Assembly (NCBI RefSeq): GCF_001310085.1
Contig: NZ_CP012643.1
Coordinates: 5,090,001 to 5,154,000 of the forward strand
Direction of reading: 5' to 3'
Length of the DNA: 64,000 bases
Source: Rufibacter tibetensis
GTDB lineage: Bacteria; Bacteroidota; Bacteroidia; Cytophagales; Hymenobacteraceae
How positions within the stretch are numbered: position 1 is the stretch's first letter; each line of letters starts with the position of its first letter. The notes beneath the pieces are model-generated. The model did not search any database and was not told the DNA's origin. It saw only the letters and a program-made list of their open reading frames with translations. The position numbers were made by a program, and so were the translations under genes. Shown here piece by piece: positions 1 through 64,000 of this stretch.

Positions 1-1
1 C

Positions 2-1033
2 GACTTTCACATTCACTATGCCCTGAAGGCAAATGCCAACGCTCCTATTTTGGCCGAAGTGCTGGAAAGAGGCTTTGGGGCAGACTGCGTGAGCGGGAAC
101 GAAGTGCGCAGAGCGCTGGAAGCAGGTTTCGCCCCAGACCAGATTGTTTTTGCAGGTGTGGGTAAGTCTGATGCCGAAATCAACTTTGCATTGGATTCTA
201 ACATCTTTTGCTTCAACTCTGAGTCTGTACAGGAGCTGGAGGTCATTCAGGAGCTGGCAGCAGCCAAAGGGAAAACCGCTCAGGTGGCGCTGCGAATTAA
301 TCCGAACGTGGATGCTTACACGCACAAGCACATTACGACTGGGCTGGAGGAAAACAAATTTGGGATTAACGTCTGGGAGTTGGAAGAGCTGGTACCTAGA
401 TTTTCTCAGTGGCCAAATTTGAAACTCATTGGCTTACACTTCCACATTGGATCTCAGATAACCGACCTTAGGGCGTTTGAAAACCTATGTGTAAGAGTGA
501 ATGAGTTGCAACAATGGTTTGAAGAAAAAGGCTTGGTGTTCCCACACCTGAATGTAGGTGGCGGACTTGGCGTAGACTACCGTACACCGGAGGAAAACCC
601 CATTGCAGACTTTGCGGCGTATTTCGCCATTTTCAACAAACTGCTGGAAAAACGTCCGGGCCAGGTAATTCACTTTGAATTAGGTAGGGCGTTGGTTGCA
701 CCAAGCGGAAACCTTGTTTCAAAGGTACTTTACCTAAAACACGGCCAAAAGACAAACTTCGTGATTTTGGATGCAGGTATGACGGAACTGATGCGCCCGG
801 CTCTTTACCAGGCTTACCATAAAATTGAGAACCTCACCAGCGAGTTGCCGCCTATGACCTATGACATTGTAGGCCCCATTTGCGAATCAACTGACTGTTT
901 CTCTAAAGCCACTGAACTGCCAGAAACAAAACGCGGTGATCTGGTTGCCATCAGAACAGCCGGAGCCTATGGTGAAGTGATGGTCTCTGAATACAACCTT
1001 CGGGACAGAGTTCAGGCTATTTACTTAACCTAG
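2..1033 (+). CDS. lysA: Diaminopimelate decarboxylase, 5' end outside window
   Basis: PLP enzyme of the alanine-racemase fold that decarboxylates meso-diaminopimelate to L-lysine in the cytosol. The reading frame is open from base 2 (FHIHYALKANANAP), which contains the family's PLP-lysine motif YALKAN, so the gene starts upstream of the window. Visible motifs are HFHIGSQI, the glycine-rich phosphate-binding NVGGGLGVDY, the substrate-binding ICESTDCF and the C-terminal GAYGEVMVSEYN. Roughly 50 N-terminal residues are missing compared with a usual length near 390-420. It converges on the metY-metX-hom operon, so this is an aspartate-family amino acid neighbourhood. A strong palindromic terminator follows at 1067-1121. 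Identity is secure. Confidence 0.95.
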   Translation, partial: DFHIHYALKANANAPILAEVLERGFGADCVSGNEVRRALEAGFAPDQIVFAGVGKSDAEINFALDSNIFCFNSESVQELEVIQELAAAKGKTAQVALRINPNVDAYTHKHITTGLEENKFGINVWELEELVPRFSQWPNLKLIGLHFHIGSQITDLRAFENLCVRVNELQQWFEEKGLVFPHLNVGGGLGVDYRTPEENPIADFAAYFAIFNKLLEKRPGQVIHFELGRALVAPSGNLVSKVLYLKHGQKTNFVILDAGMTELMRPALYQAYHKIENLTSELPPMTYDIVGPICESTDCFSKATELPETKRGDLVAIRTAGAYGEVMVSEYNLRDRVQAIYLT

Positions 1034-1066
1034 TTTCCTGCAGCGCGAGGACTGACTTTTATTTTT

Positions 1067-1121
1067 AGAGCCTCCTGTTTAGGAGCAGTTTTAGTAAAAC
1101 TGCTCCTAAACAGGAGGCTCT
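1067..1121 (+). terminator. Palindromic terminator after lysA
   Basis: Two perfect 27-nt arms (1067-1093 and 1095-1121) flank a single loop base at 1094. The right arm runs into a T tract ending at 1126. The inner part (1074-1114) is a perfect copy of the dispersed palindromic motif described in the findings. Confidence 0.85.
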
Positions 1122-1284
1122 TTTTTGATCAGGTGGAATTGGCCTATTTGGCGATACCACTCTAATTCCGATTATCTAAGCTAGTCTATTTGTCAAGTAC
1201 AATTGGTCATTAAAACCGCTCTATAGATAAAGAGCTAAAAAACAGAGTACATCTTCAATTCTGAAAATGGCCTTAAAACGAAAA

Positions 1285-1306
1285 CACCCGCCATTATTGC
1301 CGGGTG
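1285..1306 (-). terminator. Terminator of metY-metX-hom operon
   Basis: The stem CACCCG/CGGGTG has a 10-nt loop. Read on the minus strand it is followed by TTTTCGTTTT, the layout of an intrinsic terminator. It lies about 100 nt past the hom stop codon. Confidence 0.75.
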
Positions 1307-1403
1307 CCTGCGAGGGTAAAACGAACTAAATAAAACAAGCTACTTTCTATGGGGAGCTCACCCCTTTATATCTGGCAGAGTAAACTTCTATTCAACTTTG
1401 AGA

Positions 1404-2651
1404 TTAAGATACCTGCACTCTTTCTTTGGATCGCTTCACATGAGCTCCTACAAAGTCAGAAGACAAAGCCATGATGTACGCTCCAGCTTTTCTGATTTGC
1501 TCCTGCTCTCTTATCAGATTACCCAAGGAAACGGTACCAATCACGCTGAAAGAATCATTTTCCCGCTGAACATTTTGGAGGTTCGTTAATCCTAAAGACA
1601 CAATCAGGTCTGGCTCGCTGCTGCGGAGGTAAACCTCAAACTCAAAATCAAGGGCAAGTGCTGGCGCGTTGGTAGTTTTGTGTAACTTTTTGTATCCGTA
1701 AGAATACCCGCTGTTGATAGAAACTATATCTGACAACACGGCGGCTCCGGTGGGGTGACCACCTGCACCACGTCCTTTGAACAGCTGAGCACCTGAGTAG
1801 GCGCCTTGCACCACTACTCCGTTGAACTCCTGCTCTACCACAAATAAATCATCTGAGGCATCAACCAGACTTGGCAACACTACCGGTACAAGTTCGCCGT
1901 CTGAGGTTAGATGCGCAGAGGCTACCATCTTTATAACAGAGCCGTTCTTTTTGGCAAAGTCACAATCTTCGCCCGATAAATAATCAATACCAAAGAATGC
2001 TACTTCCTCAGGGGCAATTGGTCTGCCAAAGGCATGTGCCGTTAATATGCATAGTTTATGGCGAGAGTCTGCCCCTGCCACGTCTAACCAAGGATCTAAT
2101 TCAGCAAATCCCTTATCTTGCGCTTCTTTCAAAGCTTCGGCGTAGCCTTTCTGCAGTTTGAAGATCTGGCTCAGGATGTAATTGGAAGAACCATTTAAAA
2201 TTCCATGCACCCGCTCCAACGGTTCATTGGAAAAGTACTCCTCAACCGTTCTAATGATTGGAATGCCTCCGGCTACGGCGGCCTCATATAAGAGGACGCC
2301 TCCAAATTCCTGCTGCAATTGAAGGAGTTCAGGCAAGTGGTAAGCAACCAGCTTTTTGTTTGCAGTCACCACTTTCTTACCCCGGCGTAAAGCTTCGGTT
2401 ACAATGGTGTACGCCTCATTGGCATCACTTATGGCTTCCACCAGAATATCCAAGCTTTCATCCTGAAGTACCTCCAGCGGATCATACGTAAAGCTTTCTG
2501 TAGGCAAAGGCCGAAGCTTTTTAGGGTCTTTCACGCAAATACGCTCTACTTTATAAGGAAGCGCTTCTTCGCGGGAAAGGATATCATATAAGCCCTGGCC
2601 TACGCAACCAAACCCAAACAAACCAATTTTTAGAAGACGGTGGGAATCCAT
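1404..2651 (-). CDS. hom: Homoserine dehydrogenase
   Basis: Reduces aspartate semialdehyde to homoserine with NAD(P)H, the branch point to threonine and methionine. The N-terminal Rossmann motif is GLFGFGCVGQGL (residues about 9-20). TANKKLVAYH and the catalytic-domain segments GGIPIIRTVEEY, GILNGSSNYIL and ELDPWLDVAGADSRHK are typical of the family. At 415 residues it has the NAD-binding and catalytic domains but no obvious C-terminal ACT domain, although some sequence remains after the catalytic domain. The start overlaps the end of metX by 22 bases, so the two are translationally linked. It is the last gene of the SAM-riboswitch-controlled operon. Confidence 0.95.
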   Translation of the reverse strand: MDSHRLLKIGLFGFGCVGQGLYDILSREEALPYKVERICVKDPKKLRPLPTESFTYDPLEVLQDESLDILVEAISDANEAYTIVTEALRRGKKVVTANKKLVAYHLPELLQLQQEFGGVLLYEAAVAGGIPIIRTVEEYFSNEPLERVHGILNGSSNYILSQIFKLQKGYAEALKEAQDKGFAELDPWLDVAGADSRHKLCILTAHAFGRPIAPEEVAFFGIDYLSGEDCDFAKKNGSVIKMVASAHLTSDGELVPVVLPSLVDASDDLFVVEQEFNGVVVQGAYSGAQLFKGRGAGGHPTGAAVLSDIVSINSGYSYGYKKLHKTTNAPALALDFEFEVYLRSSEPDLIVSLGLTNLQNVQRENDSFSVIGTVSLGNLIREQEQIRKAGAYIMALSSDFVGAHVKRSKERVQVS

Positions 2652-3685
2652 GTTTTTCTCTGTTGTTTTTTTTGTAAAAAAGTATCTAAAAGATGGCTTA
2701 ACTGAGCCGTCTCTAATAAAAAGCCATCATGTCCGGCTTCTGAATGAATGATTTGAAAAGAAGCATTTGGAATATACTTGGAGACAAAACGCTGCTCATT
2801 CACGGGGAAGAGCTGGTCTTTGTCTACTCCAATCACCAGGGTTTCAGCTTGTACCTGCCGAAGTGCCTCTTCCAGCCCCCCTCTGTTCCGGCCTACGTTA
2901 TGGCTGTCCATCATTTTGGTTAGCTGCCAGTAAGAGAAGGCGTTGAACCGTTTGGCTAATTTTTCGCCCTGGTATTGCTGGTAAGTAGCCGCCCGGTAAA
3001 TCTGTTTCAGATCAGAGGAGCTTTCCTTCTGTGCCTGGTTGTAGGAATTGTAAGTGCGGTAAGACAACAAGGCGACCGACCTAGCAGTTTTCATACCTTC
3101 CAAACCTGCGTCATCGGTGGCAAGTTGCCAAGTCATATCCTGTTCAATGGCCATACGCTGGCTTTCGTTCAGGGCTATGGCCCATGGAGTTTGGCGGGCG
3201 TTTGCGGCAATCTGTACCAGACGGCGGGTAACCTCAGGGTATTCTACTGCCCATTCCAGTGCCTGCTGTCCTCCAATAGAACCACCAATCAAAACGTTTA
3301 TCTGTTCAATTTCCAGATGTTCCCTTAAGGCGTCAAACGCTTTAACAGAATCTCTGATGGTGAGGATTGGAAATTTATGGTAGTAGGGCCTTCCTGTATC
3401 AGGGTTCTGGCTCAAGGGTCCGGTAGAACCATAGCAACTACCCAGGGAATTTGCACAAACTATGAAGTGTTTAGCTGGATCAAAAGTTTTTCCCTCCCCG
3501 AACAAATCACCCCACCAGTCTTTCACGAAGGCGTTACCGGTAAAGGCATGGCACACCCACACCACATTGCTGCTGTCTTCATTCAAAGTACCCCAGGTAG
3601 TGTAGAAGAGTTGGAAGCCGGGCAACGTTTGCCCAGACTCCAACGTGAATTCATCTGTGTAATTAAAAACGCGTCCTTTCAACAT
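2630..3685 (-). CDS. metX: Homoserine O-acetyltransferase
   Basis: Alpha/beta-hydrolase-fold enzyme that acetylates homoserine with acetyl-CoA to give O-acetylhomoserine, the substrate of MetY encoded just upstream. The nucleophile elbow is GGSIGGQQALEW; the acid and His are in VIGVDKDQLFP and HSEAGHDGFLLE. HAFTGNAF near residue 46 and NSLGSCYGSTGP are family signatures. The length of 351 residues is normal. It lies 12 bases after the metY stop codon and overlaps hom by 22 bases, so the three form one operon. The family also contains succinyltransferases; I call the acetyl form from its pairing with an O-acetylhomoserine sulfhydrylase. Confidence 0.95.
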   Translation of the reverse strand: MLKGRVFNYTDEFTLESGQTLPGFQLFYTTWGTLNEDSSNVVWVCHAFTGNAFVKDWWGDLFGEGKTFDPAKHFIVCANSLGSCYGSTGPLSQNPDTGRPYYHKFPILTIRDSVKAFDALREHLEIEQINVLIGGSIGGQQALEWAVEYPEVTRRLVQIAANARQTPWAIALNESQRMAIEQDMTWQLATDDAGLEGMKTARSVALLSYRTYNSYNQAQKESSSDLKQIYRAATYQQYQGEKLAKRFNAFSYWQLTKMMDSHNVGRNRGGLEEALRQVQAETLVIGVDKDQLFPVNEQRFVSKYIPNASFQIIHSEAGHDGFLLETAQLSHLLDTFLQKKQQRKTWIPTVF

Positions 3686-3697
3686 GGCTGTTACTCC

Positions 3698-5121
<1,424 letters not shown>

Positions 5122-5159
5122 CCCCTAAAGAAAAAATTAACTAACTTTAGCTGAAGGGA

Positions 5160-5303
5160 TTAGCGACAACAGCAACAAATATCCGTCATGGAAATTGTGC
5201 GCATTCGCGTAATGGATGAGATAATAATTCGTGTGTTACCGTTTGCCGCCATGGTCAGGTGCGGCGCTGCATTGTCAGAAGTGGCTTTGATTTGATTTTC
5301 CAT
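5160..5303 (-). CDS. Putative poly-cysteine leader peptide of the metY operon
   Basis: A 47-codon ORF running from ATG at 5303 to TAA at 5160. It begins MENQIKATSD and ends MTDICCCCR-stop, so four consecutive Cys codons (TGT TGC TGT TGT) sit just before the last sense codon. Its ATG lies 10 nt after the 3' strand of the riboswitch P1 helix, and its stop is 130 nt before the metY ATG. Internal ATGs at codons 18, 34 and 39 could give shorter versions, the shortest being MTDICCCCR. A run of codons for a regulated amino acid at the end of a leader ORF is the hallmark of ribosome-mediated attenuation. The translation is read directly from the sequence; the regulatory role is inferred. Confidence 0.6.
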   Translation of the reverse strand: MENQIKATSDNAAPHLTMAANGNTRIIISSITRMRTISMTDICCCCR

Positions 5304-5312
5304 CTTCGTATC

Positions 5313-5427
5313 AATTTATATTCCCCAGGTGGCAATATGTCCCCTGGGATCAGGAATTAGCACCTTACACGGCTGGTAGGTTGCTAGAGCTTCATTGAGC
5401 CTGTCTCTCCGCTCTTCTTTATAAATC
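5313..5427 (-). ncRNA. SAM-I (S-box) riboswitch
   Basis: On the minus strand the segment carries the S-box landmarks in order: P1 5' strand ATTTATA (about 5420-5426), AGAGCGGAGAGACAGGCTC, AATGAAGC, TAGCAACCTACCAGCC, the highly conserved GGTGCTAATTCC (5354-5365), a P4 hairpin with arms CCCAGG/CCTGGG (5323-5346), and the P1 3' strand TATAAAT (5314-5320). The aptamer binds S-adenosylmethionine and normally switches off methionine genes, which fits the metY-metX-hom operon downstream. I see no strong terminator directly after it. Instead the leader ORF starts 10 nt later, so the expression platform may act through that ORF. Confidence 0.92.
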
Positions 5428-5455
5428 AACTACCGGAATAATTGACTTGATGCTG

Positions 5456-5486
5456 CAAATCTATCAACCAAAACTTAAACCCCAAA
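5456..5486 (-). promoter_or_regulatory. Bacteroidetes-type promoter of the metY operon
   Basis: On the minus strand TTTG (5483-5486), a 19-base spacer and TAGATTTG (5456-5463) match the Bacteroidetes sigma consensus (TTTG / TAnnTTTG) exactly. Transcription would begin near 5450, about 25 nt before the riboswitch P1 helix. Confidence 0.75.
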
Positions 5487-5578
5487 TAAATTTAGAAATT
5501 TTTTAACATTTATTTTTAAATACAAACAATTGTTAGTAAATGGAGTGCAGAAGGAGGAGATTTGATAAAAGAATAATA

Positions 5579-5608
5579 TTGCCCCGTCTGTATCCTTTTC
5601 TAACTTTG
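5579..5608 (+). promoter_or_regulatory. Bacteroidetes-type promoter of purC
   Basis: TTG (5579-5581), a 19-base spacer and TAACTTTG (5601-5608) match the TTG / TAnnTTTG consensus. The predicted start near 5613 leaves a leader of about 15 nt before the purC ATG, so no room remains for a purine riboswitch. Confidence 0.7.
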
Positions 5609-5627
5609 TCTTCCTTAGTCATCTGCT

Positions 5628-6563
5628 ATGCAAGCGTTAAAAGAAACAAATTTCCACTTTCCAGAACAGACCGGGTTTTACCGTGGCAAAGTAAGGGATG
5701 TGTATTACTTCAAAGACAAATTAGCCCTTGTGGCCACTGACCGCATCTCAGCCTTTGATGTGGTATTACCTAGGGCTATTCCCTACAAAGGACAAGTTCT
5801 TAACCAGATTGCCGCTTCTTTTCTGGAAGCTACGGCCAGTGTGGTTCCTAACTGGGTATTAAACCAACCAGCCCCTAACGTGACTATTGGTCGCCAGTGC
5901 GAAACATTCAAAGTGGAGATGGTGATCAGGGGATATCTGGCCGGACATGCCTGGCGGGAATACAGCGCTGGCAAACGTACTTTATGTGGGGTTACTTTGC
6001 CCGAAGGTTTGAGAGAAAATGATCCTTTTCCAGAGCCTATTATCACTCCTACCACCAAGGCCGCTGAAGGTCATGATGAAGACATCTCAAGAGAAGAAAT
6101 CCTGCGCCAAGGAATTGTCTCTAAACAGGATTACGTCCAACTAGAGGCCTACACCCGAGCGCTCTTTCAAAAAGGTACTGAGCTGGCTGCAGAAAGAGGA
6201 TTGATATTAGTTGATACAAAATATGAGTTCGGGAAAGCAGATGGCATCATTTATGTAATAGATGAAATACATACGCCAGATTCTTCAAGATTCTTTTACT
6301 CAGAGGGTTATGAAGAGCGGCAAAAAAGCGGAGAACCACAAAGACAACTTTCAAAGGAATTTGTACGTCAATGGTTGATTGAGAATGGGTTTCAGGGAAA
6401 AGATGGCCAGCAAGTACCAGAAATGACCGATGCTAAAGTTTCTGAAATCTCTCAGCGTTACATAGAATTATACGAAAAGCTACTGGGCAAAAAGTTCCTC
6501 CCCCAAGACTATGCCAGTCAGCCACATACACTGCAAGAAAGCATTGCGGCCAACATTTTTTAG
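5628..6563 (+). CDS. purC: SAICAR synthetase (phosphoribosylaminoimidazole-succinocarboxamide synthase)
   Basis: ATP-dependent ligation of CAIR and aspartate in de novo purine synthesis. Family signatures are GKVRDVYYF near residue 20, [13 protein letters not shown] near residue 37, [14 protein letters not shown] (about 98-111), [16 protein letters not shown] and [10 protein letters not shown]. At 311 residues it belongs to the longer form found in Bacteroidetes and yeast rather than the roughly 240-residue proteobacterial form. It has its own promoter and is transcribed away from the metY leader. STAS and rnz genes follow on the same strand and may be read through. Confidence 0.96.
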
Positions 6564-6631
6564 CTTACATTGTTAAAGATATTCCACCAAAAATTGGTAG
6601 ATTCGCACTCTAAACCTTTTTGCTGTTACTT

Positions 6632-7009
6632 ATGAAGTACACAATTGATAAAAAAGAGAATTACACCATCATCACTATAGATGAAAAGAAACTAGACACC
6701 ACAATCGCTCCTGATTTGAAGTCTGAGTTTGTGAAGTTGAATGCAGAAGGTATTACTAACCTGATCCTAGATCTTACCAACGTAAAATATACTGATTCCT
6801 CTGGCCTTTCCTCTATATTGATTGCTAATCGTCTTTGCAATTCTTCCGGAGGGGTACTTATTCTTACTGGCTTGCAAGAGCACGTAACTAAATTGATCAC
6901 GATTTCTAAACTGGAGTCTGTGTTGAACATTCTTCCTACTGTTGAAGAAGGCATTGACCGTGTGTTTCTGCACGAGATTGAGAGCGATCTAACCAAAAAA
7001 GAAGAATAG
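6632..7009 (+). CDS. STAS-domain anti-sigma-factor-antagonist-like protein
   Basis: Single STAS domain of 125 residues, similar to SpoIIAA/RsbV-type proteins that bind anti-sigma kinases. The core NLILDLTNVKYTDSSGLSSI includes the conserved serine region DSSG (about residues 54-57) that such proteins phosphorylate. I use the ATG at 6632 (MKYTIDKK) rather than the TTG four codons earlier. The C-terminal tail is charged (SDLTKKEE). It is followed 19 nt later by rnz, an arrangement I take as an operon. No cognate kinase or phosphatase lies in the window, so the partner is unknown. Confidence 0.85.
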   Translation: MKYTIDKKENYTIITIDEKKLDTTIAPDLKSEFVKLNAEGITNLILDLTNVKYTDSSGLSSILIANRLCNSSGGVLILTGLQEHVTKLITISKLESVLNILPTVEEGIDRVFLHEIESDLTKKEE

Positions 7010-7028
7010 TCATTAAGCGGGTTGCAGT

Positions 7029-7946
7029 TTGGATTTTGAGCTGAAAATACTTGGTAGCTCCTCTGCCACCCCGTCTTTTGAACGAAATCATACCGCCCAA
7101 CTCCTCACAGTTGGCAATCAGATCAACCTGATTGATTGCGGAGAAGGTACACAAATGCAGCTGATGCGCTATAAAGTAAAGCATCAGCGCATTTGTAACA
7201 TCTTTATAAGCCACCTTCACGGTGACCACTACTTTGGTTTAGCTGGCTTGCTCTCCACCATGCACCTGCAGCAGCGGACGGGCCATCTAAACCTTTTCGG
7301 TCCTAAAGGTTTAGCCGAAATCATTACTCTTCAATTCAAATACGGCGGTACCCAACTTCCCTACCACATCAACTTTGTGGAAGTGGATACCACTGTTTCC
7401 AGGAAAATCTTCGAAGACAAATACATGACGGTGCACACCCTGCCCATGCAGCACCGGGTGCCTTGTTGTGGATATTTGTTCCGGGAGAAACCCAAGCCCC
7501 GGCATCTCCTCAAAGGAAAGCTTCCCTCCTTTCTGACGCCACCTCAACTGGTGCGTTTAAAGTGGGGCGAAGACATCATAAATGAGCATGGTGATGTCCT
7601 AGTTCGCAACCAGGAGGTAACTTCTGCCCCTAAACGGAGCCGCAGCTACGCCTACTGTTCTGACACCAAATACAAGGAAGACATTCTGCCATTGGTTCAT
7701 GGGGTAGATCTGCTTTACCATGAGTCTACTTTCCTGAGTGACCTGGAACACCGAGCTACACATACGTTTCACAGCACCGCTGCTCAGGCAGCCACATTGG
7801 CCGAAAAGGCTCAGGTAAGACGTTTGTTGATTGGGCATTTTTCTGCCCGGTATAAGGATCTCTCGCCTCTGTTAGTGGAAGCTCAGTCTATTTTTCCTAA
7901 TACAGCTTTGGCGACAGAAGGGAAAACGATTAGTGTGTTAGAATAA
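7029..7946 (+). CDS. rnz: Ribonuclease Z
   Basis: Zinc-dependent endonuclease of the metallo-beta-lactamase fold that processes tRNA 3' ends. It shows LGSSSATPS at the N terminus, LIDCGEGTQMQL, the metal motif SHLHGDHYFGL (about residues 61-71), YCSDT and LIGHFSARY near the C terminus. The 305-residue length fits the bacterial short form. The start is TTG at 7029: the family's N-terminal strand begins there and no upstream ATG is in frame. It lies directly after the STAS gene. Confidence 0.95.
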   Translation: MDFELKILGSSSATPSFERNHTAQLLTVGNQINLIDCGEGTQMQLMRYKVKHQRICNIFISHLHGDHYFGLAGLLSTMHLQQRTGHLNLFGPKGLAEIITLQFKYGGTQLPYHINFVEVDTTVSRKIFEDKYMTVHTLPMQHRVPCCGYLFREKPKPRHLLKGKLPSFLTPPQLVRLKWGEDIINEHGDVLVRNQEVTSAPKRSRSYAYCSDTKYKEDILPLVHGVDLLYHESTFLSDLEHRATHTFHSTAAQAATLAEKAQVRRLLIGHFSARYKDLSPLLVEAQSIFPNTALATEGKTISVLE

Positions 7947-8539
7947 GGGTTTATTCTGAAAGCTTGTTCTGGTTTTAAGCAAATTGTGGGTTCAGAACTG
8001 GTGCATGGCTTTTGTTCTCGCTGGCGTGGTTGCTGGATGATGCGGTGCCTGTATGCTTGGTTGTTCTATCTTCTGCGGTAAGCGCTCACTGCCGCGAGGC
8101 CTCGTTTTTCCCTCTCGCACTGCCCATTCGTCCTGTGCTGTCTGCTCTTCTTAACTACTGCTTTTCTACGGCCAAAAGCGAGGCGCTCTAGGGAAAGACT
8201 GGAACAGGGGAAAGTAGCATAAGCCTTTTTCACTTATTCTTTACACTTCCCTCTCCATGATTCAAGTCTGTGACTTGGACCTATCATGACCTGAAGTTTG
8301 CAACTTCAGTGGGGCGAAAGACCCAGAAGCGAAATCTAGATTTACATCCAAAGCAGCATTCATGGAAAAACTTAAATAGTCTTAATGCTTAGTTTAAGGC
8401 ATACTTTATAAAATAAGGCTATAAAAGCATTCCCCCTATTATAGCAGTTCTGCAATTGTTGCAATCTCATTTCAAATTCACTGGCTTTCCCCCATCTTTA
8501 CAGCCAACATCATGATTCACTAATATCATCTTTACCTAA
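7947..8539 (+). other. 593-base gap between rnz and the queuosine-precursor transporter gene
   Basis: No convincing gene is present. The gap holds a small palindrome CGAGGCCTCG followed by TTTTT near 8095-8110, a possible terminator for rnz, and two REP-like hairpins at 8263-8309. I see no preQ1-type aptamer in front of the downstream transporter gene. Confidence 0.6.
8263..8309. repeat. Pair of REP-like hairpins
   Basis: Two hairpins of the same design lie 13 bases apart: CAAGTC-TGT-GACTTG (8263-8277) and CTGAAGTT-TGC-AACTTCAG (8291-8309). Both have perfect arms and 3-nt loops of related sequence. Paired short palindromes of this type are typical of dispersed REP elements. Confidence 0.6.
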
Positions 8540-9334
8540 ATGCAGCAGCTTTCTTCCTCTAAAACTTCTATGGGCTACAAGAAAAGGCAGCTCTTTATGG
8601 TGTTGTGTGGAATTTTTCTAACCAATGCCTTACTGGCGGAACTGATTGGAGTGAAGATTTTCTCGGGAGAAGGAGTATTTGGTTTGACTGGGGCGCAAGT
8701 GCCGGTGATGGGTACGAAATTAGATTTCAACCTGACGGCGGGGGTAATTATCTGGCCAGTCGTGTTTATCACTACAGATATTATTAATGAGTATTTCGGG
8801 AAAGATGGGGTAAAACGGATCAGCTTCTTGACAGCTGGGCTAATTGCCTATGCTTTTGTAGTGATACTGGCGGCTACGTCCTTACCTCCCGCCCAGTTTT
8901 GGCAAGACATCAACAGCCAAGGACCCAAAGGAGCAGCGTTCGACATAAATTTTGCCTTCAATAAAGTCTTCAGTCAAGGCCTGGGAATTATTGTAGGTTC
9001 TTTGGTCGCGTTTCTGGTTGGGCAACTTCTGGATGCTCATGTCTTTCATTTGCTGAAACGGCTGACAGGTAGCCGCAAAATCTGGTTAAGGGCTACGGGA
9101 TCTACGCTGATCTCGCAATTAGTAGATACGGTGGTGGTATTGTTTATTGCTTTCTACATCTTCGGGGATTGGGACCTTACTATGGTGCTTTCTGTATCTG
9201 TCATCAACTACCTGTACAAATTCACGGTGGCAGTTCTTTTAACGCCTTTGCTGTATGTGGCGCATTCAATTATTGACCGTTACCTGGCAGGTGATCAGGA
9301 AATCTCCACGGAACCTTTTCTGTCAAATGACTAA
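8540..9334 (+). CDS. Queuosine precursor transporter (VUT / YhhQ family)
   Basis: Integral inner-membrane protein of 264 residues with about six to seven hydrophobic segments (from LFMVLCGIFLTNALLAELIG near residue 19 to VAVLLTPLLYVAH near residue 237). The family (DUF165, YhhQ) imports queuosine precursors used to modify tRNA wobble bases. Signatures are NALLAELIGVKIF, WPVVFITTDIINEYFGKDGVKR and the late LISQLVDTVVVLFIAFY. It is 33 nt upstream of an alpha/beta-hydrolase gene, probably co-transcribed. The exact cargo (preQ0, preQ1 or queuine) cannot be read from the sequence. Confidence 0.88.
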   Translation: MQQLSSSKTSMGYKKRQLFMVLCGIFLTNALLAELIGVKIFSGEGVFGLTGAQVPVMGTKLDFNLTAGVIIWPVVFITTDIINEYFGKDGVKRISFLTAGLIAYAFVVILAATSLPPAQFWQDINSQGPKGAAFDINFAFNKVFSQGLGIIVGSLVAFLVGQLLDAHVFHLLKRLTGSRKIWLRATGSTLISQLVDTVVVLFIAFYIFGDWDLTMVLSVSVINYLYKFTVAVLLTPLLYVAHSIIDRYLAGDQEISTEPFLSND

Positions 9335-9366
9335 ACCTGCCCCTGTTTTCTGAGTAGACGACGTAC

Positions 9367-10020
9367 ATGCATTCCCCTCCCCTATACCTGCTCAGTGGTT
9401 TATGCGCTGATGAACGACTGTTTCAATTCCTTCAACTGCACCACCCTAACCCCAAAGTCATCCACTGGATCACCCCAGAACCCCATGACAGCATGGCAAC
9501 TTACGCTGGCAAGCTAATCCAGCAGATTGACTTGAGTCAAGGACCGCCTGTACTGTTGGGCTTGAGTTTTGGCGGCATGGTCATTCAGGAAATAGCGAAG
9601 CAGATTCCGGTAAAGCGGTTGATTTTGTTGTCCAGTTTAGCAGACACAAAAGAACTGCCCTGGCACTACAAACTAGCAGGCGCAATGCAGATGCAGAAGT
9701 GGGTACCTTTGGGTATGTTTAAGAATTGGGTTAAACCTGGCTATTGGCTGTTCGGGGCACATTCACAGGAAGAGAAACAGATCTTCAAATCTATCATTCA
9801 AGATACAGACATTACCTTTCTTCGCTGGTCACTTAACCAAATACTGAACTGGCGGCACAAAGCAACCTTTACTAACGTGGTAGTGATCCATGGTGATAAA
9901 GACAAGATTTTACCTCCTCCCTCTTTCCCCTATGTTCATCTCATCAAGGGCGGAGAGCACCTGATGGTGATGAGCCGTGCCGAGGAAGTCAGCAGGCTCA
10001 TCAATCAATACCTGAATTAA
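9367..10020 (+). CDS. Alpha/beta hydrolase of unknown substrate
   Basis: Compact alpha/beta hydrolase, 217 residues, cytosolic (no signal peptide). The oxyanion region is LLSGLCADERLF, the nucleophile elbow GLSFGGMV gives Ser at about residue 68, the acid is probably in VIHGDKDKILP and the His is in GGEHLMVM. The family covers esterases, lipases and peptidases, and no residue pattern narrows the substrate. It follows the transporter gene by 32 nt and precedes trpS. A half copy of the dispersed palindrome lies just after it (10035-10060). Confidence 0.8.
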   Translation: MHSPPLYLLSGLCADERLFQFLQLHHPNPKVIHWITPEPHDSMATYAGKLIQQIDLSQGPPVLLGLSFGGMVIQEIAKQIPVKRLILLSSLADTKELPWHYKLAGAMQMQKWVPLGMFKNWVKPGYWLFGAHSQEEKQIFKSIIQDTDITFLRWSLNQILNWRHKATFTNVVVIHGDKDKILPPPSFPYVHLIKGGEHLMVMSRAEEVSRLINQYLN

Positions 10021-10117
10021 CTCCTTTCCTCATCGTTTTCTAAAAACAGGCCAAAAGCAGAACACGCTTTCCTGTTTGCCCATCAATCGCTTTCTTTGCA
10101 CAAACTTTTAGTAAACC

Positions 10118-11092
10118 ATGGCACGAATCCTTACCGGCATCCAAAGCAGTGGCCGTCCTCACTTGGGCAACCTGCTGGGTGCCATTCTCCCAGCGATTGA
10201 ACTTTCCAAAGTATCAGAAAACGACTCGCTTTACTTCATTGCAGACTTGCACTCCCTTACCTCTATCAGAGATGCTCAGGAGCGTCGCATGAACACGTAT
10301 GCTGTGGCGGCTGCCTGGTTAGCGTTTGGGTTTGATACAGACAAGAACATTTTCTATCGCCAGTCAGACGTGCCCGAGGTAACAGAATTAACATGGTATC
10401 TGAGCTGCTTTGCGCCCTATCCTATGTTGGCCAACGCCCACTCTTTTAAAGACAAATCGGCGCGGCGCGGACTTTCAGACGTGAATGCCGGGTTGTTCAC
10501 CTATCCTATTCTGATGGCAGCAGACATTCTGCTGTATGATGCGGAGTTTGTGCCTGTAGGCAAAGACCAGGTACAACACCTGGAAATCACCCGTGATGTT
10601 GCCAGCTCTTTTAACCATTTGTATGGTGAGACCTTCGTGTTGCCAGAAGCTCAGGTAGACGAATCTGTGATGACCGTTCCGGGTATTAACGGCGATAAAA
10701 TGAGTAAATCATATGGTAACACCATTGATATCTTCCTGCCTGAAAAGGAGCTTCGCAAACGGGTGATGAGCATTGTGACCGACAGCAAAGGACTGGAAGA
10801 CCCCAAAGACCCACAAACAGATATCACTTTCAAATTGTATTCACTTCTGGCCTCTGAAGACCAGGTTGAAACCATGCGCCAGAACTACCTGGCGGGCGGG
10901 TTTGGCTATGGACACGCCAAGCAAGCCTTGTTTGAACTGATCATGACCAAGTATGCTCAACCGCGTGAACGTTTCCATTACTACATGGAAAACCTTCCTG
11001 AATTAGACTCAAAACTGGCCGAAGGCGCCGCTAAAGCAAGAGCTATTGGTGCACCTGTATTGAAGCGGGTTAGAGAGAAGCTTGGATTCTAG
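10118..11092 (+). CDS. trpS: Tryptophanyl-tRNA synthetase
   Basis: Class I aminoacyl-tRNA synthetase charging tRNA-Trp. The HIGH-like motif is HLGNLLGA (about residues 15-22) and the KMSKS loop is GDKMSKSYGNTI (about residues 190-201). TGIQSSGRPH, FIADLHSLT and PVGKDQVQHLEITRD are TrpRS-specific. The 324-residue length is normal. A bidirectional hairpin terminator follows at 11138-11181. Confidence 0.97.
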   Translation: MARILTGIQSSGRPHLGNLLGAILPAIELSKVSENDSLYFIADLHSLTSIRDAQERRMNTYAVAAAWLAFGFDTDKNIFYRQSDVPEVTELTWYLSCFAPYPMLANAHSFKDKSARRGLSDVNAGLFTYPILMAADILLYDAEFVPVGKDQVQHLEITRDVASSFNHLYGETFVLPEAQVDESVMTVPGINGDKMSKSYGNTIDIFLPEKELRKRVMSIVTDSKGLEDPKDPQTDITFKLYSLLASEDQVETMRQNYLAGGFGYGHAKQALFELIMTKYAQPRERFHYYMENLPELDSKLAEGAAKARAIGAPVLKRVREKLGF

Positions 11093-11137
11093 TTTATTCT
11101 AAATTTTGCATACTAAGTAGGACGACCATATTTTAGA

Positions 11138-11181
11138 TAAAACAGCAAAGCCGAGGTAATAGCCTCGGCTTTGCTGTTTTA
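11138..11181. terminator. Bidirectional terminator trpS / lipoprotein gene
   Basis: Perfect 19-nt arms (11138-11156 and 11163-11181) with a 6-nt loop. A-rich on one side and T-rich on the other, so it can serve both converging genes. Its outer bases overlap the stop codon of the minus-strand lipoprotein gene. Confidence 0.8.
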
Positions 11182-12363
11182 GGAGCTCTCCTTTACAAAA
11201 TAGGCTTTCAGCGTATCTGCTGAAAAATAGAAAGAATACCTCTTCCCGAAAAAGGTTCTGTCTATGGTTACTTCCTTCCACTTCTCACCCGTAGAGCGCT
11301 TCTTTAACTTTTTAAGAGAGGTAAAAGGAATAATTTCAGACTTGTCGGGATTAAGGGTTGAAAACGAATGAATGCTTTTTCTCTCATCGTCTAACAGGTA
11401 TAATTTACCCAACCCTTTCACTTCAAGGACAGGCACCCCATAATCAAGTTCATTGAAAAAACCATCATATCTATAGCTTGCCAGTTTTCTGCCATTTACG
11501 TGATAGAAAATGAGATTCTTTGTCTTTCGGTCATAGGTACTGTCCCACTCTTTCTTTTTTTTATCGAAAGACCATTGCACGTAATCATACAAAGCAAAGA
11601 AGGTGGTATCTGAAATAAATCTGGCGGTAACCATATCTGGTTTCCCAAACTCAAATGAATACCCATTTGGTCCGTAAAGTGTGTGGCAGGTTAAGAAGTA
11701 CTTCCGGTTAGGGTTAGTATGAACCTGGCCATCACACCCGTTTCCACCGGTGCTGCTATAAGATTCCAACTGCAACAGGTTCCCTTTCAAGTCAGTGGAG
11801 AAGAAGGAAATACTTCCAAAATCGCTAAATGGCAGCCCAAACCAAATATCAAACAAAACCCTCCCATCTTGGGTGATTCCCCTAAATTCAGGAGCCATGG
11901 GTACGCTTTCAATAATGAAACCGTCATTCTCTAATTTAAGGAAGTCTTGTTTGGTGAATCTCTTACTGTACACGGGCTTCCCATTCTTGGTCAAGTTAAT
12001 ATGATACACGTGGTTATGAGCTTTGATGATTCTTACCGCGGTGAGTTTACCTTGGACACTGTCTCTGTGTACCTCAGTCAGGGAGCTGTCATTCAGGCTA
12101 TAACTTTCAGTGACGGCTTTATAGGTATCAGAACCTGCTTTGAACTCAAACTGACTTTTTTGGTAGGGGTATTCGGCTCTTTTAAATGGCTCCTGCGTTT
12201 CCCTGATGGTGTCTACTGATAGGATAGTAGATGTTGGCGGTCCAGTTTTTACCTCATTTTGGGAAGAAGGCACCTGCTGCTTTTCCTGAATTGGCTTCCG
12301 GCTTTCACAAGCAGTTACCAAGATGAAAGTCATAAAGCCAACTAACCATGTATACTTGTTCAT
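11179..12363 (-). CDS. Lipoprotein of unknown function
   Basis: 394 residues with a lipoprotein signal: hydrophobic FMTFILVTAC with lipobox LVTAC and the acylated Cys at residue 19, followed by a charged linker. The body is rich in beta-strand-like alternation (YQKSQFEFKAGSDTYKAVTESYSL, split here from its context) and contains STGGNGCDGQ near the middle. I do not recognise a named domain. It is probably anchored in the periplasm or outer membrane. It converges with trpS, and its promoter must lie in 12364-12544 beside a pair of competing hairpins. Confidence 0.75.
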   Translation of the reverse strand: MNKYTWLVGFMTFILVTACESRKPIQEKQQVPSSQNEVKTGPPTSTILSVDTIRETQEPFKRAEYPYQKSQFEFKAGSDTYKAVTESYSLNDSSLTEVHRDSVQGKLTAVRIIKAHNHVYHINLTKNGKPVYSKRFTKQDFLKLENDGFIIESVPMAPEFRGITQDGRVLFDIWFGLPFSDFGSISFFSTDLKGNLLQLESYSSTGGNGCDGQVHTNPNRKYFLTCHTLYGPNGYSFEFGKPDMVTARFISDTTFFALYDYVQWSFDKKKKEWDSTYDRKTKNLIFYHVNGRKLASYRYDGFFNELDYGVPVLEVKGLGKLYLLDDERKSIHSFSTLNPDKSEIIPFTSLKKLKKRSTGEKWKEVTIDRTFFGKRYSFYFSADTLKAYFVKESS

Positions 12364-12462
12364 GGCTCATTTTAGGTACAATCAGATTGATTTGCAAGAG
12401 CTGGGTAACTCCCAGCAGCAGCTTATAAAAATATTTTTAAAAAATAGCCCTAAAACAGAAAA

Positions 12463-12494
12463 GGCTCCTGCTGGGAGTTACCCAGGCAGGAGCC
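12463..12494 (-). terminator. Terminator of the 12545-12946 gene
   Basis: Outer arms GGCTCCTG/CAGGAGCC and inner arms CTGGG/CCCAG enclose a 5-nt loop with one bulged base. On the minus strand TTTTCTGTTTTA follows. The sequence CTGCTGGGAGTTACCCAG inside it is also the exact reverse complement of 12401-12418, so a second, longer-range pairing is possible. Confidence 0.75.
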
Positions 12495-12544
12495 GTACGT
12501 TTCTAACTGATGTCTGATGCAAAAATTAGCCAGGAAATGGGAGC

Positions 12545-12946
12545 TTACTCAGCTCTCCAAACTTCCTCGCGCACCTGTTTGCCAACGCTTAAAATAATGC
12601 GGGTTGGGTTTGGCACCAAAACCAGGCGAGCTTCTTTGTTAGGGAATGCGTCTGCTTCTACCCACACTCCTTGCTTACCGGTGATTTCTACCTGGCCTTC
12701 GCCGTTCAAAGTTTCAGGCAAGTAGGCAGTAGGCAATAACACATCTGTATCTGGGCAAACCTTCACGTGTACATCACCTAAAATATCTTCCAGGTATTCG
12801 CCATAATTATCGTTGAACTCATCTTCTAAATCATGCAGCTCCTCTTCCACGTCATCATAGCGGTTGTCATTATAAGAGAGCTTGCTTAGTTCCTGCTTCT
12901 TCTGGATGATGGTAACCAGAGCGGTATTCAGTTCCTGAATGTTCAT
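12545..12946 (-). CDS. Conserved-looking acidic protein of unknown function
   Basis: 133 residues with no signal peptide or membrane segment. The N-terminal half looks alpha-helical and strongly acidic, with coiled-coil character (YDDVEEELHDLEDEFND, about residues 29-45). The C-terminal half looks like beta strands (GEGQVEITGKQGVWVEADAF, about 85-104). I do not recognise the family. It is a single-gene unit with its own terminator, between a lipoprotein gene and the divergent HPPD gene. Codon use and composition match the neighbours, so I treat it as a real cytosolic protein. Confidence 0.7.
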   Translation of the reverse strand: MNIQELNTALVTIIQKKQELSKLSYNDNRYDDVEEELHDLEDEFNDNYGEYLEDILGDVHVKVCPDTDVLLPTAYLPETLNGEGQVEITGKQGVWVEADAFPNKEARLVLVPNPTRIILSVGKQVREEVWRAE

Positions 12947-13103
12947 TCGTTTTTATTTTTTACAAATTTTATAACATCTGCGGCTATTTCCAAGTAGACG
13001 CCCCAAAACCCTGCCTCAAATTCTATTTTCTTTCCTGCGCATTTATTCTATTTTTACCTTAAATGAGATTCTAAACAGAACGTAACGGCAAAAAACTTTC
13101 TCT

Positions 13104-14204
13104 ATGGCAGAACCTACCGATTTCCTTCCCCTGAACGGTACAGATTACATTGAGTTTTATGTGGGCAACGCAAAACAAAGCGCCTACTATTATCAAAGTG
13201 CCTTCGGGTTTGAGTTGGTAGCTTATGCAGGCCCCGAGACCGGTGTACGTGATCGGGCCTCCTATGTGTTACAGCAGGGGAAAGTTAGGTTCGTGCTCAC
13301 CACTTCCCTCCTGCCAGATTCTCCTATCTCTGAACACGTGCGCCTGCACGGTGATGGGGTGAAGGTAATGGCGCTTTGGGTAGATGATGCTTACAAATCT
13401 TATGAGGAAACTATCAGCCGCGGTGCGAGATCAGCGGGAGAACCACAGACCTTAACCGATGAGTTTGGCGAAGTAAGGATCTCTTCCATCTATACCTATG
13501 GCGAAACCATCCACACCTTTGTGGAGCGCAAAAACTACACCGGTGCTTTCATGCCTGGGTATAAACCGCGTAAAAGTTTTGTTCCGGTAAATCCAGTAGG
13601 CCTGAAACACGTAGACCATTGCGTTGGGAACGTGGGCTGGGGCGAGATGAACACCTGGGTTGATTTTTATGCCAAAGTGATGGGTTTCCAGTTGCTGCTC
13701 ACCTTTGACGACGAGGACATTTCTACAGAGTATTCGGCGCTGATGAGTAAAGTGATGAGCAATGGCAACGGGTACGTGAAGTTCCCCATCAATGAACCGG
13801 CAGAGGGAAAGAGAAAGTCTCAGATTGAGGAATACCTTGATTATTACCACAGCCCGGGCGTACAGCATATTGCCATTGCCACCGATGATATAGTGTCCAC
13901 CGTAGGCGAGTTACGCCGGCGCGGGGTAGAGTTCCTGAGTGTACCCAGTTACTACTATGCAGACCTGCTGGATCGCGTAGGTAAAATTGACGAAGACCTG
14001 AAACCGCTGCAAGACCTGAACATACTGGTAGACCGTGATAATGAAGGTTATTTGCTACAGATCTTCACCAAACCCGTAGAAGACCGACCAACGGTTTTTT
14101 ATGAAATCATTCAGCGCAAGGGGGCTAAATCATTCGGGAAGGGAAACTTCAAGGCCCTATTTGAATCAATTGAACGTGAACAAGCCCTGCGGGGTAACCT
14201 ATAA
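13104..14204 (+). CDS. hppD: 4-Hydroxyphenylpyruvate dioxygenase
   Basis: Fe(II)-dependent dioxygenase converting 4-hydroxyphenylpyruvate to homogentisate in tyrosine breakdown. Two vicinal-oxygen-chelate domains: an N-terminal one (DYIEFYVGNAKQSAYYY) and a catalytic C-terminal one. Iron ligands are the His of HVDHCVGNV (about residue 171), the His of PGVQHIAIATDD (about 254) and the Glu in FYEIIQRKG (about 333). The C-terminal helix GKGNFKALFESIEREQ is characteristic. The 366-residue length is normal. No homogentisate dioxygenase lies nearby; the FAH-family gene at 55801 is far away and of the FAHD1-like short type. Confidence 0.95.
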   Translation: MAEPTDFLPLNGTDYIEFYVGNAKQSAYYYQSAFGFELVAYAGPETGVRDRASYVLQQGKVRFVLTTSLLPDSPISEHVRLHGDGVKVMALWVDDAYKSYEETISRGARSAGEPQTLTDEFGEVRISSIYTYGETIHTFVERKNYTGAFMPGYKPRKSFVPVNPVGLKHVDHCVGNVGWGEMNTWVDFYAKVMGFQLLLTFDDEDISTEYSALMSKVMSNGNGYVKFPINEPAEGKRKSQIEEYLDYYHSPGVQHIAIATDDIVSTVGELRRRGVEFLSVPSYYYADLLDRVGKIDEDLKPLQDLNILVDRDNEGYLLQIFTKPVEDRPTVFYEIIQRKGAKSFGKGNFKALFESIEREQALRGNL

Positions 14205-14216
14205 TTATATATGACG

Positions 14217-14249
14217 TTTTGGGACTGTTTTACTTAAAACTGCCCCAAA
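14217..14249. repeat. Copy of dispersed palindromic motif
   Basis: The imperfect palindrome TTTTGGGACTGTTTTA / TTAAAACTGCCCCAAA lies just after the HPPD stop codon. It has two mismatches between its arms. Confidence 0.55.
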
Positions 14250-14271
14250 GAGCTACTACTACAACTGAACT

Positions 14272-16020
14272 ATGGAAAACAATTTATCGCTGGAGCCAGC
14301 CGTATTAACCAAGGTAAACACCTGGTTAGAGGGTGCCTATGACCAAGACACCAAAACAGAACTGCAACGCCTCATTGACAGCCAGGATGCAGACGCCATC
14401 ACAGATTCTTTCTACAAAGACCTGGAATTTGGAACAGGTGGTTTGCGCGGCATTATGGGTGTGGGCAGCAACCGGATGAACCGTTACACGGTGGGCATGG
14501 CTACCCAAGGCCTGAGCAATTACTTGTTGAAGTCTTTCCCAGAGCAGCAGATCAGCGTTGCTATAGCCCATGACAGCCGTAACAACAGCCCTTATTTCGC
14601 CAACGTGGTGGCCGATGTGTTCAGCGCCAACGGCATCAAAGTATATTTCTTTAAAGAACTTCGTCCTACCCCAGAGTTGTCCTTCGCCATTCGTCACCTG
14701 GGTTGCCAGAGCGGGGTGGTGTTAACGGCCTCGCACAACCCTAAGGAATACAATGGCTACAAAGCCTATTGGAACGATGGTGGTCAGGTAACAGCCCCGC
14801 ATGACAAAAACATCATTGCCGAGGTAAACAAGATCACCTCTTTAGACCAGGTGAAGTTTGAGCGCAACGAAGCCAACATTGAATACATTCTGGACGAGGT
14901 AGACCAGGCCTACTTAGACAAAGTAGCTACGTTGTCGGTGGATCCGGAAATGATCAAGCGCCAGCATGATTTGAACATCGTGTTCACGCCTATTCACGGA
15001 ACTGGGATCACATTAGTACCTCGCGCTTTGGAGCGCTTCGGGTTTACCAACGTGCACGTACTGGAGGCCCAGGCTACGCCAGACGGGAACTTCCCTACCG
15101 TGGTGTACCCTAACCCAGAGGAAAAAGACGCCATGAACCTGGCCATGCAGAAAGCAGAAGAGCTGAATGCCGAGCTGGTATTGGCTACTGACCCAGACGC
15201 TGACCGCGTGGGTATTGCCGTGCGTGATTTAAGCGGTAAATTCGTGCTTCTGAACGGTAACCAAACGGCTGCCCTCCTCACCTACTACATCTTGCAAGCC
15301 TGGAAAAAAGCAGGCAAACTGACTGGTAAGGAGTACGTGGTGAATACCATTGTAACCACAGACCTGATTAACCGTGTGGCCGAAGGTTTTGGTGTGGACT
15401 GCTATGAAACTTTAACTGGCTTCAAGTACATTGCCACCATCATGCGCGAGAAAGAAGGCGAAGCCCAATACATCTGCGGTGGCGAAGAAAGCTATGGCTT
15501 TTTAGTGGGTGATTTCGTGCGTGACAAAGATGCCGTGTCTTCCTGCGCTATGATTGCTGAAATGGCCGCTGCTGCCAAAGACCAAGGTAAGAGTCTGTTT
15601 GAACTCATGATCCAGATGTACCAGGAATTTGGGTACTACAAAGAGGATTTAATTTCCCTGACCAAAAAAGGCCACCGTGGTGCCCAGGAAATTCAGGAAA
15701 TGATGCAGGAACTGCGCGAGAACCCGCCTAAGACTATTGCCGGTTCTGAAGTAGTAGAGCTGATTGACTACAAAACCGGCTTCCGCAGAAATCTCCATAC
15801 CGGTGAGGAAAGCGCAACCGGCCTTGAAAGCTCTAACGTGCTCCAGTTCCTTACTGAAGATGGCACAAAAGTCTCAGCTCGTCCATCTGGTACAGAACCA
15901 AAAATCAAGTTCTACTTTAGCGTACGTGAGCCCTTGGCTTCTGCTCAGGAGTTTGAACAAGTGGGTCAGAAACTGAATGACAAAATTCAGAACATTATCA
16001 GTGACCTGAAGCTAAAATAG
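14272..16020 (+). CDS. Phospho-sugar mutase (phosphoglucomutase / phosphomannomutase family)
   Basis: Alpha-D-phosphohexomutase interconverting sugar 1- and 6-phosphates. All four domain signatures are present: catalytic serine loop TASHNPKEYNGYK (about residues 152-164), Mg-binding DPDADRVGIAV (about 305-315), sugar-binding GGEESYGFLVGD (about 402-413) and phosphate-binding RPSGTEPKIKFYF (about 540-552). The 582-residue length matches the PgcA-like group that uses glucose phosphates. The substrate cannot be fixed from the motifs. A terminator hairpin follows at 16041-16075. Confidence 0.93.
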   Translation: MENNLSLEPAVLTKVNTWLEGAYDQDTKTELQRLIDSQDADAITDSFYKDLEFGTGGLRGIMGVGSNRMNRYTVGMATQGLSNYLLKSFPEQQISVAIAHDSRNNSPYFANVVADVFSANGIKVYFFKELRPTPELSFAIRHLGCQSGVVLTASHNPKEYNGYKAYWNDGGQVTAPHDKNIIAEVNKITSLDQVKFERNEANIEYILDEVDQAYLDKVATLSVDPEMIKRQHDLNIVFTPIHGTGITLVPRALERFGFTNVHVLEAQATPDGNFPTVVYPNPEEKDAMNLAMQKAEELNAELVLATDPDADRVGIAVRDLSGKFVLLNGNQTAALLTYYILQAWKKAGKLTGKEYVVNTIVTTDLINRVAEGFGVDCYETLTGFKYIATIMREKEGEAQYICGGEESYGFLVGDFVRDKDAVSSCAMIAEMAAAAKDQGKSLFELMIQMYQEFGYYKEDLISLTKKGHRGAQEIQEMMQELRENPPKTIAGSEVVELIDYKTGFRRNLHTGEESATGLESSNVLQFLTEDGTKVSARPSGTEPKIKFYFSVREPLASAQEFEQVGQKLNDKIQNIISDLKLK

Positions 16021-16710
16021 CCTTTATAGCCTATACTCTGAAAAGCCCTTTCTACTCATATTAGAAAGGGCTTTTTTCATTAAAAGGCTGTTTTGCCAAT
16101 ACAAGAAGCTTTTCGTGCCGCACCATTACTAATTATTTTTTTAGTCCATAGAAGTAAAATAAATTAGTTAACTATAGTTCATCTTATAATTATTAAAAGA
16201 AAATTTTAAATCGTAAAAAGTAATTAAAAATAGCAGCTTATCAATTTAATGTTAATATTGGGTATATTTTAAACATATTAATGAGTTTAGAGTACTCTTT
16301 TAAGAAAATGCGCATACACATCATTTATGGAAGATTCTTTTTTACCCTCTCTAAATGAAGTATTTTTAAAGTCTTAAGGTTAATTTCCGTCTTTAGAGAA
16401 GGGACATAGTAGATTTTGAAGAGTAGATTTTAGGTGAAAGCAAGATTTGTTAAAAACTTGGCCAGCATCTAATTTTACTGAGAATGTTTTGATGTACCTT
16501 AAATAATAAAATCAGCTTTTTTACGATTAATAACAAGAGGTTCATACACTTAAGAAGAGCGAATATTTGATATAACTATTACTACCCACCTACATCTGGA
16601 TCACCCACCAAGGACCCCTATCTGGATAGGCCTACGCAATAGTTCTGTAAAGTTTTCTCCTTCAACAAGTTTACCTGTTTTGATGTTGTTAACTTATTTC
16701 ATAAAACCGA
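16021..16710 (+). other. 690-base AT-rich gap before the T9SS type B gene
   Basis: Holds the mutase terminator (16041-16075) and an imperfect inverted repeat (CCCTCTCTAAA at 16345-16355 and TTTAGAGAAGGG at 16392-16403). No gene is supported. It is presumably the promoter and leader region of the large secreted-protein gene. Confidence 0.6.
16041..16075 (+). terminator. Terminator after phospho-sugar mutase
   Basis: 14-bp perfect stem (16041-16054 / 16062-16075) with a 7-nt loop and a following T tract. Confidence 0.85.
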
Positions 16711-19314
16711 ATGCATTCATTCAAAAGCTATCTGCTGATATTTGCGATCTATCTCTATAGCTCCTCTTTGCTTCATGCGCAGACAACCGCCACAAAGTGT
16801 GGTGCTGCGATCACCCCTCCAGCAGCCACTACTGTCTGCTCTGGAACCCAGCTGACAGCTACTCCATCGGGTAACTTCTTTTACCAATGGCAAAAAGATG
16901 GGGTTAACATTCCTAATGCAAACACCAGAACCTTACCTCTGGAAGAGTCCGGCAGTTACAGAGTCATTGTAAGAGGCGCCTCTTGTGCGGCAGATACTTC
17001 TGCAGCAGTGGCCATGACTGTGAACAAAGAGGAAGCCCTTTTCAGCATTGATAAGCGGGAAAGGGTAAATCCACAGAGTGCAGATACGTGTGGTATTCCA
17101 GTGAAGGTGACCTTGAAGAACGAGTCTAAGCCAGCCACTGGATTAACCTACACTTGGGAGATCTTAGAAGGAGAAGATCCAGCTGACCCTAAGTTTGTCA
17201 AATATGTGGAAGGAACATCCGCTACTTCAGAAAACCCAATTTTACAGTTCTACAAAAAAGGCCAATATAAAATCAAACTTAGAATTAAAGGGGCTTGCTT
17301 TGATCCGGCAAACCCAGATGGCCCTGTTGATCCGGTTGACCCAGATGATCCCGATGCAGAATCGGACGGAAGATATGTACACGAGGAAACAGTTGTTATT
17401 GTCTACCCTCAGGTTCAGCCACAAGGTTTTGAAGAATGCGAAGACCCTACTCCTGGGGCAACTATTACTTTGTCAGGAAGTCAACTTGCTACCCTTGATT
17501 TAAACTTAGGAACCCTAAGACCAGGATCCATTACCTGGACGGTACCTGCGGGGGTAACTATTGATAACCCAAACATCGAGAACCCTCAAATAACCTTTCC
17601 AAAGAGAGGCACTCACGTGCTGTCTGTCAAGTTTGCAAATGAATGCGAGTTTTCTGATGCACTTCCAGGATCTCAGGTTACTCGCATTGAAGTTACGTTT
17701 TCTCCCAGACCACCAAAACCGGTTCTTTCCAGATCAGAGGCTTTTGTTTGCGCGGGAGGAACGTATGAATTGGCTCCTACCCTTAATGACCCAAGAAGAT
17801 TATATAACTTCTATGCAAATGAGTTCAGCACTACCCCACTTAATACGGGTGGACCAGCGCCTTCCTATTTTGCAGGACCAATAAATGGTAGAATGGTCAT
17901 TTATGTGGCCGCAATAGAAGGTCAGTGTGAGAGCTTTGAACGGACACCCTTCACCCTGAATGTAATCCAGCAAGACATTGAAAACTCTATTACCGCAGAC
18001 CAGACCATTTGTGCCAACACCAAACCAGTTGCTTTAAATGGATCTAATGCGCAGGTAGGTACCACCCGGCCTATTTACCTTTGGGAAAGCAAAGCCACTG
18101 GTGAGGCTAACTTCTCGCCTGCAGCAGGAACAAATAACCAACAAAGCTACTCTCCTGAGGCTTTAACTGAAACAACCGCATTCCGCAGAACCGTTACATT
18201 TGAAGGATGTGATGTACCTAACTTAAGCAATGAAGTCATCATAAATGTACTTCCAGTTATTGATCCAAGCACTAACGTTATTCAGACAAACAAAACAGTG
18301 GTGTGTAAAGGTGATGTGCCTACTTTAACTGGTAACTTGATCAGCGGTGACATTGATTACCTATGGGAAAGCAGCACCACCAGTGCCACTACAGGCTTCA
18401 TTCCGGCCGTTGGTTCAGATAATACCAATGGGGCACAGTTCACGCCGGGCTTTATCACGCAAACTACCTGGTACCGCAGAACGGCGAAATACAAGAACAC
18501 TCAGTGCGAGCCTGTTCCATCAGCAGAAGCAATCCAAGTAACCATAGATGAGTTGCCAGCAGGACCGGCGGTGAAAGCAACCACCGCTTCCACTTGTCAG
18601 GGAGGTTCAGCTGTTTTGGAGGTAATTCCCGGAACCAGCACCACCCCGCTTACTTATGTATGGTATACTGAATCATCAGGAGGAACTCCTATTGGATCTG
18701 GAACTCCTTTCACTACACCTCCTTTAACACAAAACACTACGTTTTATGTGGAGGCAGTTAATGCTAATAAATGTGTAAGCCAGCAACGTACGTCTGTCAT
18801 GGTGACCGTACTCCCTATCACTGCTGATGCCGGACGTGATACCACCATTATTGAAGGGCAATCCATCACGTTGAGAGGATCTGGGGCTGCAGGAGCTACG
18901 TATACCTGGTCTCCGGCTACTGGCCTCAGCAACCCCAATGTGGCTAATCCAGTGGCAACACCAACTGTAACTACTACTTACACTTTGACCGTTTCCAATG
19001 GTGATCAGGACTGTGTGGCTACGGATGAAGTGACCATCACTGTTATCCCTCGCATCAGAATTGTTAACACGTTCAGCCCTAACCGTGACGGCATTAATGA
19101 GTTCTGGGAGATTGAGAACATCCAGAATTTCCCTGAAGCTACCGTGGAAATCTTCAACCGCTACGGCGCGCAGGTATTCAAGTCAAATGGATACAGCCAA
19201 CCTTGGGATGGTACGCATAACGGAAATCCGCTCCCGCTGGCTACATATTACTACATCATCCGCCTGAATAAAAATGAGAAACCATTCACGGGCAGTGTAA
19301 CCATTATCAAATAA
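16711..19314 (+). CDS. T9SS type B cargo protein with PKD/Ig-like repeats (gliding-motility-associated C-terminal domain)
   Basis: 867-residue secreted protein. A signal peptide (residues 1 to about 24, ending LLHAQ) is followed by Ig/PKD-like modules, several opening with CSGTQL-, CAGGTY-, CANTKP-, CKGDVP- and CQGGSA-type cysteine motifs, which indicates a repetitive adhesin-like architecture. A low-complexity acidic stretch (DPVDPDDPDAESDG) interrupts one module near residue 215. The C terminus (NTFSPNRDGINEFWEIENI, PWDGTHNG, YYYIIRLNKNEKPFTGSVTI) is the CHU/type B sorting domain recognised by the type IX secretion system. A PorP/SprF gene starts 4 nt after its stop, the usual partner arrangement. 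It probably forms a cell-surface or extracellular structure. Confidence 0.93.
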   Translation: MHSFKSYLLIFAIYLYSSSLLHAQTTATKCGAAITPPAATTVCSGTQLTATPSGNFFYQWQKDGVNIPNANTRTLPLEESGSYRVIVRGASCAADTSAAVAMTVNKEEALFSIDKRERVNPQSADTCGIPVKVTLKNESKPATGLTYTWEILEGEDPADPKFVKYVEGTSATSENPILQFYKKGQYKIKLRIKGACFDPANPDGPVDPVDPDDPDAESDGRYVHEETVVIVYPQVQPQGFEECEDPTPGATITLSGSQLATLDLNLGTLRPGSITWTVPAGVTIDNPNIENPQITFPKRGTHVLSVKFANECEFSDALPGSQVTRIEVTFSPRPPKPVLSRSEAFVCAGGTYELAPTLNDPRRLYNFYANEFSTTPLNTGGPAPSYFAGPINGRMVIYVAAIEGQCESFERTPFTLNVIQQDIENSITADQTICANTKPVALNGSNAQVGTTRPIYLWESKATGEANFSPAAGTNNQQSYSPEALTETTAFRRTVTFEGCDVPNLSNEVIINVLPVIDPSTNVIQTNKTVVCKGDVPTLTGNLISGDIDYLWESSTTSATTGFIPAVGSDNTNGAQFTPGFITQTTWYRRTAKYKNTQCEPVPSAEAIQVTIDELPAGPAVKATTASTCQGGSAVLEVIPGTSTTPLTYVWYTESSGGTPIGSGTPFTTPPLTQNTTFYVEAVNANKCVSQQRTSVMVTVLPITADAGRDTTIIEGQSITLRGSGAAGATYTWSPATGLSNPNVANPVATPTVTTTYTLTVSNGDQDCVATDEVTITVIPRIRIVNTFSPNRDGINEFWEIENIQNFPEATVEIFNRYGAQVFKSNGYSQPWDGTHNGNPLPLATYYYIIRLNKNEKPFTGSVTIIK

Positions 19315-19318
19315 TCAG

Positions 19319-20326
19319 ATGAAGAAAATTTTAGGTGCTTTTCTGGTTTTACTGCCCCTCTCTGCACCGGTTTGGGCGCAGCAGCGGCCGCAGTACAGCC
19401 AATATATGATCAACAGCTATTTGCTGAACCCAGCTATTACCGGTATTGAAGATTACACGGAGGTTAAAATAGGTACCCGCCAGCAATGGGTGGGTTTGGA
19501 AGGAGCTCCCAGAACCTACCACGTGAGCGCCCACACTCCCCTGAACAAACAGGTAGCCAGTGTGCGAAGAGCAGGAAAAGGAATTACCAGCACGCGCACG
19601 GTAAACAGGAATCGCTTCACGCGGGCTTATCCGCACCACGGGGTGGGTATCCAGGCCATCAGTGACAAAACTGGTCCCTTACGCAGAACAAACGTGAACC
19701 TGACCTATGCTTACCATTTACCTATCACCAAAACCATCACCATCTCCATGGGGGCTAGTGCGGGCATCTTGCGTAACAGCATCAACCCAAATGAAGCTAC
19801 CTTTACCAGCCCAGACCCGGCTATTTCCAGCGGCTACGTAAACCGGAATTATTTCGACATGGGATTAGGAACCTGGATTTACTCTAATAATTTCTTTGTG
19901 GGTCTATCTGGAGCACAGCTAATCAAAAGCAGAAGAGACCTGAACCCAAGTGAGGTGGAGGAAGAGGACAATGATATTCTACAGAAGCATTATATAGGAA
20001 CGGTAGGCTACAAGTTCAACTTAAGCCAGGATGTTACTATCATTCCATCTGTTTTAGCCAAATTAAACACTCCCAGCCCCACCACCATTGACTACAACGT
20101 ACGTGCTATTTACGCAGATCGTATCTGGGCCGGAGTTTCTTACCGGAATCAAGATGCTTTTGCATTCATGACCGGCGTGAACATCAGTCATATCATGGAT
20201 GTAAGTTATTCTTATGACTACAATACTTCTGGCTTGAGTATAGCTAACACAGGAACCCATGAAGTGGTGTTAGGTCTGAAACTCTTTAACAGAGGAAAAG
20301 TGATTTGCCCTAGGTGGATGCACTAA
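19319..20326 (+). CDS. PorP/SprF-family type IX secretion outer-membrane protein
   Basis: 335 residues with a signal peptide (ends APVWAQ) and the family opening RPQYSQYMINSYLLNPAITGIEDY. The rest alternates like outer-membrane beta strands. Proteins of this family sit in the outer membrane and anchor or secrete type B T9SS cargo. The gene lies 4 nt after the type B cargo gene, so the two are almost certainly one operon and functional partners. An insertion-like stretch (VRRAGKGITSTRTVNRNR, about residues 81-98) is more basic than usual. A terminator follows at 20342-20389. Confidence 0.93.
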   Translation: MKKILGAFLVLLPLSAPVWAQQRPQYSQYMINSYLLNPAITGIEDYTEVKIGTRQQWVGLEGAPRTYHVSAHTPLNKQVASVRRAGKGITSTRTVNRNRFTRAYPHHGVGIQAISDKTGPLRRTNVNLTYAYHLPITKTITISMGASAGILRNSINPNEATFTSPDPAISSGYVNRNYFDMGLGTWIYSNNFFVGLSGAQLIKSRRDLNPSEVEEEDNDILQKHYIGTVGYKFNLSQDVTIIPSVLAKLNTPSPTTIDYNVRAIYADRIWAGVSYRNQDAFAFMTGVNISHIMDVSYSYDYNTSGLSIANTGTHEVVLGLKLFNRGKVICPRWMH

Positions 20327-20341
20327 TTCTTTATTCATCTA

Positions 20342-20389
20342 TAAAACAGAAGAGCTCCACTTCACATGAAATGGGGCTCTTCTGTTTTA
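20342..20389 (+). terminator. Terminator after PorP/SprF gene, joined to a dispersed-motif copy
   Basis: 18-bp stem (20342-20359 / 20372-20389) with one G-T wobble. The right arm runs directly into a copy of the dispersed palindrome (20382-20413). Confidence 0.8.
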
Positions 20390-20637
20390 AAGCTAGTTTT
20401 CATAAAATAGCTCATGTTAACATCAATATTTATTAGTACATAAACTGTTTCAGGTTGTGAAAAGCAAATCTATCTTAACTCAATCTAGCAGTAAACCTAT
20501 AGGATATTCCATGTGGTTTCCCTTGGTTTCTTTCGCAGCAACTTCTAGAGAAGATACAAAAAGCTATAAACCCATAAGTATTAAGTTCTAATATCCGTGG
20601 GAATGAAAAAAGACACCCACATAGAATTGCCTCTACA

Positions 20638-20690
20638 CTAAAACAAAAAGGCCCTACCTCTAGGCAAGAGGTAGGGCCTTTTTGTTTTAG
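20638..20690 (-). terminator. Terminator of the GH43 gene
   Basis: Perfect 24-nt arms (20638-20661 / 20667-20690) around a 5-nt loop, starting 14 nt past the GH43 stop. The symmetric A/T flanks allow use in both directions. Confidence 0.85.
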
Positions 20691-20703
20691 AACTTTAAGG
20701 TGC

Positions 20704-21837
20704 TTATGACTTAACAGCCGTGATGGTTTGGATAGTACCGTCAGGATTGTGCTTCAACTCAGTTACTTTGATGTTACGCAGGTGCGTTTTACCTGAAAGT
20801 TGTGTGTCATGATAGAAGATATACCACTTGCCTTTGAACTCCACAATAGAGTGGTGGTTTGTCCAGCCTTCTACTGGTTTCAAAACCACACCCTTATAGG
20901 TAAAAGGACCTGCAGGAGAGTCGCCCACTGCATACGCTATGTTGTGGGTGTCACCGGTTGAGTAAGAGAAGTAATACTTGTTGTTGTATTTATGAATCCA
21001 AGCGGCTTCAAAGAAACGCTTGTTGTGCTCGGTAGCCGGGATTAGCTTTCCGTTTTCATCCAAAATACGCACATCTTTCACCGGACCTTCAAACCCTAGC
21101 ATATCGGCACGCATCTTTGCCATTTTAGGAAGAAGAGCGTTGCCGGTGGCTGGTTCAGGAGCGGCGGTAGAATCGTATTTACCGGTTGCCCAACGCTGCA
21201 ACTGTCCTCCCCATATACCACCGAAATACATGTAAGAAGTACCGTCTGTATCAGTGAATACTGTTGGGTCAATGCTGAACGAACCAGCAATTGGTTTAGG
21301 CTCTGGCTTGAATGGACCCGTTGGAGAAGTTGAGGTGGCTACCCCAATTCTGAAAACATCTTGTTTGTCTTTAACCGGGAAATAGAGATAGTACTTTCCA
21401 TTCTTGTAGGCCGCATCTGGTGCCCAAAGCTGGCGCCCAGCCCAAGGAATGTCTTTGATATCCAAAGCCACTCCATGATCGGTTACTTTACCGTTGATGC
21501 TGTCCATAGAGAAGACATGGTAATCTCTCATGTCAAAGTGATCTCCGTTGTCATTTTCAGGAGTACCAGCCTCTATGTCATGCGATGGGTATATATAAAT
21601 TCTACCGTTAAATACGTGTGCTGATGGATCTGCCGTGTACATGCCTGGAACCAATGGCTGAGAAAGGTATTTTCCAGCAGTTGAGTCTGTGCCAGCCGTG
21701 GTTGGGGTAGTGGCAACAGGGCTTTGCACCTCAGTAGAGGCAGTTTCTGTATTGGTCTGCTTCTGGCAGGCACTGGTGAAGGCCGAAGCCGCAACGAATA
21801 CCAAAGGCAGGTACTTTGCAGATTTAAGTTTCGTCAT
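20704..21837 (-). CDS. Glycoside hydrolase family 43 lipoprotein
   Basis: Five-bladed beta-propeller glycosidase acting on arabinose- or xylose-containing glycans. The three acidic residues are visible: general base Asp in MYTADPSAHVF, pKa-modulating Asp in FSIDPTVFTD and general acid Glu in FFEAAWIHKY. The substrate-facing HHSIVEF also fits. I use the ATG at 21837 (MTKLKSAKY), giving 377 residues with a lipoprotein signal and lipobox FTSAC. The longer frame to 21921 would put a hydrophilic extension before the signal. Exact substrate (xylan, arabinan, galactan) is not decidable. A LacI-family operator overlaps its predicted promoter. A divergent GH2 gene suggests shared glycan use. Confidence 0.9.
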   Translation of the reverse strand: MTKLKSAKYLPLVFVAASAFTSACQKQTNTETASTEVQSPVATTPTTAGTDSTAGKYLSQPLVPGMYTADPSAHVFNGRIYIYPSHDIEAGTPENDNGDHFDMRDYHVFSMDSINGKVTDHGVALDIKDIPWAGRQLWAPDAAYKNGKYYLYFPVKDKQDVFRIGVATSTSPTGPFKPEPKPIAGSFSIDPTVFTDTDGTSYMYFGGIWGGQLQRWATGKYDSTAAPEPATGNALLPKMAKMRADMLGFEGPVKDVRILDENGKLIPATEHNKRFFEAAWIHKYNNKYYFSYSTGDTHNIAYAVGDSPAGPFTYKGVVLKPVEGWTNHHSIVEFKGKWYIFYHDTQLSGKTHLRNIKVTELKHNPDGTIQTITAVKS

Positions 21838-21868
21838 CTTTTGTTTGAGGTTAAAGATTGTTTTGGTG

Positions 21869-21898
21869 AAGATATATAAAACAAAACCTTTTTTGCAA
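21869..21898 (-). promoter_or_regulatory. Predicted GH43 promoter
   Basis: On the minus strand TTG (21896-21898), a 19-base spacer and TATATCTT (21869-21876) resemble the Bacteroidetes promoter. The -7 element is an imperfect match to TAnnTTTG. The TTG lies inside the LacI-type operator. Confidence 0.45.
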
Positions 21899-21908
21899 CC
21901 GATTTCAA
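21893..21908. promoter_or_regulatory. LacI/GalR-family operator
   Basis: TTGCAACCGATTTCAA fits the LacI-family palindrome TTGnAAnCGnTTnCAA at every defined position. It overlaps the -33 element of the GH43 gene, a position suited to repression. No LacI-family regulator is encoded in the window. Confidence 0.6.
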
Positions 21909-22351
21909 TAAAATTAGTCATCTTGAAACAGCTGCTATTTTAAGAAAATGGTAAAATAGGAATCCACTTAAAAAAAGGAAAGCTGCTGCCCTGTAGTTAC
22001 TGATTGTTTCTGGCGCGCTTTCCAAAAGCTACTTCTAAAGATTAAACTTCTTCACTTAGCTATAAAATTTAAAACCATTTCTACTATTACTTTGTCTCTG
22101 CCGTTTTATGCCTGGACTACATAAACCTACCTTATACTAACTCTAAAACGAGCTTGATTCTTAGTATACTCATCAGAATCAATGGTATGCCTTTTGCGGA
22201 ACAACCCTAACGAACGCTTTATAGGAAAATTCCATAAAGGTATTTCGATTTGGTAAATCCAACTCATTTGCTTTTTGCACAACCTTCTTTAAAAAAAACT
22301 TCGTTAAAGACTTACTAGTACATAAGTGACGGCCACAAACTGTAAATCAAT

Positions 22352-24280
22352 ATGACTGCAATACACCCAAACCTCAACGTAACTGAGAGCTTTGATCAAT
22401 CAATTGTTTCCAAGAAAATTGAAGAATCACAGGAGGTAGCACCCCAGGAGGACGCCAGTACCTCCAGAGGAACAGACAACCCTTTGCCCCGGGTAGTACT
22501 CCGGCCTAATACCTATTCTTTGCTGGATGGCGAATGGAAATTCTCGCTGGACCAAGAAGACCGGGGTTTGCGCGAGGGCTGGTACCTGGGGCATAAATAC
22601 CAACACACCGCCAACTGGCCGGGATCTGTAGAGGAACACATGGCCGCAACTACTGGAGACCAAGCCCCTCCTGCGTGGCAAGACAAAGTGATTGCCTGGT
22701 ACGAGCGTGAGTTCACCCGTCCGGAAAAGCTGGAAAGCGGCGGAAAAAGAATTTACCAGATCACGTTTGGAGCCTGTGGCTATGAAACCCGGGTATGGCT
22801 AAACGGAAGGTTGCTTACCGATGTGGAAGGCGGAGATGTACACTATGGTGAGTACAATTCCTTCTCCTTTGAAATAAATGAAGACCACCTGCTGCCTGTC
22901 AATTGGCTCACCGTTCGTATTTCTCACAGCAAGGACGCAGAGGTTCCCCGCGGGAAGCAGGAATCACACGTGTACAAACGAGGAGGCATCTGGTACCAGA
23001 CCTACGCCGGTGCTGTTCGCAGCGTGTGGCTGGAAACCGTTGAAAGAAACCGGCTGCGTTCACGAGTTGGGGTGCAAAGCCTTATTGAAGACTCACTGGT
23101 TCGCTTTAGTTTTACTACCAGAATCCAGGACCCCGGCCAGTACCTGCTTAAGCTGAACATCTATGAGCGTGGGGCTGACGATGACGCTACCCCGCTTGCT
23201 ACATCAGATTATCCGCTGAGGTTGGAGGCTGGGCAAAAGCAACAGTATGTAGTCATAGAGGTACCCAATGCCAAGCTTTGGAGTCCTGAAGATCCGCACT
23301 TATATAAATTTGAGGCCCAGCTATTTGACAACAGCGGCTACGCTTCAGAGATTGAAGGGCACTTTGGTTTGCGGAAAATTGAAGCCCGCGGCCGGCACAT
23401 TTACCTCAACAACAAAGAAATTTACATTGACGGTATTCTGTATCAGCCTGGCACCGCTACTTACGAAGAAATGCGCCGCCACATGTACTCCATGAAAGAA
23501 CTGGGCTGTAACCTGGTGCGGGTACACATTGCCGGGATTGACCCCCGTATTTACAACCTAGCTGATGAGATAGGATTACTGCTCTGGGTAGAGGTACCTA
23601 GCCCCCACTCTTCCACCCGCCGAAGCCGCGTAAACCACCGCCGTGAGTTGCTCCGTATGCTGGCCCTTATTGAAACCAACCCATCGGTGATCATCTGGAG
23701 TTTGTACAATGAGGACTGGGGTGCGCAGGACATCGCCACTAACCCAGAAACGCGGCAATATATCATGGATATCTTCCATTTTATGAAAATCAGGTATCCG
23801 CAGTTCCTGGTAGTAGACAATGATGGTTGGCAGCATATTTCTCATGAAGGCAAGCTGAAGTCAGATATGCTCACGGCTCACTTGTACACGCCTAAACTTG
23901 CCAAATGGAAAAAGCTTCTAGATAAACTTACCGCCGGAGAAATGGAAGGCGTAGCGGTTTTACCATTGGTAATTGGTGACCAATACTTCTACCGCGGACA
24001 AACCCCTTTGATTGTAAGTGAGTGGGGTGGCTTTGGGTTCTCAGATTACGGTGGACCTGAAAGCTCAGAGGAACGTACTGAACGAATCAAGGCTTTCAAA
24101 TTAGAACTCCGCAAACGGAAGATCGCTGGAGATGTGTACACCCAGGCAACCAACATTGAGGAAGAGAAAAATGGTTTGATTGACTTCCACACGGGAGAGC
24201 TTTCAGTACCAGCGGGATTACTCAGCACCAGAGATTATGTAGAAAAGCCTAAGAAAGCTCCTAAGAAAAAGAAGAGCTAA
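22352..24280 (+). CDS. Glycoside hydrolase family 2 enzyme (beta-galactosidase/beta-glucuronidase type)
   Basis: 642 residues with the GH2 domain order: N-terminal jelly-roll sugar-binding domain (ITFGACGYETRVWLNGRLL, about residues 132-150), Ig-like domain (about 220-340) and TIM barrel. The acid/base Glu is in IIWSLYNEDWGAQ and the nucleophile Glu in LIVSEWGGFGFSDYGG. No signal peptide is present; the N terminus is polar with Gln/Glu-rich linker sequence, so the enzyme is probably cytosolic and acts on imported oligosaccharides. The C terminus is lysine-rich (KPKKAPKKKKS). It is divergent from the GH43 gene. The sugar specificity is not readable from motifs. A terminator containing a dispersed-motif copy follows. 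Confidence 0.9.
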   Translation: MTAIHPNLNVTESFDQSIVSKKIEESQEVAPQEDASTSRGTDNPLPRVVLRPNTYSLLDGEWKFSLDQEDRGLREGWYLGHKYQHTANWPGSVEEHMAATTGDQAPPAWQDKVIAWYEREFTRPEKLESGGKRIYQITFGACGYETRVWLNGRLLTDVEGGDVHYGEYNSFSFEINEDHLLPVNWLTVRISHSKDAEVPRGKQESHVYKRGGIWYQTYAGAVRSVWLETVERNRLRSRVGVQSLIEDSLVRFSFTTRIQDPGQYLLKLNIYERGADDDATPLATSDYPLRLEAGQKQQYVVIEVPNAKLWSPEDPHLYKFEAQLFDNSGYASEIEGHFGLRKIEARGRHIYLNNKEIYIDGILYQPGTATYEEMRRHMYSMKELGCNLVRVHIAGIDPRIYNLADEIGLLLWVEVPSPHSSTRRSRVNHRRELLRMLALIETNPSVIIWSLYNEDWGAQDIATNPETRQYIMDIFHFMKIRYPQFLVVDNDGWQHISHEGKLKSDMLTAHLYTPKLAKWKKLLDKLTAGEMEGVAVLPLVIGDQYFYRGQTPLIVSEWGGFGFSDYGGPESSEERTERIKAFKLELRKRKIAGDVYTQATNIEEEKNGLIDFHTGELSVPAGLLSTRDYVEKPKKAPKKKKS

Positions 24281-24303
24281 TCTAATAGGATGAAACAGAT
24301 AGG

Positions 24304-24354
24304 AAGAACCTGTTTATGGCCCTGTTTTAGAAAACAAGCCTCAAACAGGTTCTT
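24304..24354 (+). terminator. Terminator of the GH2 gene built around a dispersed-motif copy
   Basis: Arms GAACCTGTTT / AAACAGGTTC (24306-24315 / 24343-24352) enclose the inner arms CCTGTTTT / AAAACAAG. TTTCTTTG follows. The whole hairpin is the dispersed palindrome used as a terminator. Confidence 0.75.
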
Positions 24355-24457
24355 TCTTTGTACCTTCTTTCCAGAAAGAGCCACTTAAACGTAACTGGTG
24401 CTGAAAACATTAGTCCCTTGTTAGTTGTATACCTCACATGACCAAACCACACACCAA

Positions 24458-25225
24458 ATGAAACTGAAAAACTTATTACTCTTGCTGATCTGCGTTTGCA
24501 CGTACTCTGCCTGGGCCCAAACGTTAGCTACGCCAGACAGAATTAAAACTAATAAAGGAGATTTAGTCATACAGCCTGTCACGCATGGCACGGTGGTTCT
24601 GCAATGGGATAACAAAACCATTTGGGTTGACCCTTATGGAGGCGAAGCGTTGTTTACCGGCCTTGCTAAACCAGATTTAATTCTGATTACCGATATTCAC
24701 GGCGACCATCTGGACTTGAAAACCTTGCAGGCCCTGCCTACCTCCGGTGCTACTATTGTGGCCCCTCAAGCCGTGGTTGATATGTTACCAGCTTCCATGA
24801 AAGCCAAAGCCATTGTACTGGCCAATGGAGCTAAAACAAAACAGATGAATATGGAAATCATGGCGGTGCCCATGTACAACTTGCCAGAAACCGCTGATTC
24901 CCGCCATCCAAAAGGAAGGGGCAATGGCTATGTGCTCAACATTGGGAACAAGAACGTATACCTGTCAGGTGATACAGAAGATATTCCTGAGATGCGCGCT
25001 CTAAAAAATGTTGACGTGGCATTTGTCTGCATGAACCTCCCCTTCACTATGGATGAGACGCAAGCTGCTTCTGCTGTGCTGGACTTCAAACCCAGAATTG
25101 TGTACCCATACCACTATCGTGGCCAAACCGGCCTCACCGATGTGAATGCTTTTAAAACTAAAGTAGAGGCTGAGAAAAACCAGATTGACGTACGTTTACG
25201 CAACTGGTACCCAGTAGGTAATTAG
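24458..25225 (+). CDS. Periplasmic MBL-fold metal-dependent hydrolase
   Basis: Metallo-beta-lactamase-fold protein of the UlaG / L-ascorbate-6-phosphate-lactonase-like group, 255 residues from the ATG at 24458 (MKLKNLL), with a signal peptide ending YSAWAQ. Metal ligands are suggested by TDIHGDHLDLK (HxxDH-like), YLSGDTEDIPEM and YPYHYRG near the C terminus. THGTVVLQWDNKTIWVDPYG is the typical N-terminal beta-hairpin. The substrate is unknown. The frame can be extended upstream to a TTG at 24425, but that would bury the signal peptide. Confidence 0.87.
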   Translation: MKLKNLLLLLICVCTYSAWAQTLATPDRIKTNKGDLVIQPVTHGTVVLQWDNKTIWVDPYGGEALFTGLAKPDLILITDIHGDHLDLKTLQALPTSGATIVAPQAVVDMLPASMKAKAIVLANGAKTKQMNMEIMAVPMYNLPETADSRHPKGRGNGYVLNIGNKNVYLSGDTEDIPEMRALKNVDVAFVCMNLPFTMDETQAASAVLDFKPRIVYPYHYRGQTGLTDVNAFKTKVEAEKNQIDVRLRNWYPVGN

Positions 25226-25294
25226 ATAATAAGCCTTGTAGAGCCTTTGGAGATAAAGTGCTTTAAGAGACTCCTTTTAACAAAACAGCCCCTA

Positions 25295-25341
25295 AAAGCA
25301 AAAGCGGGTTTCTCTTTAAGGGAGAAACCCGCTTTTGCTTT
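25295..25341 (-). terminator. Terminator of the 25352-25729 gene
   Basis: Perfect 20-nt arms (25295-25314 / 25322-25341), 7-nt loop. On the minus strand it continues into TTTTAGGGGCTGTTTTGTTA, a half copy of the dispersed palindrome. Confidence 0.85.
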
Positions 25342-25351
25342 ATTTAATGGT

Positions 25352-25729
25352 CTAAAGCCTGTTATAATCGGCTTCTTCAGAGTTAGTAGTGTCACTGTCT
25401 AAAGGCTGGTCATTCATACGCACCCCATTGGCACTGCCATCCATGGCATCATAGCTTCCTTCGTATTCAAAGCCAGGTCCTTGCGTGTCAGATTCTTTGC
25501 TATCCGGGTCATTGGCTCCGTAACCGGTTAATTCATTACCGCCAATGTGCAGGTTCTCTAGCTTGTCTTTCTGGTCATTGCGTTCTGTTTCCCCATTAAG
25601 GCCAATGTTACGTTTAGCCGAGGGATCAGGATGATTGCCAGGAGCATTGCGCTGGTGATAGTCATCATTCACGTTATTAGCTGATTTTGAATCTTCTTTA
25701 TCGTCTTTGAAAATATCTAGAATACCCAT
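25352..25729 (-). CDS. Disordered hydrophilic protein of unknown function
   Basis: 125 residues, start MGILDIFKDDKED. After this short amphipathic N terminus the protein is almost entirely polar (rich in Asn, Asp, Gly, Glu and Ser), with no predicted membrane segment and no Cys. This suggests an intrinsically disordered cytosolic protein. I do not recognise the family. It has its own strong terminator and sits convergent to the MBL-fold gene. Its clean gene spacing and terminator support it as real. Confidence 0.65.
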   Translation of the reverse strand: MGILDIFKDDKEDSKSANNVNDDYHQRNAPGNHPDPSAKRNIGLNGETERNDQKDKLENLHIGGNELTGYGANDPDSKESDTQGPGFEYEGSYDAMDGSANGVRMNDQPLDSDTTNSEEADYNRL

Positions 25730-25815
25730 AGTCTTAAAATTTATGTTCTACGCTAGTTTACGGGTACAGCTACAGGTTGTTTAAAACCAAGGACTTCTGC
25801 GCAAATAAAACCTGT

Positions 25816-25856
25816 ACAAAAAAGAGGACCTGCTGGCAGCAGGTCCTCTTTTTTGT
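25816..25856 (-). terminator. Terminator of the 25881-26210 gene
   Basis: Perfect 19-nt arms (25816-25834 / 25838-25856) with a 3-nt loop and A6/T6 runs on the outer sides. It can work in both directions. Confidence 0.85.
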
Positions 25857-25880
25857 GCGCTAAGTATCACTTCAAAACTA

Positions 25881-26210
25881 TTAGTGCTTCTTGCCCTTTT
25901 TCTTTTTACCACCCTGGTTTCCGTGACCATGGCCGTTCCCATTTCCATTCTTTTTCTGCTGACCGGGCGCATACGCCTTCGCTGATTGTCCACCATAGAC
26001 TTTCTTAGCTTGTCCTGGAGGTAGCCCTTTAGATGAAGTAGTTCTACCGTCCGGGAAAAAGATGCCTGGGAAATCTGAGGTTCTTTGGCTTTTAGAGGTG
26101 CGTGAGCCCGAAGGATAACGGGAACTGCTGGTATTTCTGGAGCTGGAGCAGGAAACAGCACTTACCAGGAAAACCAGCAAAACAACTAATTGTACAATCT
26201 GTCTTTTCAT
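25881..26210 (-). CDS. Small basic lipoprotein, low complexity
   Basis: 109 residues. Signal peptide LVVLLVFLVSAVSC with the lipobox Cys at residue 21, followed by a Ser/Arg-rich segment, PPGQAKKVYGGQSAK in the middle and a C terminus of Gly/Asn/His repeats ending in a lysine block (GKKKKGKKH). PPGxAKK-type segments recur in small Bacteroidetes exported proteins of unknown function. The strongly basic tail could bind a polyanion such as lipopolysaccharide or DNA, but this is inference. Confidence 0.7.
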   Translation of the reverse strand: MKRQIVQLVVLLVFLVSAVSCSSSRNTSSSRYPSGSRTSKSQRTSDFPGIFFPDGRTTSSKGLPPGQAKKVYGGQSAKAYAPGQQKKNGNGNGHGHGNQGGKKKKGKKH

Positions 26211-26384
26211 ATAAAATCTGAAATGCGGAACATCTGCAAAAGTGGCTGCAAGTATAAAGCCAAAAAATTTACGAAAAGAGGTTTTCAGCTTCGCATTAGA
26301 AACAAACCCTGAAACGTTCTTTTAGCAGCGGCTGTTCTGTCGTTACAAATCCATTGATTACCTTCTCTTTAAGAGACTTTCGGA

Positions 26385-27575
26385 ATGCCTAAACTGATTT
26401 TACTTTTTTTCCTTATTTTCATAATTACTGGAGTAGTTGCTCAGGAAAGAGCTGTAACTCCAGAGGCAACGGTAGTTTCCTCTCCGGGTATTCCTACCGC
26501 TCAGGCCAAATCTATAGATGGTTTGTCCCGCTATATTAATGCTCATTACAGAACCCCTCAGGAGAAAGTACAGGCTCTTTATAGTTGGCTTACCTCCAAT
26601 GTGGTCTATGATGTTTACGCCCTCACCAACATGCCCCAGTATTATGAGAAGCAGGCGCTTATTAGCCAAACCTTAACCACAAAAAAGGCGTTTTGCCAGG
26701 GTTATGCTGAGGTATTTAATGAAGTATGCGCTAAAATAGGGGTGCCGTCTTATTTAGTAACGGGCTTTGTCATACCCAAGGGTTCTTCCAAGCCTGTATC
26801 ACATGCCTGGTGTGCGGCCCTATTGAACGGAAAATGGTATTTGTTTGACCCAACCTGGGGAGCAGGTTTTGTAGAAAACGGAAAATTTGTATCGCGCATT
26901 AATACCCGGTACTTCATGGCTCCGCCAGCCAAGATGATCCAGACGCATATTCCGTTTGATCCTTTGTGGCAATTCTCCACCCAGCCCCTTACCTATCAGG
27001 AGTTCATTTCTTCCAGGACTGGTTTGGCAAAGCCCACAGTGGCAAAACCTAAACCTCTTTTTTCTTATCGTGATTCGCTGGCTGTGTATGCCGCTTCTTC
27101 GCATAAAGCGCAGTTGGTAAGCACCATCCGCAGAATATCGGCCCACAAAGCCATTCCGCCAGTGGTGTTAGACCATTTAAACCACACCAAGAAAAACCTA
27201 GCCATTAATAACCAAAACGAAACAGTTGATTTGTACAATGAGGCCGTAAGTTCTTTCAACGTGGGGATTGATCAGTTAAACCAATTTATCGGGTACAGGA
27301 ACAACCGTTTTCAGCCTGCTAAATCAGAACAGGAGCTAAAGCAGATGACCCAACATTGCGCAGACAAGTTCAGTGAAACCAAGCGGTTGCTCCAGCAGAT
27401 TAAACCCGGAGATAATACCAACCTTTTCCTTTCTTTGCAGAACATGAAGGCGATGGTAGAGAAAGCCTTGTTACAGGTAGAGAGCCAGCGGATGTTTGTA
27501 GACCATTATTTCAAAACCCCGGTAAAGCAACGGCCCGCCTTGTTTTACAAGCAGGCACTTGCTGAGCGCAACTAG
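26385..27575 (+). CDS. Exported transglutaminase-like domain protein
   Basis: 396 residues with a signal peptide (IFIITGVVAQ). The transglutaminase-like papain-fold core (about residues 45-185) has the full triad: Cys in TTKKAFCQGYAEVFN, His in VSHAWCAALLNGKWY and Asp in LFDPTWGAG. The rest (about 200-396) is helical and of unknown role. Such proteins act as proteases or amide transferases outside the cytosol. It is followed 130 nt later by an S9D peptidase gene, with a dispersed-motif copy (27616-27650) in between. Confidence 0.85.
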   Translation: MPKLILLFFLIFIITGVVAQERAVTPEATVVSSPGIPTAQAKSIDGLSRYINAHYRTPQEKVQALYSWLTSNVVYDVYALTNMPQYYEKQALISQTLTTKKAFCQGYAEVFNEVCAKIGVPSYLVTGFVIPKGSSKPVSHAWCAALLNGKWYLFDPTWGAGFVENGKFVSRINTRYFMAPPAKMIQTHIPFDPLWQFSTQPLTYQEFISSRTGLAKPTVAKPKPLFSYRDSLAVYAASSHKAQLVSTIRRISAHKAIPPVVLDHLNHTKKNLAINNQNETVDLYNEAVSSFNVGIDQLNQFIGYRNNRFQPAKSEQELKQMTQHCADKFSETKRLLQQIKPGDNTNLFLSLQNMKAMVEKALLQVESQRMFVDHYFKTPVKQRPALFYKQALAERN

Positions 27576-27615
27576 GTTTTAAATATTTTTCCACCCACTT
27601 TCTTCCTGCGTTTTG

Positions 27616-27650
27616 GTTTAAGGCTGGTTTGCAGAAAACAAGCTTTAAAC
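27616..27650. repeat. Copy of dispersed palindromic motif
   Basis: GTTTAAGGCTGGTTT - GCAG - AAAACAAGCTTTAAAC: the two halves are near complements. Confidence 0.55.
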
Positions 27651-27705
27651 ATGTCTCAGAAGATGTGTATATTGGCTTATACATCCGTCCACCAACTACA
27701 CAAAC

Positions 27706-30174
27706 ATGCTACAAAAAGTTATTTCCAGCAGATCACGGTTGTCTGTCTGGCTTCTGGCGCTTTCCTTGGCAGGACCTGCCGCCATGGCACAGGGGCCAAA
27801 AGACCTCAACCTCCCCTACCAGCGTCCTGCTGAATCTATCGCGAAACTGATTGAAGCGCCGGCTACTCCTTCTGTATTGTTTGATTCAAAGGGAGAATGG
27901 ATGCTGTTAATGGAACGCCCGGGTTACCCTTCCATTGAGGAAGTGGCTGCTCCCGAGGCCCGTATTGGTGGACTCAGAATCAACCCTGCCGTGAATGGAG
28001 CCAGCCGAGGTTCTTCTTTCAATAACCTTAAAATCAAAAAAGTAGCAGGTGGTCAGGAGTTTACCGTGCAGGGCTTGCCTTCCAACCCAAAAATCACTGA
28101 CGTAACCTGGTCACCCGATGAAAAGCAGGTAGCCTTCCTGAACACCGTCACCAATGGCATAGAGCTTTGGGTGATGAGCGTTACTGATAGAACGGCCCGT
28201 AAATTAACCTCAGCCACCGTGAACGATGCCTGGGGTGACGCCTTCAGCTGGACTCCGGATGGCAAAAGCCTGCTGGTGAAACTTGTGAACCCGTCACGTG
28301 GTGAAGCCCCCAAGTCAACTACCGCACCTGTGGGTCCCATTATTCAGGAAAACCTGGGCCGCACCGCTCCTTCCCGTACCTACCAGGATCTGCTCAAAAA
28401 CCGGCAAGACGAAGCTCTGTTTGATTATTACCTCACCAGCCAACTGGTGCAACTTTCTTTGGATGGAAAGCAAACTAACATTGGGGCACAGGGCATTATC
28501 CGGTCGTTTAGCGTTTCTCCAGACGGACAATATGTGTTGGTAAGCACCACGCATCGGCCTTACTCCTATCTGGTTCCTTCTTACCTGTTCCCTTACTCTG
28601 TGCAGGTATGGGACCGCCAGGGAAAAGTGGTGAAAGAAATAGCTGATATCCCGCTGGGTGAAAACATACCAGTAGGGTTCAACGCAGTAGCAACTGGACC
28701 ACGTAACGTTTCCTGGCGGGCAGACCAACCGGCTACTCTTTATTGGGTAGAAGCTCAGGACGGAGGCGATGACAAGAAGGAAGTACCTATAAGAGACATT
28801 GTGTACACCCAAACGGCACCCTTCTCAGAAAAGCCGGTTGCATTGGTAGGAACCAAACTTCGGTACAGCGGTATCACCTGGGGTACTAACAACTTAGCCC
28901 TAGTAACTGAACGTTGGGTGAAAACCCGACAGGAACGCCGTTTGCGCGTGAACCCAAGCCAGCCCGGCGCCGAGCCCGTGCTTTTAGTAGAACGCTCCTA
29001 TGAAGACTTGTATTCTGACCCCGGCTCACCAGTATTGCATAAAAACCAGTTTGGCCGTAATGTGCTCCTGACAGATAAATCTGGCCAGAACCTGTACATG
29101 ATCAGTGAAGGAGGCTCTCCACAAGGAAACCGTCCTTACCTGAGCAAGTTTAACCTGGCCTCTAAGAAGGCAAATATTCTCTGGCGCTCTGAGGCGCCTT
29201 ACTATGAGTTTCCGGTAGATGTCATCAATGCTGAGAAAGGCACCTTCATTACGCGCCGCGAATCAGAAAACAATCCGCCTAACTATTTTATCCGCCAGGT
29301 TGGGTCTAAAAAGCTGACAGCGGTTACTAAATTCCAGCACCCTACCCCTGAGTTGATTGGGGTTGACAAACAGCTTTTGACTTATAAACGCAATGATGGC
29401 GTGACGCTTACCGCCACCTTGTACACCCCTAAGGGCTACAAAAAAGAGCAAGGTCGTTTACCTATGCTGATGTGGGCTTACCCACGTGAGTTTAAGGATG
29501 CCGCAAGCGCTGGGCAGGTAAAAAGCTCTCCTTATGAATTTACCCGCATTTCCTCCGGGTCGCCTCTCTTTTGGGTAACCAGAGGGTATGCCGTGTTAGA
29601 CCGCACAGATTTCCCGATTGTGGGCGAAGGAGATGCAGAACCAAACGATACCTACGTAGAGCAGTTGGTGGCCAGCGCCAAAGCCGCTATTGACGAGGTA
29701 ACCAGAATTGGCGTTGCCGACCCATCCCGCGTAGCCGTGGGCGGACACTCCTACGGGGCTTTCATGACAGCCAATTTACTGGCGCATTCAGATTTATTTG
29801 CAGCTGGTATTGCCCGAAGCGGTGCTTACAACAGAACATTGACTCCGTTTGGGTTCCAGGCCGAAGAGCGTACTTTCTGGCAAGCGCCTGAAGTATATTC
29901 CAAGATGTCACCGTTCAACTACGCGAACAAAATCAAAACGCCTTTGCTTTTGATCCATGGCGAAGCAGACAACAACTCAGGCACGTTCCCTATTCAAAGT
30001 GAACGCTTCTACAATGCTTTAAAAGGACACGGTGCCACCACCCGCCTGGTGTTTTTACCTGCTGAAAGCCACGGGTATGGAGCCAAGGAATCTATTATGC
30101 ACATGCTTTGGGAAATGGACCAATGGCTGGAGAAATACGTTAAAAACAAGCCTCAGCCCCAGACCAAGCTTTAA
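27706..30174 (+). CDS. S9D family serine peptidase (glutamyl-endopeptidase-like)
   Basis: 822 residues: signal peptide (ends GPAAMAQ), beta-propeller domain (about 50-560) and C-terminal alpha/beta-hydrolase domain. The catalytic Ser is in VGGHSYGAFMTANLLAHSD, the Asp is in LLIHGEADNNSG and the His is in AESHGYGAKESIMH. The segments IARSGAYNRTLTPFGFQ and FYNALKGHGATTRLV strongly resemble the S9D group that contains the plant chloroplast glutamyl endopeptidase, so cleavage after Glu is likely. It is predicted to be periplasmic. A stem-loop terminator follows at 30187-30226. Confidence 0.92.
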   Translation: MLQKVISSRSRLSVWLLALSLAGPAAMAQGPKDLNLPYQRPAESIAKLIEAPATPSVLFDSKGEWMLLMERPGYPSIEEVAAPEARIGGLRINPAVNGASRGSSFNNLKIKKVAGGQEFTVQGLPSNPKITDVTWSPDEKQVAFLNTVTNGIELWVMSVTDRTARKLTSATVNDAWGDAFSWTPDGKSLLVKLVNPSRGEAPKSTTAPVGPIIQENLGRTAPSRTYQDLLKNRQDEALFDYYLTSQLVQLSLDGKQTNIGAQGIIRSFSVSPDGQYVLVSTTHRPYSYLVPSYLFPYSVQVWDRQGKVVKEIADIPLGENIPVGFNAVATGPRNVSWRADQPATLYWVEAQDGGDDKKEVPIRDIVYTQTAPFSEKPVALVGTKLRYSGITWGTNNLALVTERWVKTRQERRLRVNPSQPGAEPVLLVERSYEDLYSDPGSPVLHKNQFGRNVLLTDKSGQNLYMISEGGSPQGNRPYLSKFNLASKKANILWRSEAPYYEFPVDVINAEKGTFITRRESENNPPNYFIRQVGSKKLTAVTKFQHPTPELIGVDKQLLTYKRNDGVTLTATLYTPKGYKKEQGRLPMLMWAYPREFKDAASAGQVKSSPYEFTRISSGSPLFWVTRGYAVLDRTDFPIVGEGDAEPNDTYVEQLVASAKAAIDEVTRIGVADPSRVAVGGHSYGAFMTANLLAHSDLFAAGIARSGAYNRTLTPFGFQAEERTFWQAPEVYSKMSPFNYANKIKTPLLLIHGEADNNSGTFPIQSERFYNALKGHGATTRLVFLPAESHGYGAKESIMHMLWEMDQWLEKYVKNKPQPQTKL

Positions 30175-30186
30175 GACTGAGATATT

Positions 30187-30226
30187 GAAAAAAGTCGTTT
30201 AAGGTAATTCTTAGGCGACTTTTTTC
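30187..30226 (+). terminator. Terminator after S9D peptidase gene
   Basis: An 11-bp stem (30187-30197 / 30216-30226) formed by GAAAAAAGTCG and CGACTTTTTTC, followed by a T-rich run. Confidence 0.75.
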
Positions 30227-30336
30227 TTTTTAGGGAGGCCAGAAAAGGAAAATTGCAGTAACTTGTGAGCCAGATAATTGAAGAGCGGAAGTAAATACAG
30301 TTGTGTTTTCAGCTTCCTAATCCCCATTGACAAACA

Positions 30337-30777
30337 ATGCCAAAGACTGAACTGAAGAAACCAAATGGAGACGTTTTTCTCATTGCGGAGCGTGCCCCGG
30401 ACAACTCCTACATTCATGCCCAATGGATTGGAATTCAGACGTTGGATACAGTAAAGCAAGGTGGAAGCTTGTATATAGAAATGCTGGAAGATCAGCCCTG
30501 CTCCCGTCTTTTAAACAACCATAAAGAACTGATAGGCCCCTGGGACATAGCCCAGGATTGGATTGTACAATACTGGACGCCTAAAGTGATGGAATTAGGT
30601 TTGGAATACATGGGCCAGGTATTGGCTTCGGGCATCTACGGAAAAATGTCATTCCACCAGTTGCACCAACACATAGGTGACAAATTCCAGATTAAGATGT
30701 TTGAAGAAGTAGCTCCAGCTTTGGAATGGCTACTCACAGTTGATTCAGAAAAATCCCATCTTACCCCAACTAGATAG
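30337..30777 (+). CDS. Protein of unknown function, STAS/SpoIIAA-like fold suspected
   Basis: 146 residues, no signal peptide or membrane segment. Alternating strands and helices (DTVKQGGSLYIEMLEDQP, then WIVQYWTPKVMELGLEYMGQVL and a C-terminal MFEEVAPALEWLL helix) resemble the STAS-like fold seen in uncharacterised Bacteroidetes proteins. The conserved-looking Trp-rich centre is notable. I do not know its partner or function. It is a lone gene between the S9D peptidase gene and a convergent T9SS cargo gene. Confidence 0.65.
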   Translation: MPKTELKKPNGDVFLIAERAPDNSYIHAQWIGIQTLDTVKQGGSLYIEMLEDQPCSRLLNNHKELIGPWDIAQDWIVQYWTPKVMELGLEYMGQVLASGIYGKMSFHQLHQHIGDKFQIKMFEEVAPALEWLLTVDSEKSHLTPTR

Positions 30778-31272
30778 CTATTCATATTTTGATAGGGAGA
30801 AGGTACCTAATATAAACCTTAACTTATTTTGTTTAAGGCAGTTTCTTTAAAATACCCTTAAAACCTATTATAAATTAAGAAATATTTCCTTTCCACCAAC
30901 TTGTCCCAAGCAGGATAAAACAAAGGCTCAAAAAAGTGTTTAAATAAAAAGGTAGGAACTCATCCCTCCTTATACAAGTACATAGACTTGCAACTACTGT
31001 ATTTTGTCAGAGTTACTAAGTTTTTTGCTATAACTGTGACTACCATGATAAAAAATAAAGTATAGCCCTTTTCTATTCTGGGTTAGCTCATCTATACTGT
31101 AAATGTCCTTGAAACTATTTCAGAACTATCTTTTTAGAATAAAGGAATTTAATATGGATCAGAGTTTAAATAGTTGTTACTACATTAACCTTGCTTCCTT
31201 TAAATAACCGGCTATCCCACGTGAGTTTGGAGGCCGTAGCTTAAAGCCCACGTGGGATAGCCGGTTATCTAT
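30778..31272. other. Convergent 495-base AT-rich gap
   Basis: Contains a copy of the dispersed palindrome (30831-30867) and a perfect 20-bp inverted repeat (31204-31268). No gene is supported. Confidence 0.6.
31204..31268 (-). terminator. Perfect 20-bp inverted repeat, probable terminator
   Basis: Arms ATAACCGGCTATCCCACGTG (31204-31223) and its exact complement (31249-31268) flank a 25-nt loop, 4 nt past the stop of the minus-strand metzincin-like gene. The loop is longer than in other terminators here, and the arms do not end in a T run on the minus strand, so another role is possible. Confidence 0.55.
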
Positions 31273-34206
31273 CTATTTTTGTAAGCTTATCCTGATCAAC
31301 TTATTTACATTAGATCCACTAAGGCGTGCCATGTAAATTCCAGCTGGTAAGTCATTTTCAATCGAGAAGCTATACTGAGTGCCCTTCTTAGCATAACCTG
31401 TACTAATGCTCTTCACTATATTCCCTTTTACATCGTGTAGAGTCAGAGAATAGTCTCCTGCTTCAGCTAGGCTAAAAATTATTGTAGCCCGTTCATTAAA
31501 CGGATTAGGATAAGCATGAATTTGAGATTGTGCCTGTTCCACTTTCATAGTAGTAGAAGCCGAGGAATTGTAAGACTCACCTGAAAGTAGGAACATTGGC
31601 GGAGTAGCTGAGAATGAATCCAGAAACCGGCACTCATCAAAGCCATCATTTATATTTCCCAATGCCTTTGTGAGATCACCTAGAGACATTGCCGTTGCCC
31701 CTCCCCCAAGTGCTTCATTGGCCATAGCATAAAGTTGGTTTACAGTCTTACCCACAGCAGATAAAGGAAAGGTAAACACTTCTTCTGTTCCAATGACGGG
31801 TGAAGATTCAGCTTTGCCGCATTCAGTAGCTTTCACTGTTACCATGTACATGTCCCTGATCACCATAGACCCTAATGAAGTATTGTCCATTTTTAAGTTT
31901 AAGCCTAAGGTGATTGTTTGACCTAATAAAGTATTGGTAAATCGTCCTTGTTTATTAACCGGAATACTCATTTGTGTCAAACAGGTATTAGCATTGAAAG
32001 AACTGTTTCCAACCAATGCTTTAGCAGGTCCACCAGCTGGTAGCTTAGAAATGATGCAGGCGGCATCACTGGCTTTTATAGTTAAAGAGTTTGAACCTAT
32101 CTTACCAATCACCATGCCCCCTTGCCCATATTTTGAGAGAAGGTCGCTTATAAGTTGAACAGAAGTACGGCCATCACAATATTTACCTCCAGAGTTACCA
32201 TAGAACCCTTGAGACAAAGTACAATTTAAATTTGAGCATGGCTCTTTTACAACATTTACTGTAGCGGTACTTGTACAACCATTTACTCCGGTGACTGAAA
32301 GTGTATAATCCCCCGCCATATCAACAGAAGGTGTTAAGGTATTACCATTAGTTATTGAAGCCCCCGGAGGACCAACCCAAGTATAGAATACTCCTTCCCC
32401 ACTTACTGATGAACTTCCTGTCAGTTCAACCTTAAGTACCTGGCAGTTTAACACACCTGTAGCCGTAGCAGTAACTACTGGTTTTGAAATGTCCTGCACC
32501 ACTGTAGCTTTAGCGGTTAGGGTACAGCCATCAGCACTAGTCACTGATAAAGTATATTCCCCTGGCAGATTGACAGATGGAGTTAAAGTATTACCATCAG
32601 TAATGATAGCTCCTTCAGGACCGGTCCAAGCATAGGAGGTTCCTACTCCCTTTATTGAGGAGGATCCGGTTAGCTCCACGGATAGAACACTACAAGTCAA
32701 TGTCCCATTTGCCATAGCTGTAATAGTGGTGGGCATAGTACCAGACACAGTATATTCACCCAGCGAGGCATAATCAGAATCAGCTCCCAAGGCACCTTTT
32801 GTACCATCAACCGTTAAATAGTATGTTCCTGGCTCAAGAGTCAAGTCCAGAGAAGCTGACAAAGTAGAAGGGTCGGCTGTTGCTACTATGGTGTTAGCCA
32901 CATCTCTCAGAGTTAGAAAAATATCTAGATTGGGATAATCAGGATCAGGGTTAACCGTAAGTGACACCCGTCCTCCTATGGTGGTAAAGGAAAAGGCATC
33001 TACATCGTTACGGGTCGTAATGACACCTTTATTTGATAAGGGCATAATATTTCCGGCACATTCTACCAAACCGGTTGCTGTGACATTGTCATTCCCATGG
33101 TCATCTTGGCGATAGCTAAACCCATTCATTGTGGTTATAATGGACAGGTCATTCTCCCGGTTATTTGCGTATGGGTATTCTCCCTGACTCCATTGAACAA
33201 CTTGTCTGGAATAACCAACTCCCATTATTGGCGCCCAATTATTTTGCCCGTAAAAATAAGTTTCTGCTGGAGAAGTTCGTCCATCATGGCCCAACCTAAA
33301 GGTATGCCCCGCTTCATGTGAGCCTGCTTCCCCTGCATATTTACTAGTAGGGTTGAAAACCCAACAGGGAGTTTCGCCATAAGAGGTGCCACCCCAAGTA
33401 AAGGACCCTATATAAGCCACTCCTCCGGCACCCGGATAAAAATAGGTGGTGGGAGTGAAGATTACCCGCATCCTTCTGTTCACGGGGGCACTGTTAAATA
33501 CAGCTTCGCTGGTAGTTACATTTAAAGCAAAGGGGCGATGGTCTTCACTCATCATTTTCCAAACCTGCACCATTTCTGTTTGGGTTAGGTTAGCTGGAGC
33601 GGCAATTATTGGATTACCACCATTAAAATAATAATTCCAAAAAGTATTGCTTACCGTTTGACCATCAAAGTCAAGGTATAAGACTGCCTGAGCTCCAGGT
33701 AAACTTTGAAGAGATGGAACAGTAGTACTTACATTGATAGTTTGACTGGGAAATGTTGTAGTTGCTTTCGGTTCCTCCAGTAGCCCTACACAGAGCACTT
33801 TATCAATATCTTCTTCGATCAGGTAAACCGAACCATTAGAGGTGGTAGTATAACGGTAATATTTCTTTTGTTCCCTCATTATAATGGAACCAGAAGCCTC
33901 ACGTCCATCAATTTTAAGATAAAAGGTACTGTGTTTGATATTATTAACTTCACCAAAGAAGAGATCAGAGGTTCCTTCACGCTTGCTTGATTTTAGCTTA
34001 AGGTTAATTTTTTGATTTTTTGGCAATGGATGACTGACTTGATTCTCAACAGCTTTCGCTTTATTAGCTGCTCCCTTGGCTTTATTCTTGTAGGTAAGTG
34101 ATAACTCTTCAATTTTACCAATGTAAACAGAGTCTTGGGCAAAAACTATTTTAACAGGAACAAAAAACAGTATAATAATGATTAATTTTAGAAATTTTTT
34201 TTTCAT
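31273..34206 (-). CDS. Secreted metzincin-like metalloprotease with T9SS type A sorting domain
   Basis: 977 residues. Signal peptide (1-24, ends IVFAQ), then a catalytic domain with HEAGHTFRLGHD (about residues 297-308), which fits the metzincin zinc motif HExxHxxxxxHD, and a possible Met-turn APIMGVGY (about 325-332). A bacterial pre-peptidase C-terminal-like beta-domain (about 400-490, GTYYLTVDGTKG) follows, then two near-identical Ig/PKD-like repeats (each with LTGSSS, DGNTLTPSV or NGNTLTPSV and GEYTLSV or GDYTLSV) and a C-terminal Por sorting domain (IHAYPNPFNERATI to GIYMARL). It is probably an extracellular protease. The gene is visibly more AT-rich than its neighbours. Confidence 0.88.
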   Translation of the reverse strand: MKKKFLKLIIIILFFVPVKIVFAQDSVYIGKIEELSLTYKNKAKGAANKAKAVENQVSHPLPKNQKINLKLKSSKREGTSDLFFGEVNNIKHSTFYLKIDGREASGSIIMREQKKYYRYTTTSNGSVYLIEEDIDKVLCVGLLEEPKATTTFPSQTINVSTTVPSLQSLPGAQAVLYLDFDGQTVSNTFWNYYFNGGNPIIAAPANLTQTEMVQVWKMMSEDHRPFALNVTTSEAVFNSAPVNRRMRVIFTPTTYFYPGAGGVAYIGSFTWGGTSYGETPCWVFNPTSKYAGEAGSHEAGHTFRLGHDGRTSPAETYFYGQNNWAPIMGVGYSRQVVQWSQGEYPYANNRENDLSIITTMNGFSYRQDDHGNDNVTATGLVECAGNIMPLSNKGVITTRNDVDAFSFTTIGGRVSLTVNPDPDYPNLDIFLTLRDVANTIVATADPSTLSASLDLTLEPGTYYLTVDGTKGALGADSDYASLGEYTVSGTMPTTITAMANGTLTCSVLSVELTGSSSIKGVGTSYAWTGPEGAIITDGNTLTPSVNLPGEYTLSVTSADGCTLTAKATVVQDISKPVVTATATGVLNCQVLKVELTGSSSVSGEGVFYTWVGPPGASITNGNTLTPSVDMAGDYTLSVTGVNGCTSTATVNVVKEPCSNLNCTLSQGFYGNSGGKYCDGRTSVQLISDLLSKYGQGGMVIGKIGSNSLTIKASDAACIISKLPAGGPAKALVGNSSFNANTCLTQMSIPVNKQGRFTNTLLGQTITLGLNLKMDNTSLGSMVIRDMYMVTVKATECGKAESSPVIGTEEVFTFPLSAVGKTVNQLYAMANEALGGGATAMSLGDLTKALGNINDGFDECRFLDSFSATPPMFLLSGESYNSSASTTMKVEQAQSQIHAYPNPFNERATIIFSLAEAGDYSLTLHDVKGNIVKSISTGYAKKGTQYSFSIENDLPAGIYMARLSGSNVNKLIRISLQK

Positions 34207-34706
34207 AATACAAAATTTAGGGGTTAATTATAATTATTTATATAAAAAAGCATTTTGCATATATAAACTATAATTATTTAAAAAACATAGTTTATATCCA
34301 TTATCGTAAAAGATGTTGTTTTATTGAATTTTTTTAATTATATATAAAAATTTATAGAGCCCCTCCAATAAGAAAGACTCTAAAATTTGGAAACCGAATT
34401 TGTTGCTAGAAGACTAAACTGAACTTTATAACCTTATGATATAAATTATACTATACAATGTATAACTTTTTATTTAAAAAATTACATAAAATTAAAAATT
34501 ATTTCTCTTGTCCATCTCTGTCTTTCCCCATTGATATGCTTAGCATGTAGGGAAGTATGTAAATGATAGAAGTAAGAAAAAATATCAGTAACATCATCTA
34601 CCATTCTCAAGAATAGAAGAACATGGAACTCTAAGAAAGCTGATGACCTACTTATATACATCAATCCTCTTAAGGCAGCTTTCAATTGATGATATTAATC
34701 TAAATA
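34207..34706. other. 500-base very AT-rich gap
   Basis: The region upstream of the metzincin-like gene consists mostly of A/T runs. An open frame of 67 codons on the minus strand (34482-34685) lacks a promoter, conserved features or typical composition, and I do not call it. It probably holds the promoter of the downstream gene. Confidence 0.5.
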
Positions 34707-35750
34707 TTATGAGAGTTTCAAAACCACATCTCCTTCAACCGGGTACCCCACGCACGTTAAGATCAATCCCCGATCTACTTCCCTATCTGTGAGCACTTCA
34801 TTGTAAGACATCCAAACTTTACCTTCCAGACAAGTAGCAGCACAACTTCCGCACCTACCGGCTTCACAACTATAAGGCAAATTGACTCCTGCTTTTTTGG
34901 CAGCTTGCAAAATAGTATCAGGGTATTGTACCTGAAAGAGATACAATTCCCCTTTAAATTGCGCCACCACCTTGTGAGGCTGAGTATCTGGTGGGGTTAC
35001 CTTGACCTGAATTTTAGAAGTGCTAAAGGTTTCCTGCCGAATGTTCTGGGCAGGTACCCCTACTTCTCTTAAGCCATATAAACAAAGCCTGCGATAGTTT
35101 TCAGGCCCACAAACATAACATAATATTTCAGCTTTAGACGCTGCTGCATACTCCCTTACAATGGCCTTGAGCAGGTCTTTGTGCAGCCTTGCCTGGTCTA
35201 ACTTGGGTGAATTGCTGAAAAGAAATTTGATCTGAAAACGATCGGGAAACTTTGCCTCCAAATGAAGAAGGTCCTGATAAAAGATGGTGCTTTGTGGGTC
35301 ATGATTGCTGTACACCAACACCACCTTTAGAGTGGCATGCTGGTATAAGACGGTTTTAAGCAGCGAATAAATGGGAGTAATTCCGCTGCCTCCAGCCCAG
35401 AAGAATACCTGCCGGTAAGAACCATGTACCCCTGGCAAGGTAAAGAACCCGGCCGCCCCAATGGTCCAAACCTGGTCACCCTCCTTCGCATGGTCAATTA
35501 ACCTCCGGGAAAAGTAACCATTCTCTATCCGTTTTACCCCAATGGTTAAGGGTTCTCCAAGTGCAGGAGATGACGTAATGGAGTAGGACCTTCTTATTTC
35601 CTCCCGAGCATCAGGGGCTACCAAGATCAGGTACTGTCCCGGTAAATATGAGATTGAGGCAGCATCTTCCGCTCCAAACACAAAACTTTTTACCCCCGGC
35701 ACTTCTTCTTTGACCTGGGTAATGGTAATGGGCAAGTAGGATAAACTCAT
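34707..35750 (-). CDS. Ferredoxin reductase with C-terminal 2Fe-2S domain (PaaE-like)
   Basis: 347 residues in three domains. FAD-binding domain with RRSYSITSSPALGEP (about 54-68). NAD(P)-binding domain with FWAGGSGITPIYSLL (about 117-131) and CYVCGPENYRRL. C-terminal plant-type ferredoxin domain with cluster ligands in YSCEAGRCGSCAATC and the distant Cys in LILTCVGYP. It passes electrons from NAD(P)H to a partner such as an oxygenase or fatty-acid desaturase. The window holds no paa genes, so a phenylacetate role is not supported. The upstream winged-helix-like gene (35935) is on the same strand and may be linked. Confidence 0.92.
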   Translation of the reverse strand: MSLSYLPITITQVKEEVPGVKSFVFGAEDAASISYLPGQYLILVAPDAREEIRRSYSITSSPALGEPLTIGVKRIENGYFSRRLIDHAKEGDQVWTIGAAGFFTLPGVHGSYRQVFFWAGGSGITPIYSLLKTVLYQHATLKVVLVYSNHDPQSTIFYQDLLHLEAKFPDRFQIKFLFSNSPKLDQARLHKDLLKAIVREYAAASKAEILCYVCGPENYRRLCLYGLREVGVPAQNIRQETFSTSKIQVKVTPPDTQPHKVVAQFKGELYLFQVQYPDTILQAAKKAGVNLPYSCEAGRCGSCAATCLEGKVWMSYNEVLTDREVDRGLILTCVGYPVEGDVVLKLS

Positions 35751-35934
35751 GAAGACGCTCTAAGGTAACACTGCCTTATTACGGAAAAGCCTTTAAAAGA
35801 GGATGCTACTTGTATAGGAACTTAGGCTCAATTTGCAGATTACATTCTGCAACGAACTTCTAAGAGAATAAGACAAATAATCTGGAGGACCAACAAAGAG
35901 GCCAGACTTATAAAAACTTCAGCAAAACCAGTAG

Positions 35935-36318
35935 TTAGAACCCTATAGCACTAGGGAAGTTAGGCATTATCTGATACAGTGGAAACTTGTTTTCTTCTAC
36001 CGGCTGGTCACACAAGCGTTCAACCTTGGTAACTCCTTTAGTAGTAAGGCTAAGCAAAGGAGGCTGGTGAAGGGGGGAAATTTTTACGTATTCACCCTCT
36101 ATAAGCATGTTCAAATGAGGGATCAACTCTTCAACACTTAAATTCAAGGATTCACTTACCCTTTGCGTATAGACGGGGTATCCTGCTGGTTTTTCCAGTA
36201 GGGGTACTAAAGCGTAGATGGCACTTAAAATGATATTTTCCAAGGTAAGCAGACTATGATCAGAATGCTTTACGGAAAATGAAAACTTTAATCTATCTTT
36301 TCTATGTACAAACATCAA
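35935..36318 (-). CDS. Small winged-helix-like protein of unknown function
   Basis: 127 residues, no signal peptide. ENIILSAIYALVPLLEK, then VYTQRVSESLNLSVEELIPH, MLIEGEYVKI and LSLTTKGVTKVERL follow the order helix, helix-turn-helix, wing and closing helix of winged-helix DNA-binding proteins. I infer a regulator but cannot name a family. Two adjacent ATG codons (36318 and 36315) could serve as starts. It lies 184 nt upstream of the reductase gene on the same strand, so control of that gene is plausible. Confidence 0.6.
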   Translation of the reverse strand: MMFVHRKDRLKFSFSVKHSDHSLLTLENIILSAIYALVPLLEKPAGYPVYTQRVSESLNLSVEELIPHLNMLIEGEYVKISPLHQPPLLSLTTKGVTKVERLCDQPVEENKFPLYQIMPNFPSAIGF

Positions 36319-36688
36319 AATAAGTGTTTACCACAATGCCCATTTTAATTGAAAGAATTGTTCATTTTACCTCTAGTTTATAAAATATAAAACCTTAATT
36401 ATAACTTTTTATATTCCTTTCATTGTTAAAAATTACTTCTCACAATTCAAGTATAGTTATTAAAAACCTCACTATCACTCATTTAGATTATATTCCTTAA
36501 AAATTCTTATAAATCACCATCGTTCTGAGAAAAATAATAAAAATTATTTTTCTCAGAACGATAAATTCTTCTGTGCAAATCATAGTATTTGGCCACTGAA
36601 CAATCTTCTGTAATCAGAAAACTCACTCAGTGGCAAATGTCTATGGGTTAAATCAATTTTCTACTCATCAAGCAAAAAGGTCTTTTCA
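36319..36688. other. 370-base AT-rich gap with two inverted repeats
   Basis: Contains the palindrome 36519-36562 and an imperfect repeat pair (36581-36599 / 36627-36645, CATAG..CCACTGA with small indels) just past the beta-barrel receptor gene stop. No gene is seen. Confidence 0.6.
36519..36562 (-). terminator. 20-bp palindromic hairpin downstream of receptor gene
   Basis: Perfect 20-nt arms (36519-36538 / 36543-36562) around AAAA, with A/T-rich inner ends. It lies about 130 nt past the receptor gene stop on the minus strand, and its position also allows use by other transcripts. Confidence 0.5.
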
Positions 36689-39187
36689 TTACCCATTACT
36701 ATCCCCTTCTGATTTAGCGTCATCGTTGTTGATTTTTTTCTTGCGTTTTGGCTGCCCTTTGGCAGTTACTTTACCAAACTTGTAGCTGCCGCTAATTTTA
36801 AACTGACGGGCATAGAGGTACATGTTGTTAGTCTGCTCTACCGATGGCGTTTTCAAAATGATTTTCTGCTTCAGGGTTTCATTGAATGGATTGTCTACCC
36901 CCACGCTAATGCTTCCGTTTTTGGCGAGGATGTCTTTTTTGACCGCAAAGTTATAAATTGCAAAAGGGTAAACCTTTCCTTGTAAGGTAACTTTAGGTGA
37001 GTTGTACTGGGCAAAAGCCTGGGCACTGATTCCTTTGTTGAAAGCATAAGATACATTCAGGTTTGAATTATACATCATGCTGGCATTGGAGGCATTCAGA
37101 AGCGTGCCTTCACTTTCCAGATCATTGTAAAAAACATTTACATTGGCGCTCACGCTACCTTTTTTCAAGAACTTGGCGCTACTGAAAAGGCTTACCCCGT
37201 AACTTGAGTTCCGGCCGATATTGGCAAAGGTGGTGTAATTCACGCCTTCTTGGTTAGGGATTATGTAGGATTCAATAGAATTGTTGGTTTGCCGCCAGAA
37301 GAAAGAGGCATTCACCGAGAAGCCATTCTTGAAAAAGGTACTGTAGCCCAACTCATAAGCATTGGTGATCTCAGCCTGCAGATTGGGGTTCCCCACCTGA
37401 ATGTTGAACGTGTCTGTGCGGTTCTCAAACGGGTTCAGGTAACCTAATTGCGGCCGCTGAATACGTTTGGTGTAGTTGAATTTAACCGTTTGGTTGTTTT
37501 TTAATGATCTGGAGATGGCAATGCTGGGAATGAAGTTGTCATAGTCCTGCACTACCGATGTTTTGGAGGAGGTAAAGTCACCGTTCACGTGGGTGTACTC
37601 ATACCGGGAACCCAGTTTGAAATTGTATTTCTTTTGCAAGCTGAATTCATAGGATGCATACGCTGCTCCTACGTTCTGGTCATAGGAAAATACATCGGTG
37701 CGGTTAGGTACCTCCACAAAAGGTGCTGAAGGCGGATTGGCCTGTAAAAACTGGAAATCACTTTCGGCGTAGCGCAGAATAACTTTTGCTCCTACCTCCA
37801 GGAGGTGTTTGTTTTTAAAAGGATGGGTATAATCTACCTGAAAGGTCTTTTCCTCGTTGTACGCATCGTTCAGGTTTTGCTCTTTCAAGGTTAACTGTTG
37901 GTCGCGGTTAAGCACATCAGTAAAGTGGGCATTATTGCGGTTGCTGCGGCTCAACAAACCCAAAACACTGAGTTCCTGGCCCGGTTTTGATAACTGGGTG
38001 GTAAAATCCAGGTTAAGGTCGTAGTTGAGATTGTCAAAGGCACTGCGGTTCTTTCTGGTATTGGCAGCAGTTACCCTGTCATTCCTAAACTGGGTGGAAG
38101 TAAGGGAAGAATTATACGCAAACTCCCCGCTCTGCATCCGGAGGCCCGCTGATAAGCTGCTTTTCTTGCTCAGGTCGTAGTCCGCACCTAACTGCAGCAT
38201 TTGAAACTGCCCTTCCCGACTTCCTGCCATAGTTTGGCTCAGGCGATCAATGGCCGGTATACCCCTGTAGTAAGTCTCTCTATTGCTTTCCAAAGGATTA
38301 TTCCGCCAGTTACGCCCAAGAGAGGTATTCAGCCCGAACTTGCCTTTTCGGTAAATTACGCTTCCGTTTACACCGCTGATGCGGTTTCCATAGGTAGCGT
38401 TCACCACTCCGTTTATCCCCTGTAAGCTGTTTTTCTTGGTAATGATATTGATGATTCCGGCAGTGCCTTCCGCGTCGTATTTAGCCGAGGGGTTCGTGAT
38501 GATTTCTACGCTCTTAATCAGGTCAGAAGGAATCTGCTGCAGGGCGGCTGCCACGCTGGTTGCCATAACCGCCGAGGGTTTGTTGTTAATGAGCACCCGT
38601 AAGTTAGAGCTGCCCCGCAAGGACACATTCCCGTCTAAATCAACGGTTACTCCTGGTACTTTCTTCAGGACATCGCTGGCAGTGCCACCTATGTTGGTGA
38701 TGTCTTTTTCAGCGTTGTACACCATGCGGTCTACCTTGTCTTCAATCAGGAGTCTATCGCCGGTTACGGCCACTTCATCCAGAACTTTAGTATCAGATTT
38801 TAAAGAAATAGCGCCCACGTTGACTTCCTCTTTGTTACTGATGCTGATGTTCTCAATCACCCTGGATTGATACCCCAGAAAGCTGACGGATAATTGGTAC
38901 AGCCCAGCAGGCACACGTACCAGGGAGAACTTTCCTTTATCATCTGAAACGGTGCCATCTACTGTTTTACCGGTTGCTTTGTCCACCAAGGAGATGGTCG
39001 CGAACTCCACCGGTTTCTGTACGGCTTCATCTAAGATAACCCCAGCTATTTTCCCATTCCCTTTAGGAACAGATTGGGCTGCAACTGCAACATGCTTTGT
39101 GTTGTCGGGCTTGTTTTCCGGAGCCTGGGCAAAAGTAACGCGCGCCGACAGAAGGCCGGCAAAAGCCAGAAGTAATACGTTTTTCAT
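36689..39187 (-). CDS. Outer-membrane beta-barrel receptor (TonB-dependent-receptor-like)
   Basis: 832 residues. Signal peptide (ends RVTFAQ), carboxypeptidase-regulatory-like beta-sandwich (about 45-130, GKIAGVILDEAVQKPVEFAT and AGLYQLSVSFLGYQS), plug-like domain (about 140-255, VPGVTVDLDGNVSLRGSSNLR and IEIITNPSAKYDAEGTAGI, shown in parts) and a C-terminal barrel. This is the large Bacteroidetes family of outer-membrane beta-barrel proteins related to TonB-dependent receptors. No SusD partner gene is adjacent, so it is not a Sus-type glycan pair; the ligand is unknown. The C terminus after the barrel is charged (KKKINNDDAKSEGDSNG). Confidence 0.88.
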   Translation of the reverse strand: MKNVLLLAFAGLLSARVTFAQAPENKPDNTKHVAVAAQSVPKGNGKIAGVILDEAVQKPVEFATISLVDKATGKTVDGTVSDDKGKFSLVRVPAGLYQLSVSFLGYQSRVIENISISNKEEVNVGAISLKSDTKVLDEVAVTGDRLLIEDKVDRMVYNAEKDITNIGGTASDVLKKVPGVTVDLDGNVSLRGSSNLRVLINNKPSAVMATSVAAALQQIPSDLIKSVEIITNPSAKYDAEGTAGIINIITKKNSLQGINGVVNATYGNRISGVNGSVIYRKGKFGLNTSLGRNWRNNPLESNRETYYRGIPAIDRLSQTMAGSREGQFQMLQLGADYDLSKKSSLSAGLRMQSGEFAYNSSLTSTQFRNDRVTAANTRKNRSAFDNLNYDLNLDFTTQLSKPGQELSVLGLLSRSNRNNAHFTDVLNRDQQLTLKEQNLNDAYNEEKTFQVDYTHPFKNKHLLEVGAKVILRYAESDFQFLQANPPSAPFVEVPNRTDVFSYDQNVGAAYASYEFSLQKKYNFKLGSRYEYTHVNGDFTSSKTSVVQDYDNFIPSIAISRSLKNNQTVKFNYTKRIQRPQLGYLNPFENRTDTFNIQVGNPNLQAEITNAYELGYSTFFKNGFSVNASFFWRQTNNSIESYIIPNQEGVNYTTFANIGRNSSYGVSLFSSAKFLKKGSVSANVNVFYNDLESEGTLLNASNASMMYNSNLNVSYAFNKGISAQAFAQYNSPKVTLQGKVYPFAIYNFAVKKDILAKNGSISVGVDNPFNETLKQKIILKTPSVEQTNNMYLYARQFKISGSYKFGKVTAKGQPKRKKKINNDDAKSEGDSNG

Positions 39188-39767
39188 AAGTGTTTCTTAA
39201 AGAGTAAGTTATATACCACCTATCAGAAGAAGCCCAGTCTACATTCTGTCACCTACTCTTAGGATTGTGTAAGGAGGAAGCCAGAAATCAAGACTGTAAT
39301 TGCTTAGCGATGGGACAAGATTAGCCTGCATTTAGCAGTTCAGAAACTAAATGTGATGAAAGCCAGAGAAAATGGGGTGAACACTAATTCACCTGTCTAA
39401 TTAGGTAGTTTCAGCAGAGAACAGACTATGGAATCCATTTAAATTTGGAAATTGATGGGCAGAAATCAATTCTTCAACCAAGTAAAAGCGGAACAAATGA
39501 AGCTTCTGATCAGAAAAGCTTAAGGAAACAACATGTGCAACAACTTGCTTAGAATATTTTGAATATTTAACATTTTTTAACACAACTATAGAGAAAACAG
39601 CCTCTAAACAGCTATAGATGGGATTTTAGAATGCAATAGAATCTGCCTTTTCACATGAAATGAATTCCGGCAATCTTATTTGAAGATGCATTTACCAGGC
39701 CTAAGCTAACGCAGAGGTGTACTAGCTGGCTCATTCACGTCTTCTCAAATCTTGCGTAAAAGGAACC
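39188..39767. other. 580-base divergent gap receptor / msrA
   Basis: AT-rich region containing the half motif AGAGAAAACAGCCTCTAAAC near 39592-39612. A 60-codon minus-strand frame (39401-39583) has no supporting features. I see no strong promoter match. Confidence 0.5.
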
Positions 39768-40460
39768 ATGAACCCCTTTGAAGAAGATAAAATACCCGCT
39801 ATTGACAAGCTCACGTACTCCTCTCCAAAAACCGCTACATTAGCGATGGGCTGCTTCTGGAGTCCGGAGTCCCTTTTTGGGTCTATAGGTGGTGTGATCA
39901 GAACCAGGGTAGGTTTTGCCGGAGGAACCACGGAGAACCCAACCTACCGCACCCTCGCTGATCATATTGAAACGGTACAGCTGGACTTTGACCCAGAGCA
40001 GATATTATATGCCCAGCTACTGGAGAACTTCTTTGCCCACCATACCCCTACCAAGGAGCCCCGCAAGCGGCAATACACCTCAGCCATTTTCTATCATTCT
40101 CCTGAACAGAAACAAGCAGCCCATGAGGCCATGAAAGCTGCTGAAGTGAGGCTTGAACAAAAAGTAATGACGGAGGTACTTCCCTACCAGGTATTTTACC
40201 TCGCAGAGGAAAGGCACCAAAAATGGAAGCTACGGCGGGTACCTGCAGTTCTGAATGAATTGCAGAAAATCTACCCTAAAGAAGAGGCATTCAACAACTC
40301 TACTGCCGTTGCCCGGGTGAACGGGTATCTTGGTGGAAACGGAGAAAAGGAAAGGTTTATGGAAGAAATGGGGAGCTTAGGCCTCTCCTACCCCGTACAG
40401 CAAACGTTGCTGGCCCATTTCTTGGCCAAGGACTTAGGAGATCTCCCGTTCAAGGGTTAA
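39768..40460 (+). CDS. msrA: Peptide methionine-S-sulfoxide reductase MsrA
   Basis: Reduces the S-epimer of methionine sulfoxide. The catalytic motif is MGCFWSPESLF (Cys at about residue 28). VGFAGGTTENPTYRTLADHIETV follows in two parts with the expected Gly and His residues, and FFAHHTPT and RKRQYTSAIFYH complete the core. At 230 residues it is longer than a bare MsrA (about 175), with a C-terminal extension after about residue 165 that I do not recognise. Two msrB-type genes lie next door on the other strand. No signal peptide, so cytosolic. Confidence 0.92.
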   Translation: MNPFEEDKIPAIDKLTYSSPKTATLAMGCFWSPESLFGSIGGVIRTRVGFAGGTTENPTYRTLADHIETVQLDFDPEQILYAQLLENFFAHHTPTKEPRKRQYTSAIFYHSPEQKQAAHEAMKAAEVRLEQKVMTEVLPYQVFYLAEERHQKWKLRRVPAVLNELQKIYPKEEAFNNSTAVARVNGYLGGNGEKERFMEEMGSLGLSYPVQQTLLAHFLAKDLGDLPFKG

Positions 40461-40480
40461 GAATCAACTTCTTTATCTGC

Positions 40481-40517
40481 TTTGGGCTAGATTTCCGGAA
40501 AAAAGCACCAAAACAAA
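40481..40517. repeat. Copy of dispersed palindromic motif
   Basis: TTTGGGCTAGATTTCC then GGAAAAAAGCACCAAAAC, just past the msrA stop codon; imperfect but in register with the other copies. Confidence 0.45.
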
Positions 40518-40521
40518 ATAC

Positions 40522-40635
40522 CCCGCTGGCGCGAGCCTCTGGCTCGTGTCCGCTGGCGTTTTGGAAGCTACCGTTTCAGAGTAAAACTGTAGATCCAATA
40601 TTTATGGACACGAGCCGGAGGCTCGCGCCAGCGGG
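40522..40635. repeat. REP-like inverted repeat between msrA and msrB
   Basis: 30-nt arms at 40522-40551 and 40606-40635 differ at a single base. Each arm contains the smaller palindrome CGAGCC-nnn-GGCTCG. A 54-nt spacer separates them. GC-rich composition contrasts with the surrounding A/T-rich gap. This is the architecture of a paired REP element; it also separates two converging genes. Confidence 0.75.
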
Positions 40636-40655
40636 AATTTTATAATAAAACAATC

Positions 40656-40970
40656 CTACTTCTGCAGGAGAATAGACTCAGCGTTGATGCAGTAACGGAC
40701 CTGGCTGGGGGTTCGTGGATCTGGGAATAAATGCCCCAGGTGCAGACCGCATTGGTGACACAGCAGTTGAATACGCTCACGGCCATAGGTCTCCAATAAG
40801 TGCTGCTGTACATTTTGCCCCAGGTGTGCCCAGAAGCTGGGGAAGCCGGTCTTGGAATCAAACTTCTGGTCAGAGGAAAACAAAGGTGTACTGCATTGGC
40901 TGCAATGGTAGGTTCCTTTTGGTTGACTCTGCTCGTTTAGGTCCCAGTCTATTTTCCTGTTCTCAAACAT
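40656..40970 (-). CDS. Second, short MsrB-type methionine-R-sulfoxide reductase
   Basis: 104 residues, shorter and more divergent than the neighbouring MsrB. It keeps both zinc CxxC pairs (YHCSQCSTPLFSS and LCHQCGLHLGH), GFPSFW, HLGHLFPD and the catalytic RYCINAES near the C terminus, so the active-site Cys is present. The N-terminal segment of a standard MsrB is missing. Its start overlaps the end of the kinase gene by 8 bases, so it is translationally coupled to it. Reduces the R-epimer of methionine sulfoxide. Confidence 0.82.
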   Translation of the reverse strand: MFENRKIDWDLNEQSQPKGTYHCSQCSTPLFSSDQKFDSKTGFPSFWAHLGQNVQQHLLETYGRERIQLLCHQCGLHLGHLFPDPRTPSQVRYCINAESILLQK

Positions 40971-41418
40971 CTGCCGTTGGTTTTCTCCATTCCTCCACTA
41001 TAAAATCATCGTCTTGGATGCGTACACTGTAAATCTGGTCAAATCCTTCCTCAAAGGAAGGTGGTTCCAGCTTTTTGCGTACATCATACAAGGCGATGTC
41101 TTTTACTTTGTCTCTTCCTTCGCGGGCACTGTTGCGGGCCAGGGCATCCTGAACGGAAGTTTGAAAGAAATACGCCACCACCTGGTAGCGCCGTTCTTTC
41201 AACTGGGCAATGTACCCTGCCCTATCTTCTTTCCTGGGGTTGGTATTGTCTATTACCAGTTTGGCGCTGGTTTTCAGGCAAAGCTGCAGGAACAGGCGCT
41301 CCCGGTTACGGGTTCTGAGCAGGTCCATGCTGATGCGCACGTGGGAGTTGAAGAATCGTTGCTTGTAAAACGTGGACTTCCCCGACGCCTGCAACCCCAT
41401 GAAGATAATGCCTTCCAA
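40963..41418 (-). CDS. P-loop kinase-like ATPase
   Basis: 151 residues. The Walker A motif is MGLQASGKSTFYKQRF (about residues 7-22) and VIDNTNPRKEDR (about 55-66) resembles the acceptor-side motif of polynucleotide-kinase-like and zeta-toxin-like P-loop kinases. No nuclease domain is fused. It lies between two msrB genes, 15 nt after the first and overlapping the second by 8 bases, so the three form one operon. The phosphorylated substrate is unknown; the operon suggests a role in oxidative stress repair, by inference only. Confidence 0.8.
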   Translation of the reverse strand: MEGIIFMGLQASGKSTFYKQRFFNSHVRISMDLLRTRNRERLFLQLCLKTSAKLVIDNTNPRKEDRAGYIAQLKERRYQVVAYFFQTSVQDALARNSAREGRDKVKDIALYDVRKKLEPPSFEEGFDQIYSVRIQDDDFIVEEWRKPTADV

Positions 41419-41433
41419 CCGCTTCTAAATTGG

Positions 41434-41817
41434 TTATTTATCCTGCGCAGGCACAAACTCCATCGAGATGGAATTCACACAATGGCGGGTGTTCTTTGAG
41501 GTAAACCGCTCACCAAGGAACACGTGCCCTAGGTGACCTCCGCAGTTGGAACACACAATCTCGGTACGGCGCCCATCAGCGTCTGGCACGCGGTTCACGG
41601 CTCCTTCAATTTCATCATCAAAGCTTGGCCAGCCGCAATGTGATTCAAATTTATCTTCAGAGCTGTACAGTGGCGCATTACAGCGGCGGCAGATATACGT
41701 GCCTGGCTCTTTTACGGTGTACAGTTTCCCGGTGAAGGGACGCTCCGTGCCTTTGTGCAGGATGACGTATTCTTCTTCGGGGGTGAGGTCGTTATATTTT
41801 TTTTCTTGGTTTTCCAT
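41434..41817 (-). CDS. msrB: Peptide methionine-R-sulfoxide reductase MsrB
   Basis: 127 residues from the ATG at 41817 (MENQEKKYN). Zinc pairs CRRCNAPL and [22 protein letters not shown] and the catalytic Cys in RHCVNSISM. It has the complete MsrB fold, with an N-terminal [18 protein letters not shown] helix-strand segment. Reduces methionine-R-sulfoxide using thioredoxin; no signal peptide. It is first in the minus-strand msrB-kinase-msrB operon. Confidence 0.95.
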
Positions 41818-41916
41818 GGTTCTGTTCAAGTTGACTTCTGGTGTTTGTACTGACTTTAGGCAGGTCTCGTTGCTGTTTACCTAACGTTGCAAAGTTAAAT
41901 AGAATTGCAAATGGTG

Positions 41917-41950
41917 GTTTAAGGGCTGTTTTGGTAAAAAAAAGTAAAAA
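41917..41950. repeat. Copy of dispersed palindromic motif
   Basis: GTTTAAGGGCTGTTTTGGTA with a degraded right half (AAAAAAAGTAAAAAC), adjoining the hairpin at 41955-41983. Confidence 0.5.
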
Positions 41951-41954
41951 CAAA

Positions 41955-41983
41955 ATCGCCACTCCCATTATGAAAGTGGCGAT
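41955..41983 (-). terminator. Terminator of the 42030-42641 lipoprotein gene
   Basis: Stem ATCGCCACT / AGTGGCGAT (41955-41963 / 41975-41983), 11-nt loop. On the minus strand it is followed by TTTGTTTTTAC. Confidence 0.8.
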
Positions 41984-42029
41984 GGATACTACGACAGAAC
42001 GTATTTTATAAGCTACTTCGGTATGTGTC

Positions 42030-42641
42030 TTAATTGTAACATTGATTATAGTTGTGCCAATTCACTTTCTTAAACAGGAATTCGCCTTTTTCAAAAGAAA
42101 CAGAGTCCTGGGGGTTAGCTTCATTGTAAAGGGTACCGTAGAAAGTTCCTTTAATGCCTTTCTGGGAGAAGCCGGGTAAATCATAAAACTCCTTTACCTC
42201 TACCCAAAAAGCAGGTTTGTCTGTCTTATTGACGTACACTTTAGGAGCCCCTCCTGAGGTGTTAACCCGAAGGCTTACATAGGAGACAAAATCTTCTTTG
42301 TAGGAGTTTGTAATTGGGTAAACTCCTACCCTTGTCAGGTCAAATATTTGTAGTCTAAGTCCTTCCTCGCTCCAGGTATTGTCCACCATTTTTGCATCTC
42401 TACTTGCCACAATAGTGAAATAAGGCTTGCCTCCTAAATAAGACCATGCCCCATGAAATTTCTGCATGCATTTATCCTCACCTATTTGGCTGGGTTGCCA
42501 CCTTTGGTTGTTAAGCTGCATACTAAAGGAAGTCACAGGCTCTGGAGTTTGATCCACAGCATCATCATCTTGCTGGCAGCCTACTAGCAAGAGGAACACC
42601 CCATATAAAAGCGGTAATACAAATTGAATTCTCCTTTTCAT
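42030..42641 (-). CDS. Lipoprotein of unknown function
   Basis: 203 residues with lipobox LLLVGCQQDDD (Cys at about residue 22). The body is beta-rich, begins SFSMQLNNQRWQPSQIG and resembles uncharacterised Bacteroidetes lipoproteins of the DUF5025 type, though I am not certain of the family. Three further Cys residues (including KCMQKF) could form a disulfide after export. It ends before the terminator at 41955-41983. Confidence 0.7.
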   Translation of the reverse strand: MKRRIQFVLPLLYGVFLLLVGCQQDDDAVDQTPEPVTSFSMQLNNQRWQPSQIGEDKCMQKFHGAWSYLGGKPYFTIVASRDAKMVDNTWSEEGLRLQIFDLTRVGVYPITNSYKEDFVSYVSLRVNTSGGAPKVYVNKTDKPAFWVEVKEFYDLPGFSQKGIKGTFYGTLYNEANPQDSVSFEKGEFLFKKVNWHNYNQCYN

Positions 42642-42732
42642 AACTAATATTAGATAAGATTTTAAGATTAAAGACTTAAACTATATTACTAAATGATTAA
42701 ATATTGTATAAGGAGAGTTTTGGTAGCTTATA

Positions 42733-43113
42733 TCACCTCAATACATGAAGCGCCAATATTTTTTGCACCTCATAGACATTCACAGACTTGTTGAAGTTCT
42801 TCCGGATACTGGGCTCCACCTCACCCGATACCCATATTTTCAGCTCGGCGTCCAATTCAAACGTACCGGCTGTTTCCACGCTAAACCGGGAGATACTTTT
42901 GTAGGAGATGGACAGGTATTCCACTTTACTTCCGGTAACGCCTCTCACTTCAATGATGATCAGCCTTTTGGAAGTAAAGATGAACGTGTCGCGTATCAGT
43001 TTGAAACCAAGTTCTATCTCTTCTCCTTCGGCGAGCAGTTTGCCGTAATCTTTTAATAAATCACTTTGGCTAACCGCTCCTGCGTTACCCAGTAAGGCTG
43101 AAAAGAATCCCAT
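42733..43113 (-). CDS. Bacterial PH-domain protein
   Basis: 126 residues forming one bacterial pleckstrin-homology domain (DUF1696 / bPH_1 type): DLLKDYGKLLAEGEEIELGF, TFIFTSKRLIIIEV, SISYKSISRFSVETAGTFEL and a C-terminal helix. No membrane segment. Its function in bacteria is mostly unknown, with links to envelope stress. It starts 4 nt after the stop of the 43118 membrane-protein gene, so the two form an operon. Confidence 0.85.
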   Translation of the reverse strand: MGFFSALLGNAGAVSQSDLLKDYGKLLAEGEEIELGFKLIRDTFIFTSKRLIIIEVRGVTGSKVEYLSISYKSISRFSVETAGTFELDAELKIWVSGEVEPSIRKNFNKSVNVYEVQKILALHVLR

Positions 43114-43117
43114 GTTT

Positions 43118-43507
43118 TTAGAGTTTAAGATGTAAGGTTAGAAAAGTTGCAGCTGAAGATTGGCCTGTTGAGGGGCTGGGAGAAAGTCGTCGTAGTTCTA
43201 GGGAAGTAGCAGCATTCATCGCCCTTTTCCTGTTCTTACCAGCCGAAATGAAGAACGGGATACTTCCCAACGTTAAACCGGCACCTCCTATGACTACAAA
43301 AGGAAGAGTATCAAAAGACACATTCCCTGGGGCCGCATACGCAAGCAGGGCCATTCCTCCACCTAAGAATATGAACCCAGCGACCTTTTGGCTTTTGCTC
43401 AATTCCAGGTACTCAGCTTTCGTTTTAAGCGGAATAATTGCTTTCTCCTGGCTGTAGACTTTACCCGCAAACAGGAGCAAAAACATCAAAATGAAAATAG
43501 ACCTCAT
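43118..43507 (-). CDS. Small exported or membrane protein of unknown function
   Basis: 129 residues: signal peptide (ends LFAGKVYSQ), then two hydrophobic segments (VAGFIFLGGGMALLAYAAP, about 42-60, and LPFVVIGGAGLTLGSIPFFI, about 68-87) and a basic, Ser-rich tail. The second half is hydrophilic. I do not recognise the family. It is encoded directly upstream of the PH-domain protein gene with a 4-nt gap and so is probably its partner. Confidence 0.7.
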   Translation of the reverse strand: MRSIFILMFLLLFAGKVYSQEKAIIPLKTKAEYLELSKSQKVAGFIFLGGGMALLAYAAPGNVSFDTLPFVVIGGAGLTLGSIPFFISAGKNRKRAMNAATSLELRRLSPSPSTGQSSAATFLTLHLKL

Positions 43508-43620
43508 TTCTTTCTTTTAGATTAGCTCTGTGTACCATCGCAGATCATACACCATAGTTATGGAAGGCCTTTCCAAAGACTTCAGAAGGTTTCTTTCCCT
43601 GTTTACGTTTCCTTTTCCAT

Positions 43621-43655
43621 TTCTGCTTATCTTTTAAAAAAAGAGCTTTAAAACG
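43621..43655. repeat. Copy of dispersed palindromic motif
   Basis: TTCTGCTTATCTTTTAAAA followed by AAAGAGCTTTAAAACGGGA; only partly symmetric. Confidence 0.4.
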
Positions 43656-43801
43656 GGAGTGCTATCGCGCATGGGTAGCCCATACTTTTCAGTATTTTGA
43701 GCATTGATATTGAATGTGCAATATATTGAGTTCAAATTAATAAATTATTATAAATAGGTGAGCTTTAACAATTTAGTAACTTCTACAAAAAACATATACC
43801 A

Positions 43802-45895
43802 ATGGCCAACCTTATAAAATATGGGTTAATTCTCTTTTTATTCCTCGGAGGTATGGAAAACGTCTTGGCACAACAGGGTGCTTCGGTTTCCTTTGAAAAA
43901 GTGATCAGCTTGAAACAGGTGGGGTCTCCTCTTATATCACCCGACGGGAAAACCATCGTGTACAGTATCTCCAGCACAGACTGGGCTAATAACAATTATG
44001 ATTCCGAACTCTGGCTTTCACGCGACGGCAATGCTCCCCAGCCCTTAACCCGAACGGCAAAAGGTAGCAGTACCTCCGCCCGGTTTACCCCAGATAGCAA
44101 GTACGTGAGTTTTCTGGCAGACCGCGGAGAGAAAAACCAGTTGTACCTAATACCGGTAATGGGCGGAGAGGCTCTACAGGTGACCAAAGATGAAGACGGG
44201 GTAGGCAATTACGAATGGAGCCCAGATGGGAAGCGGCTGGCCTACACCAAGGCAGAGGCAGAGAGCAAAAAAGAGAAAACCACAAAGGAGCGGTTTGGGT
44301 CCTTCTTCATTGAAGGAGAAGAATTTAAGCAAAGTCACCTTTGGTTATTAAACTTCCACTATGATTCTATAGCCTTGGCCGGACAGGTACCTTGCTACCC
44401 TATAAGGAAAGATTCTCTACAGACCGCTACTACTCCTACTGTTCAGGCCTACGATTGCGTGAAGCTGCCGATGGCGAAAAGGATCACTTCCGGTGATTTC
44501 ACGGTAACCAGCTTTCAATGGAACCCTGATGGCAAAACTATCGCCTTTAACCGGCAGCCCAATCCACTGATTACTAGCAGCCTCCGGTCAGACATTGTGT
44601 CTATCAATGTAGACACCAAAGAAAAGAAAACCTTAGTGGCCAATCCCACCGGAGATTTCTTTAGCAGGTGGAGTCCAGATGGAAAAGCCTTTGTATACAG
44701 CAGCTCCTTAGATGATTCTACCACCTACTTCTTCAAAAACAACCGCTTATTCATTTATGACGTCCCAACTGCTAAAAGCAGAGAAGTAGCCCAATCTATT
44801 GATGAGAACAAGAACGTGCTGGACTGGAACAAAAACGGTCTTTACCTGAGTGCCTATGATAAAACCAGCCAGAAGGTTTTTGAAGTTGATCCCAAAACCG
44901 GCAAATCGAAACCCCTCAACCTTAGCCTGGACTTGGTGAACAACGTTTCCTTTAGCAAAAACACTGATTTAGTGGCCTTAAGCGGCCGGAACCACGCTGA
45001 TCTGGGAGAGGTTTATACCGGTAAATTAAGTAGATCGCTTAAAAAACTCACCAACACCTCTGAACAGATCAAGGGCTGGAATACTCCTATCAATGAGGTC
45101 ATCACCTGGAAAAGCACTGACGGCATTTCCATTGACGGCGTTCTTTTGAAACCCCGTAATTATGACACCGCTAAGAAATACCCTCTGTTGATTGTCATTC
45201 ATGGAGGACCTACAGGCATAGACCTTCCTGACCCTACTCCCTCTTACGTGTACCCCATGCTACAATGGGTGGAGAAAGGGGCTTTGGTGCTGCGCGTAAA
45301 TTACCGCGGTAGCGCTGGGTATGGAGAGAAATTCCGCTCACTCAATGTGCGCAACTTAGGGGTAGGCGATATGTGGGACGTGATGAGCGGAGTGGATTAC
45401 TTGGCGAAGAAAGGCATGATTGATACAACCCGGATGGGTTCTATGGGGTGGAGCCAGGGCGGCTATATCTCGGCTTTCTTGACCACCAACACCAACCGCT
45501 TCAAAGCCATCTCTGTAGGCGCAGGTATTTCTAACTGGGTAACCTATTACGTCAATACTGATATTACGCCCTTTACCCGCCAGTACCTGCAAGCCACTCC
45601 TTGGAGCGACATGGACATCTACCTGAAAACCTCGCCCATGACCAACATCAACAAGGCCAGCACTCCTACCCTTATTCAGCATGGTGAGTTTGACAAACGG
45701 GTTCCCATTCCCAATGCCTATGAGTTGTACCGGGGTTTACAGGACCGGGGAGTTCCTTCCAGGCTGATTGTCTACAAAGGATTTGGGCACGGCATCAATA
45801 AACCCAAAGAAAGGCTGGCGGCTACCTGGCATAACTGGCAATGGTTCAATTACTACGTCTTCGGCGAAAAAGAGCCTGCATTACCGGTAGAGTAG
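43802..45895 (+). CDS. S9 family serine peptidase (dipeptidyl/acylaminoacyl peptidase type)
   Basis: 697 residues: signal peptide (ends ENVLAQQG), beta-propeller of repeats such as SPDGKTIVY and WSPDGK (about 30-420), C-terminal alpha/beta-hydrolase domain. Catalytic Ser in GSMGWSQGGYISAF, Asp in HGEFDKRVP and His in KGFGHGINKPKE. The propeller has an insertion with Cys residues near 195-220 (PCYPIRKDS, YDCVKLP). The protein is exported and probably trims peptides in the periplasm. The stop is followed by the 78-bp palindrome. Confidence 0.92.
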   Translation: MANLIKYGLILFLFLGGMENVLAQQGASVSFEKVISLKQVGSPLISPDGKTIVYSISSTDWANNNYDSELWLSRDGNAPQPLTRTAKGSSTSARFTPDSKYVSFLADRGEKNQLYLIPVMGGEALQVTKDEDGVGNYEWSPDGKRLAYTKAEAESKKEKTTKERFGSFFIEGEEFKQSHLWLLNFHYDSIALAGQVPCYPIRKDSLQTATTPTVQAYDCVKLPMAKRITSGDFTVTSFQWNPDGKTIAFNRQPNPLITSSLRSDIVSINVDTKEKKTLVANPTGDFFSRWSPDGKAFVYSSSLDDSTTYFFKNNRLFIYDVPTAKSREVAQSIDENKNVLDWNKNGLYLSAYDKTSQKVFEVDPKTGKSKPLNLSLDLVNNVSFSKNTDLVALSGRNHADLGEVYTGKLSRSLKKLTNTSEQIKGWNTPINEVITWKSTDGISIDGVLLKPRNYDTAKKYPLLIVIHGGPTGIDLPDPTPSYVYPMLQWVEKGALVLRVNYRGSAGYGEKFRSLNVRNLGVGDMWDVMSGVDYLAKKGMIDTTRMGSMGWSQGGYISAFLTTNTNRFKAISVGAGISNWVTYYVNTDITPFTRQYLQATPWSDMDIYLKTSPMTNINKASTPTLIQHGEFDKRVPIPNAYELYRGLQDRGVPSRLIVYKGFGHGINKPKERLAATWHNWQWFNYYVFGEKEPALPVE

Positions 45896-45903
45896 CCTTC
45901 TGA

Positions 45904-45981
45904 ATATTCCTGCTATTACCAATGCAAAGCGGCCTGACATGATCATGTCAGGCCGCTTTGCATTGGTAATAGCAGGAATAT
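45904..45981. terminator. 78-bp perfect palindrome, bidirectional terminator
   Basis: Each half is 39 bases (45904-45942 / 45943-45981) and there is no unpaired base at the centre (TGACATGATCATGTCA). It starts 8 bases after the S9 peptidase stop and ends 2 bases before the stop codon of the converging S41 gene. As RNA it could fold into a very long hairpin from either strand. Confidence 0.8.
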
Positions 45982-45983
45982 AA

Positions 45984-47954
45984 TCAGGACGAAGTCTTCG
46001 CTTTTTTAGGTTCAGCCTTCTTTGCTTCTACTTTCTTGGTCTCCTGCTTTTTTGGATTAGGTTTCTTTGCTTCTACCTCTTCAGTCTCTGTCTTTTTACC
46101 CTTATCATTCTCTTCTTCACCTTCCGCTCTGATGATCTCAAAGGCTTTTAGAAGCTGTTCGTCTTTTTTTGCGAGGGCTCCTTTGAGCGTGGGTTTTACT
46201 TGCAAATCAACCTTCACTCCCTGTCTTTGTGTAGGCGTGTTGTCTGGGTAGAAGATTGCGTTGCCGGAGAACTGCACCACGTAGTTACCGGGCAGGTTCA
46301 ACCGTTTGACATCCCCATCGGCCCCGGCCGTTTGCTCACCAATAGTAACACTGTTGGGGAACATGTGCTGGAGGTTCATGGCAAGCCACTCTCCTATGCT
46401 TTGGGTGGCACCATTCACCAGAATCACAACTTTGCCTTTGTAAGTAAATCCTTCAGGAGTAACGGTGGTGGGAAAATAGACCTCTGGCTGGGTGAGTAGT
46501 TTATAGGTACCCACGTTGGCAGAATTCATGAGGTAATAACGTGCAAAATAGTTGTTCTCCTTCCCAAATTTCCTGTACACATCCTGAAACACAAAATCGC
46601 TGTTGTCTGGGTCGCCGCGCAGATCAAAGATGAGGCCTTTGCCTTTCACCGCCACCTTGAACAAAGAGTCCATAATAGCTACCTCGCGTTCTTCAGATGC
46701 ATTTTCTATGTAGCGGTTGGTGTCATGCGCTTTGAACCGGTAGATGTCTTTGGAAACCATTTCCAGTCCCACTCTCTTCTTAGCAGGAGTTAGCTTCTTC
46801 TTGAAATAGGCGTCTACTAGTTTCGCTTTAGCAGGGTCTGTTGGGTTCATTAGCCGCAACGTAGTGCTTACGCTATCCTCGCCCCGTAACAAGGTCGCTT
46901 TCATCACCGCATCTTCAGACCTGAACAGGAAATTATCGCCGTACTCCCCAACCCTGTGCCACAGCGCCTGCGGGTTTGATACCGATAAAACAGATCCCAA
47001 GGCCTTTACCCATTCGGTCAGGGCTATGTCATCTAAGGCCACCAGCACATCACCTGTTTTGATGTTGGCTCTTTTGCACAAAGCAGGATCAATAATGCCA
47101 GTCACCAGGATTTTCTCTTCTACCATCTGGTAATCAAAAGGTGGGTAGTAACTGTTTTTGAAAAGCTTTTCTTTGTGGTGCAGCTGCCGGAAAAAGGAGT
47201 AGGCTTGGGTGTCATTCAATTTGGCATTGAGGGTGAGCAACAGCCGCTCGTATTCTTCCCGGGTTTCACATTGGGCAAACAGCGGAATAGCCTGAGAAAT
47301 GGCAGCGTCCCAGTTCTCGTCCATGACGTATTTGTAAGGAAACAGGTAATCTATGGCTGCTTTGAACTTAGCCAAGGCCAACATCCGCATGGGGTACGGC
47401 AGGTTCTCGTTTACCGCAAAGGTGTATTTTGGCTCATTGGGCAGTGTACCACCATATGGATTGTTCCGGATAGTGACGTAATGATGCGGCTCTGCAGTGT
47501 ACCGACGTTGATATAAGTTATCTAACTGCTTGCGGGTGTTCCCATTCAGGAATTTAGACTTTGCGTACCAGCGGTCATCCAGGTTATTCAGCAGCAAAGA
47601 GCCCTTAGGGTTATCCCGCAGTTTCTCTGCTTTACCCGATGGGGATGGCCCCACCTCTTTCAGCATGGCTTGGTACACTGAATTAATTTGCTTCTGGTTT
47701 TTAGCGGAATCTACTTCGGGGAGGTAGCGCAGGAAAAGAGAATCTGCGTTGAACTTGCCGGTGGCTAACGTGGGGTGTTGGTATTTAAGTAAACCCCAGA
47801 TGTTGTAAAAGTGAAGGTGCTTGTCGGTTTGCAGGTCGTTTTGCCCAAGTGCAGTAAAGCTACTCCAAAAGAGAAGCAGGAAAAGCAAAGGTGCTTTAGA
47901 CAAAAGCCGTGAGGTAAAGCGATAAAGAAAATGAATCTTGTAGGGCTGCATCAT
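45984..47954 (-). CDS. S41 family peptidase-like exported protein
   Basis: 656 residues with a signal peptide (hydrophobic LLFLLLFWSSFTALGQ, about residues 23-38). A PDZ-like region (about 300-330, DPALCKRANIKTGDVLVALD) precedes the S41 catalytic fold with VVILVNGATQSIGEWLAM (the likely nucleophile Ser) and GEQTAGADGDV. The Lys that C-terminal processing peptidases have in GEKTFG is Gln here, as in tricorn/IRBP-like members, so the catalytic set may differ. The C terminus is a Lys/Glu/Pro-rich low-complexity tail of about 45 residues (VEAKKPNPKKQETKK), probably disordered. Confidence 0.85.
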   Translation of the reverse strand: MMQPYKIHFLYRFTSRLLSKAPLLFLLLFWSSFTALGQNDLQTDKHLHFYNIWGLLKYQHPTLATGKFNADSLFLRYLPEVDSAKNQKQINSVYQAMLKEVGPSPSGKAEKLRDNPKGSLLLNNLDDRWYAKSKFLNGNTRKQLDNLYQRRYTAEPHHYVTIRNNPYGGTLPNEPKYTFAVNENLPYPMRMLALAKFKAAIDYLFPYKYVMDENWDAAISQAIPLFAQCETREEYERLLLTLNAKLNDTQAYSFFRQLHHKEKLFKNSYYPPFDYQMVEEKILVTGIIDPALCKRANIKTGDVLVALDDIALTEWVKALGSVLSVSNPQALWHRVGEYGDNFLFRSEDAVMKATLLRGEDSVSTTLRLMNPTDPAKAKLVDAYFKKKLTPAKKRVGLEMVSKDIYRFKAHDTNRYIENASEEREVAIMDSLFKVAVKGKGLIFDLRGDPDNSDFVFQDVYRKFGKENNYFARYYLMNSANVGTYKLLTQPEVYFPTTVTPEGFTYKGKVVILVNGATQSIGEWLAMNLQHMFPNSVTIGEQTAGADGDVKRLNLPGNYVVQFSGNAIFYPDNTPTQRQGVKVDLQVKPTLKGALAKKDEQLLKAFEIIRAEGEEENDKGKKTETEEVEAKKPNPKKQETKKVEAKKAEPKKAKTSS

Positions 47955-48092
47955 AAAGCTGATTATTTTCTGCCTACTTTCTAAAAGGAAAAGAAGGAAA
48001 GTATAGGGTTGAGTATATATACGCGAGAAGTACCCCCTACCGTTGTGGAAGGTAGCTTTTGTGGATGCCTTTACCTTAATTACTGAAAAGCT

Positions 48093-48128
48093 GCTTTGCA
48101 GGCGTTTTCTCTAAAACAAGCGTAAAGC
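48093..48128. repeat. Copy of dispersed palindromic motif
   Basis: GCTTTGCAGGCGTTTT - CTCT - AAAACAAGCGTAAAGC: near-perfect arms, downstream of the 48168 gene (minus strand). Confidence 0.6.
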
Positions 48129-48167
48129 CATTTCTCAACCAGAACGTCTTTCCTATTTAAGTTAGTA

Positions 48168-48617
48168 TTATTCCACTACCGGAACTCCCCTTCCAGCTAA
48201 AGATTCAGCGAAGTGCAGGTCCTCTAATTCATTGAATTCAAGGGTTCTCCGACGGTTGTTTTTCAGGACAAGGGTTAGGATGGGCACTTGATTAGCTGCC
48301 CGGTTTTCTTTTTGGACCTTTACTATTTGCTTTAGGTTGATTTCATCTCGGCTAGCGTCTTTGATACCCCGGGTATATCCTACATACAGCCAAAACAGAA
48401 CCACTGCCGCTGAGAAGGCAGCAAACAAAAGCTGCGACAAGCCATGTGTAATGAGATACGTTTTATAATGCTTCTGCCCCTGTAAGGTAAAAAAAACAAC
48501 CCAGCAGACAGCCGCAAGGAGGTGCAGAAGTTTCACATATCCGGCTTGGCCTCCACTGATGAGGATACGGTCACCCTCTATCTGCAGGACCCCCTTTTTT
48601 AACTGAAACGTCTTCAT
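48168..48617 (-). CDS. Membrane protein of unknown function
   Basis: 149 residues with two transmembrane segments (LLHLLAAVCWVVFFTLQG, about 30-47, and LSQLLFAAFSAAVVLFWLYV, about 60-79), then a cytosolic-looking domain with beta strands (VPILTLVLKNNRRRTLEFNE). The N-terminal 25 residues form a short strand region (MKTFQLKKGVLQIEGDRILI) similar in style to PH-like membrane-anchored proteins. I do not recognise the family. It is a single-gene unit between the S41 and amidohydrolase genes. Confidence 0.65.
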   Translation of the reverse strand: MKTFQLKKGVLQIEGDRILISGGQAGYVKLLHLLAAVCWVVFFTLQGQKHYKTYLITHGLSQLLFAAFSAAVVLFWLYVGYTRGIKDASRDEINLKQIVKVQKENRAANQVPILTLVLKNNRRRTLEFNELEDLHFAESLAGRGVPVVE

Positions 48618-48775
48618 TTTATGTAACTAAACCAACTCTTCCACGAACTTACCACAACTGGGGCAGAATTGGAAATACCTTCATTTGCCAGCCCAACCCT
48701 ATACGGATAATTACAAGGTTGCGCCTTTGAAACGGAGATGTTTTCAATCTCTTTTCTCTAAACAAGCAGTATTCC

Positions 48776-50173
48776 CTACTTCTTCAGCGCTTGCAACATT
48801 TTATCAAGGGCTTTTCTATCGTACACCTTCCCTTTGGTGATAACGGCATTGATACCAGAAGCATTTTCAATGGAGACCAAAGGGTTCTTATCAAGCAGAA
48901 TCAGATCTGCTACTTTTCCTTTGCCTACACTTCCGTAGAACTTCTCTTGTCCGAAAAATTTGGGTCCGTTAACTAAAGAAGTGGTTAAGGCTTGTTGAGG
49001 CGAAAGCCCTGCTTCCACCAACATCCGGGGTTCCCCATGCAGCGACTCGCCAGGATACACGTAAGAATTGAAGGCACCACAATCTGACCCGGCAAGTAAG
49101 TTAACTCCAGCGTCAAACATGGGCACCATCATTTTCATGGTCTGGTTTTCCATCTTCTGGCGGAAGGTACTGCCGCTCGCCTTCGCCCTTTTAGCACTTT
49201 CTACCCTTCCTCTGTAAGTCCTCTGAATTCTGGGGCCTATGTAAGCCAATAATGAATCCTGGCTATGGTCAACATCTGCCACCTGCGCCAAGGTTCTGCC
49301 TATGTAGAGGGTAGGCGTAATGAAAACATTATTGGTTCTCAATTTTTGAAATACATGTTTTGCCAACGCAGGATCATAGGTTTCTATGATTTTGTCCATC
49401 ATGCCATATCCCAGATTAAGGGCTGTAAGGCTATCGGCTAGCGGGGAACAAGCTTTTAAGGTGTAGTACAGGTGTTCTGACCCGTCCAAGCCCAAGTCAA
49501 TTGCTTTCATTAAATCAGCGGACATGGGCATATGACCCGTTGTTTTTAAGCCTCGCTTTTCTGCTGCCTTGATAATTTCATAAAAGGCTTCGCTCGAAAG
49601 GGTGCCGTCATACATCTTCACATACTGAGCCCCTAGAACTTGTAATGAATCCAGAGCAGCTTCAATCTCTGTTGAGTTCGTGACTTTAATGGAACCAGGC
49701 CAGGCAGGCTTTGGTCCATCCAGTTTTGGACCTGAAGTAAAAATGGTAGGACCAGCCAAATCACCTTCTTGTATTTGACTTTGCCAGGTCAGGACGCTTG
49801 GGGTGATATCACCTCCGGCATCTCTTACGGTAGTGATACCAGAAGCCAAAAACAGAGGAAGCAAGTCTTTATTTTCCTCAATTAAAGAATCTCCACCTCT
49901 GAAATGCACATGGTTGTCCCACAGACCTGGCATCACAAACTTTCCTTTGGCGTCCAAAACCTGACGAGCTTTGTATTTTCTTTTGCCGGCACTTGCCTCC
50001 ACCACCTGAATAGTGTCCTTAGAGATTGCAATCAGTTGATCCTGTGTAACTGTACCTGCTTCAACATTAATGATGTTTGCATTATGAATAAGGACATCAT
50101 ACCTCTCCTTCTTTAAACTTTGACAGGAACTCAGCAGCCACACACCCGCCACCAGCAAATACAGTTTCTTCAT
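48776..50173 (-). CDS. Exported amidohydrolase-family lipoprotein
   Basis: 465 residues from the ATG at 50173 (MKKLYLLVAG), with lipobox WLLSSCQS. Metal-dependent amidohydrolase TIM barrel: GLWDNHVHFRGGDSL gives the first HxH pair, KTTGHMPMS and DGSEHLYYT further His residues, and LAGSDCGAFN the catalytic Asp. LILLDKNPLVSIENA near the C terminus is the typical beta-domain end. The family includes imidazolonepropionases and prolidase-like exopeptidases; the substrate is unknown. Acts in the periplasm. Confidence 0.87.
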   Translation of the reverse strand: MKKLYLLVAGVWLLSSCQSLKKERYDVLIHNANIINVEAGTVTQDQLIAISKDTIQVVEASAGKRKYKARQVLDAKGKFVMPGLWDNHVHFRGGDSLIEENKDLLPLFLASGITTVRDAGGDITPSVLTWQSQIQEGDLAGPTIFTSGPKLDGPKPAWPGSIKVTNSTEIEAALDSLQVLGAQYVKMYDGTLSSEAFYEIIKAAEKRGLKTTGHMPMSADLMKAIDLGLDGSEHLYYTLKACSPLADSLTALNLGYGMMDKIIETYDPALAKHVFQKLRTNNVFITPTLYIGRTLAQVADVDHSQDSLLAYIGPRIQRTYRGRVESAKRAKASGSTFRQKMENQTMKMMVPMFDAGVNLLAGSDCGAFNSYVYPGESLHGEPRMLVEAGLSPQQALTTSLVNGPKFFGQEKFYGSVGKGKVADLILLDKNPLVSIENASGINAVITKGKVYDRKALDKMLQALKK

Positions 50174-50255
50174 AGCTTCCAAGTTAGATATTTCATTACA
50201 CTAACTGTACTCACCCAAGTTTGTTTCAAAGCCGATTTCTTCATTTCACCTGCCA

Positions 50256-50296
50256 AACACAAAGGCCACTCCTTTCTAAGAAGTGGCCTTTGTGTT
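50256..50296 (-). terminator. Terminator of dnaB
   Basis: Perfect 15-nt arms (50256-50270 / 50282-50296), 11-nt loop, 19 nt past the dnaB stop codon. Confidence 0.75.
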
Positions 50297-50314
50297 ATAA
50301 TTCTTTGTATTTAA

Positions 50315-51895
50315 TTAGAAGGGAGGTGCGTCATCAAAAGACGAGGCTGGAAAACCACCGCCATCGTTCATTTTGCTGCCTAACCTGATGGTGTTAGGTC
50401 CTCCGGCAGTAGTCGGACCCTCAAAGTCTGAGGTTGGGAAACCTCCGCCTCCACCGCCGTCAAAACCTGCTCCACCCCCGAAGTTGTCTTCCAGGTTCCC
50501 GAATTTGGTAAATTTACCAATAAATTTCAGGTGCACGCTACCTACTTCACCGTTCCGGTGTTTGGCGATGATGACCTCACCCACACCCAACGTTGGGTTA
50601 CCCATCTCGTCTTCGGTAATCCCATAGTATTCCGGACGGTATAAGAACACTACCATATCGGCATCCTGCTCAATGGAACCAGATTCACGTAAGTCGGAGA
50701 GCATTGGCTTTTTGTCGCCGCCACGGGTTTCCACGGCCCGGCTCAGCTGCGAAAGCGCGATTACCGGTACGTTCAATTCTTTCGCCAGCTGCTTCAGAGC
50801 CCGGGAGATAGACGCGATTTCCTGTTCACGGTTACCGCCACCTTTGCCCTCGGTGTTTCCGCTCATGAGCTGCAGGTAGTCAATAATAACCATCTGGATG
50901 TCATGCTGCGCCTTCAAACGACGGCACTTGGTACGGAGCTCCCGGATGGAAAGACCTGGGGTATCGTCAATGAAAATTGGCGCCTGGCTCAGGCGGGAAA
51001 TTTTGTGGTTCAGCTGCGCCCACTCGTAATCGGCGAGGTTTCCTTTCTTGATTTTCTCCCCTTCCAACTCCGCCTCGGCGGAGATAAGACGGTTTACCAA
51101 CTGAATGGACGACATCTCAAGGGAGAAAATAGCCACGCCTTTGTTGAAGTCTACGGCGGCGTTGCGCATGGCTGAAACCACGAACGCCGTCTTTCCCATT
51201 GCCGGACGAGCCGCCAAGATTACTAAGTCTGAAGGTTGCCAGCCGGAGGTTACGCGGTCCAGAGCAGTAAAGCCACTTGGCACCCCGGTTAACCCTTCTT
51301 TCTGGCTTTTTTTGGCTTCCAGTTCTTTAATGGCCTTGTGCATCAAAGACTGCATGTCATCGAAGTTCTTCCGGATGTTGGATTCAGACACCTCAAACAG
51401 CTTGGCTTCGGTGCTGTCCAGCAGGTCAAATACGTCGGTGGTGTCTTCGTAGGCGCGGCCTAATACCTCAGAAGAAATACTGATGAGGTCGCGTTTAATG
51501 GCAGCCTCCGTGATAATACGGGCGTGAAACTCAATGTTTGCCGCCGAGTTGATGCGGGTAGTGAGCTGCGTCACGTAAAAGGCGCCGCCCACAAACTCCA
51601 GTTCGCCCTGCTCGCGCAGTTCCTGGGTAACCGTTAAAATATCAATCGGCTCTGATTTGTCAAACAGTGCCAGGATTGCTTTAAAAATGCGCTGGTGCGC
51701 GTCTTTGTAGAAACTTTGTGGTTTTAATAAGTCAATTACAGCCGTAAGGGCATCTTTCTCCAACATGAGCGCACCCAATACCGCCTCTTCCAGCTCCAGC
51801 GCCTGTGGCGGAAGCTTTCCCATACCAGGAGATACGGTCTGCTTGGGGTTCCAGGCAGCCTTACCTCGCGTCGCTTTTAATTTCATCTCCTCCAT
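50315..51895 (-). CDS. dnaB: Replicative DNA helicase
   Basis: Hexameric fork helicase. N-terminal primase-binding domain (PQALELEEAVLGALMLEKDAL), linker and RecA-like motor with Walker A AARPAMGKTAFV and Walker B IDYLQLM. Later motifs are QLSRAVE and LRESGSIEQDAD. The C-terminal tail of about 50 residues is rich in Gly and Pro (FGGGAGFDGGGGGGFP), as in SSB-like interaction tails. I choose a start at 51895 (MEEMKLK) or 51886 (MKLK); the frame to 51964 is open but unconserved. A -7 box TACATTTG on the minus strand lies only 5 nt before the first ATG, so the shorter start may be the one used, or the mRNA may be leaderless. Confidence 0.95.
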   Translation of the reverse strand: MEEMKLKATRGKAAWNPKQTVSPGMGKLPPQALELEEAVLGALMLEKDALTAVIDLLKPQSFYKDAHQRIFKAILALFDKSEPIDILTVTQELREQGELEFVGGAFYVTQLTTRINSAANIEFHARIITEAAIKRDLISISSEVLGRAYEDTTDVFDLLDSTEAKLFEVSESNIRKNFDDMQSLMHKAIKELEAKKSQKEGLTGVPSGFTALDRVTSGWQPSDLVILAARPAMGKTAFVVSAMRNAAVDFNKGVAIFSLEMSSIQLVNRLISAEAELEGEKIKKGNLADYEWAQLNHKISRLSQAPIFIDDTPGLSIRELRTKCRRLKAQHDIQMVIIDYLQLMSGNTEGKGGGNREQEIASISRALKQLAKELNVPVIALSQLSRAVETRGGDKKPMLSDLRESGSIEQDADMVVFLYRPEYYGITEDEMGNPTLGVGEVIIAKHRNGEVGSVHLKFIGKFTKFGNLEDNFGGGAGFDGGGGGGFPTSDFEGPTTAGGPNTIRLGSKMNDGGGFPASSFDDAPPF

Positions 51896-51900
51896 AAAAG

Positions 51901-51908
51901 CAAATGTA
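51901..51908 (-). promoter_or_regulatory. -7 promoter element very close to the dnaB start
   Basis: Minus-strand TACATTTG matches the Bacteroidetes -7 consensus TAnnTTTG. I find no TTG at the usual 17-20 bases upstream. It is 5 nt before the ATG at 51895. Confidence 0.4.
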
Positions 51909-52022
51909 ACTAAGTTCGGCCCTCCGGTAATCCACAAAAAAGACCTACATATCCACACTTTCATAAGCGGATGCCTGACTTGAAACCTATCTAGCTGATT
52001 GCCTTTAGGTCAGTGGCAGAGG

Positions 52023-52205
52023 ATGACAGAAAAGGAATTTAAAGAAACTACCCGAGCCAGAAGCAATATAGTCACTGAGACAATTCTGAAGGATTATTAT
52101 TTAGAAAGTCTACAAGACGAAACCTTCAGTAAAGAACCAAAAGCCTTGCTGCCGTTTAGGAGCTATTTTGATAAAACCACACCTAAAACAGAGACGCACT
52201 TTTAA
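52023..52205 (+). CDS. Possible small hydrophilic protein
   Basis: 60 residues from ATG 52023 (MTEKEFKETTRARSN), preceded by GGCAGAGG. Helical charged N-terminal half, TETILKDYYLESLQDE in the middle and a Pro/Thr tail. No known domain. It lies between the dnaB start and mpl, on the mpl strand. Composition looks coding, but nothing else confirms it. Confidence 0.4.
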   Translation: MTEKEFKETTRARSNIVTETILKDYYLESLQDETFSKEPKALLPFRSYFDKTTPKTETHF

Positions 52206-52325
52206 GTTGTTAGAGCTATTTAATGAGACCTCAGCGGACTACACTGGGAGAGTAATCCACAAATTTTAGGGGAGATATCCACAAATCCGTTGGTGCTCAC
52301 GTAGAAGGGCGTATTCTAAAATCAC

Positions 52326-52333
52326 TACATTTG
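52326..52333 (+). promoter_or_regulatory. Candidate -7 element of mpl
   Basis: TACATTTG fits TAnnTTTG, 20 nt before the mpl ATG. The -33 region is weak. Confidence 0.4.
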
Positions 52334-52353
52334 CTCTCTTTGATTGAGACTAC

Positions 52354-53736
52354 ATGAGTACAGAGGCGTATCAACACATTCACATGATTGCCATTGGAGG
52401 AAGCATTATGCATAACCTCGCCCTGGCATTGCACCGGAAAGGCCTGAAAGTAACAGGCTCAGACGATGAGATTTTTGAACCAGCGAAAGGCCGCCTGGCT
52501 GCCGAAGGGTTGCTCCCAGAAGCGGAAGGCTGGTTCCCCGAAAAGCTTCATTCCACCCCCGATGCCGTGATTGTGGGCATGCACGCCCGCCCAGACAACC
52601 CCGAGCTGCTCTACGCCCAAGAACACAACATTCCTATTTTCTCCTTTCCGGAGTTCATCTACGAGCAGTCTAAAAACAAGCAGCGCATTGTCATTGCGGG
52701 TAGCCACGGCAAAACGTCTATCACGTCAATCATCCTGCACGTATTGAAGTACCACAACCGCCTGTTTGATTACGCAGTAGGTGCCCAGTTGGAAGGTTTT
52801 GACCTTATGGTAAAACTCACCGAGGAGGCTCCTATCATTGTAATTGAAGGTGATGAGTATCTATCCTCCCCTATTCAGCGGGTACCAAAGATTCATAAAT
52901 ACCACCACCACATTGGCGTGATCAGCGGCATTAGCTGGGACCACATCAACGTGTTCCCTACGGAGGAAAATTACCGCGAGCAGTTCCGCATTTTCGTGGA
53001 CATGACGCCTAAAGCCGGTACGCTCATTTACAACCAGGACGATGAGCAGGTGCAGGAAGTGTGCGTGCCCAACAACTCAGACGTCAACTACATTGGCTAC
53101 ACCATCCACGAGCACAAAATCAAGAAGAGCGGCAAAACCGTGCTTAAAACCAAAAAGGACGATGTAGAAATCCAGCTTTTTGGCGAGCACAACCTTCGCA
53201 ACATAAGCGCGGCCAAGGAAGTTTGTAAGCAGATAGGCATCAAAGGTCAGGCGTTCTACGAGGCGTTGGCAACGTTCAAAGGAGCAGCCCGCAGATTAGA
53301 GAAGATTGGTGAGAACGAGCATACCCTGGTGTATAAAGACTTTGCGCACGCGCCTTCTAAACTGAAAGCCACTTCTGAGGCTTTGAAAAAGCAATTTCCA
53401 GACCGCCAGTTAATTGCCTGCCTGGAGCTCCATACCTTCAGCAGTTTGAACAAAGACTTTCTGCCGCAGTACAAAGGCACCTTTCTTTCTCCAGATGTGA
53501 AGATTGTGTACTTCAACCCGAAGACCCTGGAGCACAAACGCATGCCTCCGCTTGATCCACAGGATTTGAAAGCTGCCTTCGGCGATGAAAACATAGAAGT
53601 GTACACAGATAACCAAGCCTTGCAGGAGTATCTGCTTAATAATAACTGGAAAGACAAAAACCTGCTCATGATGACGTCCGGGAACTTCGGGAACCTGGAC
53701 TTGCAGAAACTGGCAGATACCATCACCGCTTCTTAA
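52354..53736 (+). CDS. mpl: UDP-N-acetylmuramate:L-Ala-gamma-D-Glu-meso-Dap ligase
   Basis: Murein-peptide ligase that reattaches the recycled tripeptide to UDP-MurNAc. Mur-ligase fold: N-terminal MIAIGGSIMHNLALALHRKG (Rossmann-like, residues about 11-30), ATP loop VIAGSHGKTSITSII (about 112-126), central domain with VIEGDEYLSSPIQR and C-terminal domain starting near FKGAARRLEKIGE. The 460-residue length is right for Mpl, and the ligase binds the whole tripeptide. It precedes the exonuclease gene by 9 nt, so the pair is co-transcribed. Confidence 0.93.
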   Translation: MSTEAYQHIHMIAIGGSIMHNLALALHRKGLKVTGSDDEIFEPAKGRLAAEGLLPEAEGWFPEKLHSTPDAVIVGMHARPDNPELLYAQEHNIPIFSFPEFIYEQSKNKQRIVIAGSHGKTSITSIILHVLKYHNRLFDYAVGAQLEGFDLMVKLTEEAPIIVIEGDEYLSSPIQRVPKIHKYHHHIGVISGISWDHINVFPTEENYREQFRIFVDMTPKAGTLIYNQDDEQVQEVCVPNNSDVNYIGYTIHEHKIKKSGKTVLKTKKDDVEIQLFGEHNLRNISAAKEVCKQIGIKGQAFYEALATFKGAARRLEKIGENEHTLVYKDFAHAPSKLKATSEALKKQFPDRQLIACLELHTFSSLNKDFLPQYKGTFLSPDVKIVYFNPKTLEHKRMPPLDPQDLKAAFGDENIEVYTDNQALQEYLLNNNWKDKNLLMMTSGNFGNLDLQKLADTITAS

Positions 53737-53745
53737 ATCTTGCCA

Positions 53746-54567
53746 ATGAAACTACATCTGCGCAAACCCATCGTCTTCTTTGACCTGGAAACCACGGGAG
53801 TGGACATCTGCCGCGACCGCATCGTGGAAATTAGTATGTTGAAGGTGTTGCCCAACGGGGAGGAAATCCTCAAGACCACGCGCGTCAACCCCACCATACC
53901 TATTCCCATTGAATCCAGCATGATCCACAAGATCTACGACGATGACGTAGCCGACTGCCCTACTTTCGCAAAGCTGGCGCGGTCACTGGATGATTTTCTA
54001 AAAGGCTGCGACTTGGGCGGTTTCAACCTCATCAAGTTTGACATCCCCTTGCTGGCCGAGGAGTTTTTGCGCGTAGACATTGACTTTGACATTGAAAACC
54101 GCTCCATTGTAGACGTGTGCCGCATCTTCCACCAGATGGAGCAGCGCACCCTATCAGCGGCTTACAAGTTTTACTGCAACAAACCCTTGGAGAACGCCCA
54201 TTCCGCCGAGGCTGACACTATTGCCACCTATGAGATTCTGAAGTCACAGGTGGAAATGTACGAGCAGGTGCCGTTGCCTGGAGCTGAAGACCAAGCCATT
54301 TACCCGGTGCAGAACGACATGCAGGCCTTGCACAAGTTCACTTTCCAGAAAACCGCTGATCTTTCCGGACGCATTGTGTACAACAGCAACGGTGTGGAGG
54401 TCTTTAATTTTGGGAAGCACAAGAATGTGTCAGTAGAGGATGTGTTGAAGAAAGAGCCCAGCTACTATGACTGGATGATGAAAGGTGACTTCCCGTTGTA
54501 CACTAAGAAGGTTTTAACCAGAATCAAACTTCGCGGGGCTTTGCAGCAAACGGCTTTCAAACTATAA
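53746..54567 (+). CDS. DnaQ-like 3'-5' exonuclease
   Basis: 273 residues from ATG 53746 (MKLHLRKP). The DEDDh exonuclease fold has VFFDLETTGVDICRDRIVEI (first Asp and Glu), GFNLIKFDIPLLAEEF (second acidic residue) and the final HSAEADTIATYEIL (His and Asp). A C-terminal region after about residue 185 (FNFGKHKNVSVEDVLKKEP) matches the small domain often attached to DnaQ-like exonucleases in this phylum. Possibly a proofreading or repair exonuclease. It follows mpl by 9 nt. Confidence 0.88.
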   Translation: MKLHLRKPIVFFDLETTGVDICRDRIVEISMLKVLPNGEEILKTTRVNPTIPIPIESSMIHKIYDDDVADCPTFAKLARSLDDFLKGCDLGGFNLIKFDIPLLAEEFLRVDIDFDIENRSIVDVCRIFHQMEQRTLSAAYKFYCNKPLENAHSAEADTIATYEILKSQVEMYEQVPLPGAEDQAIYPVQNDMQALHKFTFQKTADLSGRIVYNSNGVEVFNFGKHKNVSVEDVLKKEPSYYDWMMKGDFPLYTKKVLTRIKLRGALQQTAFKL

Positions 54568-54613
54568 AAGTGAGATAAGGCAGAACTCTAGTTTTGAACT
54601 CCTTTTCATAAAA

Positions 54614-54667
54614 AGGCTAAAAAGAAAGGCCTCCTTCAAGTTTGAAGGAGGCCTTTCTTTTTAGCCT
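54614..54667. terminator. Palindromic terminator exonuclease / M48 locus
   Basis: Perfect 26-nt arms (54614-54639 / 54642-54667) around a 2-nt loop, with A- and T-rich outer runs. It ends 20 bases short of the micro-ORF stop and can serve both converging transcripts. Confidence 0.85.
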
Positions 54668-54687
54668 AAGCTTATCTGTAGCGCCAT

Positions 54688-54765
54688 TTATCTTGCTTTG
54701 TCAGATTTCAGCATGAGTGCTATTAACACGGCACTGAATACGAACCACTTGGTTTTACCTTTCAT
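54688..54765 (-). CDS. Micro-ORF: 25-residue putative membrane peptide after the M48 gene
   Basis: ATG at 54765, TAA at 54688. The product begins MKGKTKW, has the hydrophobic core FVFSAVLIALML (about residues 8-19) and ends KSDKAR, so it is a basic peptide with one short membrane-spanning segment. Its ATG lies 3 nt after the stop codon of the M48 metallopeptidase gene, which suggests translational coupling. Too short for homology inference; the role could be to bind or localise the protease. Confidence 0.5.
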   Translation of the reverse strand: MKGKTKWFVFSAVLIALMLKSDKAR

Positions 54766-54768
54766 GGC

Positions 54769-55569
54769 TTAGCGGCGTTTGTAATATTTTTTCGCTTCTG
54801 GCAGGTTCTTTTGGATATCTGCGATACGGGTTTCGTTGGAAGGGTGCGTGCTTAGGAATTCTGGTGGCGACTGTCCGTTGCTTGAGGCAGCCATCCGCTC
54901 CCAGAAGGAAACAGCGGCTTCTGGATTGTAACCGGCCATAGCCATAAAGATTAGCCCTAAACGGTCAGCCTCAGACTCCTGGGTACGTCCAAACTTCATC
55001 AAGCCAACCCCAGCACCAATACCGTAGGCAGTGTTCAGGATTTGAGAAGAGGTCCCACCTCCTAAAGCCCCGAGGGAGGTACCCAACCCTTGAGCGGCCA
55101 TTTGCTGGCTGATTCGTTCATTGGAGTGCTTCGCAATAGCGTGGGCAATCTCATGCCCCATCACTACCGCTAACCCCGTTTCATCTCTGGTGATGGGCAG
55201 CAAACCAGTATACACAGCGGTCTTTCCACCAGCCATGGCAAACGCGTTCTGCTGCTTGTCATCCTGAATCAGGTTAAACTCCCATTGGTAGCCTTCTAAT
55301 TGAGCAGAGGCTCCTTGCTGGCGCATAAAGCTTTCAACTGCACCTTGTATACGTTGTCCTACCCGCTTCACCATAGCAGTTTGAGAGGCATTGGTAGACA
55401 ATTTACTTTGTTTCATCAGGTCATTGTAGGCCTGGAAAGACATTTGCATCACTTCCTGATCACCCACCAGCGACAACTGCCGACGGCCAGTAATTGGAAC
55501 TGTGGTACACCCTACCATCAGCAGTACTGCTAACGTAAGGAGTGCATTTCTAAACATGCTCATTTTCAT
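54769..55569 (-). CDS. M48 family metallopeptidase lipoprotein (LoiP/BepA-like)
   Basis: 266 residues from the ATG at 55569 (MKMSMFRN). Lipobox LLMVGCTTVP; TTVPITGRRQLSLVGDQEV is characteristic of the Ste24-like/LoiP group. The zinc motif is VMGHEIAHAIAKH (about residues 143-155), with a third ligand Glu in QESEADRLGLIFM. The C terminus carries FLSTHPSNETRIADIQK. It acts in the periplasm and is anchored in the outer membrane, probably in outer-membrane protein quality control. A micro-ORF begins 3 nt after it. Confidence 0.93.
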   Translation of the reverse strand: MKMSMFRNALLTLAVLLMVGCTTVPITGRRQLSLVGDQEVMQMSFQAYNDLMKQSKLSTNASQTAMVKRVGQRIQGAVESFMRQQGASAQLEGYQWEFNLIQDDKQQNAFAMAGGKTAVYTGLLPITRDETGLAVVMGHEIAHAIAKHSNERISQQMAAQGLGTSLGALGGGTSSQILNTAYGIGAGVGLMKFGRTQESEADRLGLIFMAMAGYNPEAAVSFWERMAASSNGQSPPEFLSTHPSNETRIADIQKNLPEAKKYYKRR

Positions 55570-55752
55570 AGATAGGTTAAGGTAATACAATTTAGATCCT
55601 GCTCCGGCACGGGCCTCTGCATAGGAACGATGACCTATACGGAGAAAAAGTAACAAAGTGTTAACCCCTCAGAGATCCGGCCGCAAATCTATGTTTATTC
55701 CTACATACAATTCCATGCCAATTTTATTTTTGGCTAAGTCTTTTTGCCAGAC

Positions 55753-55783
55753 TTGAGGCGGCAGGGAGAATGTCCTATCTTTG
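55753..55783 (+). promoter_or_regulatory. Bacteroidetes-type promoter of the FAH-family gene
   Basis: TTG (55753-55755), a 20-base spacer and TATCTTTG (55776-55783), matching TAnnTTTG. The predicted start is near 55788, 13 nt before the ATG at 55801. Confidence 0.6.
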
Positions 55784-55800
55784 AAAACAAAAAATTTGCT

Positions 55801-56412
55801 ATGAAAATACTTGCCATAGGTCGTAACTACGCCGAACACATTGCTGAGCTGAAAAACGAGGTACCAGACGAACCCGTGATTTTTTTCAAGCCAGATACCG
55901 CCGTTCTGCGCAACAACGAACCGTTCTATTTCCCTGACTACAGCACTGATATTCACTACGAAGTAGAACTGGTGCTGCGCATTTGCAAAGAAGGCAAGAA
56001 CATTCAGCCCAAGTTCGCGGCCAAGTATTTTGATGGCATTGGCATTGGCATAGATTTCACTGCCCGTGATTTACAAACCAAAGCCAAAACAAAAGGTCTG
56101 CCCTGGACCTTGGCCAAAGGCTTCAACGGCTCTGCCCCTATCTCAGACTTTTTACCTGTTGAGGAGTTCCCGGCTTTTGACAACATCAACTTCGGTTTAA
56201 AACTAAACGGGGAAGTAAAGCAGCAGGGAAATTCAGGCATGATGATTCATGACTTTGGCGCAATTCTGGCGTATATGTCCCGGTTCATCACCCTCAAGAA
56301 AGGTGACCTTATTTTCACGGGTACGCCTGCAGGTGTGGGTCCGGTTAAAATAGGAGACAGACTTGAGGCGTTCATTGAAGACAAAAACCTTTTGAATTTT
56401 GAAGTTAAATAG
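55801..56412 (+). CDS. Fumarylacetoacetate-hydrolase family protein (FAHD1-like)
   Basis: 203 residues from ATG 55801 (MKILAIGRNYAEHIAEL). FAH-fold metal-dependent enzyme with IHYEVELVLRICKEGK (metal Glu pair), GIGIDFTARDLQ, GLPWTLAKGFNGSAP and FTGTPAGVGPVKIGD. The short single-domain form suits acylpyruvate hydrolases or oxaloacetate decarboxylases (YcgM/FAHD1) rather than true fumarylacetoacetase. Its stop overlaps the M23 gene start by 14 bases, so the two are co-translated. Confidence 0.92.
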   Translation: MKILAIGRNYAEHIAELKNEVPDEPVIFFKPDTAVLRNNEPFYFPDYSTDIHYEVELVLRICKEGKNIQPKFAAKYFDGIGIGIDFTARDLQTKAKTKGLPWTLAKGFNGSAPISDFLPVEEFPAFDNINFGLKLNGEVKQQGNSGMMIHDFGAILAYMSRFITLKKGDLIFTGTPAGVGPVKIGDRLEAFIEDKNLLNFEVK

Positions 56413-58333
56413 CGTACGCTCATTTTTAGTAGCTTTTCTTTTAGGGAGTAGCGGGTCTGTACTGGCGCAGGCACAACAGGCGCAACCAGCCCCTGCTCCT
56501 CAAGCCCCTTTTACCGCCAATCCGTTTGCCTTTCCTATCAAGCCCGGCACCCAGAACTTTCTTTCGGGCAGCATGGGCGAGATACGACCCAACCACTTTC
56601 ACGGCGGCATTGACATTAAAACTGAAGGCAAAATTGGCTTACCCGTGTATGCAGCCGGCGATGGCTATATTTCAAGGGTAAAGGTTTCCAGTTACGGGTA
56701 TGGTAACCTTATTTACGTGACGCACCACAACGGGCTGGTCACCACCTATGCTCACTTGCACCACTTCCCAACTGCCCTGGCAGATCATATGCTGGCGTTG
56801 CAGTACCAAAAGAAGTCGTTTGAGGTAGAAGCCCAGTTCAACGAATCCCAATTTCCGGTAGTGAAGGGTGATGTGATTGCTTTTTCCGGGAACACGGGCG
56901 GCTCCGGTGGACCCCACCTGCACTTTGAGGTTAGGGACAGCAAGAACAACCTGCTGAACCCGCTTCGGTATGGTTTTCCCGAAATTGTGGACCAAATCCC
57001 GCCTACCATTTACAACTTCGCCCTGAACCCGCAGAGCATTGATGCCCGTGTGAATGGCGAATTCGTGCGAAGGGAGTTTACTCCGGTAAAACAAGGAACC
57101 ACTTATACAATTTCTGATACCCTTTCCGCGGCAGGTTTGCTAGGATTGGAAATACAGGCAATTGACCAGTACAATGGCGCGGCCAACACCAACGGGGTAC
57201 AAGCCATGGAACTGAAGATCAATGGAGAAACTATTTACCGGCACAACATAGACGGAGTACCATTTGACAAGCAGCGCCAGGTTTCTATCCACATCAACTA
57301 TCCCGTTATCAAGTTGAAAAACCGGGCTTTCCAGCGCCTCTACGTAGCCGACGGGAACACCCTGCCTATTTATGAGATAGACAACAACCGCGGCCGTTTT
57401 CGGGTGGAAGAGGGCAAAGTCTATGAGGTGGTGGCAGATTTAACCGATTCTTACAAAAACGTATCGCAACTGCGGTTCTATATCAAAGGAGAAAGCAGTG
57501 CTTACAAAGTGACCGCGCCCCCTACTCCAGTAACCTCTACCAAAATAGGCCATGAAGTGATGGAGAGTTTCCTTAAAATCACCGTGGCAGATACGGCTAA
57601 AGTAGCACGCAACCTGGATCTGTACATGGGCAACTACAAGTATGCGGTGATTCCGTCTTATACCACCAAGGCTGGTTCTGTGTACCTCTACAACATGATT
57701 GGCGGTTTGCCAGACTCAGCGGAGGTATCAGGCAAGCGGGTGCGGTTCCCGTTCAGTCACCTGGTTCCACCCGGTACCGAATACCTGTATTCTAACCGGT
57801 ACATGGACATCACCTTCCGGGAGAACTCCTTATATGACACCCTTATTCTGCAAACGGACCGGAATGCGCAGGATGTCTTCAGCATCAATAACCCGCTGGT
57901 TACCCTTTTCCAACCCGCTAAAGTAACCATCAGACCTTCTAAGCTGCCAGCAGACAAGTCAAAGGCAGCAGTTTATGCGATGGGTTGGGGAAAAGGAGCC
58001 GGTTTCCTGGGCGGCACCTGGGACGGAGATGCCATCACCTTTAGCGCGAAAGACCTGGGCAAGTTCAAGGTCTTAACTGACACTGTGGCACCAACAATCA
58101 AACTGTCAGGTAAATCCCCGAACCAAATCAGCTTCAAGATTTGGGATAACTTGTCTGGTATTGCTTCCTGGAACTGTGAAGTCAATGGCCAGTGGCTGCT
58201 GCTCAAATGGGAGCACAAAACCTCTACCCTTACCTCAGAGAAATTAGATAAAACTGTACCTTTAGCCGGTGACGTGGTACTGCGCGTAAAAGATGCCATG
58301 GGCAATGAAGCGGTGTATACCACAAAAATTTGA
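56399..58333 (+). CDS. M23 (LytM-type) peptidase-domain exported protein
   Basis: 644 residues, start TTG 56399 overlapping the FAH gene by 14 bases. This is the only start that keeps the signal peptide (VAFLLGSSGSVLAQ). LytM domain (about 55-190) with HFHGGIDIKTEGKIG, a TTYAHLHHF segment and GGPHLHFEVRD, so the zinc ligands HxxxD and HxH are present. The remaining 450 residues are beta-rich repeats of unknown function, possibly binding other cell-wall components. Probably a periplasmic murein hydrolase or an activator of one. Confidence 0.9.
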   Translation: MKLNSVRSFLVAFLLGSSGSVLAQAQQAQPAPAPQAPFTANPFAFPIKPGTQNFLSGSMGEIRPNHFHGGIDIKTEGKIGLPVYAAGDGYISRVKVSSYGYGNLIYVTHHNGLVTTYAHLHHFPTALADHMLALQYQKKSFEVEAQFNESQFPVVKGDVIAFSGNTGGSGGPHLHFEVRDSKNNLLNPLRYGFPEIVDQIPPTIYNFALNPQSIDARVNGEFVRREFTPVKQGTTYTISDTLSAAGLLGLEIQAIDQYNGAANTNGVQAMELKINGETIYRHNIDGVPFDKQRQVSIHINYPVIKLKNRAFQRLYVADGNTLPIYEIDNNRGRFRVEEGKVYEVVADLTDSYKNVSQLRFYIKGESSAYKVTAPPTPVTSTKIGHEVMESFLKITVADTAKVARNLDLYMGNYKYAVIPSYTTKAGSVYLYNMIGGLPDSAEVSGKRVRFPFSHLVPPGTEYLYSNRYMDITFRENSLYDTLILQTDRNAQDVFSINNPLVTLFQPAKVTIRPSKLPADKSKAAVYAMGWGKGAGFLGGTWDGDAITFSAKDLGKFKVLTDTVAPTIKLSGKSPNQISFKIWDNLSGIASWNCEVNGQWLLLKWEHKTSTLTSEKLDKTVPLAGDVVLRVKDAMGNEAVYTTKI

Positions 58334-58396
58334 TATTGCTGATTGCTGATTGTTCTCAAAACAAAGACCCACAAAGTCATCCACAAGCAGAAGCCA

Positions 58397-58431
58397 TTTA
58401 GGGGCTTTTTTCAGAAACCAGCTCCAAAACC
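58397..58431. repeat. Copy of dispersed palindromic motif
   Basis: TTTAGGGGCTTTTTTC then AGAAACCAGCTCCAAAACC, between the M23 and peroxiredoxin genes. Confidence 0.5.
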
Positions 58432-58488
58432 TGCTTTCATAAAATGAGCAAACAACAATCAATAACTAACAATTAATAATAAAATAGA

Positions 58489-58935
58489 ATGCTACAAATT
58501 GGTGATGATGCCCCAGACTTCGAGGTGAAAGACCAAAACGGTCAGCCGGTGAAGATGAGTGATTTTAAAGGAAAGAAAGTAGTCCTTTACTTCTACCCCA
58601 AAGACGACACCCCGGGTTGTACGGCCCAAGCCTGTAACCTGCGGGATAATCATGATGCATTGCTGGCCAAAGGGTATGTGGTGTTAGGCGTAAGCGTAGA
58701 TGATGAGAAATCACACCAGAAATTCATCCAGAAGTTTGATCTTCCATTCCCATTGTTGGCAGACACTGAGCACGAGATTGTAGAGAAATACGGTGTTTGG
58801 CAAGAGAAAAGCATGTACGGCCGCAAATACATGGGCACCATGCGCTACACTTTTGTGATTGATGAGGACGGCAAAATTGAAGACATCATCACCAAAGTAG
58901 ACACCAAAAACCATACAGCGCAGCTGTTAAAATAA
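58489..58935 (+). CDS. bcp: Thiol peroxidase of the BCP/PrxQ type
   Basis: Cytosolic peroxiredoxin, 148 residues, reducing hydroperoxides with thioredoxin. The peroxidatic Cys is in PKDDTPGCTAQACNLRD (Cys at about 45), with the second Cys five residues later (CTAQAC), the PrxQ/BCP arrangement for an intramolecular disulfide. FPLLADTEHEIVEKYGVW and RYTFVIDEDGKIE are typical. A terminator follows at 58942-58980. Confidence 0.94.
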   Translation: MLQIGDDAPDFEVKDQNGQPVKMSDFKGKKVVLYFYPKDDTPGCTAQACNLRDNHDALLAKGYVVLGVSVDDEKSHQKFIQKFDLPFPLLADTEHEIVEKYGVWQEKSMYGRKYMGTMRYTFVIDEDGKIEDIITKVDTKNHTAQLLK

Positions 58936-58941
58936 GGTATC

Positions 58942-58980
58942 AAGGGGCTGCTTCTCTCCTGCTGGGAGAAGCAGCCCCTT
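58942..58980 (+). terminator. Terminator after peroxiredoxin gene
   Basis: 17-bp stem with one T-G wobble (58942-58958 / 58964-58980) and a 5-nt loop. It abuts a full copy of the dispersed palindrome (58980-59023). Confidence 0.85.
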
Positions 58981-59023
58981 TCTGTTTATGTTCCTTTTTC
59001 TGAAAAGCAGGCTTAAAACAGAA
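58980..59023. repeat. Copy of dispersed palindromic motif
   Basis: Outer arms TTCTGTTT / AAACAGAA with the core TTTTTCTGAAAAGCAGGC. One of the clearest copies, placed directly behind a terminator. Confidence 0.6.
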
Positions 59024-59075
59024 TAATACGTACAATATCCTCAATTAAATAGATCTCTCATCTTACCATAACAAC

Positions 59076-59933
59076 ATGAACCCATTCAACTACGACACGG
59101 AACAACTCCTAGACGTGGCGCACCAGGTACGTCGCGATATCGTGCGCATGGTGCACGCCGTTAACTCCGGCCACCCGGGGGGCTCCCTGGGCTGTACAGA
59201 ATTTTTGGTAGCGCTGTACTTCCGTCAAATGACGCACAAGCCTGAGTTTGACATGAACGGCATTGGGGAAGACCTATTCTTTTTATCTAACGGCCATATT
59301 TCACCCGTTTGGTACAGCACCCTGGCCAGAGCGGGCTATTTTGACCCAAAAGAACTGGCGACCTTCCGTAAGTTGAATTCACGCCTTCAGGGTCACCCCG
59401 CCACTGAGGAACACTTGCCGGGCATCCGGATCGCCTCCGGTTCATTGGGCCAGGGTCCGTCAGTTGCAATTGGCGCAGCACAGGTGAAGAATTTGAACGG
59501 AGACGACAAACTGGTGTACGTGCTTACCGGTGATGGTGAGTTAGAGGAAGGACAGGTATGGGAAGCCGCCATGTACGCCGCCCACCACAAAGTAGATAAC
59601 TTCATCTGGACAGTAGATTATAACGGTCAGCAGATTGACGGTCCGGTAGACGCAGTAATGAGTTTAGGTAATCTGCGGGCTAAATTTGAGGCCTTCGGCT
59701 GGAAAGTTCTGGATTGTGATAACGGCAACAACTTCGCCAGTTTAATTCCGGTGCTGGATGAAGCCAAGTCCTTAACGGGCCAAGGCAAACCAATCTGTAT
59801 TCTGATGAATACCCAAATGGGCTACGGGGTAGACTTCATGATGGGGTCTCATAAATGGCACGGGGTAGCACCAAATGATGCTCAGTTAGAGCAAGCCTTG
59901 ATTCAGCTTAAAGAAACCCTAAACGACTATTAA
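59076..59933 (+). CDS. Transketolase, N-terminal subunit
   Basis: 285 residues equal to the first half of a normal transketolase: thiamine-diphosphate domain with VNSGHPGGSLGCTE, RLQGHPATEE, IASGSLGQGPSVAIGAAQ and the cofactor motif GDGELEEGQVWEA. The pyrimidine half is a separate gene (61380), with a von Willebrand protein gene between. Both subunits should assemble into one enzyme of the pentose-phosphate pathway. Confidence 0.94.
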   Translation: MNPFNYDTEQLLDVAHQVRRDIVRMVHAVNSGHPGGSLGCTEFLVALYFRQMTHKPEFDMNGIGEDLFFLSNGHISPVWYSTLARAGYFDPKELATFRKLNSRLQGHPATEEHLPGIRIASGSLGQGPSVAIGAAQVKNLNGDDKLVYVLTGDGELEEGQVWEAAMYAAHHKVDNFIWTVDYNGQQIDGPVDAVMSLGNLRAKFEAFGWKVLDCDNGNNFASLIPVLDEAKSLTGQGKPICILMNTQMGYGVDFMMGSHKWHGVAPNDAQLEQALIQLKETLNDY

Positions 59934-59983
59934 TTTTTAAGGGGGGCAGTGCTACCGTACCCTTCTCCCTTTTCTTCTTAAGT

Positions 59984-61378
59984 ATGAAGCAAATGCGCTC
60001 TGTTGGTCTGTGGCTGGTCTGCCTTCTGTTAGGAGGTTTGCTGGCCCTGCCTGCAGCTGCGCAAAACCAGGCTCCTGCCCCTAAGAAGACCCGCATTCTG
60101 TTTCTGCTGGACGCGTCTGGCTCTATGCAGGCAAAGTGGGAAAATAGCCAGCGCTGGGATGTGGCCAAAAGAATGCTCGCCCGCATGGCCGACTCGCTGG
60201 ATTCCTATGCCAACCTGGAGATTGCTTTACGGGCATACGGACACTTGTCGCCGGCTAACCTGAAGAACTGCAAAGACACCAAGCTGGAGGTTCCGTTTGC
60301 GGCCCATAATGCCGGAAACATAAAGAAACGGCTGCAAGTAATTACGCCCAAGGGAAACACGCCCATCACGTACTCGCTTGAACAGTCAGCAAACGACTTC
60401 CCTCAGGACCCCAATGCCCGGAACGTGATTATCATCATCACCGATGGGCTGGAGAGTTGCGGTGGAGATCCTTGCGCCACGTCACAGGCTCTACAGAAAA
60501 AGCGTGTTTTCCTGAAACCGTTCATTATTGGGTTAGGCGATGACCCTGGGTATGCGCAACAATTTGGGTGCATGGGCCAGTACTACAATGCCTCAGACAT
60601 CAAGACTTTCCAACAGGTGCTGGACAACGTCATCAGCATCGCGCTGAAGAAAACAACCGTATCTGTGGAACTGACCGATGAGGCCGGACGCCCCGTGGAA
60701 ACCAACGTGAACCTGACGTTCATGAACAGCGTGACTGGTCAGCCAGAGTACAACTTTGTGCACTACCTGGACGCCTCAGGCAAGCCCGATATGCTGGAAA
60801 TAGATGCGTTGCTTTCTTACAACCTGGTGGTGAATACCTTACCTGCGGTACAGCTCAAGAACCTGAACATTAAACCAGGCCAGCACAATGTGTTTAGGGT
60901 GAAAGCGCCTCAGGGATATTTGTATTTGCGGCAGGATGCTCCCACGGGCTATGGTTCTGTAACAGCACTGGTGCGCGAAAAGGGAGAACAAAACCTCTTG
61001 CAAACGCAGCGTTTTCCCAGCCAGCAAAAGTACCTGACCGGAACCTATGAAGTGGAGCTTTTGACCCTGCCGCGCATCAGGAAGACCGTGACCATCAGGC
61101 AAGGACAGGCAACGGAAGTAAGTTTTCCGCCACCGGGTTCGCTTAACATCACCCAGGACCTGCAGGGCTACGGCAATCTGTATTTGCTTAAGAGCGACGG
61201 AAGCCAGGAATGGATTTGGAACCTGCCCGAAGGCAGCAGCAAAATAAGTTTACCTTTACAACCAGGCCGTTACCGGGTAGTTTACAGGGTTAAATCTGCC
61301 AAAGGAAGCAGGTTCACGGACGTGAAGAATTTCAGTATTCAATCGAATTTAACGACTACGATAAAACTTTTCAACTAA
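59984..61378 (+). CDS. Exported von Willebrand factor A domain protein
   Basis: 464 residues: signal peptide (ends LPAAAAQ), VWA domain (about 35-230) with the MIDAS loop FLLDASGSMQAKW and ITDGLESCGGDPC, then beta-rich repeats to the end. The MIDAS Asp, Ser and Ser residues are intact, so metal-dependent ligand binding is likely in the periplasm or outside. The gene is inserted between the two transketolase genes, 51 nt after the first and 1 nt before the second. The function is unknown. Confidence 0.87.
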   Translation: MKQMRSVGLWLVCLLLGGLLALPAAAQNQAPAPKKTRILFLLDASGSMQAKWENSQRWDVAKRMLARMADSLDSYANLEIALRAYGHLSPANLKNCKDTKLEVPFAAHNAGNIKKRLQVITPKGNTPITYSLEQSANDFPQDPNARNVIIIITDGLESCGGDPCATSQALQKKRVFLKPFIIGLGDDPGYAQQFGCMGQYYNASDIKTFQQVLDNVISIALKKTTVSVELTDEAGRPVETNVNLTFMNSVTGQPEYNFVHYLDASGKPDMLEIDALLSYNLVVNTLPAVQLKNLNIKPGQHNVFRVKAPQGYLYLRQDAPTGYGSVTALVREKGEQNLLQTQRFPSQQKYLTGTYEVELLTLPRIRKTVTIRQGQATEVSFPPPGSLNITQDLQGYGNLYLLKSDGSQEWIWNLPEGSSKISLPLQPGRYRVVYRVKSAKGSRFTDVKNFSIQSNLTTTIKLFN

Positions 61379-61379
61379 G

Positions 61380-62339
61380 ATGAAGGACTTCCCTTATTCA
61401 GAATCTAAAGATACGCGCTCCGGCTTTGGGGCAGGTTTGTTGGAATTGGGCCGCACCAATCCGAACGTAGTAGCGCTGTGCGCTGACTTGGTGGGCTCGC
61501 TTAAAATGGGCGACTTCATAAAGGAGTTTCCCGAGCGTTTTTTCCAGGTAGGTATTGCCGAGGCCAACATGATTGGTTTGGCAGCTGGTATGACCATTGG
61601 CGGTAAAATCCCATTCACGGGTACCTTCGCCAACTTTTCTACCGGCCGGGTGTACGACCAGATTCGTCAATCTGTGGCCTATTCTAGCAAGAACGTGAAA
61701 ATTTGCGCTTCGCACGCTGGCCTTACTTTGGGCGAAGACGGTGCCACGCACCAGATTCTGGAAGATATAGGCATGATGAAAATGTTGCCCCACATGACGG
61801 TGATCAATCCTTGCGACTTCAACCAGACCAAAGCTGCCACCATTGCCATTGCTGAGTATGAAGGTCCGGTGTACCTGCGCTTCGGGCGCCCGGTGGTACC
61901 TAACTTCACCCCTGCCGATCAGAAGTTTGAGATAGGCAAAGCCGTCATGCTGAATGAAGGCACAGACGTGACAATTGTTGCCACTGGTCACCTGGTATGG
62001 AAAGCAATTCTTGCCGGCAAATTATTAGAAGAGCAAGGCATCAATGCCGAGATCATCAATATCCACACCATTAAGCCGTTAGATTCAGAGGCCATCTTAG
62101 CTTCTGTGCAGAAAACCGGTTGTGTAGTAACGGCTGAGGAGCACAACTACATGGGTGGCCTTGGAGAATCTGTGGCCCGTGTTTTGGCGCAGAAATTACC
62201 AACACCACAGGAATTTGTGGCCGTGAATGACACCTTTGGGGAAAGTGGTACCCCAGAGCAATTAATGGAAAAATATGGTCTGAATGAGCAAAGTATTGTA
62301 GCTGCCGTTCAACGTGTTATCTCCCGTAAAAACAAGTAA
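61380..62339 (+). CDS. Transketolase, C-terminal subunit
   Basis: 319 residues matching the second half of transketolase: pyrimidine-binding domain with RFFQVGIAEANMIGLAAGM and SHAGLTLGEDGATHQ, C-terminal domain with TAEEHNYMGGLGESVA and NDTFGESGTPEQLMEKY. The ATG follows the VWA stop by one nucleotide. A 15-bp stem with the dispersed motif inside follows as terminator (62370-62419). Confidence 0.94.
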   Translation: MKDFPYSESKDTRSGFGAGLLELGRTNPNVVALCADLVGSLKMGDFIKEFPERFFQVGIAEANMIGLAAGMTIGGKIPFTGTFANFSTGRVYDQIRQSVAYSSKNVKICASHAGLTLGEDGATHQILEDIGMMKMLPHMTVINPCDFNQTKAATIAIAEYEGPVYLRFGRPVVPNFTPADQKFEIGKAVMLNEGTDVTIVATGHLVWKAILAGKLLEEQGINAEIINIHTIKPLDSEAILASVQKTGCVVTAEEHNYMGGLGESVARVLAQKLPTPQEFVAVNDTFGESGTPEQLMEKYGLNEQSIVAAVQRVISRKNK

Positions 62340-62369
62340 GAAATTTTATTCAAGTCTTTAGTTATCTTC

Positions 62370-62419
62370 CGCTTCTGTTTCAATGCCGTTATTAAGAAAA
62401 TGGTATTGAAACAGAAGCG
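62370..62419 (+). terminator. Terminator after transketolase, dispersed-motif copy inside
   Basis: 15-bp perfect outer stem (62370-62384 / 62405-62419) and TTTTC downstream. The inner loop CTGTTTCAATGCCGTTATT / ATGGTATTGAAACAG resembles the dispersed palindrome. Confidence 0.75.
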
Positions 62420-62505
62420 TTTTCTCCATTTACAAAGCTGCACCATTTGAGTAGACCTTTACTTTTCAGCTAAGAACCTATCACCCTACTAAAGACTATC
62501 TTCCC

Positions 62506-63045
62506 TTGGAAGACAAAGAGATCCTGGAGAAATTCCAGAACCCAGACTCCCGTAACCTGGCTTTCAACCAACTGGTGCGCAAGTACCAGCAGAAGGTCTA
62601 TTGGCACGTGCGCAAAATGGTCATTGACCATGATGATGCCGATGATCTAACTCAGGAAGTCTTTGTGAAAGTCTGGACACACTTAGAGAACTTCCGGAAG
62701 GATTCTCAACTCTACACCTGGATCTACCGCATTGCCACCAACGAGTGCCTAAACTTTTTAAGCGCTAAAAAGAAGCGTTTTTTTCTCCCCCTTCATGACG
62801 TAGCAGCCGAGCTTTCTGAAAAGCTTGACTCCACTGACACTCTCTCCGGTGACGAGATCCAACTGAAACTTCAGAAAGCACTTCTGCGTCTGCCTGACAA
62901 GCAACGGCTGGTCTTCAACATGAAATACTTTGATGAAATGAAGTACGAGGAAATCTCTGAAATTCTGGGTACTTCTGTTGGGGCGTTGAAAGCCTCTTAC
63001 CACATTGCGGTAAAAAAAATAGAAGATTTTTTGAAAAAAGATTAA
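62506..63045 (+). CDS. ECF RNA polymerase sigma factor
   Basis: 179-residue sigma-70-family factor of the extracytoplasmic type: region 2 with YWHVRKMVIDHDDADDLTQ and FVKVWTHLENFR, WIYRIATNECLNFL, and region 4 with LRLPDKQRLVFNMKYFDEM and YEEISEILGTSVGALKASY. The start is a TTG at 62506; no ATG lies further upstream in frame. It heads an operon with a membrane anti-sigma-like gene (32 nt downstream) and a Spy-like gene, probably a self-regulating stress module. Confidence 0.92.
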   Translation: MEDKEILEKFQNPDSRNLAFNQLVRKYQQKVYWHVRKMVIDHDDADDLTQEVFVKVWTHLENFRKDSQLYTWIYRIATNECLNFLSAKKKRFFLPLHDVAAELSEKLDSTDTLSGDEIQLKLQKALLRLPDKQRLVFNMKYFDEMKYEEISEILGTSVGALKASYHIAVKKIEDFLKKD

Positions 63046-63077
63046 ACCTCTGGTGTAAAAACACATCTAAGAAACAG

Positions 63078-63521
63078 ATGGACAGGAAAAAGGAGTTTGA
63101 TATGGCAGATTTACCCAAAGACCCGGGCTTTAAAGTACCGGAGCATTATTTTGATGCTCTGCCTACGCGCATCATGCAACGGACAGCCTATGCCTCGGCT
63201 CAACCTACATCTGCGACTTCCTGGTTCTGGCAGATTAAAACAGCTGTAGCCGGTGCTTCTTTGGGCGTGGTATTTGCACTGTCTTTTCTGGCAACTCAAT
63301 ACTTCTCTCCAGATTCACAACCTGGTGTAGACATAGCACAGATTTCGCAGAAAGAAATTTACCAGTACCTGGTGAACCATGAAAACCTGGAAACCGCTGA
63401 TCTGGCTGAAGTACCTGCCGTAAAGCCTAGGCACTCCTTAGAGTTCCTGGACGTACGCAACACCGATTTCAATGTTGAGCAAACCAAAGAGTTGTTGGAC
63501 GAAGAGTATGATTACCGTTAA
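63078..63521 (+). CDS. Putative anti-sigma factor (single-pass membrane protein)
   Basis: 147 residues. The N-terminal cytosolic part (DMADLPKDPGFKVPEHYFDAL) is a motif common in proteins following ECF genes in Bacteroidetes. One transmembrane segment (AGASLGVVFALSFLATQYF, about residues 58-76) leads to a periplasmic C-terminal region (about 77-147). No zinc-binding anti-sigma motif (HxxxCxxC) is present. Role inferred from position 32 nt after the sigma gene and topology. Confidence 0.75.
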   Translation: MDRKKEFDMADLPKDPGFKVPEHYFDALPTRIMQRTAYASAQPTSATSWFWQIKTAVAGASLGVVFALSFLATQYFSPDSQPGVDIAQISQKEIYQYLVNHENLETADLAEVPAVKPRHSLEFLDVRNTDFNVEQTKELLDEEYDYR

Positions 63522-63531
63522 ATCTAAAAGA

Positions 63532-63990
63532 ATGAAGTTTATAAAATTGCTGTTTCTTTCCTTTATGTTTCTTGCCGGAACTGTTTCTTATGCCCAAGGT
63601 CATAAAAAAGAAACTCCTGAAGAACGCAAAGCCCGCATAGAAAAGATTGAGACAGCCAAAATCGCTTTTATCTCTGATAAAGTGGAGATGACTGGGGAGC
63701 AGGCGCAGCGTTTCTGGCCCGTGTACCGCGAGCATGACCGCCGCAGACACGAGTTACGCCAGAAGAGCCGCCCCTACAAAGAGCAGAACATCAACGCCCT
63801 GACAGATGAACAGATTCAGGCTGGTTTAGAGAGCCGCCTTAACATCCGGCAACGTGAACTTGACCTTGAAAAAGAGTACATGGACAAGTACCTGCGCATC
63901 ATCAGCCCCAAACAGCTGGCTCTTTTTTACCGTGCAGAGCGGGAGTTTACTAAACTTCTGCTGGAGCGGTTGCAAACGGCCAGAAAATAA
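63532..63990 (+). CDS. Spy/CpxP-like periplasmic protein
   Basis: 152 residues from ATG 63532 (MKFIKLLF), with a signal peptide ending GTVSYAQ. The mature part is a long charged helix (PEERKARIEKIETAKIAF, then EQAQRFWPVYREHDRRRHE) and resembles the LTxxQ-type chaperone/sensor proteins Spy and CpxP. Its start is 11 nt after the anti-sigma stop. In this operon it may sense envelope damage and feed back on the sigma/anti-sigma pair. Confidence 0.8.
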   Translation: MKFIKLLFLSFMFLAGTVSYAQGHKKETPEERKARIEKIETAKIAFISDKVEMTGEQAQRFWPVYREHDRRRHELRQKSRPYKEQNINALTDEQIQAGLESRLNIRQRELDLEKEYMDKYLRIISPKQLALFYRAEREFTKLLLERLQTARK

Positions 63991-64000
63991 AGATTTGGTT

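Follow-up and report, generated by a model that had tools for sequence, protein, structure and literature searches.

Introduction

Mycobacteria reportedly carry polycysteine leaderless short ORFs that confer cysteine-responsive attenuation on the sulfur genes behind them, in work said to be that of Canestrari et al. in Mol Microbiol in 2020. The leader described here likewise places a short ORF with a Cys run ahead of sulfur genes, but it belongs to another phylum, and the mycobacterial ORFs are leaderless and are not known to lie behind a riboswitch, whereas the Rufibacter ATG lies downstream of a promoter and an aptamer.

In Rhodobacterales, the uORFC-8-2 motif upstream of cysS combines tandem Cys codons with an intrinsic terminator (PMC8632094). 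This uORF resembles the Rufibacter cysH leader discussed below in holding its tandem Cys codons inside a stem, but it differs in having two Cys codons and an intrinsic terminator and in its gene and phylum, and it is not described with a riboswitch. The present leader precedes a metY operon, and no terminator-like site was found in its region (4990-5640).

Leaders that unite a riboswitch with an ORF are also described. The Salmonella mgtA leader contains a Mg2+-sensing riboswitch and the Pro-codon ORF mgtL (PMC6460261), and thus resembles the present case in joining a ligand-sensing RNA to an ORF whose codons sense translation; that riboswitch, however, needs base-pairing within mgtL itself, and both ligand and amino acid are different. 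The B12 riboswitches of Mycobacterium tuberculosis metE and ppe2 occur together with uORFs, and ppe2 needs translation of its uORF (PMC11260477); these pair a riboswitch with a translated leader ORF, but with B12 as ligand and reinitiation as read-out, and the uORFs are not described as amino-acid sensors. A Xanthomonas SAM-I riboswitch also binds uncharged initiator tRNA (PMC7270179). It shares with our case a met-gene leader, a second tRNA-related input and translational control, but it binds the tRNA directly and is not described with a leader ORF. In Flavobacterium psychrophilum, clues for leader-peptide attenuation before amino-acid operons have been noted (PMC9723704). Among the titles and abstract openings listed from the open-access literature, none concerned a leader ORF with Cys codons that follows a SAM riboswitch, or one from Bacteroidota. 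The leader analysed here shares with ribosome-mediated amino-acid attenuators a short ORF containing a conserved in-frame run of codons for one amino acid, in this case Cys.

Results

Organization of the metY-metX-hom leader

The window is the whole stretch of Rufibacter tibetensis DNA that was analysed, 64 kb in length. A first-pass annotation had assigned 5160-5486 to a promoter, a SAM-I aptamer and a 47-codon ORF closing in four Cys codons, Arg and stop, and both the interval and this order are correct (Table 1). The aptamer scored 74.1 bits against RF00162 (gathering score 44.4; E 1.7e-15), confirming the earlier assignment; the match spans model positions 1-108, a full-length aptamer, and is the sole Rfam match at gathering level in the window. 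The promoter call also stands: TTTG-N19-TAGATTTG corresponds to the Bacteroidota-type promoter consensus, and although the pattern alone is weak (2 found vs 1.14 expected in the window), its position is identical in 14 of 14 Rufibacter metY loci. A 9-nt spacer separates the end of P1 from the ATG of the leader ORF, and metY starts at 5029, 130 nt past the leader ORF stop, followed by metX and then hom. The profile queries for metY started one codon 5' of its ATG, and hom is named from its GLFGFGCVGQG motif.

Table 1. Positions of the leader elements and operon genes of Rufibacter tibetensis within the window.
Feature	Position	Strand	Evidence
Promoter-like TTTG-N19-TAGATTTG	5456..5486	-	Pattern match and constant place in Rufibacter metY loci
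SAM-I riboswitch aptamer; P1 3' strand ends at 5313	5313..5427	-	RF00162, 74.1 bits
47-codon ATG leader ORF, MENQIK...TDICCCCR	5160..5303	-	ORF list and Rufibacter conservation
Four Cys codons TGT TGC TGT TGT, then Arg and stop	5166..5177	-	TGYTGYTGYTGY match; synonymous-only change
Segment ACAGCGGCAG, able to base-pair with the Cys codons at 5178-5169; confined to Rufibacter	5104..5113	-	MFE fold, duplex z
metY, O-acetylhomoserine (OAH) sulfhydrylase	3698..5029	-	TIGR01326, E 2.4e-204; PF01053
metX, homoserine O-acetyltransferase	2630..3685	-	NF001209 above cut-off
hom, homoserine dehydrogenase	1404..2651	-	ORF and GLFGFGCVGQG motif

Conservation of the leader within Rufibacter

TGYTGYTGYTGY matches once in the window (5177-5166; 0.27 expected). 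On its own the Cys run could be chance in a window of this size, and it is conservation that settles its reality. A six-frame leader-peptide search combined with a check for the SAM core showed 14 of 16 Rufibacter genomes to carry the ORF downstream of SAM-I, with its start 47 or 49 nt from the core; the six-frame search did not find it in G012 or G017, each of which has two SAM-I matches. The closest metY loci among the best 80 of 586, those of R. immobilis (96% identical) and R. latericius (95%), have the same leader. Eight Rufibacter ORFs of equal length were compared codon by codon. pN/pS is 1.41 over codons 1-20, which are conserved at the nucleotide level (pS 0.053), and 0.76 over codons 21-42, whereas the last five codons, CCCCR, vary only synonymously (pN 0, pS 0.21). 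This pattern indicates that selection preserves the frame and the Cys codons rather than the peptide, the body of which appears free of protein-level constraint.

Distribution in Cytophagales and other Bacteroidota

RF00162 matches were present in 99 of 100 genomes of the family, 76 of 98 of the order and 127 of 148 of the phylum. The set of 210 loci used for comparison is non-random: it consists of the 90 best-scoring RF00162 loci and 120 fetched stretches, namely 60 further places in the order, fetched from at least 80, together with 20 places in the family and 40 in the phylum that were hand-picked for spread. It counts one place twice (L075 equals L208). A strict test demanded an ATG at most 20 nt from P1, an ORF of 15-70 codons and at least three Cys among the last eight residues. 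Fifty of the 140 sampled Cytophagales SAM-I loci passed, compared with 0.05 in shuffles and with at most 3 for any other amino acid (Leu being next highest). Outside the order, the test was passed by 1 of 24 loci sampled in the remaining orders of the class and by none of 46 SAM-I loci sampled in the remaining classes of the phylum.

A looser test was passed by 57 of the 140 order loci, spanning 9 of 16 sampled families; L221 and L185 were kept in this set though chance-like. With starts allowed to +120, 28 positives were obtained in the family set and 1 in the phylum set, and with starts to +30, 27 and 0. Within the family, six genera were sampled and five of them gave positives, Rufibacter among these. 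When start codons were sought from +5 to +16, an in-frame start was located 6-14 nt past P1 in 58 of 59 looser-filter leaders, 26 of the 58 at +9; seven leaders start with GTG. ORF bodies are unrelated between genera by eye, and the spacing and length of the run differ widely among leaders.

The frame was also approached from the run itself. A (TGY)3 run lies 50-260 nt past P1 in 51 of 164 loci of the class, and 50 of these 51 runs share a reading frame with a start codon between +4 and +16, the frame being open and its stop falling 3-12 codons from the first Cys; the reverse-strand control gave three runs, one of them in frame. A further set was chosen by the metY protein alone, as the best 80 of at least 586 named loci. 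A covariance-model scan detected SAM-I in 77 of these 80, and in 55 of the 80 a Cys ORF starts 1-15 nt past P1; the remainder of the best 80 of 586 comprises 19 loci with SAM-I alone, three with SAM-I and a Cys ORF elsewhere, one with a Cys ORF alone and two with neither. Carriers among the named loci include Rufibacter, Pontibacter, Hymenobacter, Cesiribacter, Chryseolinea, Pedobacter, Mucilaginibacter, Saprospiraceae and Lewinella; Algoriphagus, Spirosoma, Belliella and Cyclobacterium have SAM-I alone at metY. In a second family of the class, the 30 best-scoring loci showed the Cys ORF at 5 of 9 metY and 0 of 4 hom loci; in this set L255, L263 and L276 repeat L221, L201 and L211.

The first-pass annotation had made its idea depend on recurrence of the frame and Cys run in related genomes, and they do recur in 14 of 16 Rufibacter genomes, 50 of 140 Cytophagales loci and 55 of the best 80 of 586 named loci. 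A chance or simple-repeat artefact might be argued from the frequency of such runs, one TGY4 match per 64 kb being not rare and 77 occurring in the genome (11 for the reversed pattern). That explanation is refuted by the conserved frame and place, as measured by the strict test against its shuffles, the 50 of 51 runs in frame and the named loci, and we regard its probability as negligible.

Some metY loci have SAM-I without the Cys run (12 of 48 in Cytophagales). In six such loci of one family (f37; L162, L163, L100, L102, L110 and L119), an ORF of 31-52 codons starts 7-10 nt past P1. These ORFs could represent, we suggest, either a decayed leader or a different sensor.

Genes that follow the Cys ORF

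Gene classes were set by short home-made motifs, with which some cystathionine-type genes stayed unclassified and the label 'metX-like' was wrong for L041 and L044. By these motif classes, the Cys ORF occurs at 36 of 48 metY loci and 0 of 35 metH loci of the order (Fisher p 1.7e-13), and at none of 6 cystathionine-type and 2 hom loci. In the 13 genomes in which metY and metH loci were both sampled, it was present at metY in 8 and at metH in none. Other positives, identified by Pfam, precede PAPS reductase, sulfite reductase and a second Cys/Met PLP enzyme; further ones precede an aminotransferase class V protein, amino-acid permeases, an antiporter-family protein and a TonB receptor, and two are without a match. 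At L195, left out of the count, a luciferase-like monooxygenase lies ~1.4 kb past the leader. Cys leaders behind SAM-I at L041, L044 and L194 precede a protein of ~330 residues; a Pfam search at 1e-10 matched neither the L044 nor the L194 protein.

The association with metY and with genes of sulfate assimilation, together with the absence from metH, fits SAM and sulfur status as the two inputs, and the earlier suggestion to this effect thereby gains support. A different input has to be weighed here. Cys runs can bind metal, and a poly-Cys nascent peptide might bind metal or sense redox or sulfide, and so halt or release the ribosome irrespective of tRNA charging. A precedent is CruR, a copper-responsive uORF with a Cys motif that acts via translation arrest and Rho (PMC9426467). 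However, the associated genes are mostly those of sulfur assimilation and homocysteine synthesis, and the run varies widely in spacing and length; we therefore consider a nascent-peptide sensor of the CruR type improbable.

Riboswitch and Cys ORF at separate loci

The 77 TGYTGYTGYTGY matches in the R. tibetensis genome compare with 11 for the reversed pattern. Those not at metY were checked in two batches, 30 requiring ATG and a stop within 4 codons and 46 allowing ATG or GTG and a stop within 8; L278 and L299 would pass the looser rule too, and both are inside longer ORFs, while at L424 the start is GTG and no ORF is seen after the match. At one match the run closes a short ORF, MVYSSYIKRMRFCCCSSCCCCC, before cysH (G000:C1 1200509-1200441, minus strand; Rufibacter loci L308-L319), and at another it closes MNRTCFTCCCCKK just before cysteine desulfurase (G000:C1 1782432-1782391, minus strand).

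All 12 Rufibacter cysH loci have the Cys leader, and a covariance-model scan gave an RF00162 match at none of them. SAM presence was generally scored by a core-motif regular expression and rechecked by covariance model for L308-L327 and all 80 named loci; calls for L328-L337 and 17 cysH loci of other families are those of the expression. Elsewhere in the family, 18 cysH loci were compared, and the Cys ORF is present at 12, each with a SAM core by this expression. Eight of the 18 were rescanned, and RF00162 matched all 8, of which 5 have the Cys ORF. Across the remaining families of the order, 2 of the 17 cysH loci carry the Cys ORF.

The desulfurase mini-ORF is found in 16 of 16 Rufibacter genomes (L456-L471), with 10-16 codons from ATG, three to five Cys codons at its end and its stop 7-13 nt before the gene. 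Cysteine desulfurase consumes Cys, so that coupling through this mini-ORF is possibly of opposite sign. Elsewhere, in another family of the class, SAM-I lies near an ORF that starts like cysteine desulfurase, as named by motif only (L249, L250, L252, L253 and L258).

The R. tibetensis metH locus has SAM-I without a Cys ORF. With SAM-I alone at metH, the Cys ORF alone at cysH and both at metY, one genome thus displays all three arrangements.

Pairing and terminators downstream of the run

At Rufibacter metY, the Cys codons are predicted to pair with a segment ~45 nt past the stop (mean duplex z -2.27 vs -0.10 in the control); z lies below -1.5 in 11 of 14 loci and is -3.72 in R. tibetensis. At Rufibacter cysH the corresponding signal is less pronounced, with a mean z of -1.21 (control 0.70) and 4 of 12 loci below -1.5. 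One arm of a predicted hairpin there is made up of the Cys codons and the stop; 89.2% of its cells are paired and three of its pairs are changed on both sides. Its covariation score of 0.208 vs 0.155 is reached by 7 of 500 shuffles. The signal is modest: 63 of 500 shuffles have three double-change pairs too, and 385 of 500 match the count of pair types. A stalled ribosome would block both the metY and the cysH pairing.

Anti-Cys pairing past the run did not hold up as a general feature outside Rufibacter (59 leaders; mean z -0.45 vs -0.40 in the control, 10 and 9 below -1.5). These data bear on the proposal that the TGY repeat is an RNA pairing element within an ORF that is not translated. The Rufibacter pairing and the nucleotide constraint on the first 20 codons (pS 0.053) are consistent with such an element, but 50 of 51 runs share the frame of the start codon, and the leaders of other genera show no pairing excess. 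We regard an untranslated pairing element as very improbable.

An intrinsic terminator was not supported as a general read-out, terminator-like sites occurring in 8 of 58 leaders and 6-9 in shuffles, that is, at chance. Predicted folding between the last 30 nt of the ORF and the gene start is better than in shuffled sequences (mean z -1.68), and the Rufibacter post-ORF consensus fold is weak (-6.0 kcal/mol). A second Rufibacter post-ORF hairpin, drawn by eye, was dropped since its register shifts between species, and a GCGAATGCGC motif common to Rufibacter metY and cysH leaders did not generalise.

The start codon next to P1 and the Met codons

The P1 3' strand is AU-rich and contains TATAAA in 54 of 58 leaders. 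Bacteroidetes are reported to have no Shine-Dalgarno sequences and to depend on mRNA structure for initiation (PMC6847099), and Barrick and Breaker note SAM-I cases with the ribosome binding site in the 3' side of P1 (PMC2258182). At L154 and L207 a metX-like gene, named by eye, itself starts at +9 and +11 past P1, the place taken elsewhere by the start of the Cys leader, which suggests that the riboswitch governs a start codon at that place. From the AU-rich P1, the SAM-I cases with a ribosome binding site in P1 and the L154 and L207 starts, we infer that SAM blocks initiation of an ORF starting there.

This bears on whether the two elements act as one. They could be independent switches in series, SAM-I with a read-out of its own and the Cys ORF a separate attenuator translated regardless of SAM, giving a similar logic without coupling. 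The parts do occur apart (SAM-I alone at metH of R. tibetensis, the Cys leader alone at Rufibacter cysH), and terminator-like sites are somewhat commoner in metH leaders (6 of 39) than in their shuffles (0-4). A start 6-14 nt from P1 in 58 of 59 leaders is, however, tighter than independent parts need, and we think uncoupled serial switches unlikely, if still a serious contender.

Met codons are concentrated late in the ORF. In 53 of 55 distinct leaders, those with at least 25 residues, 5.8% of the last 20 residues are Met, compared with 0.2% of the remaining residues once the start is set aside; in the named set (best 80 of 586) it accounts for 77 of 754 non-Cys residues in the last 20, vs 19 of 1114. 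AUG is generally avoided near the start in Bacteroidetes (PMC6847099), which may account for part of the Met depletion near the start but not for the enrichment at the end. We hypothesize that the end of the ORF reads charging of both Met and Cys tRNAs.

Discussion

The leader is probably a two-sensor switch in which SAM controls initiation of the ORF and the Cys codons, perhaps with the Met codons, read tRNA charging. With SAM bound, P1 would close over the AU-rich initiation region and the leader ORF would go untranslated. When SAM is low, ribosomes would translate the ORF and, in its final stretch, meet the Cys run and frequently adjacent Met codons. Where charged Cys-tRNA is available, the ribosome would terminate and leave, and the RNA would refold to an off state, which in Rufibacter would be the pairing of the Cys codons with the segment ~45 nt past the stop. 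When charged Cys-tRNA is scarce, the codons predict that the ribosome would halt on the run, preventing this pairing and allowing metY-metX-hom to be expressed. Expression would be highest when SAM and cysteine are both low. The off state might act through Rho-dependent termination, as a candidate mechanism, through metY translation or in another way. Against the two-sensor switch count the lack of a pairing excess outside Rufibacter, terminators at chance level, the metY loci without a Cys run, the few cysH leaders in other families and the 0 of 46 loci in other classes.

A more specific form of the two-sensor switch can be put forward tentatively, as a possibility we rate somewhat short of probable. 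SAM-I would be a translational off-switch of the ORF that licenses attenuation, with charging readable only at low SAM in a strict AND gate; Met and Cys would both be read; and the Cys-ORF module would be joined to SAM-I at some genes and separate from it at others, throughout Cytophagales and in at least Pedobacter, Mucilaginibacter and Saprospiraceae.

Judged by sequence comparison, the leader appears to belong to a known kind, a riboswitch plus ribosome-mediated attenuation, of which the combination of SAM-I with a Cys-codon ORF would be a new form. It suggests how SAM-I can work in bacteria without Shine-Dalgarno sequences and offers a testable explanation for cysteine control in Bacteroidota. 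The contrasts for such work are ready within one genome, which has loci with the riboswitch only, the Cys ORF only and both, and a start codon ~9 nt past P1 provides a rule for finding more leaders. If the two-sensor switch is true, a natural two-input RNA gate has been built from a riboswitch and the ribosome across a good part of one phylum.
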